A DNA stretch of 37,670 bases from Microcaldota archaeon. Lineage in GTDB: Archaea; Micrarchaeota; Micrarchaeia; Micrarchaeales; CABMGC01. The DNA lies in contig JAKANZ010000002.1 in assembly GCA_021823435.1 (NCBI GenBank), positions 1-37,670 on the forward strand, in the 5' to 3' direction. The translations under genes were made by a program, and so were the position numbers. Shown here one piece after another: positions 1 through 37,670 of the stretch; position 1 is the stretch's first letter; each line of letters begins with the position of its first letter. A model generated the notes under the pieces. The model ran no database searches. It was not told the DNA's origin and worked only from the letters and a program-made list of their open reading frames with translations.

Positions 1-316
1 ATATGTACTCCTTTATTCCGAAGTTGAGCGAATTTCCAGCTATCGAATCTGTGTACACAGTGTTGTTGTTGGCGTCGAGCGCGTTCTTCAGGAACTCTGA
101 CGCAGCGCTGTCTCTGAGCGTCACCACGGCGCCTATTATCTGGCCCTTCTTTATGCCGAATTCTGGAAATCTCTTCTTGGCCTTGGTATATGCGGCTTCC
201 CTGCCTGTGAGTTTCTTCAGCAGCGCGCGGGCGTTGTCGAGCTTCTCTTCGTTAGCGCCTATGCCCATGTTCACCACTAGCTTTTCGAGCCTTATATCGC
301 GCATGGAGTTTGACAT
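1..316 (-). CDS. rpl5: Ribosomal protein uL5 (partial, C-terminus beyond window)
   Basis: Large-subunit protein that contacts 5S rRNA and the central protuberance. The visible N-terminal ~105 residues read MSNSMRDIRLEKLVVNMGIG followed by an LTG motif, TKAKKRFPEFGIKKG and an IIGAVVTLR stretch, matching archaeal uL5. The ATG at 316 lies 2 nt after the eS4 stop (TAA 319-321); a second in-frame ATG at 304 (MRDIRLEKL) is the alternative and would match the shorter archaeal N-termini. It is the last visible gene of the ribosomal operon and is cut only by the window edge. Confidence 0.93.
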   Translation of the reverse strand, partial: MSNSMRDIRLEKLVVNMGIGANEEKLDNARALLKKLTGREAAYTKAKKRFPEFGIKKGQIIGAVVTLRDSAASEFLKNALDANNNTVYTDSIAGNSLNFGIKEYI

Positions 317-318
317 GA

Positions 319-1002
319 TTAAGCACCTATCACCATTACGTTCTCAACAGGGGTTTCGAAGGTTCCGGCGCTGCTTTCCACCTTCACCGCTGCCACAGAT
401 GTGGCGCCTCCTGCCTTGATCGCTTTTATAGTACCGGTTTCGGAAGCGTGAGCTCCTTTTACAACCAGGCACCTTGCCCCGCTCTCGAATTTAAGCACAG
501 ATTTTATCTTGCGGCCGTCCAGCACCACGGAATCGTTGACCATGGTCTTCCCGTCGCCCGCGGAGAGGGACCCGTCATAGAGCCTGAGCATAACCTTGTT
601 ACCCTTGGCCAGGTATTTGCCCACAACCTTGAGCGTCCTGCTCTTGCCCGTGCCTTCTTTCTTTTCCAACCTTATATCGCCGTTCTTGCCTACATTCACA
701 GTGTATAACTCCTTTGTTTGCGCCAGCGCAATCACGTCGCCAAAACCTATGGGATAGGATGCATCTGATACTTTGCTTCTATTCACCGCTATCTTACCTG
801 ACTTTATCATCTTGCGCGCCTCTCTGGCGTTCGCAGCGAATGCGAGCTTGTCCCTCAGGAGCACCAGCAGTGCTATACTCCTGCCAAGTGAGTGCCTGCC
901 GGAGGTGGGTTTGGCTAGGTACTTGACCGTTTTCCTGCTCACCCTCGAGTAGGTGCTCGCAGCGAGCCTGTTCAAGTGCCTTGAGTTACCGTGCCTGGCC
1001 AT
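319..1002 (-). CDS. rps4e: Ribosomal protein eS4
   Basis: Small-subunit protein specific to archaea and eukaryotes, 227 aa, the usual archaeal length. It begins MARHGNSRHLNRLAAS, contains an S4-type RNA-binding segment (about residues 43-90, with ARKMIKSGKIAVNRSKVSD), and ends with the KOW-like C-terminal region FETPVENVMVIG typical of eS4. It lies 4 nt downstream of uL24 and 2 nt upstream of uL5, in the conserved archaeal order L14-L24-S4e-L5. Nothing looks truncated. Confidence 0.96.
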   Translation of the reverse strand: MARHGNSRHLNRLAASTYSRVSRKTVKYLAKPTSGRHSLGRSIALLVLLRDKLAFAANAREARKMIKSGKIAVNRSKVSDASYPIGFGDVIALAQTKELYTVNVGKNGDIRLEKKEGTGKSRTLKVVGKYLAKGNKVMLRLYDGSLSAGDGKTMVNDSVVLDGRKIKSVLKFESGARCLVVKGAHASETGTIKAIKAGGATSVAAVKVESSAGTFETPVENVMVIGA

Positions 1003-1006
1003 ATCG

Positions 1007-1384
1007 TCACTGCTTTGTTGCCTTCAGCGCTTGCATCTTTGCGCTCCTGAGCTTGTCGCCCAGGTCCATGTCTGTTATGTAAACGTTAGACGCGTTTATC
1101 GCGATCTGCGATTCTTTCCCCTTCGCGTTCTTGCGCGTTATGCCCTCCACAAAAACCACAGCGCGGCCAAGGTCGACGCCGAGCACCTTGCCCGTCTTGC
1201 CCCTGCTCGAGCCACTCATCACCTTTACCGTGTCTCCCTTCCTTACCCCTATGCTCCTCTTCTTCACTCCCAGCTTCGCAGCCAGTTCCTTTGAAATGTG
1301 AGCATTCACGAAGCTCTGTCTGAGGTGGTTGCTCGCGGTGTACCTGAAGAGCCTTTGCTTCCTGGGTTTGGCGCTTTGTATCAT
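1007..1384 (-). CDS. rpl24: Ribosomal protein uL24
   Basis: Assembly-initiating large-subunit protein, about 125 aa. The archaeal N-terminal extension (QSAKPRKQRLFRYTASNHLRQ) is followed by a KOW motif (VRKGDTVKVMSGSSRGKTGKV) and the VEGITRKNAKGKE segment. I chose ATG 1384; a GTG at 1393 would also be in frame and would overlap the uL14 stop, but the family normally starts close to the KPRKQR segment. The sequence AGTGAT just upstream could act as a weak Shine-Dalgarno site. Confidence 0.95.
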   Translation of the reverse strand: MIQSAKPRKQRLFRYTASNHLRQSFVNAHISKELAAKLGVKKRSIGVRKGDTVKVMSGSSRGKTGKVLGVDLGRAVVFVEGITRKNAKGKESQIAINASNVYITDMDLGDKLRSAKMQALKATKQ

Positions 1385-1392
1385 TAAAATCA

Positions 1393-1791
1393 CTACACTA
1401 TCTTCGACGCTATGCCGGCAATCTTAGCGTATCTTTCGACTATCTCCCTGGCCATCGCCCCTTTTATCTCGGTGCCTATGGGCAGGTTATCATCACCTAC
1501 CATTATGCCCGCGTTGTCCTCAAACCTCACGCGCATGCCGCTGCTCCTCCTTATCGAGGCCCTCTGCCTTATTATGATCACGCGCACGGGCTTCTTCAGA
1601 TAAGCTGGCGTACCCTTTATCACGCTGGCTATGACTATGTCGCCGAGTCCCGCCGCCGCCAGCCCGCCGTGTCTGTGGCCCTTGCCTATCTTGTTGATTA
1701 TCTTGAATATCATCGCACCGCTGTTGTCGGCGCACGTAAGCGTTGACATGGGAACCAGTGTCCTCGTTATCCTCGATGATATTCCTCTCAT
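1393..1791 (-). CDS. rpl14: Ribosomal protein uL14
   Basis: Large-subunit protein at the intersubunit face, 132 aa, standard archaeal length. Recognised by TCADNSGAMIFKIINKIGKG, the GDIVIASVIKGTP segment, the RVIIIRQRASIRRSSGMRV stretch and the C-terminal GTEIKGAMAREIVERYAKIAGIAS. It lies 4 nt downstream of uS17 and is separated from uL24 by only 8 nt, so the genes are almost certainly co-transcribed. Confidence 0.96.
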   Translation of the reverse strand: MRGISSRITRTLVPMSTLTCADNSGAMIFKIINKIGKGHRHGGLAAAGLGDIVIASVIKGTPAYLKKPVRVIIIRQRASIRRSSGMRVRFEDNAGIMVGDDNLPIGTEIKGAMAREIVERYAKIAGIASKIV

Positions 1792-1795
1792 GCGC

Positions 1796-2101
1796 TCATG
1801 CCTTCGGTTTGACTATGCCTGTTATTGCGAAGGACTTCGTTTTGCTCAGCCTTCGCGCCTCCGCCACATTGACCGTGTCTCCGGCCTTTGCGTTTATGCA
1901 GTCAGGATTGTGGGCCGCTATTCGCGAATGCTTTCTCAGATATCGCTCGTACTTGTAGAGGTAGATCGTGTAGTCTATCTTCACTATCGCCGTGCGTTTC
2001 GCCTTGCTACTTACGACCAGGCCAGCGAACCTCGTGCCCCGTGTCTTTAGCCGCCCGTGTATCGGGCACCTTGGGTCATCGCATTTGATTTCTTGCGTCA
2101 C
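1796..2101 (-). CDS. rps17: Ribosomal protein uS17
   Basis: Primary 16S rRNA-binding protein, 101 aa. It shows the archaeal N-terminus with a CDDPRCPIHG cysteine cluster (absent in bacterial S17), then TRGTRFAGLVVSSKAKRTAI, YERYLRKHSRIAAHNPDCIN and the end GDTVNVAEARRLSKTKSFAI. Its ATG overlaps the end of the Rpp29 gene by 4 nt, indicating translational coupling within the operon. Confidence 0.95.
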   Translation of the reverse strand: MTQEIKCDDPRCPIHGRLKTRGTRFAGLVVSSKAKRTAIVKIDYTIYLYKYERYLRKHSRIAAHNPDCINAKAGDTVNVAEARRLSKTKSFAITGIVKPKA

Positions 2102-2409
2102 TCTTCCCTCCTCTTGTAGTACTTCATTGACTTCTCTATCCTGTCCTCGGGTCTGAAGTTTATTTCAACTCCGTTGACTATGAACGACTTCCTTCCCGCG
2201 TAAAAGCGAAAGGTAGACGTTGCTTTTACCAGCCTCTTGAGCCGGTTGCCCGTGTCTACTACGAGAGTGTTTTTGCTCTCGTCTACTACGGTACCGTGCA
2301 AACCAACCTGCTTCCTGTCGGCGCACCTGAGAACCCGCACCCTGAGCCCTATAAGCTCGTTGAGCACTATGTTCCTGTTGTTGTACGCGCTGTAATCGCT
2401 AGCTGCCAT
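2098..2409 (-). CDS. rnp1: RNase P protein component 1 (Rpp29/Pop4)
   Basis: Protein subunit of archaeal RNase P, which matures tRNA 5' ends. It is 103 aa, with the Sm-like core LIGLRVRVLRCADRKQVGLH, GTVVDESKNTLVVDTG and FRPEDRIEKSMKYYKRRE at the C-terminus, as in archaeal Rpp29. In many archaea this gene lies between rpl29 and rps17 in the S10/spc superoperon. Here it is the first gene, followed upstream by a divergent promoter region and an unrelated surface-protein gene, so rps3, rpl22 and rpl29 must be elsewhere. Confidence 0.92.
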   Translation of the reverse strand: MAASDYSAYNNRNIVLNELIGLRVRVLRCADRKQVGLHGTVVDESKNTLVVDTGNRLKRLVKATSTFRFYAGRKSFIVNGVEINFRPEDRIEKSMKYYKRREE

Positions 2410-2458
2410 GGGGTTATTTGCTTATTAGTTTTTATAAGGGCAAGTATTTAAACTTATC
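2410..2458. promoter_or_regulatory. Divergent promoter region between rnp1 operon and LamG gene
   Basis: A 49-nt AT-rich gap between two divergent start codons. A TTTTTATAAGG box at about 2429-2439 is centred about 25 nt before the ATG at 2459, which predicts a leaderless mRNA for the plus-strand gene. On the minus strand, TTTAAATA at 2445-2452 would place the ribosomal operon start about 13 nt before its ATG. Assignments rest on the usual archaeal TATA-to-start spacing. Confidence 0.6.
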
Positions 2459-3439
2459 ATGGTGCGTGAGAGGGCAGGTGCTGCAAGTCGCAAGGCGCAG
2501 TCCGCGATGGAGTACCTCATGACCTACGGGTGGGCCATATTAATAATAGCGGTAATACTTGGCGCTCTCTTCCAGCTCGGCGTGTTCAACTCAAACTCAT
2601 TTGCTCCGAAGGCGCCTCCCGGAGCATGCGTGGTCTACAGGCCCTACGGGCCTGTCGATGTGAGGCTAGTATCCTTGAGCGGCATTTGCAACGGGGAGCT
2701 GCCGCAGTACGTTGGAAACTTTAACAACTACCCCGGACCCGCTACGCAGTATATAGGTGTCAACCTTACCGCTTTCCAAAACCAGGGATCAACAATAAAC
2801 GAGCTTACCGCGTCTGCTTGGTTTGCAGAGGACCAGCTGCAAACAAGCAATATCTGCGCTGTTGGATTGATGGGCCAGATGGAGGGCAACGGAGGCGGGT
2901 CGGCGGGCGTCGCTCAGGGATGGTCGTTCGAGGCATACAGGACATGTGACAACGCTCCGTTCATAAGTTTTCTGGCCGGAAACGGAGTTACGCAGGCGAA
3001 CGGGGGTTTGTACGGCATAGGGACTTCAAGCCTGGAGCCCGATACGTGGTACTTTGTCACAGGCACGATAAATGGGAACGTCATATCGCTATATCTAAAC
3101 GGGCAGTTTGTTGCAAACACCGTCGTCACCAGCGGCGTTGCAAATACGCAGTACCCATTCTCCATAGGCGTCTACGGATGGAACGGTTGCCTTACGTGCT
3201 TTGACTGGTGGCAGGGGAGTATAGCCAATATACAGCTATACAATACATCATTTTCAGCGAACGAGGTGCAGCAGCTGTATGTAGAAGGCATAGGAGGCGC
3301 GCCTACGCGGTTGCAGAACCTTGTCGGATGGTGGACGCTGGATGGGAATGCTAACGATTATTCAGGAAACGGCCGCAACGGGACGACAAAAGGTTTGAGT
3401 TATAGCAGCGACTGGACTTCGCAGTACACCCCTCCGTGA
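2459..3439 (+). CDS. Secreted LamG-domain protein with class III signal peptide
   Basis: Predicted surface or pilus-associated protein, 326 aa. After a short basic N-terminus comes QSAMEYLMTYGWAILIIAV, a class III (archaeal pilin-type) signal whose processing would be just before Gln14 by a prepilin peptidase. The rest resembles a concanavalin A/LamG jellyroll: TASAWFAEDQ, WYFVTGTINGNVISLYLNGQ, FSIGVYGW, and IANIQLYNTSFSANEVQQLY, then the terminal block GGAPTRLQNLVGWWTLDGN...DYSGNGRNG. A paralogue with the same layout lies at 33839-34729. Ligand unknown. The start ATG is supported by a TATA box about 25 nt upstream. Confidence 0.85.
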   Translation: MVRERAGAASRKAQSAMEYLMTYGWAILIIAVILGALFQLGVFNSNSFAPKAPPGACVVYRPYGPVDVRLVSLSGICNGELPQYVGNFNNYPGPATQYIGVNLTAFQNQGSTINELTASAWFAEDQLQTSNICAVGLMGQMEGNGGGSAGVAQGWSFEAYRTCDNAPFISFLAGNGVTQANGGLYGIGTSSLEPDTWYFVTGTINGNVISLYLNGQFVANTVVTSGVANTQYPFSIGVYGWNGCLTCFDWWQGSIANIQLYNTSFSANEVQQLYVEGIGGAPTRLQNLVGWWTLDGNANDYSGNGRNGTTKGLSYSSDWTSQYTPP

Positions 3440-3452
3440 GATGAGAAAGGTC

Positions 3453-4697
3453 TCACTTCACTACTACCTTGTCAGATACCTCAACCACACGGTCGACGCT
3501 GTATCTTACAGGATTACCGAAGCTGGTGTTTATTATCAGCCCGCCGCGCTTTACGTCGACTCCGGCAACCTTGCCTATCATCGTGCCCAGCTCGTTGACC
3601 ACAAGCTTGTTTTTCAGTCTCTTGGTGCGTAGCACGCGGACCCTCAGAAGGTTTGACACCACGGATATCGCAACTCCCGCCACTATCGCTGCCAGAGTGA
3701 ATGAGAGGAACTGGCTGAAGTATATCTGTCCGAGAAGCCAGGCCATGAACGAGTACGCGAGCACCCAGACGATCACAGAAGAGCCTATGTAAACCCCGTA
3801 CCTGAAGTTGCGGAAGATGTACCTGTTCGACTTGGTGTCTATTATCCTTCCTATCAGGTACAGGCCGAACATGAATGGCAGCAGAAGGAGAAAGCCTTCA
3901 ACAGCATACGCTGTCGCGAAGCCGGTATCACCTGTTATCTTGAGTTGAGCAAGGTAGTTGCTCGCTCCTATGAAGACGCTGGCTATGAAGAAGACGAGCG
4001 CGCTGAGGTAGAAGACGAAGCTCATGCGTTCTATGCTGAAGCCGAAGCCGCGGAACGAGCCTATCAGTATATCCTCTAGGCCGAAGCCCTTTATCAGCAG
4101 GTAGAGGCCCACGAGCCCCAGCGGCACCTGCCACCCGAAACCCGCAGCGTAGCTTATCGCGAAAAGCAGAAAAAGTATTGCCGGTATGCCGAAGACTATC
4201 CTGGCATAGTGCGGTTCTTTCAGTTTCTCGAGCACAGCGACATAGGTGCTCTCAAGCGCCTTGTTCTGCTTCACAGCAACCATCTTCACGCTGTTTATCT
4301 TTATCCTAGACTCTATGATCGGAAGCACCTGCTCGTCGCTGGCTCCGTCGGTGATGAACATGCAAGAGTCAGCCTTGGTCTGGTCAATCACTCGTTCTAT
4401 CTGCGATGCGACTTCGCGGCCTGCATTATAACCCTCGCTTTCCGCGCCTGTTATCGTGGCTATGTTTACGGAGTAGCCTTCCTCCTTTAGCTCGTCATAG
4501 AGCTTGACCGCCTGGAACATGGTGTTCGCGTCTGTATCTTCCGGGTCTGCGAGAGCAAGCTGGGTTGCGCCGTTGAGGTTCTGCACCCTGCCGATCAGCG
4601 GCCCGCCTATCCTCGTCTTCCTGTACAGGTCATTGTCGACGTCAACGACAAGGACAAGAAGGCGTTCCGACTTTTCAATCCCCCTTGATTTTGCCAT
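3453..4697 (-). CDS. DUF373 family membrane protein
   Basis: Conserved archaeal membrane protein of unknown function, 414 aa. The N-terminal soluble half (1-170) has LLVLVVDVDNDLYRKTRIGG, the NLNGATQLALADPEDTDANT segment and ITDGASDEQVLPIIESRI, which typify DUF373. Residues about 170-350 hold five or six hydrophobic helices (for example IVFGIPAILFLLFAISY). The C-terminal tail (about 355-414) is soluble and may be a small beta domain (VRVLRTKRLKNKLVVNELGT). It converges on the LamG gene with a 13-nt gap. A TATA-like ATTTAAA stretch (minus strand reads TTTAAATATTAC) lies about 30 nt upstream of its ATG. Confidence 0.88.
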   Translation of the reverse strand: MAKSRGIEKSERLLVLVVDVDNDLYRKTRIGGPLIGRVQNLNGATQLALADPEDTDANTMFQAVKLYDELKEEGYSVNIATITGAESEGYNAGREVASQIERVIDQTKADSCMFITDGASDEQVLPIIESRIKINSVKMVAVKQNKALESTYVAVLEKLKEPHYARIVFGIPAILFLLFAISYAAGFGWQVPLGLVGLYLLIKGFGLEDILIGSFRGFGFSIERMSFVFYLSALVFFIASVFIGASNYLAQLKITGDTGFATAYAVEGFLLLLPFMFGLYLIGRIIDTKSNRYIFRNFRYGVYIGSSVIVWVLAYSFMAWLLGQIYFSQFLSFTLAAIVAGVAISVVSNLLRVRVLRTKRLKNKLVVNELGTMIGKVAGVDVKRGGLIINTSFGNPVRYSVDRVVEVSDKVVVK

Positions 4698-4870
4698 ACC
4701 TATAACCCTTGTGAATAGTAATATTTAAAACTGCACACAAGATACGGCTTAACGTCTATTTTTCCCGTTCCTGCTGCCTGCCAGCACCCTGCTGAACGGA
4801 GGGTGAAAACTTATATGAGCTTTATGTGTAATTAGGCAGTTCCTGTAATGGCGAAACGTGCGGATTGTCA

Positions 4871-5380
4871 ATGAAAAGCGAGAGAGGGGACGGTGGAATT
4901 GGAGAGGTCAGCATAAACAGAAAGACAGGCGTGCCCACGTATCCGTTCACCGAAGTTTTCAAAGGCTTCGAGAAGGTCGATGCCGTGAAGGAGATATTCG
5001 GGAAGAGCACGAAGAGGACCCTGAACAATCTGAGGGTCTCGTTGTATAGGTCAAGACGCGGCGGCTATATGTGGATTGACGACAAGGCGGGATGCATCGT
5101 CTGCAACCTCGACTATTTGAGAAGCGCGAGCAAGACATACATATACCTGGATGTTATACACGAGCTGGTGCACATAAAGCAGCTGCACGCAGGCAGAGCT
5201 CTCTTCGACTCAAGATACCACTACCTCGACAGGCCCACAGAATTGGAGGCGTACAGGGTCGCCATCGACGAGGCAAGAAGAACGGGGATGGGGAAGAAGG
5301 AGCTGACGGAGTACTTGAAGGTGGAATGGGTCACCAAAAAAGAGTTCGCCAGATTCCTCGGCCGTTTCGGTCTGCGCTGA
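4871..5380 (+). CDS. Small HExxH metallopeptidase-like protein
   Basis: Conserved hypothetical, about 169 aa. The centre has VIHELVHIKQLHAG, a HExxH zinc-binding motif, followed about 25 residues later by RPTELEAYR, where the Glu could be the third zinc ligand in the gluzincin manner. No signal peptide or membrane helix is visible, so it is probably cytoplasmic. The substrate is unknown. I place the start at ATG 4871; an in-frame TTG at 4865 is possible. A TATA-like CTTATATGA (4810-4818) lies upstream, and an 8-codon open frame starting at ATG 4848 ends in an ATGA overlap with this start. It is probably single-cistron. Confidence 0.7.
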   Translation: MKSERGDGGIGEVSINRKTGVPTYPFTEVFKGFEKVDAVKEIFGKSTKRTLNNLRVSLYRSRRGGYMWIDDKAGCIVCNLDYLRSASKTYIYLDVIHELVHIKQLHAGRALFDSRYHYLDRPTELEAYRVAIDEARRTGMGKKELTEYLKVEWVTKKEFARFLGRFGLR

Positions 5381-5436
5381 AATGCACGCTTCCATGTGAG
5401 TAAAAATAAATATCTTTAGAGGCAAGACATACTCCT

Positions 5437-6093
5437 ATGCGCTACGATGGGTTTGAGTCTCTTCTCAGTGACAGCACATGGCGCAGAGGCATGCGCCACC
5501 TCGCTAAGAGCGACAAGAGGATGGCAAAGCTGGTCTCAGGGTTCGGGACGATAAAACGAGATTGGGGCTCTTCTGACCCGTACGAGTCCATACTAGAGTC
5601 GTTCATCTACCAGCAGATAGCAGGCTCAGCCGCAGATGCCATAGTCAAAAAGTTCAGGGGGCTTTATGGCGGAAGATTTCCAAAGCCTCGCGAGTTCTTG
5701 AGAACGCCTGAAAAGCGGGTAAGGGGCGCGGGCATATCCCCTCAGAAGTATTCATACATAAAGGACCTGTGCAAGCGGCTCGTCCGCAAGGAACTGGATC
5801 TCAAAACGCTTGGTGAACTACCCGACGAGGAGGTGATAGCAATCCTCGACGATGTAAGAGGCATAGGAAGATGGACCGCAGAGATGTTCCTCATATTCAG
5901 CCTCAGAAGGGTGGACGTTTTCCCTATGGACGACCTGGGAATCCAGAACGCGGTGAAGAGAAACTACGGACTTAGGCGCCAGCCCAGTAAGGAAACGCTT
6001 CGGAAACTGTCCGATGGGTGGTCTCCTTACCGCTCAATCGCCACTCTTTACCTGTGGAGAAGCCAGGATCAGGCACTGCCGAACGAGAAATGA
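5437..6093 (+). CDS. DNA-3-methyladenine glycosylase II-like (AlkA/HhH-GPD)
   Basis: Base-excision repair glycosylase that removes alkylated purines. The 218-aa protein shows the AlkA-type core: DPYESILESFIYQQIAGSAA (48-67), a helix-hairpin-helix at about 138-150 (DDVRGIGRWTAEM), and VDVFPMDDLG, in which Asp166 fits the catalytic Asp of the HhH-GPD family. It lacks the long N-terminal TBP-like domain of E. coli AlkA, as in many archaeal and fungal homologues. A TATA-like AAATAAATAT element about 25 nt before ATG 5437 predicts a leaderless transcript. Confidence 0.88.
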   Translation: MRYDGFESLLSDSTWRRGMRHLAKSDKRMAKLVSGFGTIKRDWGSSDPYESILESFIYQQIAGSAADAIVKKFRGLYGGRFPKPREFLRTPEKRVRGAGISPQKYSYIKDLCKRLVRKELDLKTLGELPDEEVIAILDDVRGIGRWTAEMFLIFSLRRVDVFPMDDLGIQNAVKRNYGLRRQPSKETLRKLSDGWSPYRSIATLYLWRSQDQALPNEK

Positions 6094-6181
6094 TATTTAA
6101 GACGTCAAATCCGAAGCGAAACCGAAATATTCCAGAATCTATTTTAAAAGGTAGGGGCATAATATCTTCCGAGGTGCAGAC

Positions 6182-7810
6182 GTGACGAAAACATGGCAGA
6201 CGAAAAAGAAAATATTGAAGTTGGTGTCCAAGAACGCTAAGACTCCCGGAGAGATAAGTGAGGTGCTCGGGCTTGCGCCATCTACAGTAAGCGAGCACAT
6301 GGAGGAACTTGAAAGCATGGGGGCGGTAAAACCGGTTGATAACCCATTCATAAAGAAATGGAAGTACTACAGAGCGAATCCAGATTTTGATGTTCAGAGC
6401 GTTTCAAGCATGAAGAGGATAAGCAACATACCCCAGATCGCAGCCGCGCTCGTCATCCTGTTGGGCATTGTGGCGTTTCTGGCGCTGGGTCTGCCGGGAC
6501 TTGGAGCCGGGGGGGTCGGGCATTCTGTTGTGTTCTCACTGACCGACCCTCCCAGTGTGCCAAACGGCACACAGGCGCTAAACGTAACGTATTCCTCGCT
6601 TAGGGCTCACTATACTGCAGCAAACGGGACCGCTACATGGGTGAATGGAAGCGGTAGTGGCAGCCTCGATCTTATGAGTCTGATAAATGCGAGTCAGGTC
6701 ATAGGTGTGGGCAGGGCACCCGCGAACTCTATAATCAACCTGGTGAGTTTCACAATAACCTCAGCGTACATAGTGATTAATGGTACTGAACACAACGTGA
6801 CCGTGCCCAGCGGTAGCCTAACTGTACCAATCACCAGAAGCGGGGCCGTGACCACAAACTCTAGCGTACTGATAGATCTCAGCCCGGTGGTGGCCACGAT
6901 CTACACCAACAACTCTGCAGTCTTTCTGCTTGTGCCCTCTGTGAGAGCGGTACTTGTGGGTAATGGGACGGTGAGCGGAAGGGTAGGAGAAAGGCACGCT
7001 ATAACGCGGCATGAGCAGGAGGAACTGAACTCCACCGCACCGGAGATAACCATAAGTTCTGCCAGCTTCAGCGTTGTTAACAATTCTACTGTGAAGATAC
7101 AAGCTACTGTCAAAGACAACGCAAACGTGAGCGTTGACCTCAGGCACGTGATACTCTACGGACTGCCTGCCGTCTTTGTGACTCCCGATACGAACGGCAG
7201 CGTGGGCGCAGAAATAGGCGCAAAACCTGCGTTCCTGAATGGAACTGTTGGCATGGGAGTGAACGCTGACGCTGGAGGAGAGAGCAAGGGTATAGGAACC
7301 AGAGAGGATTCGTTGATGATGAACAGAAGTGAAGGCGGTTCGGAAGTACCCGATGTGATAAACGGAGTCAACGTGCACGTCTTCGGGAACGAAGCGATCA
7401 ACGCGACGACGCACATGCCGATGCTCAACGCGCGAGAGACTTCGGCGCTCAATAACCTCGTCTCGGTAGGGGCTGAAGCACGGTCATTCCGGGTGCTGAA
7501 CTTCCTGGTGACTGCAAACGGCACTCTGGCTCTGCCGTTTTTGAGCAGCAGCTGTTCGTGCGCGGGCAGGATCTGCCCGATGAAGGACGCTGCTTCTATC
7601 GCTTGCATTGTTGAGGGAGAGGGCAACGCAAGCGCGCTGGGATACACGCTGGCGCCTGGGACTTCTGTGAACCTTACCTTCTCTGCGCCCATAGCCTACG
7701 CCAACAATCACATACAGATAACGCCTGTTGTCGGAAGCAAGTGGCAGCTCGTGGTCCAGGGAGACGCGGGAGCGAGGGCAACGACAAACGTTATGGTGAC
7801 AAGCGGTTAG
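6182..7810 (+). CDS. Membrane-anchored winged-helix protein with extracytoplasmic DUF4382-like domain
   Basis: A 542-aa fusion. Residues 1-70 form an ArsR/MarR-like winged helix (TKKKILKLVSKNAKTPGEIS, LGLAPSTVSEHMEELESMGA). One membrane helix follows at about 85-105 (IAAALVILLGIVAFLALGL). The remainder is Asn/Thr-rich and probably outside the cell: first a DUF4382-like domain (SLTDPPSVPNGTQALNVTYS, DLMSLINASQVIG, VLIDLSPVVATIY), then a long region ending in a short segment with three cysteines (SSCSCAGRICPMK). The start is GTG 6182, with GAGGTG as Shine-Dalgarno 5 nt upstream. It may act as a one-component transmembrane regulator; this is inference. The neighbouring gene carries the same DUF4382-like domain. 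Confidence 0.8.
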   Translation: MTKTWQTKKKILKLVSKNAKTPGEISEVLGLAPSTVSEHMEELESMGAVKPVDNPFIKKWKYYRANPDFDVQSVSSMKRISNIPQIAAALVILLGIVAFLALGLPGLGAGGVGHSVVFSLTDPPSVPNGTQALNVTYSSLRAHYTAANGTATWVNGSGSGSLDLMSLINASQVIGVGRAPANSIINLVSFTITSAYIVINGTEHNVTVPSGSLTVPITRSGAVTTNSSVLIDLSPVVATIYTNNSAVFLLVPSVRAVLVGNGTVSGRVGERHAITRHEQEELNSTAPEITISSASFSVVNNSTVKIQATVKDNANVSVDLRHVILYGLPAVFVTPDTNGSVGAEIGAKPAFLNGTVGMGVNADAGGESKGIGTREDSLMMNRSEGGSEVPDVINGVNVHVFGNEAINATTHMPMLNARETSALNNLVSVGAEARSFRVLNFLVTANGTLALPFLSSSCSCAGRICPMKDAASIACIVEGEGNASALGYTLAPGTSVNLTFSAPIAYANNHIQITPVVGSKWQLVVQGDAGARATTNVMVTSG

Positions 7811-7884
7811 GCGCCGCTTGCCCGAAGACGTCATCGAGCATCGTTTTAAATAATTTGTGAGAGAAGGTAGCAGGGGCAGAGGAT

Positions 7885-8535
7885 ATGGCATCATCAAATA
7901 CAATATACTACATAGTCGGAGCTATTGTCGTGATCGCAATAGTGGGATTTGTGGTGGCCGGAGGCTTTGCTGGAGGCTCAACCGTAGCGGTTCAGCTGAC
8001 AGACCCTCCCAGCGTGCCGAGCGGAACTCAGCACCTATTTGTAACCTACAGCTCTGTGCAGGTACATGTTTCTAGCACCGGCTCGGGTTCTGTGAACGCA
8101 AGCAACCAGTCAGGATGGGCGACGGCGCAGGGAAACGGCACGGTAGACCTTATGGCGCTGGTCAACACTTCGCAGACGTTGGCGAGTGCACACGTTGCAG
8201 CAAACTCAACTGTGAACCTGGTGAGATTCAGTATAAGCAGCATCGCGATAGTGGTAAACAACAACACCTACAACGTCACAACGCCCAACAACGAACTGAC
8301 CGTGACTGTAACTGGAGACCAGAAGATAAACGCCGGTTCTGCAGCCGTGCTCATTGATCTCTTCCCCACGGTGACTGCACGAGGGGGTGCTGGAGCCACC
8401 ACGTACATGCTCGTGCCTGCGGCAAGAGCCGTTATACTAAACGCGGGAACAAACGTTACGGTGAACACGAACGTGGGCGGCGTGGCCAACGTGTCTGCGA
8501 CGGCGAGAAGCAGACTGGGCCTGAACGTGGGCTAG
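7885..8535 (+). CDS. Membrane-anchored DUF4382-like protein
   Basis: A 216-aa paralogue of the outer domain of the preceding gene, without the winged helix. An N-terminal membrane anchor (IYYIVGAIVVIAIVGFVVAG) leads directly into QLTDPPSVPSGTQHLFVTYS, DLMALVNTSQTLASAHV, NLVRFSISSIAIVVNNNTYN and VLIDLFPTVTARGG, all aligning with the upstream protein. Many NxS/T sequons suggest surface glycosylation. It follows 74 nt after the regulator-like gene. The pair may sense or build the same surface structure (inference). Confidence 0.75.
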   Translation: MASSNTIYYIVGAIVVIAIVGFVVAGGFAGGSTVAVQLTDPPSVPSGTQHLFVTYSSVQVHVSSTGSGSVNASNQSGWATAQGNGTVDLMALVNTSQTLASAHVAANSTVNLVRFSISSIAIVVNNNTYNVTTPNNELTVTVTGDQKINAGSAAVLIDLFPTVTARGGAGATTYMLVPAARAVILNAGTNVTVNTNVGGVANVSATARSRLGLNVG

Positions 8536-8605
8536 AAGCGCATCAGCGCTAAACGAGCCTGGAGAAATGCTTAATAATCGCTAGTTCTCATGCTACCACA
8601 ATTCA

Positions 8606-9007
8606 ATGTCATTGGCGACCGCTCTCGGATTCAGAATAAATGAGACCCAACACGAAAAGCAGAGGTCTCCAAACAATATAGGAGACTGGATACCCGGCAA
8701 GCCCATAGAGATACGGATAAGCGCGATGAGAGACAGGAGACACGTGGAGCTGGTGGCGGTTCACGAAATCGCAGAATACATGCTTTGCAAACTACTGAGG
8801 AGATCTGATGAGAAGGCAATCGCCTTTGATATCAACTACAAAGGTGAATTCAAAGAGCCCGGAGACGACCCCCGTGCTCCTTACCATGCAGAACACGTAA
8901 TGGCCACTTTTGTAGAAAGGATCTGGGCGCGGATACGGGGAGTCAGTTGGTCGGACTACTCAAATGAGGTTGATGAGATCGTTTCGTCGCAGGTGCGCAT
9001 CAACTAG
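8606..9007 (+). CDS. Conserved hypothetical protein with HEIAEY motif
   Basis: 133-aa cytoplasmic protein. The core VELVAVHEIAEYMLCKLL, DEKAIAFDINY, EPGDDPRAPYHAEHVMATFVER resembles a family of small phage/plasmid and bacterial proteins with an HE(x)xE..EP(G)D..APY..EH pattern. This looks like a degenerate HExxH metal site in which the second His is replaced by Glu/Tyr. Function unknown. Its TAG stop overlaps the opposing gene's stop on the palindrome CTAG (9004-9007). Confidence 0.65.
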   Translation: MSLATALGFRINETQHEKQRSPNNIGDWIPGKPIEIRISAMRDRRHVELVAVHEIAEYMLCKLLRRSDEKAIAFDINYKGEFKEPGDDPRAPYHAEHVMATFVERIWARIRGVSWSDYSNEVDEIVSSQVRIN

Positions 9008-9642
9008 AAACCCAGCTTTTCCTTGACGAGTATTACTTTTGTCCTTCCGGGCCTGTCACGCTCCAGAATAAGCACCTTGCCCACGTAGCTGCTCTCCCAA
9101 CCATAAGCCTCATGCACGCGCCTACTCTCAAGCGGAAGAGCATACCCGTATATGCGCTCAAGGGCTTCGTCGAGATCCTTCACTATCTTATTGGTGCTAA
9201 CCACTAGTATCACGTTCTGAGAATCGAAAGCGTACATAGATATCTGGCTGCCGCTGGCTGATGCGGACACCAACTGACCGCCTTCGGTTATCGCCTGCAC
9301 GCTTCCGATTGCGTAAGGCGTACCCAGCGACTTGCGGCGCATGTTGTTCCTCTCCTCCGAATCGGTGATTCCGTACAGTCTCTTTCGCACAGAGTCATAT
9401 CTGCCGCTCTCCTCTATCTCCGTGGTCACGCCTATCTCTTTCATCGTGGTTGATGACGCTTCCATAACCTCGGAGCCCTGGGGAATGAGATCCAGCACCT
9501 TTCTCTTTGCCTCGGCTCCGTCGCTGACTACGAAAACCTCAATGCCTCTTTTCACAAGGACCTCCGCGACTCTGTCTACTGTCGCGTCATCTGCAAGCGC
9601 CTCCCATCTCATAGTGTTCTCTTCCCCTTGTTTGCTTACCAT
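9004..9642 (-). CDS. LUD-domain protein (LutC/YkgG-like)
   Basis: About 212 aa. Recognised as LUD (lactate utilisation, formerly DUF162) by VLVKRGIEVFVVSDGAEAKR, PQGSEVMEASSTTMKEIG, the central RRKSLGTPYAIGSVQAITEG, QLVSASASGSQISMYAF and VVSTNKIVKDLDEALERIYG. LutC-type proteins work with LutA/LutB iron-sulfur partners in lactate oxidation, but no such partners are visible here, so the role is open. Start choice: ATG 9642 fits a start site about 25 nt after the TATATAAATATATA box; ATG 9612, preceded by GGGGAAG, is the alternative. Confidence 0.82.
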   Translation of the reverse strand: MVSKQGEENTMRWEALADDATVDRVAEVLVKRGIEVFVVSDGAEAKRKVLDLIPQGSEVMEASSTTMKEIGVTTEIEESGRYDSVRKRLYGITDSEERNNMRRKSLGTPYAIGSVQAITEGGQLVSASASGSQISMYAFDSQNVILVVSTNKIVKDLDEALERIYGYALPLESRRVHEAYGWESSYVGKVLILERDRPGRTKVILVKEKLGF

Positions 9643-9665
9643 ACGGTACAATATGCACGCTGTGG

Positions 9666-9692
9666 TATATAAATATATAGGACGTCCTATAT
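9666..9692 (-). promoter_or_regulatory. TATA box with adjoining 18-bp perfect palindrome
   Basis: ATATAGGACGTCCTATAT at 9675-9692 is a perfect 18-bp palindrome. It partly overlaps and lies just upstream (minus-strand sense) of the TATATTTATATA promoter element of the LUD gene, and ends 4 nt from the stop of the PurD-like gene. The position fits an operator for a dimeric regulator. It could alternatively be a transcript hairpin. Confidence 0.5.
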
Positions 9693-9695
9693 CTA

Positions 9696-11000
9696 TCAGA
9701 GGTAACCCCAGCTCAGCAGCATATCACTGTCCCTGCTCCATCTCTGCGCTATGTCAGAGCGGTAGAACATGTTGGGTATCATCACGTTGCTTACGTGAAG
9801 GTACGAATCCTTTATGGCGTCGGACATCGCCGCCCCCGATCCGGTTACAACAAGGGCGTACCCCGACTGGCCGGCTATGAACCAGTCGTCCTTGACCTTC
9901 TTTACCTCTCCTATGTGTATGCCGTCTATGTTCTGGCGCTTGAACAGTATTGCGGCGCCTTCGGAATACTTCTTGAACGCTTTCTGGTCTTCAAATGGGA
10001 ATGGGGGTATCGCTATTACGATGCCGACCTGGAATCCTTTCTTTGATTTGAGCTGGATCTCCTCCTTTCCGTGGGCGAGGTCATAGATGAACTGCCCCCA
10101 TTCGCTTGTTATGCCCTCCATCTGTATGCTTATGGTTGGATAACCAAGCCTGGAAGTGAACTCCAGCGGCCAGATGCCTCTGCTGTTCGCGATGCAGTTG
10201 ATGTCTATATAGCCCACGTAGCCGCTTGCCGCAATTTTCTCCTTCATCTTGAGCAGCGTCGCCTCGAAAATAGGGCTGCTCCTTGTCCAGTACATGTTGG
10301 TGCCCATCTCTCCTGTGCTCGGCCCGATCTCGTTTGGAAAGAGCTTCTTGTGCTCGAAATTCACGCACACGGGCATTGCGAACTCCTTGCCGTTGAAGAA
10401 CGCTCCGACAGCGACCTCCACCCCTTCGGCATATTTCTGCAACAGGAATTTTTTCATCTTCTTCGACCATGTTTCTTTGTAGTGCTCGAGCACCTGAAGA
10501 ACGTCCTTGCCGTCGGGCTCCTGCCCGACGAATAGCAGCTCCTTCTCGTCCTGGATCTCGCCGCTCGGTTTAATCACGTATCTATCAGGATTCGCCTTGA
10601 CAAACTTTATTGCTTCGTCAAATGATTCGAAATTCTGCCCCGGCAGTATCGGGACGCCAGCGGCCTTCAGCTCTTGCTGGCCGAATTCCCTGTCGAACTC
10701 GAGGTTGTCGGTATATGCCGTGCCTCCAAATACGAATTTGCCCTCTTTGCGCAACTGGTCTGCTTTGATGCCGAAGCCAACATCATCGAACAAAATAATA
10801 TCGGCCCAGTCCTTATGTTTCTCCCATTCATCTACTTTTTCGAAGAATCCGTCCCCCACGTCCTTCTCTGGCTGATCATGGCAGTAGAACCTAACATCGT
10901 GCCCTTCCTTGGCCAGTTGCCACGCAAGATCAGCAGAGAGGGCCTCTTGCGTAACGAAGAGGAATTTGTACTTTGCTTTCTGGTCTCCGTTCTGAGCCAT
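9696..11000 (-). CDS. PurD-like ATP-grasp ligase
   Basis: 434 aa, the length of phosphoribosylamine-glycine ligase (PurD). Residues 10-100 form a Rossmann-like pre-ATP-grasp domain (KYKFLFVTQEALSADLAWQL...ADIILFDDVGFG). The ATP-grasp part follows: DREFGQQELKAAGVPILPGQ, PDRYVIKPSG, EGVEVAVGAFFNG, EIGPSTGEMGTNMYW, GYVGYIDINCIANSRGIWPLEFTSRLGYPT. The EFTSRLGYP block corresponds to PurD's E.N.RFGDPE region but is altered, and the N-terminal glycine-rich loop is missing. Substrate assignment to GAR synthesis is therefore uncertain. No other pur genes are nearby. A TATA-like TATAAATAAATT lies about 30 nt upstream. Confidence 0.75.
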   Translation of the reverse strand: MAQNGDQKAKYKFLFVTQEALSADLAWQLAKEGHDVRFYCHDQPEKDVGDGFFEKVDEWEKHKDWADIILFDDVGFGIKADQLRKEGKFVFGGTAYTDNLEFDREFGQQELKAAGVPILPGQNFESFDEAIKFVKANPDRYVIKPSGEIQDEKELLFVGQEPDGKDVLQVLEHYKETWSKKMKKFLLQKYAEGVEVAVGAFFNGKEFAMPVCVNFEHKKLFPNEIGPSTGEMGTNMYWTRSSPIFEATLLKMKEKIAASGYVGYIDINCIANSRGIWPLEFTSRLGYPTISIQMEGITSEWGQFIYDLAHGKEEIQLKSKKGFQVGIVIAIPPFPFEDQKAFKKYSEGAAILFKRQNIDGIHIGEVKKVKDDWFIAGQSGYALVVTGSGAAMSDAIKDSYLHVSNVMIPNMFYRSDIAQRWSRDSDMLLSWGYL

Positions 11001-11068
11001 TGACTCTATGCAAAAGGTTCGACTCCAATTTATTTATACTTTCTCTATTTTATGCGCTCAAGCCCTGC

Positions 11069-11719
11069 TCATCGTTTCTTCCTTACTATCCTGTAGTTGA
11101 AGTACTCGCCTGGCAACGCGTTGGAGAGCGACGCGAACAGGAGCAGCAGGGCCTCTTGCCCTCTGGCCGACTTTATCCCTCCGAGGTCTATTATCGATTT
11201 CCAGCCGAAACTTTTGAGCAGCGCGGTCACCTTTGCTTTGGCTTCTGCGTCGTTGCCTGATATGAAAATGTCGTGCTCATCTGCCAGCAGTGATGGGTTG
11301 ACCTGTATGTCGGTATTTACAGTGTTCAGCGCTTTGACCACCTTGACATTGGGAAACGCGCGCTGGACCTGCTCGCCCAGAGAATCTGTGTTGCTTACAG
11401 TGAGTTTTAGCTCCCCGGTCGAAAAGTCAAGCGGATTTGCTACGTCGACAAGTATCTTGTTGTTCAGGTTCTTCTCGCCTGCGGAACGCAGGGCATCAAG
11501 CGTGTGCTGGCCGTTTGTGCAGTTGAAGACAATCTCTCCGAATGCGGCCGCATCGGCAAATGTGCCCTGTGAAGCTTTCGAGCCGTTCGCTTTTGCCCAG
11601 TCTGCTGCGCTTTTGTTGTCAGCCGTCCTGGAGCCCATCTTCACCTCGTGCCCCAGTTGCACGAGCTTTGTCGCAAGATTCTTTCCAACAGTTCCGGTAC
11701 CTAATACTGCTATTTTCAT
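11069..11719 (-). CDS. F420H2:NADP oxidoreductase-like dinucleotide-binding protein
   Basis: 216 aa of the NADPH-dependent F420 reductase family (COG2085-like). The N-terminal Rossmann motif MKIAVLGTGTVGKNLATKL is followed by GHEVKMGSR, where the Arg fits NADP preference. VDVANPLDF, VVKALNTVN, FISGNDAEAK and GWKSIIDLGGIKSARGQEAL follow the family pattern. Whether F420 is really the partner cannot be told; homologues act on other substrates. Start ATG 11719 has GGGGAC 5 nt upstream and a TTAAATATTT promoter box at about 11746-11756, which sits just outside the integrated element's left boundary. Confidence 0.8.
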   Translation of the reverse strand: MKIAVLGTGTVGKNLATKLVQLGHEVKMGSRTADNKSAADWAKANGSKASQGTFADAAAFGEIVFNCTNGQHTLDALRSAGEKNLNNKILVDVANPLDFSTGELKLTVSNTDSLGEQVQRAFPNVKVVKALNTVNTDIQVNPSLLADEHDIFISGNDAEAKAKVTALLKSFGWKSIIDLGGIKSARGQEALLLLFASLSNALPGEYFNYRIVRKKR

Positions 11720-11766
11720 ATTGTCCCCATCTATTGTACGCCTAAAAATATTTAAGCTAGAAAGAT

Positions 11767-11784
11767 GACTGGGCCCGCCGAGAG
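11767..11784 (+). repeat. attL: 18-bp copy of tRNA-Val 3' end
   Basis: GACTGGGCCCGCCGAGAG is identical to 15290-15307, where it forms the last 15 nt of tRNA-Val plus 3 flanking bases. Identity stops at 11785. It is the distal copy, without the rest of the tRNA, as expected at the far end of an element inserted into a tRNA 3' end. Confidence 0.9.
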
Positions 11785-12885
11785 CAGCACAGAGGCTCGC
11801 AGGCTGTTGGCAGCCTGCTCGCCCGCACCGCATCCCACAAGGACAAGCTACTTCTCGCACCCCAGCTTTATCTCACTTTCGACTGCGAGCGAGGGCTTCC
11901 CAAGAAGCCCGAAGCGAGCAAGCGCATTGTCGGGCGGGTCATTGGCTTGGCAAGGCAGGATGGGTCTTTGCCCCTCCATAGCAGCGACATCCGAACACAT
12001 TTCGAGGTTCTGCCCGTGAGAGCCCACGAAAGCCACGTAGAGCTGCTGGCAAGCCCAGCGTTCGTTCATCAGCGCATACCAGAACCCGCAACCAAGCCCA
12101 AAGACTACATGCGGGAGCAACTACCGCTGATGGCCAAGTGGGAGATTGAGGAGCTTAGGAGCGAGATCAAGCAGCATTATCTCAGCAGGTTCAAGAGGCC
12201 CAGAATCGCCAAGTACGGAACGCTAAACAAGGGTTTCGAGGAGCAGGAGCTTAGGGTATTCCTAGCGCACATAGACAACGAGAAGCATCGCTTGCTATTC
12301 GAGTTTATGGCTAATCTGGGCTTGCGGGTGGGCGAGGCGGTGAGGGTTAATATCAAGGACATAAAGCCAGAGAGCAGGGAGCTTATCGTTTATACTGAGA
12401 AAGCTAGGCAGCCCGACAGCCTGCGCATACCTCTCCCGCTATTCAAGGAGACGCTAGACTTCATACATGCGCATACGCAAGAGATAGAGCAGCACGAGGG
12501 CTATATCTTCTTCAAGGACTTCAAGTACAGCAAGCATGGTTGCAACCACCTCGACCTTAACTATGTGCGAAACATCTTCAGGGAGTACATAACTGACGCT
12601 GGGCTCGATGAGACCTATGATGTGAGCGAAGAGCGCAATAGCAGAACGCCAAGACGCTTGCATCGCCTAACCACGCATTCGCTAAGACATTATGCTATAA
12701 CCCGCTTTGCGAGGAGCACGAACGGCAATGTGGTGCTCACAGCACACTTCGCTCGGCACAGGAATCCGAGCACTACGAACACTTACATCGCATTGGACAA
12801 GAAAGAGCTTTATGATGTGATTGATGCGATTTCTGTGAATGAAGCGATATTGCTTAAAAAGAAAATTAGCGAAGAAAAAATCTAA
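11767..12885 (+). CDS. Tyrosine integrase, C-terminal part of a split gene (int-C)
   Basis: The frame is open from the att core to the TAA at 12885 but has no ATG before 12112, because the true start lies across the att site at 15230. Reconstructed, the integrase is 392 aa. Catalytic residues visible (reconstructed numbering): Arg207 in LGLRVGE, His324 and Arg327 in HSLRHYA, His351 in ARHRNPSTT and nucleophile Tyr360 in NTYIALD. The first ~60 codons (QAVGSLLARTASHKDKLLL, YLTFDCERGLPKKPEASKR) match a decayed copy at 29127-29333, showing that this untranslatable-looking stretch is real coding sequence. A TTG at 11947 could start a shorter product. If expressed alone this piece still holds the whole catalytic domain. 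Confidence 0.88.
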   Translation, partial: DWARREQHRGSQAVGSLLARTASHKDKLLLAPQLYLTFDCERGLPKKPEASKRIVGRVIGLARQDGSLPLHSSDIRTHFEVLPVRAHESHVELLASPAFVHQRIPEPATKPKDYMREQLPLMAKWEIEELRSEIKQHYLSRFKRPRIAKYGTLNKGFEEQELRVFLAHIDNEKHRLLFEFMANLGLRVGEAVRVNIKDIKPESRELIVYTEKARQPDSLRIPLPLFKETLDFIHAHTQEIEQHEGYIFFKDFKYSKHGCNHLDLNYVRNIFREYITDAGLDETYDVSEERNSRTPRRLHRLTTHSLRHYAITRFARSTNGNVVLTAHFARHRNPSTTNTYIALDKKELYDVIDAISVNEAILLKKKISEEKI

Positions 12886-12890
12886 GATAA

Positions 12891-14051
12891 TCAAGCAGTT
12901 ATTTCACCAAGAATGTGAGTTTTCAATTTCTTCTTGGCATCGAGATAATCGGCTACTGTTGAGCCCTTTAAGAATTTGCCAGATGCCTTGAGTTCCCCAT
13001 CGCTAAGGAAAACCTCGTGTATCCGTGAATAATCTATGGCTTTAGATATAAGCAGTTTATTTTTCATTGCTTCTTTTGAATTTATTTCTTTGACGAGCGT
13101 ATCAGAATAAAAGTCATTATGAATTTTCTCTATCTTTCCTTCGGCTAATATCTCTGCAAGTGGTTTAACAGTTAAATCTTTGCGGAAGAATTTAATTCCA
13201 TCCCACTCTCTTGGCCCTCCGCCTCTTACTCTTACTCTATAAGAGTACAAATCTCCGAAATTAAATTGTGAGTCGTGTATTCTAGAAACGGTATCATCAT
13301 ATGCTCGTTTTTCTATATTTATTATGTTGAATAGAACATCTCCAGATGCTAGCTTACTAAGAATGTTATAGTTGTGTATCGCATCTGCGGGTGGCTTATG
13401 TCTGAAACTTATGATTGGTATTGTACTCTTCCCATAAGACAAGAGTTTATTCAAAAGCAATTCAAAGACTTTTGAGTCTGCATATCCCATATCTAAAACA
13501 ATATTGAGTTGCTTGCCGTTATCCGCCTCTCTTTTAATTACGCTTTCTATTTCATTAATATTCGCCGTGGGTGTGGCACCGAGCGGGACTGTGACGGGTA
13601 GAGTAAGAATATCAACAGGTAGCTGGTTTTGAACTGCTATCAACGTATCAAGATATTTTTTAAAAAGTTCCTTGTTTTTGTATAATTCAGAATAATCAAC
13701 CATTCTGACGGATGGGATAAACATTTTTAGCGTGGCGTGCTGGGCGCTTCTGAAAAATGTACTCGCCGTTCTAATTATATTTGATGGGGCTGTGTTATTT
13801 CGCACAAAGATCGAAATATCATCTATGTTCATTGGCTGCTCATATACGAACACAGGAGACTCGCTAAATAGAGAACGTATTTCTGGAAAGTTGTTTTTTG
13901 CGCGCAAATCAGTTTGGGTAATGGCTCTTATAGGGGTACGAAAACTTGTTTTGTTATCGATTTTAAGAATTCGTGAGCCTATCTTTAACTTTGGCTCTTT
14001 TAGTTTGGAATCAAATTCGTATATGTTTTTTAACTTTATTTTTATGCTCAT
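12891..14051 (-). CDS. Element cargo: 386-aa protein of unknown function
   Basis: Last gene of the cargo operon; its ATG overlaps the previous stop (ATGA at 14048-14051). I do not recognise the family. Visible features are alternating strands and helices suggestive of an alpha/beta barrel: TPIRAITQTDLRAKNN, VDILTLPVTVPLGATP, GKQLNIVLDMGYAD, STIPIISFRHKPPAD, RVRVRGGGPREWDGIKFFRK and SRIHEVFLSDGELKASGKFL near the C-terminus. No signal peptide or membrane helix. AT-rich codons set it apart from the flanks. It may be an effector whose partner is the upstream winged-helix-like protein (inference). Confidence 0.75.
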   Translation of the reverse strand: MSIKIKLKNIYEFDSKLKEPKLKIGSRILKIDNKTSFRTPIRAITQTDLRAKNNFPEIRSLFSESPVFVYEQPMNIDDISIFVRNNTAPSNIIRTASTFFRSAQHATLKMFIPSVRMVDYSELYKNKELFKKYLDTLIAVQNQLPVDILTLPVTVPLGATPTANINEIESVIKREADNGKQLNIVLDMGYADSKVFELLLNKLLSYGKSTIPIISFRHKPPADAIHNYNILSKLASGDVLFNIINIEKRAYDDTVSRIHDSQFNFGDLYSYRVRVRGGGPREWDGIKFFRKDLTVKPLAEILAEGKIEKIHNDFYSDTLVKEINSKEAMKNKLLISKAIDYSRIHEVFLSDGELKASGKFLKGSTVADYLDAKKKLKTHILGEITA

Positions 14052-14632
14052 GCTCCGTGTCGACCCCAAGTAACATCCATGTACAACTTCTTCACCGTTG
14101 ATTTTGTAGTATATTTTCTGTATTCGGGTTTGCTATAAATATACCTTAATAGCCCAGCAGGAGAGAATTCGTCAAGTTCTTTTCTGGCCATTGTGATAGT
14201 CTTGGCCAGTTTCGAGTTGCTTTTTCTTAATTTGTTGAAAATATTCCTTCCTTTACTAGTGAGATAGTAGGCCTGATTATTGGAATTCTTTCTACCTCTG
14301 TAACCTAAATAGCCACTTATAATTAATGCATTAGTGAGTTCGGCGAGTTTGAAACTATATGGCCCTAAACGATATGGGACAAACCGCAGGTCTTCTAATT
14401 TTCTTTCATAATCCAGATATTCGTTGGCAACGAGAAATGCTTCCTTTTGTAGCCTTATGTTTCCATTGAGCTCTTTCTCGCTTGCTCCTATAAGCAGCAG
14501 TATCTGTTGCAAGGCATTCAGTTGATTGTGGTCTACTTTTTTAGAATGTTTCAAACTATCCGCATATGTTCTAATTATTATCTCTGCCTCTGCCCAATCC
14601 AATACTCTCGTTCCATCGGAATAGATTTTCAT
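14048..14632 (-). CDS. Element cargo: winged-helix-like protein
   Basis: 194 aa, middle gene of the cargo operon, coupled on both sides by ATGA overlaps. The pattern NIRLQKEAFLVANEYL, RFVPYRLGPYSFKLAELTNAL, GYLGYRG and YYLTSKGRNIFNKL is that of a helix-turn-helix/winged fold with the F.PY.yGPYS signature shared by prokaryotic accessory proteins, superficially like Panacea/DUF4065. The C-terminal LLRYIYSKPEYRKYTTKSTV resembles the 'YPEYT' tail of such proteins. Role unknown: a regulator of the operon, an antitoxin-like partner or a sensor are all possible. Confidence 0.72.
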   Translation of the reverse strand: MKIYSDGTRVLDWAEAEIIIRTYADSLKHSKKVDHNQLNALQQILLLIGASEKELNGNIRLQKEAFLVANEYLDYERKLEDLRFVPYRLGPYSFKLAELTNALIISGYLGYRGRKNSNNQAYYLTSKGRNIFNKLRKSNSKLAKTITMARKELDEFSPAGLLRYIYSKPEYRKYTTKSTVKKLYMDVTWGRHGA

Positions 14633-15138
14633 TTGATTACCTCAAAACTTTTCAATATGAACACTACTCCTCTTTTCCTATCATTCCCTTTTTCCACATG
14701 AAGCTTAATTTTCAGCTTTTTAAGGCGTATAGCCGTGCTTTTGCCAGATTTAAGTTTTGCAAGCATTCTATTTATCTTTGTACCCTGCGAATTGATGCCT
14801 TTTAGTAAAGGGCTGAAATTAGCATAGCCTGTTGCTGCCCAAGACCCAGCGAATATATCAGAGGGTAGAAAATATCGGTCAAGTACTTCAAATACGCCCC
14901 CGTTATCAAAGACGTAGCCACAACCAAGACATACGTAACGTGTCTGAAAGCGAGATTTAATCGAAGAATTAGAAGATGTCGCAGACGATACCCCCGCTGA
15001 GAATAAGGGTATGCCGCCTTTCGCTTTCGAAGCAGAACTTTTCGCAGAACCTGTGTCAATTACGCTGCCTTTTGATAATTGAATATTATTAGTACCACAC
15101 TTAGGACAATATCGAAAAAATACTCCGTTTCTCCTCAT
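14629..15138 (-). CDS. Element cargo: zinc-ribbon protein
   Basis: 169 aa, first gene of the cargo operon. A split zinc ribbon is formed by YCPKCGTNNI (10-19) and YVCLGCGYVF (about 68-77), separated by a Ser/Ala/Gly-rich loop of about 45 residues that is unusually long. The rest (about 80-169) is basic, with KLKSGKSTAIRLKKLKIKL, and may bind nucleic acid. Its stop overlaps the next start (ATGA at 14629-14632). Candidate TATA boxes lie at 15160-15168 and 15182-15191. Function unknown. Confidence 0.7.
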   Translation of the reverse strand: MRRNGVFFRYCPKCGTNNIQLSKGSVIDTGSAKSSASKAKGGIPLFSAGVSSATSSNSSIKSRFQTRYVCLGCGYVFDNGGVFEVLDRYFLPSDIFAGSWAATGYANFSPLLKGINSQGTKINRMLAKLKSGKSTAIRLKKLKIKLHVEKGNDRKRGVVFILKSFEVIK

Positions 15139-15181
15139 CCGCTCGCTTTCTTTGAAACTTATATTCTAATCGCATCCTTGC

Positions 15182-15204
15182 TATTTAAATACTCTCGCAG
15201 AGAG
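15182..15204. promoter_or_regulatory. Shared symmetric TATA box plus inverted repeat of the element
   Basis: TATTTAAATA at 15182-15191 is a perfect palindrome placed between the divergent cargo operon (start 15138) and int-N (start 15230). It could serve both directions at the usual ~25-nt spacing. It abuts CTCTCGCAGAGAG at 15192-15204, a 5-bp inverted repeat with a 3-nt spacer, well placed as an operator on the integrase side. Confidence 0.5.
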
Positions 15205-15229
15205 CTAACAGCACTTTTCGGTTGTGTTT

Positions 15230-15373
15230 ATGCCCCAAAAAAATTCTAATTTTCTAGCGCCGAACTCCTATTCTGTCGTCGATAATGACGACTGGGCCCG
15301 CCGAGAGTCGAACTCGGCTCTCCACTCTGTGAAAGTGGCGTCTTACCGATGGACCACGAGCCCTCATTTTTAA
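15230..15373 (+). CDS. Tyrosine integrase, N-terminal part of a split gene (int-N)
   Basis: ATG 15230 opens a 20-codon stretch (MPQKNSNFLAPNSYSVVDND) that reaches the att core in the same frame as int-C (DWARRE encoded by both att copies). In the integrated state the frame continues antisense through tRNA-Val and stops at TAA 15371-15373, giving a 47-codon dead-end. In a circular form it would continue into 11785 and yield the whole integrase. A TATA box at 15182-15191 is about 43 nt upstream of the ATG. This is the SSV1-type arrangement of a partitioned integrase. Confidence 0.82.
   Translation: MPQKNSNFLAPNSYSVVDNDDWARRESNSALHSVKVASYRWTTSPHF
15290..15307 (+). repeat. attR: att core inside tRNA-Val 3' end
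   Basis: Identical to 11767-11784. It covers the tRNA discriminator, the 3' acceptor strand and part of the T stem, plus 3 nt beyond the tRNA end. The intact tRNA extends from here away from the element, so integration left the tRNA functional. Confidence 0.9.
15293..15363 (-). tRNA. tRNA-Val(CAC)
   Basis: 71-nt cloverleaf read on the minus strand: acceptor GGGCTCG/CGGGCCC (one U-G pair), D arm with GGTAA loop, anticodon stem CCACT/AGTGG with loop TTCACAG (anticodon CAC), T stem CCGAG/CTCGG with TTCGACT loop, discriminator A. CCA is not encoded. Its 3' end is the attachment site of the 11.8-15.3 kb element. No intron. Confidence 0.95.
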
Positions 15374-15409
15374 TAAGTTCGCAACATATTAAATGCAATA
15401 AGTGGGGGC

Positions 15410-15949
15410 ATGCCTTACTACACTGGCAAAGGGGATAAAGGCTACAGCGGCCTGTTGGGGGAAGGAAGGTTCGCCAAGAATGATCCTGTGATTGCGTCGA
15501 TAGGAGAGATTGACGAGCTGAACAGCGCGATAGGTGTTGCGCTCTACTACACGCACGACGATCTGGTAAGAGCAAGGCTCAGGGAGATACAGAATGATCT
15601 TTTCATAATAGGCGCGAGCGTGGCCTCAGCGCAGAATGTAAAACTTGCGAAGGCGAAGCTCGGAGACGGCGCTGTGGGCGGACTGGAGGAGGCGATAGGC
15701 GACATGGGCAGGCGCATGCCCGAACTCAAAAAGTTTGTCATACCTGGAGGTTGCGAAGCAGCTGTACACTTGCATCTCGCCAGGGCGATTGCAAGAAGGG
15801 CGGAGAGGAGCGTAGTTGCAGCCTCGAAGGCACATGCGATAGACCAGAGGATAATGGGCTATATGAACAGGCTCTCCTCATACCTGTTTGTTGCGGCGCT
15901 GTACCTGAACTACATTGAAGGGGTTAGGGAGTCGCATCCGACCTATTAG
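15410..15949 (+). CDS. Cob(I)alamin adenosyltransferase, PduO type
   Basis: Transfers the adenosyl group of ATP to cob(I)alamin, making coenzyme B12. 179 aa, the family length. The N-terminal ATP-binding motif YYTGKGDKGYSGLLGEGR, the helix IASIGEIDELNSAIGVAL, the QNDLFIIGASVAS segment, and the signature ARAIARRAERSVVAAS with MNRLSSYLFVAALYLNYIEG are all present. No cobalamin synthesis genes are nearby, suggesting salvage. It converges on scpB with a 26-nt overlap of the 3' ends. The ATG lies about 45 nt from the tRNA-Val 5' end. Confidence 0.92.
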   Translation: MPYYTGKGDKGYSGLLGEGRFAKNDPVIASIGEIDELNSAIGVALYYTHDDLVRARLREIQNDLFIIGASVASAQNVKLAKAKLGDGAVGGLEEAIGDMGRRMPELKKFVIPGGCEAAVHLHLARAIARRAERSVVAASKAHAIDQRIMGYMNRLSSYLFVAALYLNYIEGVRESHPTY

Positions 15950-16409
15950 GCGCGTTGAAGTACTCCTTGAACTTGTTTGTCGTGCTTACCCTCCAGCTCC
16001 TCCCCTGCCTCCTCCTTTCTATGAAACCATGCTCGAGCAGCTCCTTGATGTGGTCGTACGTAGACGCGCCAAAGACCTTGACCAGGTAGCTCTGCACCGA
16101 GTTCTTGTTCTGACTGACATACGCGAGCAGCTTTAGGGCGCCCTTGGTTATGTCCGGACCGCTGGCAAGCTGGCTGACCCTGCTCGCGTACGGTTCCTTG
16201 AGCGTGAGCATATATTTTTTGTCTATCTCCAGCACCTCGAGCGAGGTGTCCCTGGATGCGTACTCGGACCTGAGCTCGTTCAGCATCTGCTCTATGTGGC
16301 CCATTGACTTTATCCCAGTTATCCCGGACAGGTCCCCGACGCTGAGCGCGTTCGGTGACATGAAGAGCGCCGCTTCTATCAGCCTCTTGTAATCGAGCTG
16401 CTCGTCCAT
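15924..16409 (-). CDS. scpB: Segregation and condensation protein B
   Basis: 161 aa with two winged-helix domains as in ScpB: YKRLIEAALFMSPNALSVGD, LNELRSEYASRDTSLEVLEI, KKYMLTLKEPYASRV, then ITKGALKLLAYVSQNKNSVQ and HIKELLEHGFIERRRQGRSW. It partners with ScpA and SMC in chromosome compaction. The start is ATG 16409, 8 nt after the scpA stop. No smc gene is visible in the window. Confidence 0.9.
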   Translation of the reverse strand: MDEQLDYKRLIEAALFMSPNALSVGDLSGITGIKSMGHIEQMLNELRSEYASRDTSLEVLEIDKKYMLTLKEPYASRVSQLASGPDITKGALKLLAYVSQNKNSVQSYLVKVFGASTYDHIKELLEHGFIERRRQGRSWRVSTTNKFKEYFNAPNRSDATP

Positions 16410-16417
16410 GCACACTC

Positions 16418-17110
16418 CTAGTTGAGCGATACCAGTATCTCGCCGAAGAACGTCTCCTGAAGCAGAAGAACCCTGTTCTTGTTTGCAAGGAAGAGCAGGG
16501 GTATGAAGACTTCGATAAGCGGGCTGCCGCCGTCTGCGCTGTCGCACAGGAGCGAGTACGTGACCATCTTGCTCCCGTCCATGTTCTTCTTGATCAGAGA
16601 GAAGACCTTCTCCACTTCTGCTTCCACGTTTGCGTGGCTGAATGTGAGCTGAACCGGCTTGGCGTCAGTCGAGCTTGCCTGCGCCTCCCTGTACTCCTTG
16701 AGTTTCATCGCCTCCTCGAGCGCCGCGATGAGCTCGTTGAGAGATACGCGACTCTTCGGGGGCAGTCTCATCCTTATGGAGAGCCCCTCCGCTGGCACAA
16801 ATGCTGGCATGAGAACCTGCTCCTCGCCGCCTTCGTCTTCGTGCTTCTCCTCCAGCTCGAGCATGTCGCTCTTCATCCTCAGCAGTATCGCCGCTGCGAG
16901 GATTATGTTCGCCGGCACTCGCAGGTCCAGCACCTTCATGTGCTTTACTACCTCTATGTATCTCTCGACTATGTCGACGAGATCTATGTCCCAGGGATTC
17001 AGCTCGTTCTTCTTGACCAGCTCTACAAGTATGTCCTTCCAGGTAGCCTCACGAACCAGATCCTCTATGTCAAACTTACTAACGCTAACTGTGCTCTCGA
17101 TCTCCTGCAT
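16418..17110 (-). CDS. scpA: Segregation and condensation protein A (kleisin)
   Basis: 230-aa kleisin. N-terminal SMC-binding region: WKDILVELVKKNELNPWDID, IVERYIEVVKHMKVLDLRVP, NIILAAAILLRMKSDMLELE, the hallmark ScpA pattern. An acidic linker follows (EEKHEDEGGEE), then a C-terminal winged helix ending FIPLLFLANKNRVLLLQETF. First gene of an scpA-scpB operon; a TATA-like stretch (minus strand TTTTTTATTACTA) lies about 35 nt upstream. Confidence 0.92.
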   Translation of the reverse strand: MQEIESTVSVSKFDIEDLVREATWKDILVELVKKNELNPWDIDLVDIVERYIEVVKHMKVLDLRVPANIILAAAILLRMKSDMLELEEKHEDEGGEEQVLMPAFVPAEGLSIRMRLPPKSRVSLNELIAALEEAMKLKEYREAQASSTDAKPVQLTFSHANVEAEVEKVFSLIKKNMDGSKMVTYSLLCDSADGGSPLIEVFIPLLFLANKNRVLLLQETFFGEILVSLN

Positions 17111-17230
17111 CTTCTGTCGCCGTATATATGCTCTCGGTATAGTAATAAAAAACTTATCTATGCGCGCGGTTGCGGCTGTGCCCCTATTCCGCTATTTGCG
17201 GCGTTGAGTACGCACGCTTCTGGCGCGTCG

Positions 17231-18121
17231 TTATTCTGTTCTGCGTTCCAGTAGGCCATGCTGCTTTGCATACTGTCTGCCGTCGGAAGACGCCAGATAG
17301 CCGAAGCGGCTGCTCTCGGCCAGACCTCTCTTGCTCAGTTCGCGCAACGCGTTATCTACACTGGCAGGACTTTCATTCATCTCCTGTGCTACGACTCCAG
17401 AGCTTTTGGCCATGCTGGTGCGCCTCAACAGGTGTACTAGTATCTTTTTGGCCAGGGAATCGAGTTCGTATGCATCATACTCCTCCTTGCTGTATATCTC
17501 GTCTTGCGACATGGTGCGCGGCTTGGTGTCTTTTGCCTCGTCGTGCTTCTCGCCTCTCTTTGAAGCTCCTGAGTATCTGAATATCAGCGCTATCTCGTTG
17601 AGGTCCTCAAGGCAGTCTACTATCTTCTTCTTACCTGTCCCTTCTTCTATGAAGGGCAGCGCTCTATCCACGAGCTCCATCGCCTTCTCAATCTCGCCCT
17701 TCTCCCACTGCCCTCCAATGGCTTCTGCTGCACGTTTGCCTAGGGAATCAAAGGTTTCAGCCTGCGTTTGGTTCTTGAGGCGTATGTTCATGGCGGTTAT
17801 TTCAGAAAGCAGGCGGAGCGTGTGCGAGCTTTCCTCGGGATACCTTTTCATCAGCTCCGCGAGCTTCAAGGCCGATTCGAAAATGTCCTTGTCCTGCCAG
17901 TTCAGCAGGCCCAGCGAGATCACTATCTCGGAGTCGTATGCAGATTCGCGCATGCCTGCCGCGAACTTCACTATCTTCTCGCCCAGAATCGCCTCTTCTA
18001 GCTTATCCGTGTAGAACCCCAGCGTCTTCCTTGCGTACAGGTACTCTATCACGCCTACGCTTACCGTGGGCCTGTATGACTGGGCTATCTTCTTGTAGAT
18101 TGACCCCTTTTCCGCCTCCAT
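17231..18121 (-). CDS. Unknown helical protein with C-terminal winged helix
   Basis: 296 aa, family not recognised. Residues 1-190 are predicted almost all-helical (EYLYARKTLGFYTDKLEEAI, HTLRLLSEITAMNIRLKNQT, EIEKAMELVDRALPFIEEGT), possibly TPR-like. A charged linker leads to a winged helix at about 220-290 (AKKILVHLLRRTSMAKSSGV, MNESPASVDNALRELSKRGL), so DNA binding is likely. The 120 nt between this gene and scpA hold no recognisable feature apart from the scpA promoter. It may be a DNA-binding regulator. Confidence 0.7.
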   Translation of the reverse strand: MEAEKGSIYKKIAQSYRPTVSVGVIEYLYARKTLGFYTDKLEEAILGEKIVKFAAGMRESAYDSEIVISLGLLNWQDKDIFESALKLAELMKRYPEESSHTLRLLSEITAMNIRLKNQTQAETFDSLGKRAAEAIGGQWEKGEIEKAMELVDRALPFIEEGTGKKKIVDCLEDLNEIALIFRYSGASKRGEKHDEAKDTKPRTMSQDEIYSKEEYDAYELDSLAKKILVHLLRRTSMAKSSGVVAQEMNESPASVDNALRELSKRGLAESSRFGYLASSDGRQYAKQHGLLERRTE

Positions 18122-18273
18122 AAAACACCTTTTGTGAGTGAGGAATGTTCGCTATGACTGTTGTGTATGGTGTTCGAATCCTGCGTTATTAAATGTTGGC
18201 TTTACGGCTTGATGCCGGCGCTTCGCCTCACCTGAACGCATTAATAGTTTAGCCTGGCAATAAGTATGATTGC

Positions 18274-19893
18274 ATGTCTAGTTTTCAGAACGAATCAACG
18301 TATAGGAGCTACGTGGAGCGAGGCAACGAGGCCGAGTTTGACAAACTATTCGAGGAGGCTGTGGAGCGAGTGAAAAGGGAGGTGCTGGGCAAGAAGCACG
18401 GCATTTTCATAAACGGCAAGGAGATCTTTGCAAACGAGGAGCTGGTCGAGAGATCGCCGATTGATGGAGCTGTGATGGGCACCTTCCAGAAAGGCACGCA
18501 GGAGCATGCGATGCAAGCCATATCTGCGGCGAAGGCTGCGTTCGAGAACTGGTCGGGTACGGACTACAGGGAACGCGTGAAAATTATGCGTAACGCAGTT
18601 GAACTGTTCAGGAAGCACAAGTTCGAGATTGCTGCGATACTAAGCATGGAAAATGGAAAGAGCAGATATGAATCAGTCGGAGAGGTGGACGAAGCGATAG
18701 ACTTCCTGAACTACTATTCCGATGAGATGCTGAGAAACAAGGGCTTCGTGAGGAAGACAAGGATAGGGGCGAGCAGCAAGCAGGTCACTGCTGGCTTCCA
18801 GGGAGCTCCAGGAAACGAGGAGAGGATAACTCTGCCTCTCAGACCATACGGCGTCTTTGGCGTGATAGCTCCGTTCAACTTCCCCGTATCCATCTCTACA
18901 GGAATGAGCACTGGCGCGCTAATAACCGGCAATACAGTAGTGTTCAAGCCCTCCTCTACCGACAACATGACGATGCTGACCGGCCTGAAAATCTACGAGA
19001 TGTTCAGGGAGGCGGGTGTGCCGGAGGGCGCGTTCAACTACATAACTGGCCCTGGCTCGGAGGTAGGCAACGAGCTGGTGGTTAGTCCTGACGTGAACGG
19101 CATAGCGTTCACCGGCTCGCGTGCTACAGGGTTAGAAATGATGAAAAGGGCGCTTGAACTCAATCTTACGAAGGCGTTCATAGTGGAGATGGGAGGCAAA
19201 AACCCGACGATAGTGAGCAAGAAAGCAGACATAAACGATGCTGTTGACGGAGTGGCGAGTGCTGCGTTCGGATTCGACGGACAAAAGTGCAGTGCCTGCT
19301 CGCGCGTCTACGTGCAGGACAGCATCAAGGAGGAATTTGTGAGCAAGCTGATAGACAAGATGAGGAGCTTCAAGATAGGCGACCCGCTCAAGAAAGAGAC
19401 GTACATGGGCCCGCTGATAAGCCAGAAAGCGCTGGACAAGTACAAGACAAGCATGGAAGAGGCGAAGAGCACGGGCAAGGTTCTCTACGGAGGAAATACG
19501 GTCAACGCCGGCTTGCAGGGCGCATACGTGGAACCTGCACTTATCGAGGTAGAGCAGAGCAACAAACTGATGCACGAAGAACTCTTCGTACCAATACTAG
19601 CGCTCGGCACATTCAAGAAATTCGACGAAGCGCTGCAGAAGGCAAACGACGTTGAGTTCGGGTTGACGGCAGGGTTATACAGCAAGAACAGGAAGGAGAT
19701 GACAGAGTTCACCAGACAGGCGCAGGCAGGCGTGGTATACATAAACAGGCGAACCAGCGCGACCACGGGCGCGATAGTTGGCATGCACACGTTCGGCGGA
19801 TGGAAGGGCAGTGGGCTCACTGGCAAGGGCACCGGCAGCAGATACTACCTTCCGCAGTTCATGCACGAGCAGAGCGTTGCAGTTGCGAAGTGA
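18274..19893 (+). CDS. Aldehyde dehydrogenase, 1-pyrroline-5-carboxylate dehydrogenase-like
   Basis: NAD(P)-dependent oxidation of an aldehyde, possibly glutamate semialdehyde/P5C to glutamate. 539 aa with an extended N-terminus as in P5CDH/RocA. Motifs: GVIAPFNFP with Asn202, VVFKPSS with Lys225, AFTGSRATG, EMGGKNPTIV with general base Glu305, and GFDGQKCSACSRV with catalytic Cys339; the QKCSA pattern is typical of P5CDH. C-terminal HTFGGWKGSGLTGKGTGS fits too. No proline dehydrogenase is nearby, so the substrate remains inferred. First gene of a three-gene operon. Confidence 0.88.
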   Translation: MSSFQNESTYRSYVERGNEAEFDKLFEEAVERVKREVLGKKHGIFINGKEIFANEELVERSPIDGAVMGTFQKGTQEHAMQAISAAKAAFENWSGTDYRERVKIMRNAVELFRKHKFEIAAILSMENGKSRYESVGEVDEAIDFLNYYSDEMLRNKGFVRKTRIGASSKQVTAGFQGAPGNEERITLPLRPYGVFGVIAPFNFPVSISTGMSTGALITGNTVVFKPSSTDNMTMLTGLKIYEMFREAGVPEGAFNYITGPGSEVGNELVVSPDVNGIAFTGSRATGLEMMKRALELNLTKAFIVEMGGKNPTIVSKKADINDAVDGVASAAFGFDGQKCSACSRVYVQDSIKEEFVSKLIDKMRSFKIGDPLKKETYMGPLISQKALDKYKTSMEEAKSTGKVLYGGNTVNAGLQGAYVEPALIEVEQSNKLMHEELFVPILALGTFKKFDEALQKANDVEFGLTAGLYSKNRKEMTEFTRQAQAGVVYINRRTSATTGAIVGMHTFGGWKGSGLTGKGTGSRYYLPQFMHEQSVAVAK

Positions 19894-20372
19894 CTCGCTT
19901 GGACAAGATTGAGATACTCATACGGGACTACCTCGAAAAGGCAAAGCTGATGCAGATAGCCACAGTGAGCAAGGGGAAACCGTGGGTTGCATCGGTGTGG
20001 TACGTGCACGACGATACGCTTAACCTTTACTTCATCTCGCGCAAGACCAGAAGGCATTCGCTGGAGCTCAAAGCTGACCCAAATGTTGCTGGAGCGATAA
20101 CGACGCCGCATGTAATCGGGAGCGGAGAAAAAGCAAGGGGGCTCCAGTTCGAGGGAACGGCTGAGGAATGCGCGGGCAGAGGCATGGAGACAGCGAGAGA
20201 ACTGTACATGAAAAAGTATGCCGGAGCGGAGGACATATCCCTAGAGGAGCTCAGAGATCCCAGCTTCATCGCCGCATTCTACGTTGTGCATCCAAGCGTG
20301 TTCGTGCTGTTCGACGAGGTAAACTTCCCGAAAGAGCCGAGGCAGGAGCTCAGGGTCGGAAGGAATGGGTGA
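19890..20372 (+). CDS. Pyridoxamine 5'-phosphate oxidase-related flavin-binding protein
   Basis: 160 aa, split-barrel fold: IRDYLEKAKLMQIATVSKGK, PWVASVWYVHDDTLNLYFIS, TRRHSLELKADPNVAGAI, then GLQFEGTAEEC. Probably binds FMN or F420 and acts as an oxidoreductase of unknown substrate. GTG 19890 overlaps the upstream TGA as GTGA; TTG 19899 is the alternative start. Coupled to the aldehyde dehydrogenase and to the DUF192 gene downstream (8-nt overlap). Confidence 0.8.
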   Translation: MTRLDKIEILIRDYLEKAKLMQIATVSKGKPWVASVWYVHDDTLNLYFISRKTRRHSLELKADPNVAGAITTPHVIGSGEKARGLQFEGTAEECAGRGMETARELYMKKYAGAEDISLEELRDPSFIAAFYVVHPSVFVLFDEVNFPKEPRQELRVGRNG

Positions 20373-20787
20373 TATCGTGCTCACGAAAGCTTTCTATGAG
20401 ATACTAAACAGGCAGCCCTACAAGACCGAGACGGTAGTGGTGGGAAGGAAGAAGCTGAAGGTCGAAGTGGCTGACAGTTTCATGAAGAAGATGATAGGGC
20501 TCATGTACAGGGAAAACATGGGCAAGACCGACGGCATGCTCTTTAAAATATCAGAACCGGGGGTAATGGCCTCAACGATAACCACGATCAACATGAGGTT
20601 CAGCATAGACATAGTGTGGCTGGACTCGGGAAAAAGGGTGGTGGATGTGGCCAGGAATGCCGAACCCTCACCATCGATATTTGCTTCCTACAGGCCAAGG
20701 AAGCCGGCCGCATATGTGATGGAGCTCAGGGCAGGAGCGGCTAAGAAACTCGGCATAGAGCCAGGCGATAAGGTCGCATTCCCTTGA
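20365..20787 (+). CDS. DUF192 family protein
   Basis: 140 aa. DUF192 core: KLKVEVADSFMKKMIGLMYR, KTDGMLFKISEPG, TTINMRFSIDIVWLDSGKRV and the C-terminal AAYVMELRAGAAKKLGIEPG. Small beta-rich domain of unknown function, common in archaea and bacteria. Unlike many bacterial members it has no signal peptide. ATG 20365 overlaps the stop of the preceding gene by 8 nt. Confidence 0.85.
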   Translation: MGDIVLTKAFYEILNRQPYKTETVVVGRKKLKVEVADSFMKKMIGLMYRENMGKTDGMLFKISEPGVMASTITTINMRFSIDIVWLDSGKRVVDVARNAEPSPSIFASYRPRKPAAYVMELRAGAAKKLGIEPGDKVAFP

Positions 20788-20855
20788 TGCATCGTCAGAC
20801 GTTGATGCTGAACGCACTGGTATAAAAGGCAAATCAGCGCAGGCGTTCTCATTTC

Positions 20856-21395
20856 ATGAGTGGAGAACTTAGGTTCAGGTCGCAGGTCAGCAATGTCGCG
20901 GTGCAGGGACACGTCACTGAAGCATTCGCCCTGGTGGGACTGCACGACAATATGGATGAGAGCTCAGGTCGTTATCTCCACCAGTACATCCTTGCCTACG
21001 ACACCGCGAACGTCAGGCCGGAGCATATTTCTGAGATGGTGCAGAGCAAAATAATCGAGACTGCGGAAGAGACAGGTTTCGCGGCGAAGTTGCTGGAAAT
21101 GCGCGGAGAGCACCGCGCCCTTAAGGCGGTGATCATCAGCGACTGGCAGGGCCACGAGGCCGTACTTGGAGCGAGGGAGGTGAAGAACAAGAGTCTTGAG
21201 GGCACGCCTTTCCACAGCACAATGGTCATTGGAGGTTTCGTGAAGAAGGACGTTGTAGACGCTCCCGGAGGCGGTGAATTTGTGTCGATGGTGGAAAAGA
21301 TAAACGGAAAGACTGTGGACAAGCTCTTTGGAATGGAGAGCATGCGGGACGTATACTCGCTGATGAGAAAAGGCAATCCGAACTACATACAGTAA
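20856..21395 (+). CDS. Hypothetical protein, 179 aa
   Basis: Not recognised. Soluble, balanced composition: N-terminal strands (RFRSQVSNVAVQGHVTEAFA), a helical segment around HISEMVQSKIIETAEETGFA, then ALKAVIISDWQGHEAVLGAR and a glycine-rich VVDAPGGGEFVSM. The ATG has a good TATA box (GGTATAAAAGG, 20819-20829) about 27 nt upstream, which supports expression as an independent, nearly leaderless gene. It runs to 4 nt from tRNA-Thr. Confidence 0.65.
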   Translation: MSGELRFRSQVSNVAVQGHVTEAFALVGLHDNMDESSGRYLHQYILAYDTANVRPEHISEMVQSKIIETAEETGFAAKLLEMRGEHRALKAVIISDWQGHEAVLGAREVKNKSLEGTPFHSTMVIGGFVKKDVVDAPGGGEFVSMVEKINGKTVDKLFGMESMRDVYSLMRKGNPNYIQ

Positions 21396-21398
21396 CCA

Positions 21399-21470
21399 AG
21401 CCGCCGGCGAGGATTGAACTCGCGACCTTCTGCTTACCATGCAGACGCTCTACCACTGAGCTACAGCGGC
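21399..21470 (-). tRNA. tRNA-Thr(GGT)
   Basis: 72-nt cloverleaf: acceptor GCCGCTG/CGGCGGC (one U-G pair), D arm GCTC-AGTGGTA-GAGC, anticodon stem TCTGC/GCAGA with loop ATGGTAA (anticodon GGT), T stem GCGAG/CTCGC with loop TTCAATC, discriminator U. CCA not encoded; no intron. Confidence 0.95.
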
Positions 21471-21485
21471 CTGGTAAACAAGTTG

Positions 21486-21740
21486 CTAAGAAACCTTATA
21501 TACCGTGTCGCCCTCGTGCACCTTTCCGTCGACCTTCAGGCCGACATCGTCGCCGGTCTTGCACGCGTCTACGTTCTTGTGGTTGATCTGCATGCTCGAC
21601 ACCTTCTGCGCGAGTTTTTCTCCAGCGCCTTCTATCTCTATGTCGTCCCCTACTTTCAACTCGCCGCTGAGCGAGACAACAGCCACACCCACATGTCCGT
21701 AGTAGTGCGTTATAATTCCCACCGCGTTCCTTTCGCCCAT
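21486..21740 (-). CDS. EF-Tu domain-2-like small protein
   Basis: 84 aa. GIITHYYGHVGVAVVSLSGE, LKVGDDIEIEG, VSSMQINHKNVDACKTGDDV and GLKVDGKVHEGDTVYKV match the beta-barrel domain 2 of translational GTPases without a G domain. Such stand-alone proteins are annotated in archaea as translation elongation factor-like; their role is unknown. It lies 15 nt downstream of nothing coding and upstream of tRNA-Thr on the same strand, possibly co-transcribed with it. Confidence 0.8.
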   Translation of the reverse strand: MGERNAVGIITHYYGHVGVAVVSLSGELKVGDDIEIEGAGEKLAQKVSSMQINHKNVDACKTGDDVGLKVDGKVHEGDTVYKVS

Positions 21741-21785
21741 GATAGAAATAGGGAGCGGAAAAACTAAAACCTTCGCATTTCTGAT

Positions 21786-21796
21786 GGGTATAAAAA
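21786..21796. promoter_or_regulatory. TATA box shared by divergent genes
   Basis: GGGTATAAAAATA lies between the EF-like gene (ATG 21740, minus) and the repeat membrane protein (ATG 21831, plus). Spacing to both sides suits a bidirectional AT-rich core promoter; a GGGGGCGG Shine-Dalgarno site precedes ATG 21831. Confidence 0.45.
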
Positions 21797-21830
21797 TATG
21801 TATTACATAACCGAGTTATATGGGGGCGGA

Positions 21831-22826
21831 ATGAAAGGCGTAACAATAGCATTGGTCATACTTGCTCTTTCCTTCTTCGCGATCAACACCGTATCGGCTT
21901 ACGGCTACGGAACATCAAGCATAACTCTCTCTCTAAGCGGCGCAAACGTCACGCAGGGCAACGGCACGTCTGCAGGCTATACTGTCAGTCTTGCGAGCGG
22001 GAGCACGTGGGGAACAACGCTCAGCGTGGTCAACAGCGGCCAGCTATCATCCGACGGGATAACTGTGAGCCTCAGCAACACGTATGCGGACCCGACGTAC
22101 ACGGGCACAATGACCGTATCAACGAGCGGATCGACGCCTGCAGGCACATACACAGTGACGCTCGCTGCCACCGGCGACGACCCGTCCCAGAGCAACGCTG
22201 CTTTCGATCTGACCGTACTGGCAAAGCCACTCCCGACTACAGTGCAGGCAACCGCCGCAAACACTACAATCAGCAATACCACCACCGTGCAGAGTACCAC
22301 GAAACAGCAGACGACGACATCTCCTACCACGACCAAGAACTACGCTACAAGCGGCTATTACAGCTACACCGGAGGATCGGCTGCGCTGGCTTCGCCAGCG
22401 CTGATAGCGGTTATTGCGCTCGTGGCCATATACGGGATCTATGCCTATAAGTCAAGGCTCGCGAGGCTTACCATCATAGGTGCGGCGCTGATACTTATCG
22501 GCACGGTCGCCTGGCTCTATGGTGACTACTCAGGAGGCATACAGACGTACATCTGGGGAGGCGCGGCCGCTGTGGTTATAGGAACCGCGGCATGGACATA
22601 CGGCGATGCTGGCGGAGGCACTTTCAAGCAGAAAAGCGCGAGCGGTGCTGTGTATCTTGGCATAGCGCTCATCGCTGTAGGCTTTCTGGCGTGGATTTAC
22701 GGAGAGCTTGGAGCGCCTGGCGTATCGAGCTACTGGTGGGGCGGAACCACGCTGCTCGTGATCGGCACTCTCATCTGGCTGTATGGGGACGTAAAGGCAG
22801 GAGCGTTCCTTAGAAAGAGCAGGTAA
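21831..22826 (+). CDS. Secreted/membrane protein with fourfold WxYGD membrane repeat
   Basis: 331 aa. Signal peptide (GVTIALVILALSFFAINTVSA), an extracellular beta-sandwich-like domain (about 25-125), and a Thr-rich glycosylation-prone linker (NTTTVQSTTKQQTTTSPTTT) lead to a C-terminal membrane part with five helices. The last four helices each end in a related motif: TVAWLYGDYSG, TAAWTYGDAGG, FLAWIYGELGA, TLIWLYGDVKA. This indicates internal duplication. ATG 21831 has a strong GGGGGCGG ribosome-binding site; an upstream in-frame ATG at 21798 overlaps the promoter and is less likely. Function unknown. Confidence 0.75.
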   Translation: MKGVTIALVILALSFFAINTVSAYGYGTSSITLSLSGANVTQGNGTSAGYTVSLASGSTWGTTLSVVNSGQLSSDGITVSLSNTYADPTYTGTMTVSTSGSTPAGTYTVTLAATGDDPSQSNAAFDLTVLAKPLPTTVQATAANTTISNTTTVQSTTKQQTTTSPTTTKNYATSGYYSYTGGSAALASPALIAVIALVAIYGIYAYKSRLARLTIIGAALILIGTVAWLYGDYSGGIQTYIWGGAAAVVIGTAAWTYGDAGGGTFKQKSASGAVYLGIALIAVGFLAWIYGELGAPGVSSYWWGGTTLLVIGTLIWLYGDVKAGAFLRKSR

Positions 22827-22829
22827 GCT

Positions 22830-23354
22830 TTATCGGCTTCTTCCGAGGACCCTGTACCGCAGTTGCACCTCGCTCTTGGATATCTTTCTCGCCCAGAGCA
22901 GCTTCAGTTTTGCCTCGAAATTCGGGCCGTCGAAGAGTCTCTTGCCTTTGGTGAATACGGCAGGCTCAACGTCGAGGAAGATCTCGTCTACAAGACCATT
23001 CTGCATGAAGGCAGCATTGCTTGCGCCTCCTCCGGCAACAAGCGCCTGGCTGAACCCCTCTTTCTTGAGGATCGAGAGCGCTTCCCGCGGTCCGCTGGCG
23101 AATGAGACCTGGTTATGACCGCGCTTTCCTGTTTTGTTGTGAGTCATGACGACTATCCTGACGCCCCTAAATCGCTTTAACTCGCCTTCATTGACTATGA
23201 CGTTGAATGTCTTATGGCCGACTATCATGTTGCCCGTGCTCTTTGCCTTCTTGATGAACAGCAGCCAGTCGCCGGGCAGCACAAAGCTAGTATCGTCGTT
23301 TTCTCTTGCCACCATCCCATTCGGCGTAACCGCCATATACATTACGACCTTCAT
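22830..23354 (-). CDS. RibD C-terminal/dihydrofolate reductase-like reductase
   Basis: 174 aa. MKVVMYMAVTPNGMVA, VGHKTFNVIVNEGELKRFRG, VRIVVMTHNKTG and the NADPH-binding segment QALVAGGGASNAAFMQNGLV match the RibD-C/DHFR fold, as in archaeal riboflavin-pathway pyrimidine reductases and DfrA-like proteins. Substrate not determined by sequence. It converges on the preceding membrane protein with 3 nt between stops. tRNA-Leu lies 14 nt upstream on the same strand, so both may share a transcript. Confidence 0.82.
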   Translation of the reverse strand: MKVVMYMAVTPNGMVARENDDTSFVLPGDWLLFIKKAKSTGNMIVGHKTFNVIVNEGELKRFRGVRIVVMTHNKTGKRGHNQVSFASGPREALSILKKEGFSQALVAGGGASNAAFMQNGLVDEIFLDVEPAVFTKGKRLFDGPNFEAKLKLLWARKISKSEVQLRYRVLGRSR

Positions 23355-23368
23355 CTCATACCCCCTTT

Positions 23369-23470
23369 TGCAGGGGGAGAGATTTGAACTCTCGAAGGCA
23401 CTAGGCCACGGGATCTTAAGTCCCGCGCATTTTCCGTGGCTTACGCCATTCCAGACTCTGCCACCCCTGC
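23369..23470 (-). tRNA. tRNA-Leu(TAA) with a 17-nt D-loop insertion
   Basis: 102-nt class II tRNA: acceptor GCAGGGG/CCCCTGC, anticodon stem CGGGA/TCCCG with loop CTTAAGA (anticodon TAA), variable arm GGC-CTAGT-GCC, T arm GAGAG-TTCAAAT-CTCTC, discriminator A. The D stem GCA/TGC is interrupted by extra bases: removing 17 nt (23434-23450) leaves a normal loop GAGTCTGGAAAA and an 85-nt tRNA. The insert holds a TGGC-GTAA-GCCA hairpin. It could be a small non-canonical intron or an expanded D loop. Confidence 0.88.
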
Positions 23471-23488
23471 ACGCTCTAGTATTGGTGC

Positions 23489-23959
23489 TCACAATTTATA
23501 ACGTTTGGATGGGCGTGCCGGGTTGAGCTTTTTTATCATAAGCAGCCTATCGGTATCGTCCTCATAATAGTTCTTTAGCACCCTGATTTTCTTGAATCCT
23601 AGTTTTTTGTAAAGCTTAACGGCTTCTTCGAACTGGTTCATGGTGTCCAGGATAATCTTACCGCATTTCGAATCCCGCTCGACCCTTTCGAGGAACTTCG
23701 TTGCTACACCATGATGACGAAATTCTGGACTGGTAAATACGGAGTCGATGTATATCGCGCGGGGGTTCTTGGTTGCGAACGCTACCATCCCCCCCACTAT
23801 CCTGCGGCCTTCCACCGCCTTGTAGACGTATGCGCCGAGTATCAAGGGTTTCCAGAAGTAGATGAAGTTCTTGTCGTACTTCATGCCGAAGCACTTAGCT
23901 TCGAGTCTGATGAGGCCGTCCGCGTCTTGAAGTTTGGCCTGCTCTATCCTGATGGCCAT
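23489..23959 (-). CDS. GNAT N-acetyltransferase (RimI-like)
   Basis: 156 aa GNAT fold: DADGLIRLEAKCFG, IVGGMVAFATKNPRAIYIDS, VFTSPEFRHHGVATKFLERV (acetyl-CoA-binding motif A with R-x-x-G-V/A), and NQFEEAVKLYKKLGFKKIRV at the end. It resembles ribosomal-protein or N-terminal acetyltransferases; the substrate is not known. It follows the PAC2 gene by 15 nt on the same strand and is likely its operon partner. Confidence 0.82.
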   Translation of the reverse strand: MAIRIEQAKLQDADGLIRLEAKCFGMKYDKNFIYFWKPLILGAYVYKAVEGRRIVGGMVAFATKNPRAIYIDSVFTSPEFRHHGVATKFLERVERDSKCGKIILDTMNQFEEAVKLYKKLGFKKIRVLKNYYEDDTDRLLMIKKLNPARPSKRYKL

Positions 23960-23974
23960 CAGCTCTCCGATTGG

Positions 23975-24709
23975 CTATGCGTATGAAGGCGGTCCCGCCT
24001 CATCTGAAGACTTTCCGTAGTGCTCGTGCGTTTCCTTCGCCTTCTTAACCATGTCCCTGACACGCGCCTCGACCTCCCTCGCCTCGCTCTCCAATTCGGC
24101 GGTGTCGATCTTTATACCGAGAAGCTTGCTCAGCCCACTTATCGCAACCTCCGCGTACTTGGGATCCATTATGAGCGGGTTGACCTCAACAAGCAGGTCC
24201 ATTGTTGGAATGTCGAACTCCTTCGCGCCTGTTATCAGCAGCGCGCTCACGCCTGCTATAACGCCCTCGTTCACGGGCTTCAGGCCCTGTTTTGCCGCCT
24301 CTTTGGTCATGCTTGGCTGCGATGCTATTATGTAAGCCGCATCCGAGGGCTTTTGAGACGGCATGCCGCCTATGGAGACGATCCTGCTTATTCCCGCTTT
24401 CCTGACAAACGAGAGAAGCTCCGCGGCGAGCTGGTATATGACGTGCTGTGGTATTGTGAACTCCGAGAGTACAACCACGAGCTTGTTTTTCGCGTCCGCA
24501 TATATTCTTGCGGTGTGCATCGGCAGACCGTCGTGCACCGCTGCTATCGGAGGAAAGAGGTCGCTCTCTATGTGGCCGATGTTCTTCATGCTCAGCTTCT
24601 CTATCATATAGCTTGCGGCCATCGGGCCGACAAGTCCAGCGCCGGGGAAGCCCTCGACAAGCGTGTAGCCCCTAAGCTCGGCCTTCTCGTGAAGCACTAT
24701 TTCTATCAT
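23975..24709 (-). CDS. PAC2 family proteasome assembly chaperone-like protein
   Basis: 244 aa. GYTLVEGFPGAGLVGPMAAS, LPMHTARIYADAKNKLVVVL, GISRIVSIGGMPSQ, VIAGVSALLITGAKEFDIPT and the end DPKYAEVAISGLSKLLGIKI match archaeal PAC2/COG1938 proteins, some of which (PbaA/PbaB type) assist proteasome assembly. The C-terminal ~35 residues are charged and helical. I start at ATG 24709 because a TATA box at 24736-24745 predicts transcription from about 24714; ATG 24730 would lie upstream of that start site. Confidence 0.82.
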   Translation of the reverse strand: MIEIVLHEKAELRGYTLVEGFPGAGLVGPMAASYMIEKLSMKNIGHIESDLFPPIAAVHDGLPMHTARIYADAKNKLVVVLSEFTIPQHVIYQLAAELLSFVRKAGISRIVSIGGMPSQKPSDAAYIIASQPSMTKEAAKQGLKPVNEGVIAGVSALLITGAKEFDIPTMDLLVEVNPLIMDPKYAEVAISGLSKLLGIKIDTAELESEAREVEARVRDMVKKAKETHEHYGKSSDEAGPPSYA

Positions 24710-24735
24710 TTGATCGTACGCGTAACGCATGAAAA

Positions 24736-24745
24736 GTATAAAAAG
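24736..24745 (-). promoter_or_regulatory. TATA box of the PAC2-GNAT operon
   Basis: Minus strand CTTTTTATAC, centred about 30 nt before ATG 24709. It supports a short or absent leader and decides between the two possible start codons of the PAC2 gene. Confidence 0.5.
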
Positions 24746-24838
24746 AGAGGGCTAGCGGACAGAACTCGTGTATTTTACTCTCGACATTACGACGATAAAT
24801 ATAAAAGGCTGCTCGATGTTTTATTACTCGGTGAATTG

Positions 24839-25063
24839 ATGGCTGAAAGAGTAACCCGTGAAAGAATAGACAGGGAAGACGGCTACCTTTACTATCTGGG
24901 TAAGGATGGCTACGCCTGGAGAACGCCAATGAAGACGAACTCCCGAGGAAGAAAGGCGAGAGTGGGAAGCGAGAAAGTGAAGAGAGCCGAGGGCTTCCTT
25001 TATTTCATCGACAAGTCCGGCTATGTCGCTAGGGCAAAGATGAACAGGAGAGGAAGAAGGTAA
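24839..25063 (+). CDS. Small basic protein with a tandem 'GYLYYLGKDGY' repeat
   Basis: 74 aa, family not recognised by name. Two copies of an approximately 20-residue unit: EDGYLYYLGKDGYAWRTPMK and AEGFLYFIDKSGYVARAKMN, separated by a basic stretch. High Arg/Lys content suggests nucleic-acid or ribosome association (inference). ATG 24839 has GGTGA just upstream and a TATA box (AATATAAAAGG, 24797-24807) about 38 nt before it. It is followed by terminator-like hairpins. Confidence 0.75.
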   Translation: MAERVTRERIDREDGYLYYLGKDGYAWRTPMKTNSRGRKARVGSEKVKRAEGFLYFIDKSGYVARAKMNRRGRR

Positions 25064-25070
25064 TTTCTTT

Positions 25071-25096
25071 GGGGGGCTCTGCCCCTCATTTTTTTT
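25071..25096 (+). terminator. Hairpin plus T-tract
   Basis: GGGGC-TCT-GCCCC stem (25073-25085) followed by eight T residues at 25089-25096, just after the 74-aa gene. T-tracts terminate archaeal transcription; the hairpin gives it a bacterial-like look. Confidence 0.6.
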
Positions 25097-25116
25097 AAAG
25101 CGCACCATGTTCGGAT

Positions 25117-25141
25117 AGGCGCTTGTGCTGCGCCTCTTTTT
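25117..25141 (+). terminator. Second hairpin plus T-tract
   Basis: AGGCGC/GCGCCT six-base-pair stem (25117-25122 with 25130-25135) with a 7-nt loop, followed by CTTTTTATTT. It is in tandem with the terminator at 25071. A further CCCGG-CTTGT-CCGGG hairpin lies at 25167-25181, in the presumed leader of the next gene. Confidence 0.5.
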
Positions 25142-25207
25142 ATTTCTTAGCATCTATTTGCTAGTGCCCGGCTTGTCCGGGAGCGGCTTGATGGCATAGC
25201 ATACAGC

Positions 25208-26194
25208 TTGAAACGAAGCCTCATCGACTATCTGGTGCTTCTGCTCTTACTCGCAATAATGATAATCGGAGCCATAGCGAGGCAGTACGTGGTAATCCCG
25301 GTGGGCCTTGTGCTCTACTTCGCGTACGAGGTGACCAGGCACAACAGGCCCGAGGCGGCTTGGCTGTCGCCTCCAGGCGCCGCGTGGTGGGTTGCGCTCG
25401 TGGTTGTTCTGGCTGTGCTCGCGGCGCTATTGTTCAGCCTCTCTGGTTTAGGAAGTGGGAATGGAGCCCGCGGCCACGCTGCCACGTCCACCTCTACGAT
25501 AGCTCCCGCACAGAACATAACGACATCGGCTGGCGCGGTGACAACTACGCAGGCGAGTTCCAGCAGCACCAGCACAACAGTGGGCACGACGAGCACAATA
25601 GTCTACGGCACGCAATCTGCCACTTCAGCCGGATCTGGCCAAGGATCAATATTCCTGAAGGGCGCCTACAGTCTTTACGTATGCGGCGGCTCCAGCACCA
25701 GCACTGTCGGCGTGTCTTGGAAACCGGATGTGTTTGTGCCCAACTACTCGTCAATAGGCATAAATTCCAACGGCACGTGCACGCTCTACAACGGCAACAT
25801 AAAGGGACTGTTCGATTCATACTATGCGGCCCTCGCAGGAATCGGGCTCAACGCAAGCAACTACACGCTTGCGGCGGGAACGAATGTGACACGTATGTTC
25901 TTCTCCGTTGGGGCGCAGAATTCGTTCGTCGTTGCGATCGTAACGGGAAACACGCACAGCTTTGGCCCGTATCTTCTGACTTCTCCCGTGGTTTCATACC
26001 CGCCCGGTGCAAGCTTCGATTGCAATGTGACAGAGCAGCAGGACTCAACCGCGGTGAGAGAGAACGCGACCTCATTTGTGAAGAGCACGGTTTCGCTGGT
26101 AGTGTGCCCGCAGGCCTCGGCAGGTAACTATCTTCTCTCTGAGGCGAACCTCACCGACTCCTCGTTTGCAGTCTACGTGTTCAGGCCCCGCTAG
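25208..26194 (+). CDS. Membrane protein with Ser/Thr-rich stalk and extracellular domain
   Basis: 328 aa. Two or three N-terminal membrane helices (LIDYLVLLLLLAIMIIGAIA, AAWWVALVVVLAVLAALLFS), a Ser/Thr-rich stalk (about 95-140), and an outer domain (about 145-328) rich in NxS/T sequons and with several cysteines (LYVCGGSS, GTCTLYNGN, FDCNVTEQ, LVVCPQ) that could form disulfides. The domain family is not recognised. Start uncertain: TTG 25208 preserves the first helix; the first in-frame ATG (25259) would remove half of it. Confidence 0.65.
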   Translation: MKRSLIDYLVLLLLLAIMIIGAIARQYVVIPVGLVLYFAYEVTRHNRPEAAWLSPPGAAWWVALVVVLAVLAALLFSLSGLGSGNGARGHAATSTSTIAPAQNITTSAGAVTTTQASSSSTSTTVGTTSTIVYGTQSATSAGSGQGSIFLKGAYSLYVCGGSSTSTVGVSWKPDVFVPNYSSIGINSNGTCTLYNGNIKGLFDSYYAALAGIGLNASNYTLAAGTNVTRMFFSVGAQNSFVVAIVTGNTHSFGPYLLTSPVVSYPPGASFDCNVTEQQDSTAVRENATSFVKSTVSLVVCPQASAGNYLLSEANLTDSSFAVYVFRPR

Positions 26195-26198
26195 ACAG

Positions 26199-26432
26199 TT
26201 AGTCTGAATAGTTGACTATGTAGGCGTCTACTTCTTTATTGCTCAGCCTGGGATAAGACTTCCTGACGACGCTCAGTAGTTCGGTCGGGATTTTGTGCAT
26301 CAGGTAGCTGTTTTCCAGTTTGCCTCTTACCGCAGCCATCGGATCATCTTCTGCACTTGCTACTGGCAGGCTTTTAAAAAGGCGGCAGTGGGGATACGCC
26401 TCGACGAACCGCTTTGGCTCTTGACGACGCAC
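26199..26432 (-). CDS. Possible small hypothetical protein
   Basis: 77-aa open frame starting GTG 26432, ending 4 nt from the convergent membrane-protein gene. The C-terminal half (AVRGKLENSYLMHKIPTELL, SYPRLSNKEVDAYIVNYSD) has the look of a folded helical segment, while the N-terminus is less convincing. There is no other gene in this 380-nt interval, which otherwise holds only AT-rich promoter-like sequence for the gene at 26578. An ATG at 26339 would give a shorter form. Confidence 0.4.
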   Translation of the reverse strand: MRRQEPKRFVEAYPHCRLFKSLPVASAEDDPMAAVRGKLENSYLMHKIPTELLSVVRKSYPRLSNKEVDAYIVNYSD

Positions 26433-26577
26433 TTCGGCTATTGCAGAAGCCGTATGAGATAATAAAAGCGCTAAGAGGCATCGGCTGATTTAAATACCGT
26501 TCTGGCAGGAATTTTTATATCAAGAAAGATCTTGTCCTGCTGCATTTAAAAGCGCCTGAATTGATAGCTCACTTCTT

Positions 26578-27441
26578 ATGGGAAGCGATCAGAGGTTCAG
26601 GCTGCATATCGAACCGCGTGAACTGATTGACAGGGTGCACTTCGCCTCTGAAGCTCGCGCGATAAGAGAGACTCTGCGGGATGCGAGCGCGGTAGTGTCG
26701 ACGATTGACATAAACAGAATGCAGAAAGGGAAAGAGATTGGTGATATATCTCTGGAGATAAAAAAGATGCCGAACGCCGATCTGGAATCGCTTGTCAGAA
26801 GCGTGCCAAACAAAAAGGGGGAGCTGGTATACGCCTCTTCCATGATCTCTTCGGGCTACATCTCGCATGATTCTCTGCTGAACTATCAGACCTTTATTTA
26901 CGTGCCCAAACTGCTCAGCCTCGACCAGCTCTCAGCTTTGTTCGAACGCTTCAGCTTCTCCGGAGTGCATAACTCCGCGGCGTACATAATAAGTTACAAA
27001 GACGGACACGAGAGCTATGTCGCATTCTATGTTCCTCCGTTGATTGAGACGATACCGAAGGGCAGTGTCTCGATCTCGCTCAATGAATTGTCAGCGAGAG
27101 CCAGGTCCGCTCCCGAACTCTCCGTCGGCACCTACAACGGCGACAGGCGAATAAACATGGAAAATATCGTAGACGCCTGGAATAGAATAATGGCGAACCG
27201 CGCGGTGATGTCGGTGCAGGTGGTAAGAGACGGAACACACAGGCTGTATCTGACTCATGCCTGTGGAGCGCCACAATACGTGGTGTCGATAAATGGCGTC
27301 TCTGGAAACGCGCCGAGCGTTCCCATACCCACGCAAACGATGGTCATGGTGGACTCAAAGCCCGATAGAAAGGCAGACAGGTATTTAGGCTTGAATGAAG
27401 AAGGATGGACAGACGAGAAGTTTGTTGGTATAGATGGATAG
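26578..27441 (+). CDS. Hypothetical protein, possibly with a ParB-like segment
   Basis: 287 aa, not recognised overall. The N-terminal half has VHFASEARAIRETLRDASAV and KGELVYASSMISSGYISHDS. The C-terminal part shows NIVDAWNRIMANRAVMSVQV, then VRDGTHRLYLTHACGAPQYV, where DGTHRLY recalls the DG.HR motif of ParB/sulfiredoxin-fold proteins; this is a weak resemblance. A TATA box (GCATTTAAAAGC) about 30 nt upstream supports ATG 26578. Its 3' end overlaps the HAD gene by 8 nt, so the two are coupled. Confidence 0.65.
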   Translation: MGSDQRFRLHIEPRELIDRVHFASEARAIRETLRDASAVVSTIDINRMQKGKEIGDISLEIKKMPNADLESLVRSVPNKKGELVYASSMISSGYISHDSLLNYQTFIYVPKLLSLDQLSALFERFSFSGVHNSAAYIISYKDGHESYVAFYVPPLIETIPKGSVSISLNELSARARSAPELSVGTYNGDRRINMENIVDAWNRIMANRAVMSVQVVRDGTHRLYLTHACGAPQYVVSINGVSGNAPSVPIPTQTMVMVDSKPDRKADRYLGLNEEGWTDEKFVGIDG

Positions 27442-27964
27442 AAAGGAAAACCTCGTGCTGGTAGACTTTGACAACACGCTCTTCTTCGGAGACGAATCGC
27501 TCAGGCATGCGGAAAGGGACATGTTCGGGAGGCTGCTTGCCAAACGGGAGCTGAAATCTCTGGACAGGCGCGTTAGGTTCAAGCTTCACGCCCTGGCATA
27601 CACGAAGTACCATCATCTCATACGACCGCACAGGGAGATGATTGAAAGGGTGAAAAAGATAGACGGGGCGAAAACGATCATAATGTCAGCGAGAGGCGAA
27701 TCACTGAGGGCGCTGACGGAAGCGCTGCTTGCAGAGCAAGAGATAAAAGTCGATGGACTGCTGCTCAGAAACAAGCAAGAGATGAAGATGCACGACGAGG
27801 AATGGAAACTGATGCAGGTCAGACACTTCATGAGGCGCTACAGGCAATTAAGCGCGTACGAAGACAAGCTCGAAAACCTGGAGTACATACGCAGGCATAT
27901 AAACGAGCCTAAGCGATTGCACTTGTTCCTGGTGCTGCCTGGCCGTGTGAGAAAGATAGGATAG
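27434..27964 (+). CDS. HAD superfamily phosphatase-like protein
   Basis: 176 aa. HAD motif I LVLVDFDNTLFFGDES (nucleophile Asp12 and Asp14), motif II TIIMSARGES, and an acidic motif IV YEDKLENL that coordinates Mg. The cap is small and helical (MFGRLLAKRELKSLDRRVRF). It resembles swiss-army-knife-type HAD repair/RNA-end enzymes in size, but substrate is unknown. ATG 27434 overlaps the stop of the upstream gene. Confidence 0.78.
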   Translation: MDRKENLVLVDFDNTLFFGDESLRHAERDMFGRLLAKRELKSLDRRVRFKLHALAYTKYHHLIRPHREMIERVKKIDGAKTIIMSARGESLRALTEALLAEQEIKVDGLLLRNKQEMKMHDEEWKLMQVRHFMRRYRQLSAYEDKLENLEYIRRHINEPKRLHLFLVLPGRVRKIG

Positions 27965-28058
27965 ATGCTGTGCGCGCTCTCCAGAAGTCGGATACGAGCT
28001 TTAGAGGATTTGAGAGGCCTAGCAAAATTATAAATGTATGAGATGCTTATGTCTGCTC

Positions 28059-28541
28059 ATGCGGAAGCTCATAATTGGAGTCATGGGCCCAAGCGACGCA
28101 TCTGAAAGTGCTACCAAACAAGCACGTGAGCTCGGAAGGCTTATAGCGAAAGAAGGCTGGCTGCTCCTGAGCGGCGGAATGGCCAGTGGAGTGATGGATG
28201 CCGCCAACAGGGGAGCGCACGAGGAAAGGGGCACCACAATAGGGATTCTCCCTACAGATGACTCCTCGCTTTGGTCGAAGGAGATCGACATACCAATAGT
28301 TACCAAGATGGGCAGTGGCAGGAATTTCATAAACGCGCTATCAAGCGAGGTACTCGTTGCTGTGGGCATGAGCGCAGGCACTTCCACGGAAGTGGCCTTC
28401 GCGATACAGCTAGGAAAACCAGTCATCCTGATGGAAAACAGTGAAGAAAACGAAGCCTTCTTCAGGAAGATGGGCAAAAAAGTGTACGCTTCGAAAACAG
28501 CTAAGGAAACGGTGAACCTGATCAAAAAACTCCTTGGCTGA
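28059..28541 (+). CDS. LOG-like nucleotide-binding protein (TIGR00725 type)
   Basis: 160 aa Rossmann-like protein: RKLIIGVMGPSDASESATKQ, EGWLLLSGGMASGVMDAANR, GAHEERGTTIGILP, then NALSSEVLVAVGMSAGTSTE and EVAFAIQLGKPVIL. This is the GG..GVM..A..GA and GGxGT-E arrangement of the lysine decarboxylase-like/LOG family; here the second motif reads SAGTSTE. Start ATG 28059 fits a TATA box (AAAATTATAAATG, ~28025-28035) giving a nearly leaderless mRNA. Substrate unknown. Confidence 0.82.
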   Translation: MRKLIIGVMGPSDASESATKQARELGRLIAKEGWLLLSGGMASGVMDAANRGAHEERGTTIGILPTDDSSLWSKEIDIPIVTKMGSGRNFINALSSEVLVAVGMSAGTSTEVAFAIQLGKPVILMENSEENEAFFRKMGKKVYASKTAKETVNLIKKLLG

Positions 28542-28565
28542 AAGCAGGTGCCACATGCGTGGTAC

Positions 28566-29111
28566 CTAATCAAACTTGAGATACATCATTATGTTGTCTA
28601 TCTTGAGTTTCTTGCCTCTGAGAAATGCTCCGGGAAGCACGCCGTACACCTTGAATCCGAATCTCTTGTAAAGTTTCTGTGCTCTTTTGTTGAACCCGAA
28701 AACATCCAGTTTTACTACTTTGAACCTCTTCCTTGCCTTCTTGAGCGAACCTTCTATCAGCTGCGTCCCGACTCCCATGGATCTGTAACCCTTTCTCACA
28801 AGTATGCCAAGCGAGCCTACGTGCTTTGCCTCGGGGCTCTTTCCTGCCAGGGTTATGTCGCACATGCCCACAACGTGGCCGTTTACTTCTGCCACGCAGA
28901 CGGCGGCGTCGCCTTTTTTAATCTCATTGATCAGCTCGTTTAGCCACTTCCTTTCTTTTTTGAGACTGGGCCTTCCTGCAGAGCGCGGTATTCCGATGTA
29001 GGGATTTGTCTTAATCTCCTTCTGAACCATAAGGTAGTTGGACATTAGGTCCTTCAGGTCACTTCTCCGAAGACCTCTGATTATAAGCTTGGGTTTTTGT
29101 TTTCTTCGCAT
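28566..29111 (-). CDS. GNAT N-acetyltransferase
   Basis: 181 aa. GNAT pattern: IIRGLRRSDLKDLMSNYLMV, DAAVCVAEVNGHVVGMCDIT, KHVGSLGILVRKGYRSMGVG (motif A, R..G.G) and NKRAQKLYKRFGFKVYGVLP. The C-terminal IDNIMMYLKF is typical of RimJ/RimL-like enzymes. ATG 29111 lies only 6 nt from the degenerate attachment-site copy at 29117, so its promoter may have been changed by that insertion. Confidence 0.85.
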   Translation of the reverse strand: MRRKQKPKLIIRGLRRSDLKDLMSNYLMVQKEIKTNPYIGIPRSAGRPSLKKERKWLNELINEIKKGDAAVCVAEVNGHVVGMCDITLAGKSPEAKHVGSLGILVRKGYRSMGVGTQLIEGSLKKARKRFKVVKLDVFGFNKRAQKLYKRFGFKVYGVLPGAFLRGKKLKIDNIMMYLKFD

Positions 29112-29116
29112 TTTAC

Positions 29117-29137
29117 TCCCGGATGAGCACGACGTGA
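29117..29137 (+). repeat. Degenerate att-like copy of tRNA-Arg 3' end
   Basis: Fifteen of 21 positions match 31176-31196, the 3' end and flank of tRNA-Arg(GCG), and the differences are mostly transitions. It occupies the same place relative to the integrase remnant as attL does to int-C at 11767. Identity is modest, so the call is tentative. Confidence 0.45.
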
Positions 29138-29333
29138 AGCGCATTCAGGCCCGCAGGCTGTTGGCAGCCTGCTCACCCACACGGCATCCTGCAAAGGCAA
29201 GCTACTTCTCGCACTCCATCTTTATCTCTCTTTCGACGGCAAGCGAAGGATTCCCAAGAAGCCCGAAGCGAGCAAGTGCGTTGTCGTGCAGGTCATTCAT
29301 TTGGCGAAGCCGGATAGGTCTTTGCACCTCTAA
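29127..29333 (+). pseudogene. Decayed integrase N-terminal region
   Basis: Frame from 29127 to TAA 29331-29333 encodes ARREAHSGPQAVGSLLTHTA, KLLLALHLYLSFDGKRRIPK and KPEASKCVV, aligning codon for codon with int-C (ARREQHRGSQAVGSLLARTA, KLLLAPQLYLTFDCERGLPK, KPEASKRIV). After SLHL it hits a stop, and the catalytic domain is absent. The DNA is roughly 75-80% identical over about 185 bp (11798-11983 against 29152-29335). It is the remains of a second integration by a relative of the 11.8-kb element. Confined to the gap between the GNAT and ABC genes. Confidence 0.8.
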
Positions 29334-29337
29334 TACA

Positions 29338-29383
29338 ACGGGATCTGAACCTGCAACCAACGGCTCCGCAAACTGCATGCTAA
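29338..29383 (-). pseudogene. tRNA-Arg-like fragment (T and anticodon arms)
   Basis: Matches 31190-31234 of tRNA-Arg(GCG) with about five substitutions and one base missing: the runs TGAACC, GCAACCAAC, GCTCCGCAA and CTGC are shared. Acceptor and D arms are missing. It marks either an attachment-site remnant or a segment captured by the element. Confidence 0.6.
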
Positions 29384-29419
29384 AGACGTGCACGGAGGAC
29401 ATTGGCGGCGGCAAGACCA

Positions 29420-30169
29420 CTAGGGCTCGCGCCACAGCGCCTTCTTGTACGCGATAACCACCAGCGCGATGCACACGCCAACAAGCACGACCCAATCCAC
29501 GGCGAGGTTGAACGTCGATATGCTGATGAAGCCTATGGCGCTCTGCACTATCTCGGCCGCGTAGGTGGTGGGTGAGATGTAAGCGAGGATCTGGAACGGC
29601 TGTGGTATGTAGCTTATTGGGTAGTAGACCGGAGGAAGGGTCGTCAGCACGACAGACAGTATGCCTGTGAACCCCCAGCTTTGCAGCACGTCAGAGGTGA
29701 ACGTTGACAACACGAAGCCTAATACAATGGAGAATATGAACGATATGCCCATTACAGCGACAATTATGAGCGATTGGACCAGCGTGGGATGGATGAATAT
29801 GGCTGCAAGGACAGCAAGCACGGCCATGACGGGTGCTGAGAACACAAGCTCGGACAGGCCCATGCCAGCGACGTACGTGAGCGATGTCGTAGGCGAGCTG
29901 ACCACCATGTCCTGAAGCTTCATATCGTTTTTCAGGTGGGAGAGGTCGGCCTGCAGGCCTATGCCCGCGGTTATAGTGGTCATAATGAGCGCGCCTTCTA
30001 TGCCCACCTGCAGCAAGCCGCCATGACTTACCAAGATTATCACTATCAGGATGGAAAATGGGGCCAGAAGCGTGTTTATGAACATCACCGGATAGTTCTT
30101 CATAGCGTAAATCGAATTAACCAAAACAGACGCAAGCAGCTGGCTGCCTACGCTTCTCTTCATCACCAT
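29420..30169 (-). CDS. ABC-2 type transporter permease
   Basis: 249 aa with six hydrophobic helices, such as YPVMFINTLLAPFSILIVII, GLSELVFSAPVMAVLAVLAA, SLIIVAVMGISFIFSIVLGF and WVVLVGVCIALVVIAYK. The segment LPPVYYPISYIPQPFQILAYISPTTYAAE is the ABC-2 signature region near the fifth helix. It pairs with the ATPase upstream (7-nt overlap) as an exporter, probably of lipids, drugs or surface polymers; the substrate is unknown. The pair lies between the integrase remnant and tRNA-Arg. Confidence 0.87.
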   Translation of the reverse strand: MVMKRSVGSQLLASVLVNSIYAMKNYPVMFINTLLAPFSILIVIILVSHGGLLQVGIEGALIMTTITAGIGLQADLSHLKNDMKLQDMVVSSPTTSLTYVAGMGLSELVFSAPVMAVLAVLAAIFIHPTLVQSLIIVAVMGISFIFSIVLGFVLSTFTSDVLQSWGFTGILSVVLTTLPPVYYPISYIPQPFQILAYISPTTYAAEIVQSAIGFISISTFNLAVDWVVLVGVCIALVVIAYKKALWREP

Positions 30170-31089
30170 TCGTCCCCACCTCCGGACGTCTCCTCGCTCT
30201 CTATTGATTTCTTTGCGAAGCGGTAGAATATGTCCTCGAGCGAGACCGGGTTTATCGTGAACCTTGCCTTTTCGCGTATCAGTTTGTCAGAGAGCTCAAA
30301 TGCTTTCTTCTCGCTGGTCATCAGCTGGTGGCCTCCCTCAAACTTAGTTGTCTTGTAGCCTCTCAACGACCTGGGCTTTACCTCTTGGGTCACGCGTATG
30401 CTGTACTGCTGCCCCGCCTTCTTCCTGAGTTCGTCTATGGAACCCATCGCCAGCAGTTTGCCCCGGTCTATGATCCCTATGCTGTCGGCGAGCAGCTCTG
30501 CTTCCTCCAAATAGTGCGTGGTGAGGAATATGAGATAATTGCTCTTCAGCCTCTGAAGTAGCCTCCACACTTCAGCACGTGATATGGGATCAAGGCCCGT
30601 GGTGGGTTCGTCAAGGAAAATGATCTTTGCCTCGGAGGCGAGAACAGTGGCGACAAGTACCTTACGCTTCGTGCCACCGGAAAGCTTGTGGCCCAGTACA
30701 TTCTCAAACTTGCCGATGCCAAGCTTCCCCAAAGACCGCCTGGCGCGCGTCAGCGCCTCGTGATAGCCGAACCCCCTATAGAGCAGATACGACAACACGG
30801 TTTGGCGCGGCGTAAGCCACGGCATTACCCTTGCCTCCTGGGGCACTATTGCTATCAGTTCCCTTACCCTGCCGGGCTCTTTGACCACGTCGATGCCGTT
30901 AATCGTGGCGCTTCCTTTGCTGGGCATAAGCTCCGTGGCCATTATCCTCATAAGAGTCGTCTTTCCTGCCCCGTTGCGGCCTATCATAGCCACTATGCCC
31001 CTGTCGGGAAAGCTGAAACTCATGTTCCTCAGGGCATACGTCTTCCTGTCGTAGGTCTTCGAGATGCCTTTGCAGACAACGCCTCTCAT
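30163..31089 (-). CDS. ABC transporter ATP-binding protein
   Basis: 308 aa. Walker A GRNGAGKTT (about residues 38-46), Q-loop IAIVPQEARVMPW, signature LSGGTKRK, Walker B KIIFLDEPTTGLDP and the H-loop LTTHYLEEAELLADSIGIID. The C-terminal extension (residues about 215-308) matches the DrrA/CcmA-type tail of ABC-2 exporters. ATG 31089 is preferred over the TTG one codon upstream. First gene of a two-gene operon with the permease. Confidence 0.92.
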   Translation of the reverse strand: MRGVVCKGISKTYDRKTYALRNMSFSFPDRGIVAMIGRNGAGKTTLMRIMATELMPSKGSATINGIDVVKEPGRVRELIAIVPQEARVMPWLTPRQTVLSYLLYRGFGYHEALTRARRSLGKLGIGKFENVLGHKLSGGTKRKVLVATVLASEAKIIFLDEPTTGLDPISRAEVWRLLQRLKSNYLIFLTTHYLEEAELLADSIGIIDRGKLLAMGSIDELRKKAGQQYSIRVTQEVKPRSLRGYKTTKFEGGHQLMTSEKKAFELSDKLIREKARFTINPVSLEDIFYRFAKKSIESEETSGGGDEW

Positions 31090-31182
31090 CAAATCAACGG
31101 TTTAACGCAAAAGTGTTTCCGAAGAAGGTATTTATTTATGTTAACAGACCATGGAGGAACCTGCTTCGCAAGGTTTCCCAGG

Positions 31183-31257
31183 CGGGCACGGCGGGATTTG
31201 AACCCGCAACCAACAGCTCCGCAAGCTGCCGTGCTATCCAAGTTACACCACGTGCCC
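31183..31257 (-). tRNA. tRNA-Arg(GCG)
   Basis: 75-nt cloverleaf: acceptor GGGCACG/CGTGCCC, D arm around GTGTAACTTGGATAGCAC, anticodon stem GCAGC/GCTGT (one G-U) with loop TTGCGGA (anticodon GCG), T stem GCGGG/CCCGC with loop TTCAAAT, discriminator G. CCA not encoded. Its 3' end faces the ABC transporter and the integrase remnant. On the opposite strand an ATG at 31138 enters the tRNA 3' end in the frame of that remnant (RRARRDLNP), like int-N of the other element. Confidence 0.94.
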
Positions 31258-31317
31258 TCGGTGCTTTTATATACCTTGCTTTATTAATAAGATTCTACGC
31301 TTCTTTGAAGTGATAAA

Positions 31318-31485
31318 ATAGGACCACTAGCAGGCAAAGTATGTGTTTCGTGCGGCAGGCTTACCTCCGCGTACACAGAATTCAAATGCCCTAATTGCGG
31401 CAAAAGCGACATAATACGCTGCAAGCAGTGCCGCGAAACGTACAACAAGTACAAGTGCAAGGAATGCAACTTTGAGGGACCCTGA
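31318..31485 (+). CDS. Zn-ribbon RNA-binding protein (translation-associated), non-canonical start
   Basis: About 55 aa with four CxxC pairs: VCVSCGRL, FKCPNCGKS, IRCKQCRET and YKCKECNFEGP. This is the archaeal COG2888/DUF1610-like double zinc ribbon that in many archaea sits just upstream of aEF1-beta, as here (TGATG overlap at 31483-31487). There is no ATG, GTG or TTG in frame between the upstream stop (31306-31308) and the first cysteine motif. The best candidate is ATA 31318, with GTGAT 3 nt before it; an indel near 31310 is the alternative. Confidence 0.78.
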   Translation: MGPLAGKVCVSCGRLTSAYTEFKCPNCGKSDIIRCKQCRETYNKYKCKECNFEGP

Positions 31486-31730
31486 TGGGCAACGTAGCGG
31501 TCCTTTTCCGAGTCTACGCGCAGGAAGGCAAGGAAGAGACGGTCAGGAAAGAGATAGTTGACAAACTGAAACCAAAAGGTTCGCAGCTTGAAGATGTCGC
31601 CTTCGGCATAAAGACGATAAAGGTACTTTTCATGCATGACGACTCCACGGGTAGCTCGGAGATAGAGGAACAGCTAAGAAAGATATCTGGCGTAAAGGAA
31701 GTCGAGATTGTGGAAGAGAGCCTTGTATAA
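31485..31730 (+). CDS. Translation elongation factor aEF1-beta
   Basis: 81 aa, nucleotide exchange factor for aEF1A. NVAVLFRVYAQEGKEETVRK, KGSQLEDVAFGIKTIKVLFM and EIEEQLRKISGVKEVEIVEE match the family's alpha-beta sandwich and conserved C-terminus. It is coupled to the zinc-ribbon gene through a TGATG overlap. Confidence 0.9.
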   Translation: MGNVAVLFRVYAQEGKEETVRKEIVDKLKPKGSQLEDVAFGIKTIKVLFMHDDSTGSSEIEEQLRKISGVKEVEIVEESLV

Positions 31731-31786
31731 CAGCTCTCTGAAAGAGTTATATAGTTTTGAAACTTAGTGTAAACGCTGGGGGTCTG

Positions 31787-33799
31787 ATGATTGATTCTAT
31801 CGAGCTAAAGAACTGGAAGACGCACAAGGACACCAGACTCAAATTCTCCAAGGGCACCAACATACTACTCGGCCAGATGGGTGCGGGCAAGAGCAGCATA
31901 ATGGATGCTATCTCGTTTGCGCTGTTTGGCACCTATCCCGCGATACAGCACAGACGTGTGGCTGTAAACGAGATAATAATGAACAGGCCAGAGCAGCAGG
32001 ATCACGCACGTGTAAGCGTGGATTTCGGAATGGACGGCGCTGCATACCGTATCGAGCGCGATCTGGAACTCAACGGTTCTACCAAGGCCAGCATAACCAA
32101 GGATGGTGCGTACCTGCAGTCGCAGTCGCAGCGGGTCAACGAGGAGGTAGAGCGCATACTCAAGGTCGATTACGATCTGTTCTCAAGAGCGATATACTCT
32201 GAGCAGAATAGGCTGACCTATTTCTTGGAGCTTCGGCCCGCAGAGCGCAAGAAACAGATAGATGAGTTGCTCGGCCTTGACAAGTTCGCTACTGCACAGG
32301 AGAACGCCACATCGCTGGTAAATAGGATAAAGGATATTGTATCGGAGAGCGAGAAGGCGATAGCCAACTTTGATGTGAAGAAGCTCAGGGAACAGCACAA
32401 GGCGCTGCTCGATGAAGTGGAGAAGATAGCCAAGGAAAAAGAGGGGTTGTCGAGAGAGCTTGAGCTTCAAGAGAAGAAGAAAGCGAGCCTGAACGAAGAG
32501 CTGGAAAAGACAAAGGAGATGTACAACAGAAGGATATCGCTTGCAAACGAAATCGGTAGGCTGAAAAGCAAGATAGAGGTCATAGAAAAAGAGATCGAAA
32601 AGATAAAGAAGAGAGGCATTGCTGACAAGACGTCTCTGGAGAAAACGGCGTCAGAGAAGAGGAAGGGCCTTGATTCTCTTGTTGCTGAGGAGAAGAAAGC
32701 AGAGGAGGCGGAGAAGAAGACCTTCGAGGAGATGGCGCGGCTCACTGCCGAAAAAGGCGAGCAACAGAAATGGCTCGCAGAGCTGGAGAAGCACTTCAGC
32801 AAGTGCCCTATATGCGAGAGGGAGCTATCGGGGGAAATAAGGAAAAGGATAGTGGATGAAAAGACCGCCTTGATAACCAAACTTGAGGGACAGATTAAGG
32901 AACAGAAGAACGAGAACCTCAAACTAAAGGGGAAGAGAGAGGAGGCAGCTGATGCCGTCTCAAAGGCGAAAGAGGCGCTGACAAAGCTTGAAATGGAAAA
33001 AGAGACCGTAGAAAGGCTCGAGGGCTACGTAGCCGACAAAGGCAAGTCTGCCAAGATGCTTGAGGAGAAAGAGCAAGAGCTCGGCAAGATAAAGATCGAT
33101 GAGGGAAGCCTGGACAAGATGCAGAAAGAGTTCACGCAGATAAATGTCAGGGTAAAGGAGCTTGATACGAAACTCGGAATGAGTGAGAAAGAGGAGAAAG
33201 AGAAAAAGGCACAAGCTGAGGAAAAGAAGAAGGAAATAGAAACAATAGACAAGATGCACGAGGACGTGAAAAGCAAGAAAAATGCCGTTGAAAGTCTTGT
33301 GAAGTTCAAGGATGCGTTGGCAGAGACGCAAACGGTGCTGCGCACCAGGCTGATCGGCTCGATAAATAATATTATGCAAGAGATCTGGCCTGACCTTTAT
33401 CCATATGGAGATTACCGCGGCCTATTGCTCGAACCCACTGCTGACGACTACGTATTGAAGGTGAAAACTTCACTGGAGGAGAACAACGGTTGGTCAGATG
33501 TAGATGCCATTGCGAGCGGAGGTGAGAAGAGCGTGGCGTGTCTAGCCATGCGTGTGGCCTTTGCGCTTGTCCTGGTTCCGAATCTCAGATGGATAATACT
33601 GGACGAGCCGACTCACAACATAGACCAGCAGGGCCTGGAGAAGTTCGTGAGGGCAATAAATGAGGTTCTGCCCCGGCTTGTGGAGCAGGTCTTCATAATA
33701 ACGCACGATGAGATGCTCAAGCAGGCGGTCAACGCGAAGATATATGTGCTGTCGCGAAACAAAGAAGAGAGCGGAGGCACGATGGTCGAGGCCTACTGA
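31787..33799 (+). CDS. rad50: DNA double-strand break repair ATPase Rad50
   Basis: 670 aa SMC-like ATPase that works with Mre11. Walker A GQMGAGKSS (29-37), a Q-loop region RAIYSEQNRLTYFLELRPAE, long coiled coils (about 180-560), a zinc hook CPIC (340-343), the signature ASGGEKS (576-582) and Walker B WIILDEPTHNID (602-613). It is clearly shorter than the usual 850-900 aa of archaeal Rad50 because both coiled-coil arms are short. ATG 31787 has GGGGGTC as ribosome-binding site and a TATA box (GTTATATAG) about 40 nt upstream. No mre11, herA or nurA is adjacent. Confidence 0.95.
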   Translation: MIDSIELKNWKTHKDTRLKFSKGTNILLGQMGAGKSSIMDAISFALFGTYPAIQHRRVAVNEIIMNRPEQQDHARVSVDFGMDGAAYRIERDLELNGSTKASITKDGAYLQSQSQRVNEEVERILKVDYDLFSRAIYSEQNRLTYFLELRPAERKKQIDELLGLDKFATAQENATSLVNRIKDIVSESEKAIANFDVKKLREQHKALLDEVEKIAKEKEGLSRELELQEKKKASLNEELEKTKEMYNRRISLANEIGRLKSKIEVIEKEIEKIKKRGIADKTSLEKTASEKRKGLDSLVAEEKKAEEAEKKTFEEMARLTAEKGEQQKWLAELEKHFSKCPICERELSGEIRKRIVDEKTALITKLEGQIKEQKNENLKLKGKREEAADAVSKAKEALTKLEMEKETVERLEGYVADKGKSAKMLEEKEQELGKIKIDEGSLDKMQKEFTQINVRVKELDTKLGMSEKEEKEKKAQAEEKKKEIETIDKMHEDVKSKKNAVESLVKFKDALAETQTVLRTRLIGSINNIMQEIWPDLYPYGDYRGLLLEPTADDYVLKVKTSLEENNGWSDVDAIASGGEKSVACLAMRVAFALVLVPNLRWIILDEPTHNIDQQGLEKFVRAINEVLPRLVEQVFIITHDEMLKQAVNAKIYVLSRNKEESGGTMVEAY

Positions 33800-33838
33800 A
33801 GCTAAGGCTTTTATTTTTCGTATGCGCTGTTGAGACAC

Positions 33839-34729
33839 ATGCGAAGAAGGACGGCAAAGGCACAGTCCGCAATGGAGTACCTCATGACTTACGGGTGGGC
33901 GATACTCATCATAGCGGTTGTATTAGGAGCCTTGTTTCAGCTGGGCGTCTTCAACGCAGGAACGTTCGCGCCGCGGGCTCCGCCAGGAGCCTGCCAGGTC
34001 TTCAGGTCTAACGGCCCGGGCAGCACTCAGTTCATCAACCTCGAGGGCGTATGCAGTGGGGAGCTGCCGCAATATGTGGGTGTCTTCAACGGACAAAGCG
34101 GATACGTGAATACTGCTGTAGATCCGGCTGGACAAGCAGAAATAACAGTAACCGTATGGGCAAATCAAAAATCCTTAATTACATCCGGGCCGGGGCCCTG
34201 TCAAGACGCAGTAGCTGCGTACAACAGCCTAGGATTTTCTTTTATAGTGAGAACTGGTGCCAGTGGTTGCAACTCCCCAGGTGCTCTTAACGTGTACATC
34301 GGCAGTACTGCAGGCAACAATTGTGCTGGTAACAGTGCGCTTCCACTAAGAACGTGGAGTTCTTTGTCCCTAGTTTATAACGGAATTGATCTTGTTGGAT
34401 ACGTCAACGGCATCGAAGTGTGCTCTGTTACCGCTACCGGGTCCTTGACTGAGGGAGGACCGACAAGAATCGGAGTAGGCGCAAGTAATGGAGAATTTTT
34501 CAACGGTTCCCTAGCCAATATTCAGATCTACAACACCTCGCTCTCGCAGGCAGAGATAACCGCGCTCTATGACGAGGGCATCGGTGGTGCTCCGGTCAGA
34601 CTACAGAATCTCGTGGGCTGGTGGCCTCTCAACGGGAACGCGAACGACTACAGCGGAAACAACAACAACGGAGTCCCGAGCGCGGTGACGTACACGAACC
34701 AGTGGAGTTCAGGGTATACTGCACCGTGA
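33839..34729 (+). CDS. Secreted LamG-domain protein with class III signal peptide (paralogue)
   Basis: 296 aa. Same layout as the gene at 2459: basic start, QSAMEYLMTYGWAILIIAVV pilin-type signal with FQLGVFN, an APPGACQVF segment, LamG-like strands (ITVTVWANQK, WSSLSLVYNGIDLVGYVNGI) and an almost identical end: SLANIQIYNTSLSQAEITAL, GGAPVRLQNLVGWWPLNGNA, NDYSGNNNNG. The middle is divergent and less GC-rich. ATG 33839 fits a TTTTATTTTT promoter element about 28 nt upstream (leaderless). Probably a surface or pilus component. Confidence 0.85.
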   Translation: MRRRTAKAQSAMEYLMTYGWAILIIAVVLGALFQLGVFNAGTFAPRAPPGACQVFRSNGPGSTQFINLEGVCSGELPQYVGVFNGQSGYVNTAVDPAGQAEITVTVWANQKSLITSGPGPCQDAVAAYNSLGFSFIVRTGASGCNSPGALNVYIGSTAGNNCAGNSALPLRTWSSLSLVYNGIDLVGYVNGIEVCSVTATGSLTEGGPTRIGVGASNGEFFNGSLANIQIYNTSLSQAEITALYDEGIGGAPVRLQNLVGWWPLNGNANDYSGNNNNGVPSAVTYTNQWSSGYTAP

Positions 34730-34739
34730 TTACTAAGTA

Positions 34740-35792
34740 CTATAGCATTCCCAATCCTAAGCCGCTTTCCTCCTTGGGCTCCCTGCCGAGCACGGACGTG
34801 CCACTAACTCCTGTGAATATGCCTATTATCTCAGCCTTGCCCATGTAGTCGGGGTCGAGCCTTGCACCCCAGGTCACGTTGGCGTTTGTGGCTACGCTAT
34901 CCGTAAGCTTGGTCGCTATCTCGTTGGCTTCGCCAAGCGTGAGGTCGGGGCCGCCGATTATGTGGAGCAGCACCCCACTCGCCTTAGAATAGTCAACATC
35001 CAGCAGCTTGTTCTTGAGCGTCGATTTTACCGCGTCATCGACCTTGTTGGACCCTTGGCCCATGCCGACGCTTATCATCGCCAGACCTCCCGCGGCCATT
35101 ATTGTGCGTACGTCAGCAAAGTCTAGGTTAATCAGGCTCGGCTGGGTTATCGTTTCTGTTATTCCGCGAACAGCTTTTGCAGTTATCTCATCGGCAGTCA
35201 TGAAGGTCTTTTCTATGGGCAGGTTGGGATACAAAGTTACAAGTTTCTGGTTGTCTATTACAACGACTGTGTCAAGGTTCTGCCTTAGCTTCTCTATTCC
35301 CTTCCTCGCGGTTTCCAGCCTCACCCTCTCGAGGGAGAACGGCAAGGTGACTATGCCTATAACTATAGCCCCGGCCTCCTTGGCGACCCTTGCGACAACA
35401 GGCATGGCCCCAGTGCCCGTGCCTCCACCCATTCCCGCTGTTATGAAAACAAGGTTTGTATCCTTGAGCAGAAACTCTATCTCGTTCCTCGATAACTCTG
35501 CCGATTTCTCTCCTATATCAGGAAACCCTCCGGCGCCGAGCCCGTGGGTCAGTTCCTTCCCCAGAATCAGTTTTGTTATGCTTGGATTCAGCATGCCGAG
35601 GTGCTTTGCGTCGGTATTGAAGGCGAAAAGGCCCGCGCCTTTTATGTCCATGAGGCTGAGTCTCTGAACCGTATTGTTTCCGCCGCCTCCCACTCCGACC
35701 ACAGCTATCTTCGGTTTGAAGTACTCGAACTCTTGAGGGATTGTGCCTTGTGTTGGTTCTACCGGGTCGCCACCGTACATTTTACCACGCAT
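34740..35792 (-). CDS. ftsZ: Cell division GTPase FtsZ
   Basis: About 350 aa tubulin-like GTPase. VVGVGGGGNN (31-40), the signature GMGGGTGTG (120-128), RLETARKGIEKLRQNLDTVV, and the T7 loop NLDFADVRT (222-230) needed for polymer GTPase activity. C-terminal domain intact (GASGVLLHIIGGPDLTLGEA type segments), ending with a short tail without a recognisable FtsA/SepF-binding motif. Start ATG 35792; a TATA box at about 35809-35819 also allows ATG 35780. Confidence 0.95.
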   Translation of the reverse strand: MRGKMYGGDPVEPTQGTIPQEFEYFKPKIAVVGVGGGGNNTVQRLSLMDIKGAGLFAFNTDAKHLGMLNPSITKLILGKELTHGLGAGGFPDIGEKSAELSRNEIEFLLKDTNLVFITAGMGGGTGTGAMPVVARVAKEAGAIVIGIVTLPFSLERVRLETARKGIEKLRQNLDTVVVIDNQKLVTLYPNLPIEKTFMTADEITAKAVRGITETITQPSLINLDFADVRTIMAAGGLAMISVGMGQGSNKVDDAVKSTLKNKLLDVDYSKASGVLLHIIGGPDLTLGEANEIATKLTDSVATNANVTWGARLDPDYMGKAEIIGIFTGVSGTSVLGREPKEESGLGLGML

Positions 35793-35826
35793 TATACTCG
35801 ATGGCAAAGATAAAAATACTTTCTTG

Positions 35827-36771
35827 CTAGGAAGAGAGCAGTTCATCACTGTCGTTTTCCGGGAGTTCGTACCACCTTGCCCTCTCGCCAAGTTTTGCCC
35901 TGAGCTTCCAACCCGTGCTCTTCGGGTATTCATTCATCATTGACACGAGCTTCTGGGCTCTCGGCACGATTACGTTCTCGCTGTCAGAACCCGTCGCGCG
36001 AGCGTGATCTATCATCTCATTGATACTCTTGGCGAACGTAGTATACAGCCCCCAGTCCTTTGAGCACAGCGCGGCGATTTCATCGCCACGTATGCAGCCC
36101 AAACCTCCTTTCTCCACATCGAAGTCGTGGAAGCCCAGCATCAGGTCCTTGTATTCCTTCTCCGTCTTCTGCACTACCTGCAGCTTCGTCATCATGAGTT
36201 GGGTTATGGGAAGCGTGTACGTGTCTGCGAGTATGCTTGGCCTGAAGTCGAATTTGTGGCACATTGCAAACTCGTTTAGGAAAATGTCTATCCTGAACTT
36301 GTCTGCAGTGTTATAGTAGATGAGCCTTTGGCCCATATTGAGTTTGTTGAACATTTCGCGCGGCTTGTAACCCAGCGACTCCATTGCTTTCTGAATATTT
36401 TTGGTTTCTTCGCGTCTTCCTATGAGGTCTATGTCCTTGTTCTCTCTGTAGAAACGCGGATCGCGGCAGCTCGGGCACAGTCTCTTGAACGCCAGGCCGC
36501 CAACAGCCCTTAGCCGGGCTCCATGTAGCTCTGCTGCTTCTATTATGGCGGGCGCGGCGTCTTCTATCACCGCCTGATTTACAGAAACCCGGACTCCTTG
36601 TGCTGCAGCAACGGGCCTGAGAACCCTAAGATCTGCTTGTGGCAAGGCGCCTAGGGAAGATGCGTGATCTTGGCCTCTGATTCTCGTTTGTTCGCTTATC
36701 CCATCCCCAAAACTGAAGAAGGTTGTTGAGTTGTTAAATCTTTTAAAGTCTCGTTGCGCAAATTGATACAT
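35827..36771 (-). CDS. Nucleotidyltransferase-fold protein
   Basis: Up to 314 aa. AIIEAAELHGARLRAVGGLA, FKRLCPSCRD and NKDIDLIGRREE give the GG(12-20 aa)DIDL pattern of minimal nucleotidyltransferases, with KFRIDIFLNEF as third acidic strand. The rest is helical. CPSC may bind zinc. The family is common in archaea and of unknown substrate. The start is unclear: ATG 36771 overlaps the PolX start and lacks promoter space, and the first 60 residues look unlike protein sequence; GTG 36570 (VIEDAAPAI) or a TTG near 36646 may be the real start. Confidence 0.72.
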   Translation of the reverse strand: MYQFAQRDFKRFNNSTTFFSFGDGISEQTRIRGQDHASSLGALPQADLRVLRPVAAAQGVRVSVNQAVIEDAAPAIIEAAELHGARLRAVGGLAFKRLCPSCRDPRFYRENKDIDLIGRREETKNIQKAMESLGYKPREMFNKLNMGQRLIYYNTADKFRIDIFLNEFAMCHKFDFRPSILADTYTLPITQLMMTKLQVVQKTEKEYKDLMLGFHDFDVEKGGLGCIRGDEIAALCSKDWGLYTTFAKSINEMIDHARATGSDSENVIVPRAQKLVSMMNEYPKSTGWKLRAKLGERARWYELPENDSDELLSS

Positions 36772-37670
36772 GATTAACTCGAAGCTTGCCGAAATGCTTG
36801 AGGAAATAGCAGACATGCTCGAGCTCGAGGGAGAGAAGTACAGCAGGTTTGAGGTGCTCGCCTACAGGAAAGCCGCGGTAACTATAAGCGGCCTCCAGGA
36901 GGACGCTGAGGAGATTTACAAGAAGGGCGGCGTAGATGCGCTGATGGAGCTGCCCGGCATAGGCAAATCCATGGCGGGTCACATAGAGGAGTACATAAAG
37001 ACAGGCAGGATAGGCAAGTATGAGAAGCTGAAGAAGAAGTACCCGCTCGACATAGCGAACCTTACGAAAATCCAGGGAATGGGAGCAAAAAAGGCTTTCA
37101 AGCTCTACAAGGAACTGGGGGTGAAGAATGTCGATGATCTCAAGAAGGCGCTCGCGCGGCACAAGATAAAAGACCTGGAGGGATTTGGAGAGCAGAGCGA
37201 GGCACAGATGCAGAAAGGCATGGAGTTCCTTGAGAGTGGCGGAGGAAGGATGCTGCTTGGTTCCGCGCTTCCGGAAGCAGAAGCAGTAAGAGACAAGCTG
37301 CTGAAATCTGGGCTTGTAGAGAAGGCGATAATTGGCGGATCCACCAGAAGGATGAAGGAAACTGTCGGCGACCTCGACATACTTCTGATCTCAAGCAAGG
37401 GCCAGAAGGTTATGGATTTTATCACCTCAATGCAGGAGGTTGAGAGCGTTATCGCGAAAGGCCCAACGAAAACATCGGTCAGGCTTAAGATAGGGCTTAA
37501 CTGCGATTTCAGGCTCGTAGAGAAGACCAGCTTCGGGGCTGCGCTGCAGTATTTCACGGGCAACAAGGACCACAATGTCAAGCTCAGGGAGATAGCGATA
37601 AAGAAGAAACTCAAGCTCAACGAGTACGGGCTTTTCGATAAGAAGAACAAGAACCTCGCCGCTGGGGAAG
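36770..37670 (+). CDS. DNA polymerase X family protein (partial, runs off window)
   Basis: First 300 codons from ATG 36770. N-terminal helical domain NSKLAEMLEEIADMLELEGE, two HhH elements (MELPGIGKSMAGHIEEYI, LTKIQGMGAKKAFKLYKELG), then the nucleotidyltransferase core IIGGSTRRMKETVGDLDILL with the GS..DLD catalytic pair, and a third Asp in GLNCDFRLV. This order is PolX (repair polymerase). Whether the C-terminal PHP exonuclease domain is present lies outside the window. A CTTTTAAAG box about 26 nt upstream predicts a leaderless mRNA. Confidence 0.92.
   Translation, partial: MINSKLAEMLEEIADMLELEGEKYSRFEVLAYRKAAVTISGLQEDAEEIYKKGGVDALMELPGIGKSMAGHIEEYIKTGRIGKYEKLKKKYPLDIANLTKIQGMGAKKAFKLYKELGVKNVDDLKKALARHKIKDLEGFGEQSEAQMQKGMEFLESGGGRMLLGSALPEAEAVRDKLLKSGLVEKAIIGGSTRRMKETVGDLDILLISSKGQKVMDFITSMQEVESVIAKGPTKTSVRLKIGLNCDFRLVEKTSFGAALQYFTGNKDHNVKLREIAIKKKLKLNEYGLFDKKNKNLAAGE

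Follow-up and report, generated by a model that had tools for sequence, protein, structure and literature searches.

SSV1-type, or type I 'suicidal', archaeal integrases, among them those of SSV1, pTN3 and pT26-2, were reviewed by Badel et al. in 2021 (PMC8371274), according to whom self-disrupting integrases arose once, within the PF16795 superfamily; DPANN archaea go unmentioned in that review. Among thaumarchaea, the cryptic integrated element NitUzo-E2 measures 2.6 kb and holds an integrase, a wHTH gene and two unknowns, while NitEve-E3 carries an SSV1-like split integrase (both PMC6563490). We analysed a 37,670-nucleotide stretch of a Micrarchaeota genome (hereafter the window), in which a first-pass annotation had described an SSV-type element integrated in tRNA-Val. 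Like SSV1-type elements, this one has a core that falls in the 3' half of its target tRNA gene and overlaps the tRNA 3' end, and the integrase transcription unit carries attP at its 5' end; like the thaumarchaeal ones, the element is tiny, combines an integrase with a few genes and resides in an archaeal chromosome. Unlike SSV1, it has a micrarchaeote host and belongs to a family whose members span 1.7-8 kb, against 15.5 kb for SSV1. The thaumarchaeal elements differ in coming from another phylum and in having no integrase kinship shown here, whereas those of Micrarchaeota share one integrase family with many members.

The element comprises 3,523 bp between two identical 18-bp cores, the distal left copy at 11767-11784 and the right copy at 15290-15307. 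The exact pair, and the location of the second copy in the 3' end of tRNA-Val(CAC), had been noted in the first-pass annotation and were confirmed. Searching the window for the 18-mer GACTGGGCCCGCCGAGAG gives exactly two sites, also with three mismatches allowed (shuffle expectation 0.01), and ARAGORN and Rfam (52 bits) both recognise the target tRNA, restored by the element, at 15293-15363 on the minus strand. The right core corresponds to the final 15 nt of the tRNA plus 3 nt past its end. GC content is 0.38 in the cargo and 0.51-0.54 in the flanks. The host is an archaeon with a small genome, and the element is foreign DNA in one of its tRNA genes.

Related genomes show this site in different states. 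The congener G002 has an empty site, a lone tRNA-Val between the same two flanking genes, which is the insert-free locus that the earlier annotation had asked for. In another congener, G005, a sister element with unrelated cargo lies between the same 18-bp cores, its integrase being 87% identical to that of the window, and an element of a third species also occupies this tRNA. No trace of the interior of the window element was found at any of three unoccupied congener loci, so that the DNA between the repeats is indeed variable; among the viral contigs searched there was no excised circular form. Core duplication, empty site and alternative occupant together bear out the claim of an integrated element and, as judged from sequence, indicate that it was inserted by tyrosine-recombinase site-specific recombination at tRNA-Val. 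Relics of such elements are present nearby, at 29147-29376 in the window and also in C17.

Integrases of this family were detected in 106 of the 301 genomes of the phylum that we searched, representing 45 of 126 genera; relatives were absent from the phages, plasmids and viral contigs (IMG/VR) searched, as was the leader (int-N) pattern from the viral contigs. We could bound 41 elements, leaving out of the size statistics those with doubtful boundaries (mostly with cores of 11-13 bp or a distant tRNA). They range from 1.7 to 8 kb with a median of 4.0 kb, target many tRNAs and in several cases carry defence genes (PARIS AriA-like, AbiU, restriction-modification, GmrSD-like and a Schlafen-type helicase). 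The window element is of typical size for its family; since its bounded relatives are of this size and a thaumarchaeal element of 2.6 kb has been published, the earlier description of 3.5 kb as exceptionally small for the class is not supported. The elements rank with the smallest mobile elements that carry an integrase, and several bring defence genes into host genomes of only about 0.5-1.5 Mb. No description of the family was found in the literature searched, which excluded most subscription journals and bioRxiv; this large family of miniature mobile elements is apparently undescribed.

The predicted integrase gene of the window (12016-12885, plus strand) begins with GTG and encodes 289 aa with the residues R104, K129, H221, R224, H248 and Y257. 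Joining 15230-15307 to 11785-12885 yields 392 codons free of stops, in which R207, H324, R327, H351 and Y360 had been correctly assigned (they are R104, H221, R224, H248 and Y257 counted from the GTG) and K232 completes the R-K-H-R-H-Y set; the five assigned residues are 97-100% conserved among 77 family integrases. Together with a match to the Phage_integrase profile, the full set identifies an XerA-like tyrosine recombinase of PF00589. The ORF is intact, and its catalytic part is under strong purifying selection relative to G005 (dN/dS 0.07, dS 0.58). All family integrases scanned (two sets of seven) matched PF00589 and none matched PF16795, whereas the SSV1 integrase used as control matched PF16795 at 1.5e-61. 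The label SSV-type is thus wrong as a statement of kinship. The best solved relatives by profile are XerA and archaeal Xer (4a8e and 5hxy, 5e-11), which are also among the best by fold, and the predicted fold resembles XerH, IntI4 and XerA; the XerA equivalog NF040815 scores 55.1 bits, below its curated cut-off of 220 bits. XerA and the archaeal Xer recombinases are full two-domain proteins that act at dif, whereas our model shows no more than two helices ahead of the catalytic domain and no core-binding domain, and the targets here are tRNA genes.

As a description of architecture, SSV-type is apt for most of the family. In sister branches the integrase coding sequence contains the core, and the int frame is open into the tRNA without a start codon; of 29 group II elements, 19 have an ATG with a Shine-Dalgarno (SD) sequence at the far core in the phase of the integrase, the other two phases giving 1 and 0. 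An integrase left uncut throughout the family was considered and discarded, as group II has no start codon between the tRNA and the catalytic domain. Among the long open frames checked (500-700 aa) there was no fused, uncut integrase. The window clade, which has a support of 98 in the integrase tree, is organised differently. An SD sequence and a start codon, commonly 49-68 codons ahead of the KYG motif, are found downstream of the core in 18 of its 21 members, compared to 5 of 61 elements elsewhere; in the window these are GAGGT at 12004-12008 (plus strand) and the GTG at 12016. The predicted 289-aa ORF with its SD is whole in the integrated copy, and the window copy has probably kept its integrase gene uncut; if this ORF is the full functional protein, the copy would resemble type II (pNOB8-type) integrases, whose gene stays intact on integration.

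Between the core and this start lies a linker, or P' arm (11785-12015, plus strand), rich in hairpins and with a GC content of 0.61. It contains a perfect hairpin, GCAGGCTG-TTGG-CAGCCTGC, at 11799-11818, a conserved hairpin motif, AGCGAGGGCTTCCCAAGAAGCCCGAAGCGA, at 11888-11917, and a T-arm-like motif, TCCGAACAC, at 11990-11998 (plus strand), a candidate integrase binding site of a motif class enriched at element ends. In eight congeneric genomes AGCGAGGGCTTCCCAAGAAGCCCGAAGCGA has five sites, four of them in core-to-integrase linkers and one in a relic (29242). Rfam recognises no RNA here other than the tRNA. Compared with G005, the 83 codons of the linker show a dN/dS of about 1 (1.1; dS 0.09), a value from a single sequence pair that differs at 15 nucleotides within codons 6-62. 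Its translation has no confident predicted fold (pLDDT <50), the sister copy L024 has a stop inside the joining frame, and L076 and L152 have homologous parts of their linkers in different frames. The linker appears to evolve as structured DNA and not under selection at the protein level, and its reading as an ordinary coding extension is weakened by the dN/dS and the frame shifts.

At the tRNA-proximal end, a promoter-like TTTAAATA with the inverted repeat CTCTCGCAGAGAG (15184-15204, plus strand) is the putative TATA box of the integrase transcript in the circular form. This site has four copies in eight congeneric genomes, all at tRNA-proximal element ends, one of which is a relic. A leader, int-N (15230-15289, plus strand), consists of an ATG and 20 codons up to the core; it includes the T-arm-like motif GCCGAACTC (15259-15267, plus strand) about 31 nt before the core, a spacing shared by seven relatives (-31 to -34). 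As the first-pass annotation had stated, the frame of this ATG reaches the second repeat in the phase of the integrase; an in-phase leader start is found in the window element, L023, L024 and L076-L078, and phase across the core is not accidental.

We consider it likely, taking insertion at tRNA-Val, membership of the miniature family and an integrase left intact together, that integration silences the integrase by separating it from its promoter and not by cutting the protein. On this account a 3.5-kb circle recombined, through its own 18-bp core, with tRNA-Val(CAC) at its 3' end and thereby restored the tRNA. In most of the family, where attP likewise lies at the 5' end of the XerA-like integrase's transcription unit, insertion strips off the start codon, much as SSV-type suicide integrases lose theirs. 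In the window clade, where a hairpin-rich linker, an SD and a start codon stand between the core and the catalytic ORF, it would instead leave the 289-aa ORF whole but part it from the TATA box and leader at 15184-15289. Because the clade's start lies after the core and the linker has a dN/dS of about 1 against 0.07 for the catalytic part, such a separation of promoter and leader from an intact gene is most likely. In ICEclc and similar elements, which are bacterial, far larger and conjugative, an outward promoter likewise reaches the integrase only once the element is circular. As a complete catalytic ORF remains, the earlier claim that the captured copy needs intact integrase in trans is not established; the copy may still excise, given either transcription entering from the flank or integrase provided by a relative. 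Against this reading, the leader ATG, the core and the integrase share one phase in the nearest relatives.

Cutting of a 392-aa product, as originally proposed, is rather unlikely. Here translation in the circle would begin at ATG 15230 and cross the core to give the long protein, which integration would split into inactive halves; the single open phase across the core, its preservation in all seven close relatives and the truly cut genes of sister branches all speak for it. Stops in the joining frame of the linker are also rarer than in shuffles in L076 (p 0.004) and L152 (p 0.001), though not in the window (p 0.24), which hints at production of a fused long form. Arguing against the proposal are the conserved internal SD and start, a linker that is neutral at the protein level and has no confident predicted structure, the stop in L024, the frame differences between L076 and L152, and an int-N whose differences from G005 are 7 non-synonymous and 0 synonymous. 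An isoform switch also appears improbable: the long form would act in integration from the circle, and the integrated copy would make the 289-aa form from a flanking promoter, with a different, perhaps excisive, activity. Conserved signals at both starts (TATA box and leader at 15184-15230; SD and GTG 12016), with phase kept between them, fit this idea, but the linker lacks constraint at the protein level. That the element is an old, immobile insertion with decaying repeats and ORFs is very improbable despite the nearby relics and the stops in four of the sampled integrases, given the intact and selected integrase, the identical cores, the intact, overlapping cargo operon and the turnover of cargo at this site.

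The Micrarchaeota family has the SSV1-type architecture on PF00589, occurs in about one third of the 301 genomes and includes both cut genes and apparently uncut ones with their own start, so that the upkeep and loss of suicide integrases become testable by comparison. We can only tentatively suggest that integrases splitting their own gene had a second origin in Micrarchaeota, in an XerA-like PF00589 recombinase, and that the window branch then escaped in part: its integrase would be long in the circle and short once the element is integrated, by way of a structured linker, neutral in its amino acids, that has to remain open and in phase.

The cargo consists of three genes on the minus strand, as first described. 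Gene 1 (12891-14051; 386 aa, or 386-392) has no recognisable relative, and neither it nor gene 2 has a homologue in the 164 genomes of the order or in plasmids, or a credible one in the PDB. Gene 3 (14629-15138; 169 aa), first in the operon and overlapping the next gene by 4 bp, may encode a zinc ribbon, its matches being weak and below cut-off. No complete known anti-phage system was recognised in the cargo, genes 1 and 3 being unconvincing in this respect. Gene 2 (14048-14632; 194 aa) is winged-helix-like and a defence candidate: it resembles PADLOC PDC-M19A (1e-11), DarG (1e-4) and phrog_24871 (3.9e-10), and its single-sequence model is poor (pLDDT 43). Because of the PDC-M19A similarity, one weak family match, and the defence genes in sister elements, the overlapping operon probably encodes a system of the defence or toxin-antitoxin type.

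The insertion at the 3' end of tRNA-Val(CAC) is a real integrated element. The 18-bp repeat that the first-pass annotation had placed at 11767-11784 and 15290-15307 was found there, with 0.01 such repeats expected by chance in the window, and the tRNA gene lies at 15363-15293, as claimed. The proposed 392-codon frame, running from the int-N leader (15230-15289) across the core into the integrase, was reproduced; the catalytic residues that the annotation named are correct and conserved across 77 family integrases, comparison of which gives lysine 232 (joined numbering) as the last member of the catalytic set. The cargo is AT-rich (GC 0.38) compared with the flanks (0.51-0.54). The host genome is a 688-kb MAG, 78% complete, of Micrarchaeota type, named homologue records being nearly all Candidatus Micrarchaeota. 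In a congener (G002), the F420-type oxidoreductase gene and the cobalamin adenosyltransferase gene that flank the element here enclose a single tRNA-Val without insert. A second congener (G005) has this tRNA occupied by a different element, bounded by the same 18-bp cores; compared with the window, its integrase region is 87% identical, its chromosomal flanks 76-81%, and its cargo unrelated. A third, more distant element occupies this tRNA in genome G001, and in G003 a sister integrase (locus L024) lies in a different tRNA gene, one that has an intron and a matching core of its own. Beside its intact leader, G005 holds a second, decayed leader/int-N (L023, 9340-9520), which suggests successive integrations at one tRNA.

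By profile search, 51 of 79 genomes in the taxonomic family hold the integrase, and phylum-wide it was recovered from 106 of 301 genomes, representing 45 of 126 genera; no relatives were found in IMG/VR or in phage or plasmid collections. As far as the literature searched shows, this large family is apparently undescribed. Elements were delimited by a repeat of the tRNA 3' end on the two sides of the integrase; the 41 bounded in this way range from 1.74 to 8.0 kb, with a median of 4.0 kb, so the size of the window element is typical of its family. Targets include Val, Glu, Leu, Ala, Pro, Trp, Lys and Arg tRNA genes and are mostly constant within clades, with 16 changes on the tree. The cargo (166 ORFs in 145 clusters) includes six N6/N4 DNA methylases, Tsp45I, Mrr and GmrSD-type nucleases, a PARIS AriA-like ATPase, AbiU, a Schlafen-type helicase and others; the family thus carries defence genes among other cargo. 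In the window element, the cargo is a minus-strand operon of three overlapping genes. The second matches PDC-M19A (1e-11) and, weakly, DarG (1e-4), genes 1 and 3 gave no informative relatives, and we infer a defence or toxin-antitoxin role. Elsewhere in the window, 2459-3439 and 33830-34729 encode paralogous pilin-like proteins, whose genes share 73% nucleotide identity in a 225-bp stretch close to their starts.

In most of the family, integration cuts the integrase gene. In group II, where int immediately follows a tRNA gene of the same orientation, the int frame stays open into the 3' half of the tRNA, and a start codon between the two is usually lacking. At the far core, 19 of 29 elements have an ATG with Shine-Dalgarno whose frame reaches the core in phase with the integrase; for the other two phases the counts are 1 and 0. 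Across the core, the Leu-type join reads MARNIGVKQLGNTLKPLAGS|RVQIS and the Glu-type MKLENDDK.GQGRGAFNP|ATRVQIP; the excess at third codon positions in this N-terminal part (0.56 Glu, 0.43 Leu) fits coding. The cut members are a suicide architecture on a PF00589 domain. The window element works like type I archaeal integrative elements, but its integrase is not, by descent, of the SSV type that had been proposed: PF16795 never matched the family, whereas the SSV1 control matched it at 1.5e-61, and the family HMM run on SSV1 did not find it (score below zero). At loci L080-L084 and L102, the core falls within a small coiled-coil-like ORF that also overlaps the start of int; integration therefore cuts that ORF, not int. 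Two further arrangements were seen: a second family element in the host genome (contig C27, L003 2364-4480; 2.1 kb, in tRNA-Lys(TTT)) has attP inside a membrane-protein frame rather than int, and L169 holds two family integrases head-to-head on one common linker, adjoining tRNA-Val(GAC).

In the window's branch the integrase gene has most likely stayed, or again become, uncut. A start codon (ATG or GTG) with Shine-Dalgarno precedes the conserved KYG motif in 18 of 21 members of this clade versus 5 of 61 elsewhere, most often by 49-68 codons (GAGGT at 12004-12008 and GTG 12016 in the window), leaving a core-to-start linker of 177-783 bp. Two other readings, a fused long form of the integrase and a switch between long and short forms, stay live because a single phase links leader ATG, core and integrase in the window, L023, L024, L076, L077 and L078, and core with integrase in L152, and because stops in the joining frame are significantly depleted in L076 (0.004) and L152 (0.001). 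In the window, however, this depletion is not significant (0.24). At L024, a TGA interrupts the joining frame just ahead of the start codon. Between the window and G005, the linker shows 4, 6 and 5 changes at codon positions 1, 2 and 3 (codons 6-62) and a dN/dS of 1.1 (dS 0.09, codons 6-75); the catalytic part gives 0.07 (dS 0.58), and the int-N codons, read directly, carry 7 non-synonymous changes and no synonymous one. The tRNA-Pro subclade has a separate small protein encoded in the linker, in another frame (83/102/219 changes by codon position), so the gene cut there is not int. A model of translated 11767-12882 leaves the linker unstructured (pLDDT below 50, low confidence being expected anyway from the shallow alignment there), followed by two helices and a catalytic domain like XerH, IntI4 and XerA.

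A T-arm-like motif, TC[CT]GAACC, recurs at element ends at 1.5-2.3 per kb on the enriched strands, versus at most 0.11 in cargo, int and flanks; in the window's relatives its positions relative to the right core are -31 to -34 and -120 to -123. These are candidate integrase binding sites mimicking the tRNA T arm, which, if so, would allow many tRNAs as targets for one enzyme family. Only tRNA-proximal element ends carry a TATA-like box accompanied by an inverted repeat (TTTAAATACTCTCNCAGAGAG). A 30-bp hairpin motif, near-identical between integrases only 44-54% identical, was found only in these linkers and in relics. One such relic in the window (29147-29376 and 31181-31257) includes 184 bp 85% identical to linker 11793-11976 and ends in 38 bp that copy part of the tRNA-Arg(GCG) close by (31192-31229); the two parts meet at the T-arm-like motif, a pattern resembling recombination between the linker's motif and the T arm of a tRNA. 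On contig C17 of the same genome (L022/L163, about 23035-23060), the hairpin motif persists without any integrase ~145 bp from tRNA-Val(GAC) and is probably a relic.

Follow-up and report, generated by a model that had tools for sequence, protein, structure and literature searches.

A probable integrase-less ABC exporter cassette at the 3' end of a tRNA-Arg(GCG) gene in a Micrarchaeales archaeon, adjoining the relic of a different integrative element

How did a two-gene ABC exporter operon come to lie between an acetyltransferase gene and a tRNA-Arg(GCG) gene in the genome of a Microcaldota archaeon? tRNA genes are the classic landing sites of large self-mobile islands, and a preliminary description of this DNA read the locus as an older integration whose integrase had decayed while the ABC-2 transporter was kept as domesticated cargo. 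From our analysis of the whole stretch (37,670 nucleotides, hereafter the window) and of related genomes, the ABC insertion and the adjoining DNA of tRNA-Val type stand, whereas the remnant beside them is not an integrase. We consider it probable that an integrase-less ABC cassette (29420-31092, ∼1.8 kb) was inserted site-specifically at the 3' end of tRNA-Arg(GCG), next to the separate relic of a tRNA-Val-type element, and that such docking is recurrent.

The tRNA-Arg(GCG) locus and its ABC genes

The source genome (labelled G000) is a 78%-complete draft. The locus reads as follows from left to right, and the last line gives an intact element of the same window that served for comparison.

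28566..29111, minus strand: GNAT acetyltransferase gene, the left chromosomal neighbour (Pfam PF00583, E 5e-16; start ATG probably at 29111)
29117..29137, no strand assigned: weak att-like stretch of no diagnostic value, bordering the element end on its outer side (15/21 positions vs 31176-31196)
29144..29330, plus strand: relic of an integrative element of tRNA-Val type, consisting of its non-coding end next to att (84-86% DNA identity to the tRNA-Val elements of G000 and G020)
29339..29382, minus strand: partial tRNA-Arg(GCG) copy, comprising the 3' half with the anticodon stem-loop included (87% over 45 bp, E 7e-7)
29420..30169, minus strand: ABC-2 membrane (permease) gene, 249 aa (PF01061, E 6e-11)
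30163..31092, minus strand: ABC exporter ATPase gene, 309 aa (PF00005, E 3e-27)
31181/31183..31257, minus strand: intact tRNA-Arg(GCG), predicted target gene and inner attachment site (ARAGORN; Rfam RF00005, 63 bits)
11770..15307, plus strand: intact integrative element at tRNA-Val(CAC) (att repeat; PF00589, E 5e-14)

The intact tRNA-Arg is a minus-strand gene whose 3' end points left and faces the exporter genes, as had been described. The best tRNA match in this flank, overlooked in the first reading, is 29339-29382, directly before the ABC genes, which aligns to tRNA-Arg with a score of 66 against 25.9 ± 4.6 (maximum 48) for 1,000 shuffles. We take it as the predicted outer attachment-site copy bracketing the ABC cassette: a direct repeat of the tRNA 3' end (29339-29382 vs 31183-31257) flanks the insert and the tRNA is left intact, as at an integrated island. 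This copy is degraded (87%), with a poor acceptor part, which is indicative that the insertion is old. The breakpoints are not base-exact, since none of the relatives offered an unoccupied site with identical flanks, and no free form carrying the tRNA-Arg att was found in viral contigs.

The overlapping ATPase and ABC-2 permease genes form one operon, with both Pfam matches (PF00005, PF01061) above cut-off; the best NCBIfam match of the ATPase is the drrA subfamily and the permease is weakly drrB-like, both below cut-off. The pair probably still functions as an exporter. With a GC content of 0.54, the cassette is close to the window (0.51), whereas most of the other cassettes described below have 0.38-0.49; this counts against the cassette reading.

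We then searched 79 genomes of the family for this neighbourhood and compared 37 loci in which the tRNA-Arg-EF1beta arrangement, which is widely conserved, was present; with few exceptions, a distance of ∼415-450 bp separates the two genes. Judged by its ABC genes, one family member is identical to a named Candidatus Micrarchaeota genome. The ABC pair occurs beside tRNA-Arg only in G000 and is missing from all 36 relatives with the locus, an absence less certain where their tRNA-Arg flanks are short (contig ends) than where they are long. The synteny comparison thus favours an insertion, and conservation of the operon at this site in distant relatives, which would have spoken against it, was looked for and not seen. 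In G019 and G020, orthologs of the GNAT gene (66-72% identical) flank tRNA-Arg on the corresponding side; the two genes are 0.55-0.65 kb apart, and the space between them is taken by other genes (one for a histidine phosphatase, or one of unknown function). No tRNA-Arg copy was detectable in either interval, a point against the preferred reading.

Elsewhere in the genus, the ABC pair is found at unrelated places in G022 and G016. In the ABC tree the G000 and G022 pairs are joined (support 1.0) and are nearer to those of genera g16 and g27 than to that of G016 from the same genus. In G016, tRNA-Ala(CGC) (L144, 6437-6509) stands directly beside an ABC pair 55-58% identical; we considered whether the pair had docked here as well and rejected this, as there is no tRNA copy on the other side.

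The adjoining relic and the intact tRNA-Val(CAC) element

The intact element at tRNA-Val(CAC) is bounded by the 15-bp att sequence TGGGCCCGCCGAGAG at 11770-11784 and 15293-15307. Its XerA-like integrase (about 12018-12885) is followed by three cargo genes (12891-15138), one of which is weakly like PADLOC PDC-M19A. The integrase start near 12018, inferred from alignment with G020 and G018, lies inside the element and therefore the integrase is not split by integration; against the integron integrase model it scores only 19 bits. The element of G020 (L245) has the same ends and integrase with entirely different cargo; between these two elements, the cargo has been swapped between fixed ends. Within the genus, both tRNA-Val and tRNA-Lys genes harbour integrase-bearing elements of this one family.

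The preliminary description had noticed 185 bp resembling the start of this integrase in the same frame; they lie to the left of the partial tRNA copy. The similarity is genuine (29124-29350 vs 11770-11996, 80% over 227 bp, E 2e-52; from 29147 to 29330, 85% over 184 bp, E 7e-56), and 29144-29330 is 84-85% identical to 11790-11976, the block beside attL of the intact element, but a codon-position test argues against integrase coding. Between the tRNA-Val elements of G000 and G020, differences at the first, second and third codon positions number 5/6/5 in 11790-11976 (91% identical) and 11/4/58 in the integrase proper (12131-12882), and the relic's own differences (13/11/6) are likewise without the third-position excess typical of a gene. 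The block, and hence the relic, is therefore a non-coding, hairpin-bearing element end, and the shared frame simply follows from DNA similarity without gaps. The relic holds a perfect hairpin, GCAGGCTG-TTGG-CAGCCTGC, at 29153-29172, and its 35-bp module (29239-29273) is found again ahead of integrase genes, both in G020 and in the G000 element at tRNA-Lys (contig C27). A continuation of integrase homology through 29383-29425 was rejected as marginal only (p 0.048).

The att-like stretch at the outer edge (29117-29137) had been proposed as attL of tRNA-Arg. The 15/21 match exists, and 21-mers matching the tRNA-Arg 3' region at 15 or more positions are rare in the window; its specificity for tRNA-Arg did not hold up. 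In the 15 bp of the relic that are in register with the tRNA-Val att, tRNA-Arg(GCG), tRNA-Arg(TCG), tRNA-Lys and tRNA-Val all match at 10/15 positions, and this four-way tie means that the stretch is not evidence for tRNA-Arg; assigning it to any one tRNA fails for the same reason. An ATG at 31138, said to enter the tRNA in the phase of the remnant, was dropped: its region does not resemble the opposite end of the tRNA-Val element (p ∼0.92), and agreement in phase, expected by chance one time in three, says little. A split integrase of SSV type with its N-terminal piece at this ATG was rejected on the same lack of similarity, and the tRNA-Val att lies outside the integrase coding region.

Several further occurrences of these end sequences were noted in their own right. 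A second integrase element lies at tRNA-Lys(TTT) (L207, contig C27 of G000, 2366-4540), with the 35-bp hairpin module GCGAGCGAGGGCTTCCCAAGAAGCCCGAAGCGAGC (one mismatch) upstream of its integrase. The module occurs reversed ∼150 bp past the 3' end of tRNA-Val(GAC) (L208, contig C17 of G000, 5037-5068), where no integrase was found nearby; this is possibly another erased element end. Another hairpin, CGACGACA...TGTCGTCG, stands directly past the 3' ends of tRNA-Pro, tRNA-Val and tRNA-Ser genes (L405, 313-338 and 1238-1260; L352, 3308-3333; window, 15268-15292; L373, near 5150), as an exact 26-mer in L405 and L352 and in looser forms at the other sites. It is either an element end motif or a tRNA terminator.

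Cassettes at other tRNA genes and their origin

The pattern is wider than the single sister element first supposed; several tRNA genes in the genus carry short integrase-less cassettes. tRNA-Arg itself has detectable 3' copies in three congeners: 53 bp at 100% in G017, enclosing a VapBC-type pair in which an antitoxin-like gene accompanies a PIN toxin; 45 bp at 91% in G016, enclosing AbiEii/AbiEi; and 27 bp at 93% in G022, where the cargo is a GNAT gene. Each has its own copy, no integrase and no tRNA-Val-type end. In the 33 other genomes examined at the locus, three congeners included, no copy reached the score threshold of 30. By sequence comparison, tRNA-Arg appears to be a recurrent docking site in the genus, with non-homologous cargo in each species that has a detectable copy.

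Among 124 tRNAs of G000, G016 and G017, copies reaching the tRNA 3' end were found 10 times in the 3' flank and never in the 5' flank, a count that omits copies with degraded last bases such as that of tRNA-Arg in the window; the swapped-tRNA control gave 0.1 copies on average against these 10. Nearly all the intervals between tRNA and copy are 0.5-1.8 kb long (mostly 0.6-1.8 kb in these three genomes), integrase-free and hold one or two genes, e.g., VapBC-type pairs (tRNA-Glu, tRNA-Gly), AbiEi/ii (tRNA-Gly), an AAA-DUF4143 protein (tRNA-Val), a weak peptidase match (tRNA-Pro) and unknown genes (tRNA-His, tRNA-Ser). Further copies were found at tRNA-Gly, tRNA-Ser and tRNA-His in G020 and at tRNA-Asp in an outgroup genus. 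No homology was detected among the cassettes compared, and in a comparison of their end sequences by eye only the hairpin recurred, beside tRNA-Val, tRNA-Pro and tRNA-Ser. The integrase of an island was sought in the ABC cassette and in the other integrase-less ones and no credible match was obtained (a single one, E 0.99).

Two contigs of G000 (C10, L403; C44, L404) hold the same tRNA pair including tRNA-His (95% identical over 252 bp), but the cassette that follows tRNA-His differs between them; they represent either two loci or two strains.

At the tRNA-Arg locus of the window, the copy 29339-29382 is the common border of the element end and the ABC cassette. As it lies between them, relic and exporter are most simply two separate accretions, and as the relic of a different element adjoins the tRNA-Arg copy, the site has probably been used at least twice, by tandem accretion. 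Most probably, a tyrosine recombinase would join a small circle with tRNA 3'-end sequence to the tRNA gene, and recombination would keep the tRNA whole on the inner side and leave a partial 3'-half copy (29339-29382) on the outer side. The lack of a recombinase in the inserts could reflect loss of the integrase after insertion or an integrase (e.g., that of the tRNA-Val element) acting in trans. We infer a tyrosine recombinase as the agent, its action in trans or its loss, and likewise the order of the two insertions.

One rival concerns the origin of the cassettes and not the insertion itself: in place of mobilisation in trans, each short cassette would be the last cargo of an integrase-bearing element, the integrase having been deleted in a small, deletion-prone genome. 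The genus does have such elements of one family at tRNA-Val and tRNA-Lys, and the relic at 29144-29330 shows that they erode here; we give this origin a serious chance, somewhat short of even. Against it, integrase-free cassettes outnumber the integrase-bearing tRNA elements, their sizes are narrow with no integrase fragments inside, and most att copies are 19-53 bp long vs 15 bp at the tRNA-Val elements.

Alternatively, as first proposed, the locus would be a single element with attL at 29117, an integrase end at 29144-29330, the ABC genes as cargo and attR at the tRNA, with 29339-29382 as an internal duplicate. Its orientation and order (att, non-coding end, interior, tRNA) are those of the tRNA-Val element, with whose att the stretch at 29117 also aligns in register. 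Nevertheless, this layout is improbable, as it leaves the best tRNA-Arg copy unexplained and takes for attL a stretch that is not specific to tRNA-Arg; moreover, the other end of a tRNA-Val-type element left no trace near 31093-31180, and the relatives' cassettes at tRNA-Arg are without integrase and without an end of this type. That the partial copies are pseudogenes of tandemly duplicated tRNA genes, with the genes between having arrived independently, is very improbable, for although tRNA-Gly genes do exist as tandem paralogs, the copies are 3'-terminal, in the 3' flank, in the same orientation and without a clear 5' half, and the cargo differs by species.

For the preferred reading of separate, site-specific insertions, a broader extension would be that many tRNA 3' ends are dispersed integron-like docking sites among which small cassettes (often toxin-antitoxin) are exchanged between species by tyrosine recombinases in trans; we put this forward tentatively and hold it rather unlikely. 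The VapBC segment at tRNA-Gly (L410, contig C39 of G000, 2194-3257) is 99.9% identical to its counterpart in G020 (L425, contig C4), with one mismatch in >1,000 bp, in flanks only ∼60-80% identical, which suggests a recent transfer between species. The identical block begins at the 3' terminus of the adjacent tRNA-Gly(TCC) and continues until its 3.3-kb contig ends, and a chimeric contig join through the 75-bp tRNA is a possible source of the identity.

If true genus-wide, docking of this kind would be a simple route of gene gain in minimal-genome archaea thought to be dominated by gene loss, and it raises the question of what enzyme is at work when the inserted DNA has no recombinase gene of its own. 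At the tRNA-Arg locus, the findings mark the exporter as swappable cargo and not as a core function of its neighbourhood.

Comparison with known systems

In SSV1, copies of about 44 bp of the tRNA 3' half are typical. The att copies described here resemble those of SSV-type (class I) integration in being tRNA 3' halves of similar length; unlike in that type, the tRNA-Val integrase is unsplit and its att lies ∼230 bp upstream, with non-coding DNA (the att-proximal 187 bp) between. A small literature search turned up no other case in which short inserts, free of integrase and rich in toxin-antitoxin genes, occupy many tRNA genes at a comparable density.

Archaeal tRNA-targeted elements with tyrosine recombinases leave the tRNA intact at one end of the insert and part of it repeated at the opposite end (PMC8371274, PMC6563490), with a median copy length of 17 bp in Thaumarchaeota and lengths of 29-69 bp in Crenarchaeota (PMC6563490). 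The insertions here likewise occur at the tRNA 3' end, and their copies (15-53 bp) fall within the published ranges, whereas the segments themselves are nearly all 0.5-1.8 kb long with one or two genes and no integrase. Archaeal integrons and CALINs consist of one- or two-gene units in which toxin-antitoxin and acetyltransferase genes are prominent, often with no neighbouring integrase (PMC9668308). The cassettes here share the short one- or two-gene units, such cargo and the lack of an adjacent integrase, but they dock at scattered tRNA genes and their end repeats are tRNA-derived, which would set them apart from attC-bounded arrays. The mobile insertion at tRNA-Thr of Caldiarchaeum, from an archaeal population, spans ∼1.8 kb between the tRNA and a 5' tRNA fragment and encodes a recombinase (PMC3293823); the ABC cassette is alike in size (∼1.8 kb) and in being framed by a tRNA and part of one, whereas the cassettes here leave 3' fragments and encode no recombinase. 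In essence, tRNA-targeted insertion is already well known, and the unusual feature is that the recombinase is missing from nearly all of the inserts.

Follow-up and report, generated by a model that had tools for sequence, protein, structure and literature searches.

An AUA codon as the probable start of the ribosomal protein aS21 gene in a Microcaldota archaeon, and recurrent isoleucine-codon starts among its Micrarchaeota relatives

Gene layout of the locus and identity of the protein

The window analyzed here, a 37,670-nucleotide stretch of DNA from a Microcaldota archaeon, carries a small zinc-ribbon gene of the HVO_2753 type that overlaps the gene for aEF1-beta (Table 1). Its reading frame (31309-31485) follows a TGA at 31306-31308 and begins AGT GAT AAA ATA GGA CCA CTA GCA GGC AAA GTA TGT. 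The preliminary description of this DNA stated that the frame holds no ATG, GTG, or TTG between this TGA and the first Cys motif, and the reading frame bears this out. The four CxxC pairs (CVSC, CPNC, CKQC, and CKEC) and the C-terminal FEGP that it listed are intact in the translation. The overlap with aEF1-beta that it reported is a TGATG junction, with one base in common between the aS21 stop codon TGA (31483-31485) and the ATG at 31485, which suggests that translation of aEF1-beta follows that of aS21. The leader of aS21 is probably about 20 nt long, as judged from the TATA-like TTTTATATA. AUA, AUU, and AUC start codons are referred to below as AUH.

Table 1. Features of the aS21 locus in the window
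Feature	Position	Strand	Remarks
aS21 gene (HVO_2753-like zinc ribbon)	31318..31485	+	ATA start to TGA stop; start column aligned with the ATG of relatives
ATA start codon of aS21	31318..31320	+	ATG, ATA, ATT, or ATC in the same column in relatives
Shine-Dalgarno match GTGAT	31310..31314	+	anti-SD GATCACCTC at the 16S 3' end (L418, the window's genome)
TATA-box-like TTTTATATA	31265..31273	+	probable aS21-aEF1-beta promoter; read in the sequence, function presumed
aEF1-beta gene (PF00736)	31485..31730	+	ATG overlaps the aS21 stop (TGATG); translational coupling probable
tRNA-Arg(GCG), divergent neighbor	31181..31257	-	outside the start; same neighbor in L055, L056, L078, L097, L107, and L118

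The window protein scored 51.8 bits against Pfam PF07754 (HVO_2753_ZBP), for which the curated cutoff is 33.2, and has the four CxxC knuckles and C-terminal GP of the aS21 family. A profile built from its relatives matched chains resolved on archaeal 30S subunits (6sw9_C, E value of 9.1e-14; 6skf_Az; 6tmf_W; and 9fhl_C), the archaeal ribosome chain 9o17_AZ, and the nuclear magnetic resonance structure 6ydh. By these matches, the gene product is the archaeal 30S ribosomal protein aS21, an identification that goes beyond the preliminary description, as does the order-wide start codon pattern reported below. The name aS21 was given to a protein located where eukaryotic eS21 sits (PMC7005279), and its position on the 30S subunit is between uS2, uS5, and uS8 (PMC7196836). 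The protein is also present in Methanosarcina (PMC12605026), and a Haloferax deletion mutant of HVO_2753 has a swarming deficit (PMC10716476). By sequence, aS21 of Pyrococcus abyssi, Thermococcus celer, and Methanosarcina and HVO_2753 of Haloferax belong to the same family and fold; the passages of PMC7005279, PMC7196836, and PMC12605026 that were available make no mention of an unusual start codon for these genes. Among 59 related genomes, 57 carry aS21, each in a single copy.

Start codon of aS21 across the order

The preliminary description proposed comparing the start among close relatives. Six other genomes of the genus carry the gene, and in the aligned start column, three have ATA (G006, G004, and G001; loci L002, L003, and L007) and three have ATG (G005, G002, and G003; loci L004 to L006); G007 gave no match. 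We then read the start column in 119 distinct aS21 genes of the Micrarchaeota order, taken from 80 named Micrarchaeota loci and further genomes with fetched loci after removal of identical sequences (L131 and L149 belong to other orders and were left out of the counts). The start was ATG in 73 genes, ATA in 38, ATC in 4, ATT in 3, and TTG in 1 (L044), with no GTG, so that AUH starts are found in 45 of the 119. The start of L013, where a TTG had been misassigned, was set to ATG by hand, and its named twin L067 was treated likewise in the tree. The set includes 10 genes without all eight cysteines (five ATA, four ATG, and one TTG). The ATG majority, to which the two complete genomes in the sample (L109, A_DKE, and L128, ARM-1) belong, shows that an AUH codon is not required for aS21.

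Of the first 40 AUH genes, 16 lack any canonical codon from the upstream stop to the first cysteine. In L062, L112, L115, and L130, an in-frame stop directly precedes and touches the AUH codon; with the stop immediately before ATA in L062, L112, and L115, no upstream in-frame start is possible there. AUH-start aS21 genes are found both behind their own promoter beside tRNA-Arg and 3' of an open reading frame (ORF) of approximately 610 to 680 codons, indicating that the AUH start is independent of any single promoter. In other families of the class, 20 homologues were read by eye: 16 start with ATG and 3 with GTG or TTG, and for L172, the choice between ATG and ATT is ambiguous. There was no clear AUH start among these 20 from outside the order.

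A tree built from aS21 and aEF1-beta together, with the window and every one of the 80 named loci included (36 AUH and 45 AUG), has at least 20 changes of start state. This tree is weakly resolved: well-supported branches force only 3 changes, or 6 in a careful 75-row tree, and the few alignment columns make the count of about 20 a rough one in which gain and loss are indistinguishable.

Shine-Dalgarno sequence and initiator tRNA

The 16S rRNA 3' end reads ...GATAGATCACCTC in 29 of 30 loci, including that of the window's genome (L418), and ...ACCTA in L435; the Shine-Dalgarno (SD) sequence complementary to the former is GAGGTGATC. The common 16S end GGATCACCTCC was found in just 3 of 20 genomes searched. 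The GATAGATCACCTC ends of these loci (L407 to L436) are unlike the usual TGGATCACCTCC.

An SD match of at least 6 nt precedes 39 of the 45 AUH aS21 genes versus 9 of the 73 ATG genes (Fisher P = 3e-16; Mann-Whitney P = 7e-16; kinship ignored). A tree-independent test on the 75-row tree, restricted to six well-supported pairs that differ in start type, had about five pairs in the expected direction and almost none in the opposite one (P = 0.06). GTGA and the start codon are 4 nt apart in 36 of 40 AUH genes. Many relatives have AGGTGAT, whereas the window shares with the AUA relatives in its genus only GTGAT, a match of 5 nt; it and they are thus not the strongest cases. Tallies of SD-anchored starts were discarded because of internal chance matches. 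Low GC content as a driver of AUH starts was rejected, as the median GC fraction of the loci is nearly equal for AUH (0.485) and AUG (0.497) genes (P = 0.09); that of the window is 0.51.

The initiator tRNA appears ordinary: 49 of the 59 genomes have the anticodon arm GGGCTCATAACCC, which carries CAU, and ARAGORN called this arm tRNA-Met in G001 and G004. The use of AUA, AUU, and AUC alike is better accounted for by the normal initiator mispairing at the third position than by a special tRNA.

Specificity to aS21

Starts were compared in stretches sampled from the window's genus (461 comparisons and 361 query genes). Nine flags were raised for ATA lacking a canonical start nearby, all of them at aS21, and nearly all of the other genes compared have canonical starts. 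AUA starts as a general feature of the genus were therefore rejected. On inspection by eye, the other flags in the genus appear to be internal or antisense alignments, the one exception being the ACG of uS4 in G002. In genus g42, two cases among 112 comparisons and 84 genes are credible: aEF1-beta with ATT (L100 and L126) and uS4 with ATA (G054). When the ORFs of the named loci were first clustered, 22 of the 77 from aS21 were without a canonical start, compared to 0 to 3% for most other true clusters; naive ORF-cluster counts, dominated by antisense and out-of-frame ORFs, were discarded. Among the best 30 loci each for aIF1, eS28, and eL37A from the 59 genomes, every gene had a canonical codon within the searched stretch. 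For uS4, the 43 starts that could be read were 28 ATG, 13 TTG, 1 ATA, and 1 ACG (9 of 52 loci were not read by motif and were left out). The ratio of AUH to GUG/UUG among non-AUG starts is 45:1 for aS21, 1:13 for uS4, and 0:12 for eL37A, indicating that aS21 shuns mildly weak starts and takes the type discriminated against by bacterial IF3.

The ATA of uS4 in G054 (L504) follows GGTGATTAA, and the ACG is that of L217 in G002. The ATT of aEF1-beta in L100 and L126 follows an in-frame TAA, and the close relative L127 has ATG; in both loci, aEF1-beta lies 106 to 108 nt from aS21 with no overlap. An ATT start of this uncoupled aEF1-beta fits an operon-wide throttle, on the basis of two close relatives.

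Proposed explanation and alternatives

The same aligned codon and GTGAT-NNN spacing in independent metagenome-assembled genomes (MAGs) support what the preliminary description had named the best candidate, and AUA 31318 is almost certainly the true start of aS21. We consider it probable (roughly 0.7) that initiation at this AUA is driven by the SD sequence with the ordinary initiator tRNA and that a limiting or regulatory effect on expression is why the codon has been kept or regained. The SD (GTGAT, or AGGTGAT in many relatives) would place AUA in the P site, where the ordinary initiator Met-tRNA would pair with two of the three bases, so that Met is presumably still the first residue and the SD offsets the poor start codon. 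The weak AUH codon may throttle or regulate aS21 output and have been retained or regained for this; through the TGATG overlap, aEF1-beta output would be throttled or regulated too. A candidate discriminator of start codons is aIF1, which destabilizes initiation complexes on non-AUG mRNA according to earlier work cited in PMC6237735.

The codon could instead be merely tolerated, with a good SD permitting drift to AUA and no regulatory use. The many AUG/AUH switches (about 20) could reflect such neutral drift, AUG is the start in most of the 119 genes, and ATA, which makes up 38 of the 45 AUH starts, is one transition away from ATG. However, drift should also yield the GUG and UUG starts seen in uS4 and eL37A of these genomes, and aS21 has a single UUG against its 45 AUH starts; AUH starts are also nearly absent from the other genes compared. 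We regard tolerance without function as unlikely, though the most serious of the alternatives, and a regulatory role of the AUH codon as likely.

The remaining alternatives carry far less weight. Translation might begin elsewhere. It could use a downstream codon, since 18 of the 40 AUH genes have a canonical codon between AUH and the first cysteine (in some species a TTG five codons before it), or it could restart after a GTG mini-frame of three codons that has its stop across the AUA, as a GTG frame ends over the AUH codon in 26 of 40. The window and the other strict genes (16 of 40) have no downstream canonical codon before the first cysteine, the predominant 4-nt spacing suits the AUH codon, and the overlapping stop is absent or otherwise arranged in 14 of 40 and is a product of composition, ATA followed by A or G. 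Initiation elsewhere is accordingly improbable. The preliminary description had left a choice between AUA initiation and a leader indel or assembly error. Fragmentation of the MAG to which the window belongs (55 contigs and 78% complete) speaks for an error, but the ATA and its spacing recur in three other genomes of the genus and in many genera. Nor do the relatives reveal the loss of a base that would put GTG 31310 in frame, which it had named as the finding to overturn AUA initiation. Of the two options, error is thus very unlikely and AUA initiation holds. Of similarly negligible probability is a special initiator tRNA, or an altered code, reading AUA as a start. A sequence in G018 with TAT at the anticodon place was an apparent lead but lies in no predicted tRNA; the CAU site of G002 likewise went undetected by ARAGORN, so the program's silence on G018 is weak evidence. 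Against this explanation, AUU and AUC serve as starts too, and no comparable rate is seen in other genes.

Relation to known systems

In bacteria, infC, encoding IF3, starts with ATT in Escherichia coli and ATC in Streptomyces, and its product represses noncanonical starts, including its own (PMC5472188). As in infC (PMC5472188), the AUH start of aS21 lies in a translation gene and is held in several species, and a comparison of relatives places this noncanonical codon at the true start. In contrast to bacterial IF3, which itself judges start codons, aS21 is a 30S protein that is not known to take part in selecting starts. We do not class aS21 as an infC-type member, and self-feedback is a hypothesis. 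In Streptomyces sigR, an IF3-repressed GTC start holds the protein level down (PMC5472188), as is proposed here for the AUH start of aS21, although sigR is bacterial, encodes a sigma factor, uses GTC, and was tested experimentally. In the accessible portion of the literature on archaeal non-AUG starts, Micrarchaeota starts, and HVO_2753, we found no report of an AUA or other AUH start of archaeal aS21; a differently worded report could have been missed.

As a tentative and rather doubtful extension, an infC-like loop might operate in these archaea. In such a loop, aS21-poor 30S subunits or a lower stringency of aIF1 would allow more SD-anchored AUH initiation, and the AUH start of aS21-aEF1-beta would sense and restore 30S composition or initiation fidelity; uS4 (ATA or ACG, each in a single genome) and the uncoupled aEF1-beta (ATT) may belong to the same circuit.

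Gene callers restricted to ATG, GTG, and TTG would miss, truncate, or misplace aS21 in AUH species. A ribosomal protein gene that starts recurrently at an isoleucine codon, as 45 of 119 distinct aS21 genes do, amounts to a natural experiment on start codon judgement in archaea and suggests that control by poor start codons, known from bacteria, may occur in archaea as well. Archaeal in vitro systems suited to examining such initiation already exist.

Minor observations

Archaeal controls matched, but eS27 (PF01667), tried as a fourth control family, gave almost no matches and none over the cutoff in any of the 59 genomes, in which it appears to be lost or strongly diverged. A small zinc-ribbon gene of G001 (IPHCAICGSEL; L187, plus strand, ORF at approximately 1498) has ATA versus ATG in G002 and is absent from the stricter genus survey. 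One of the eight cysteines is lost in aS21 of L084, L116, L121, L122, L042, L044, L050, and L123 (e.g., IIRDKHC), and these copies may have a degenerate zinc site.
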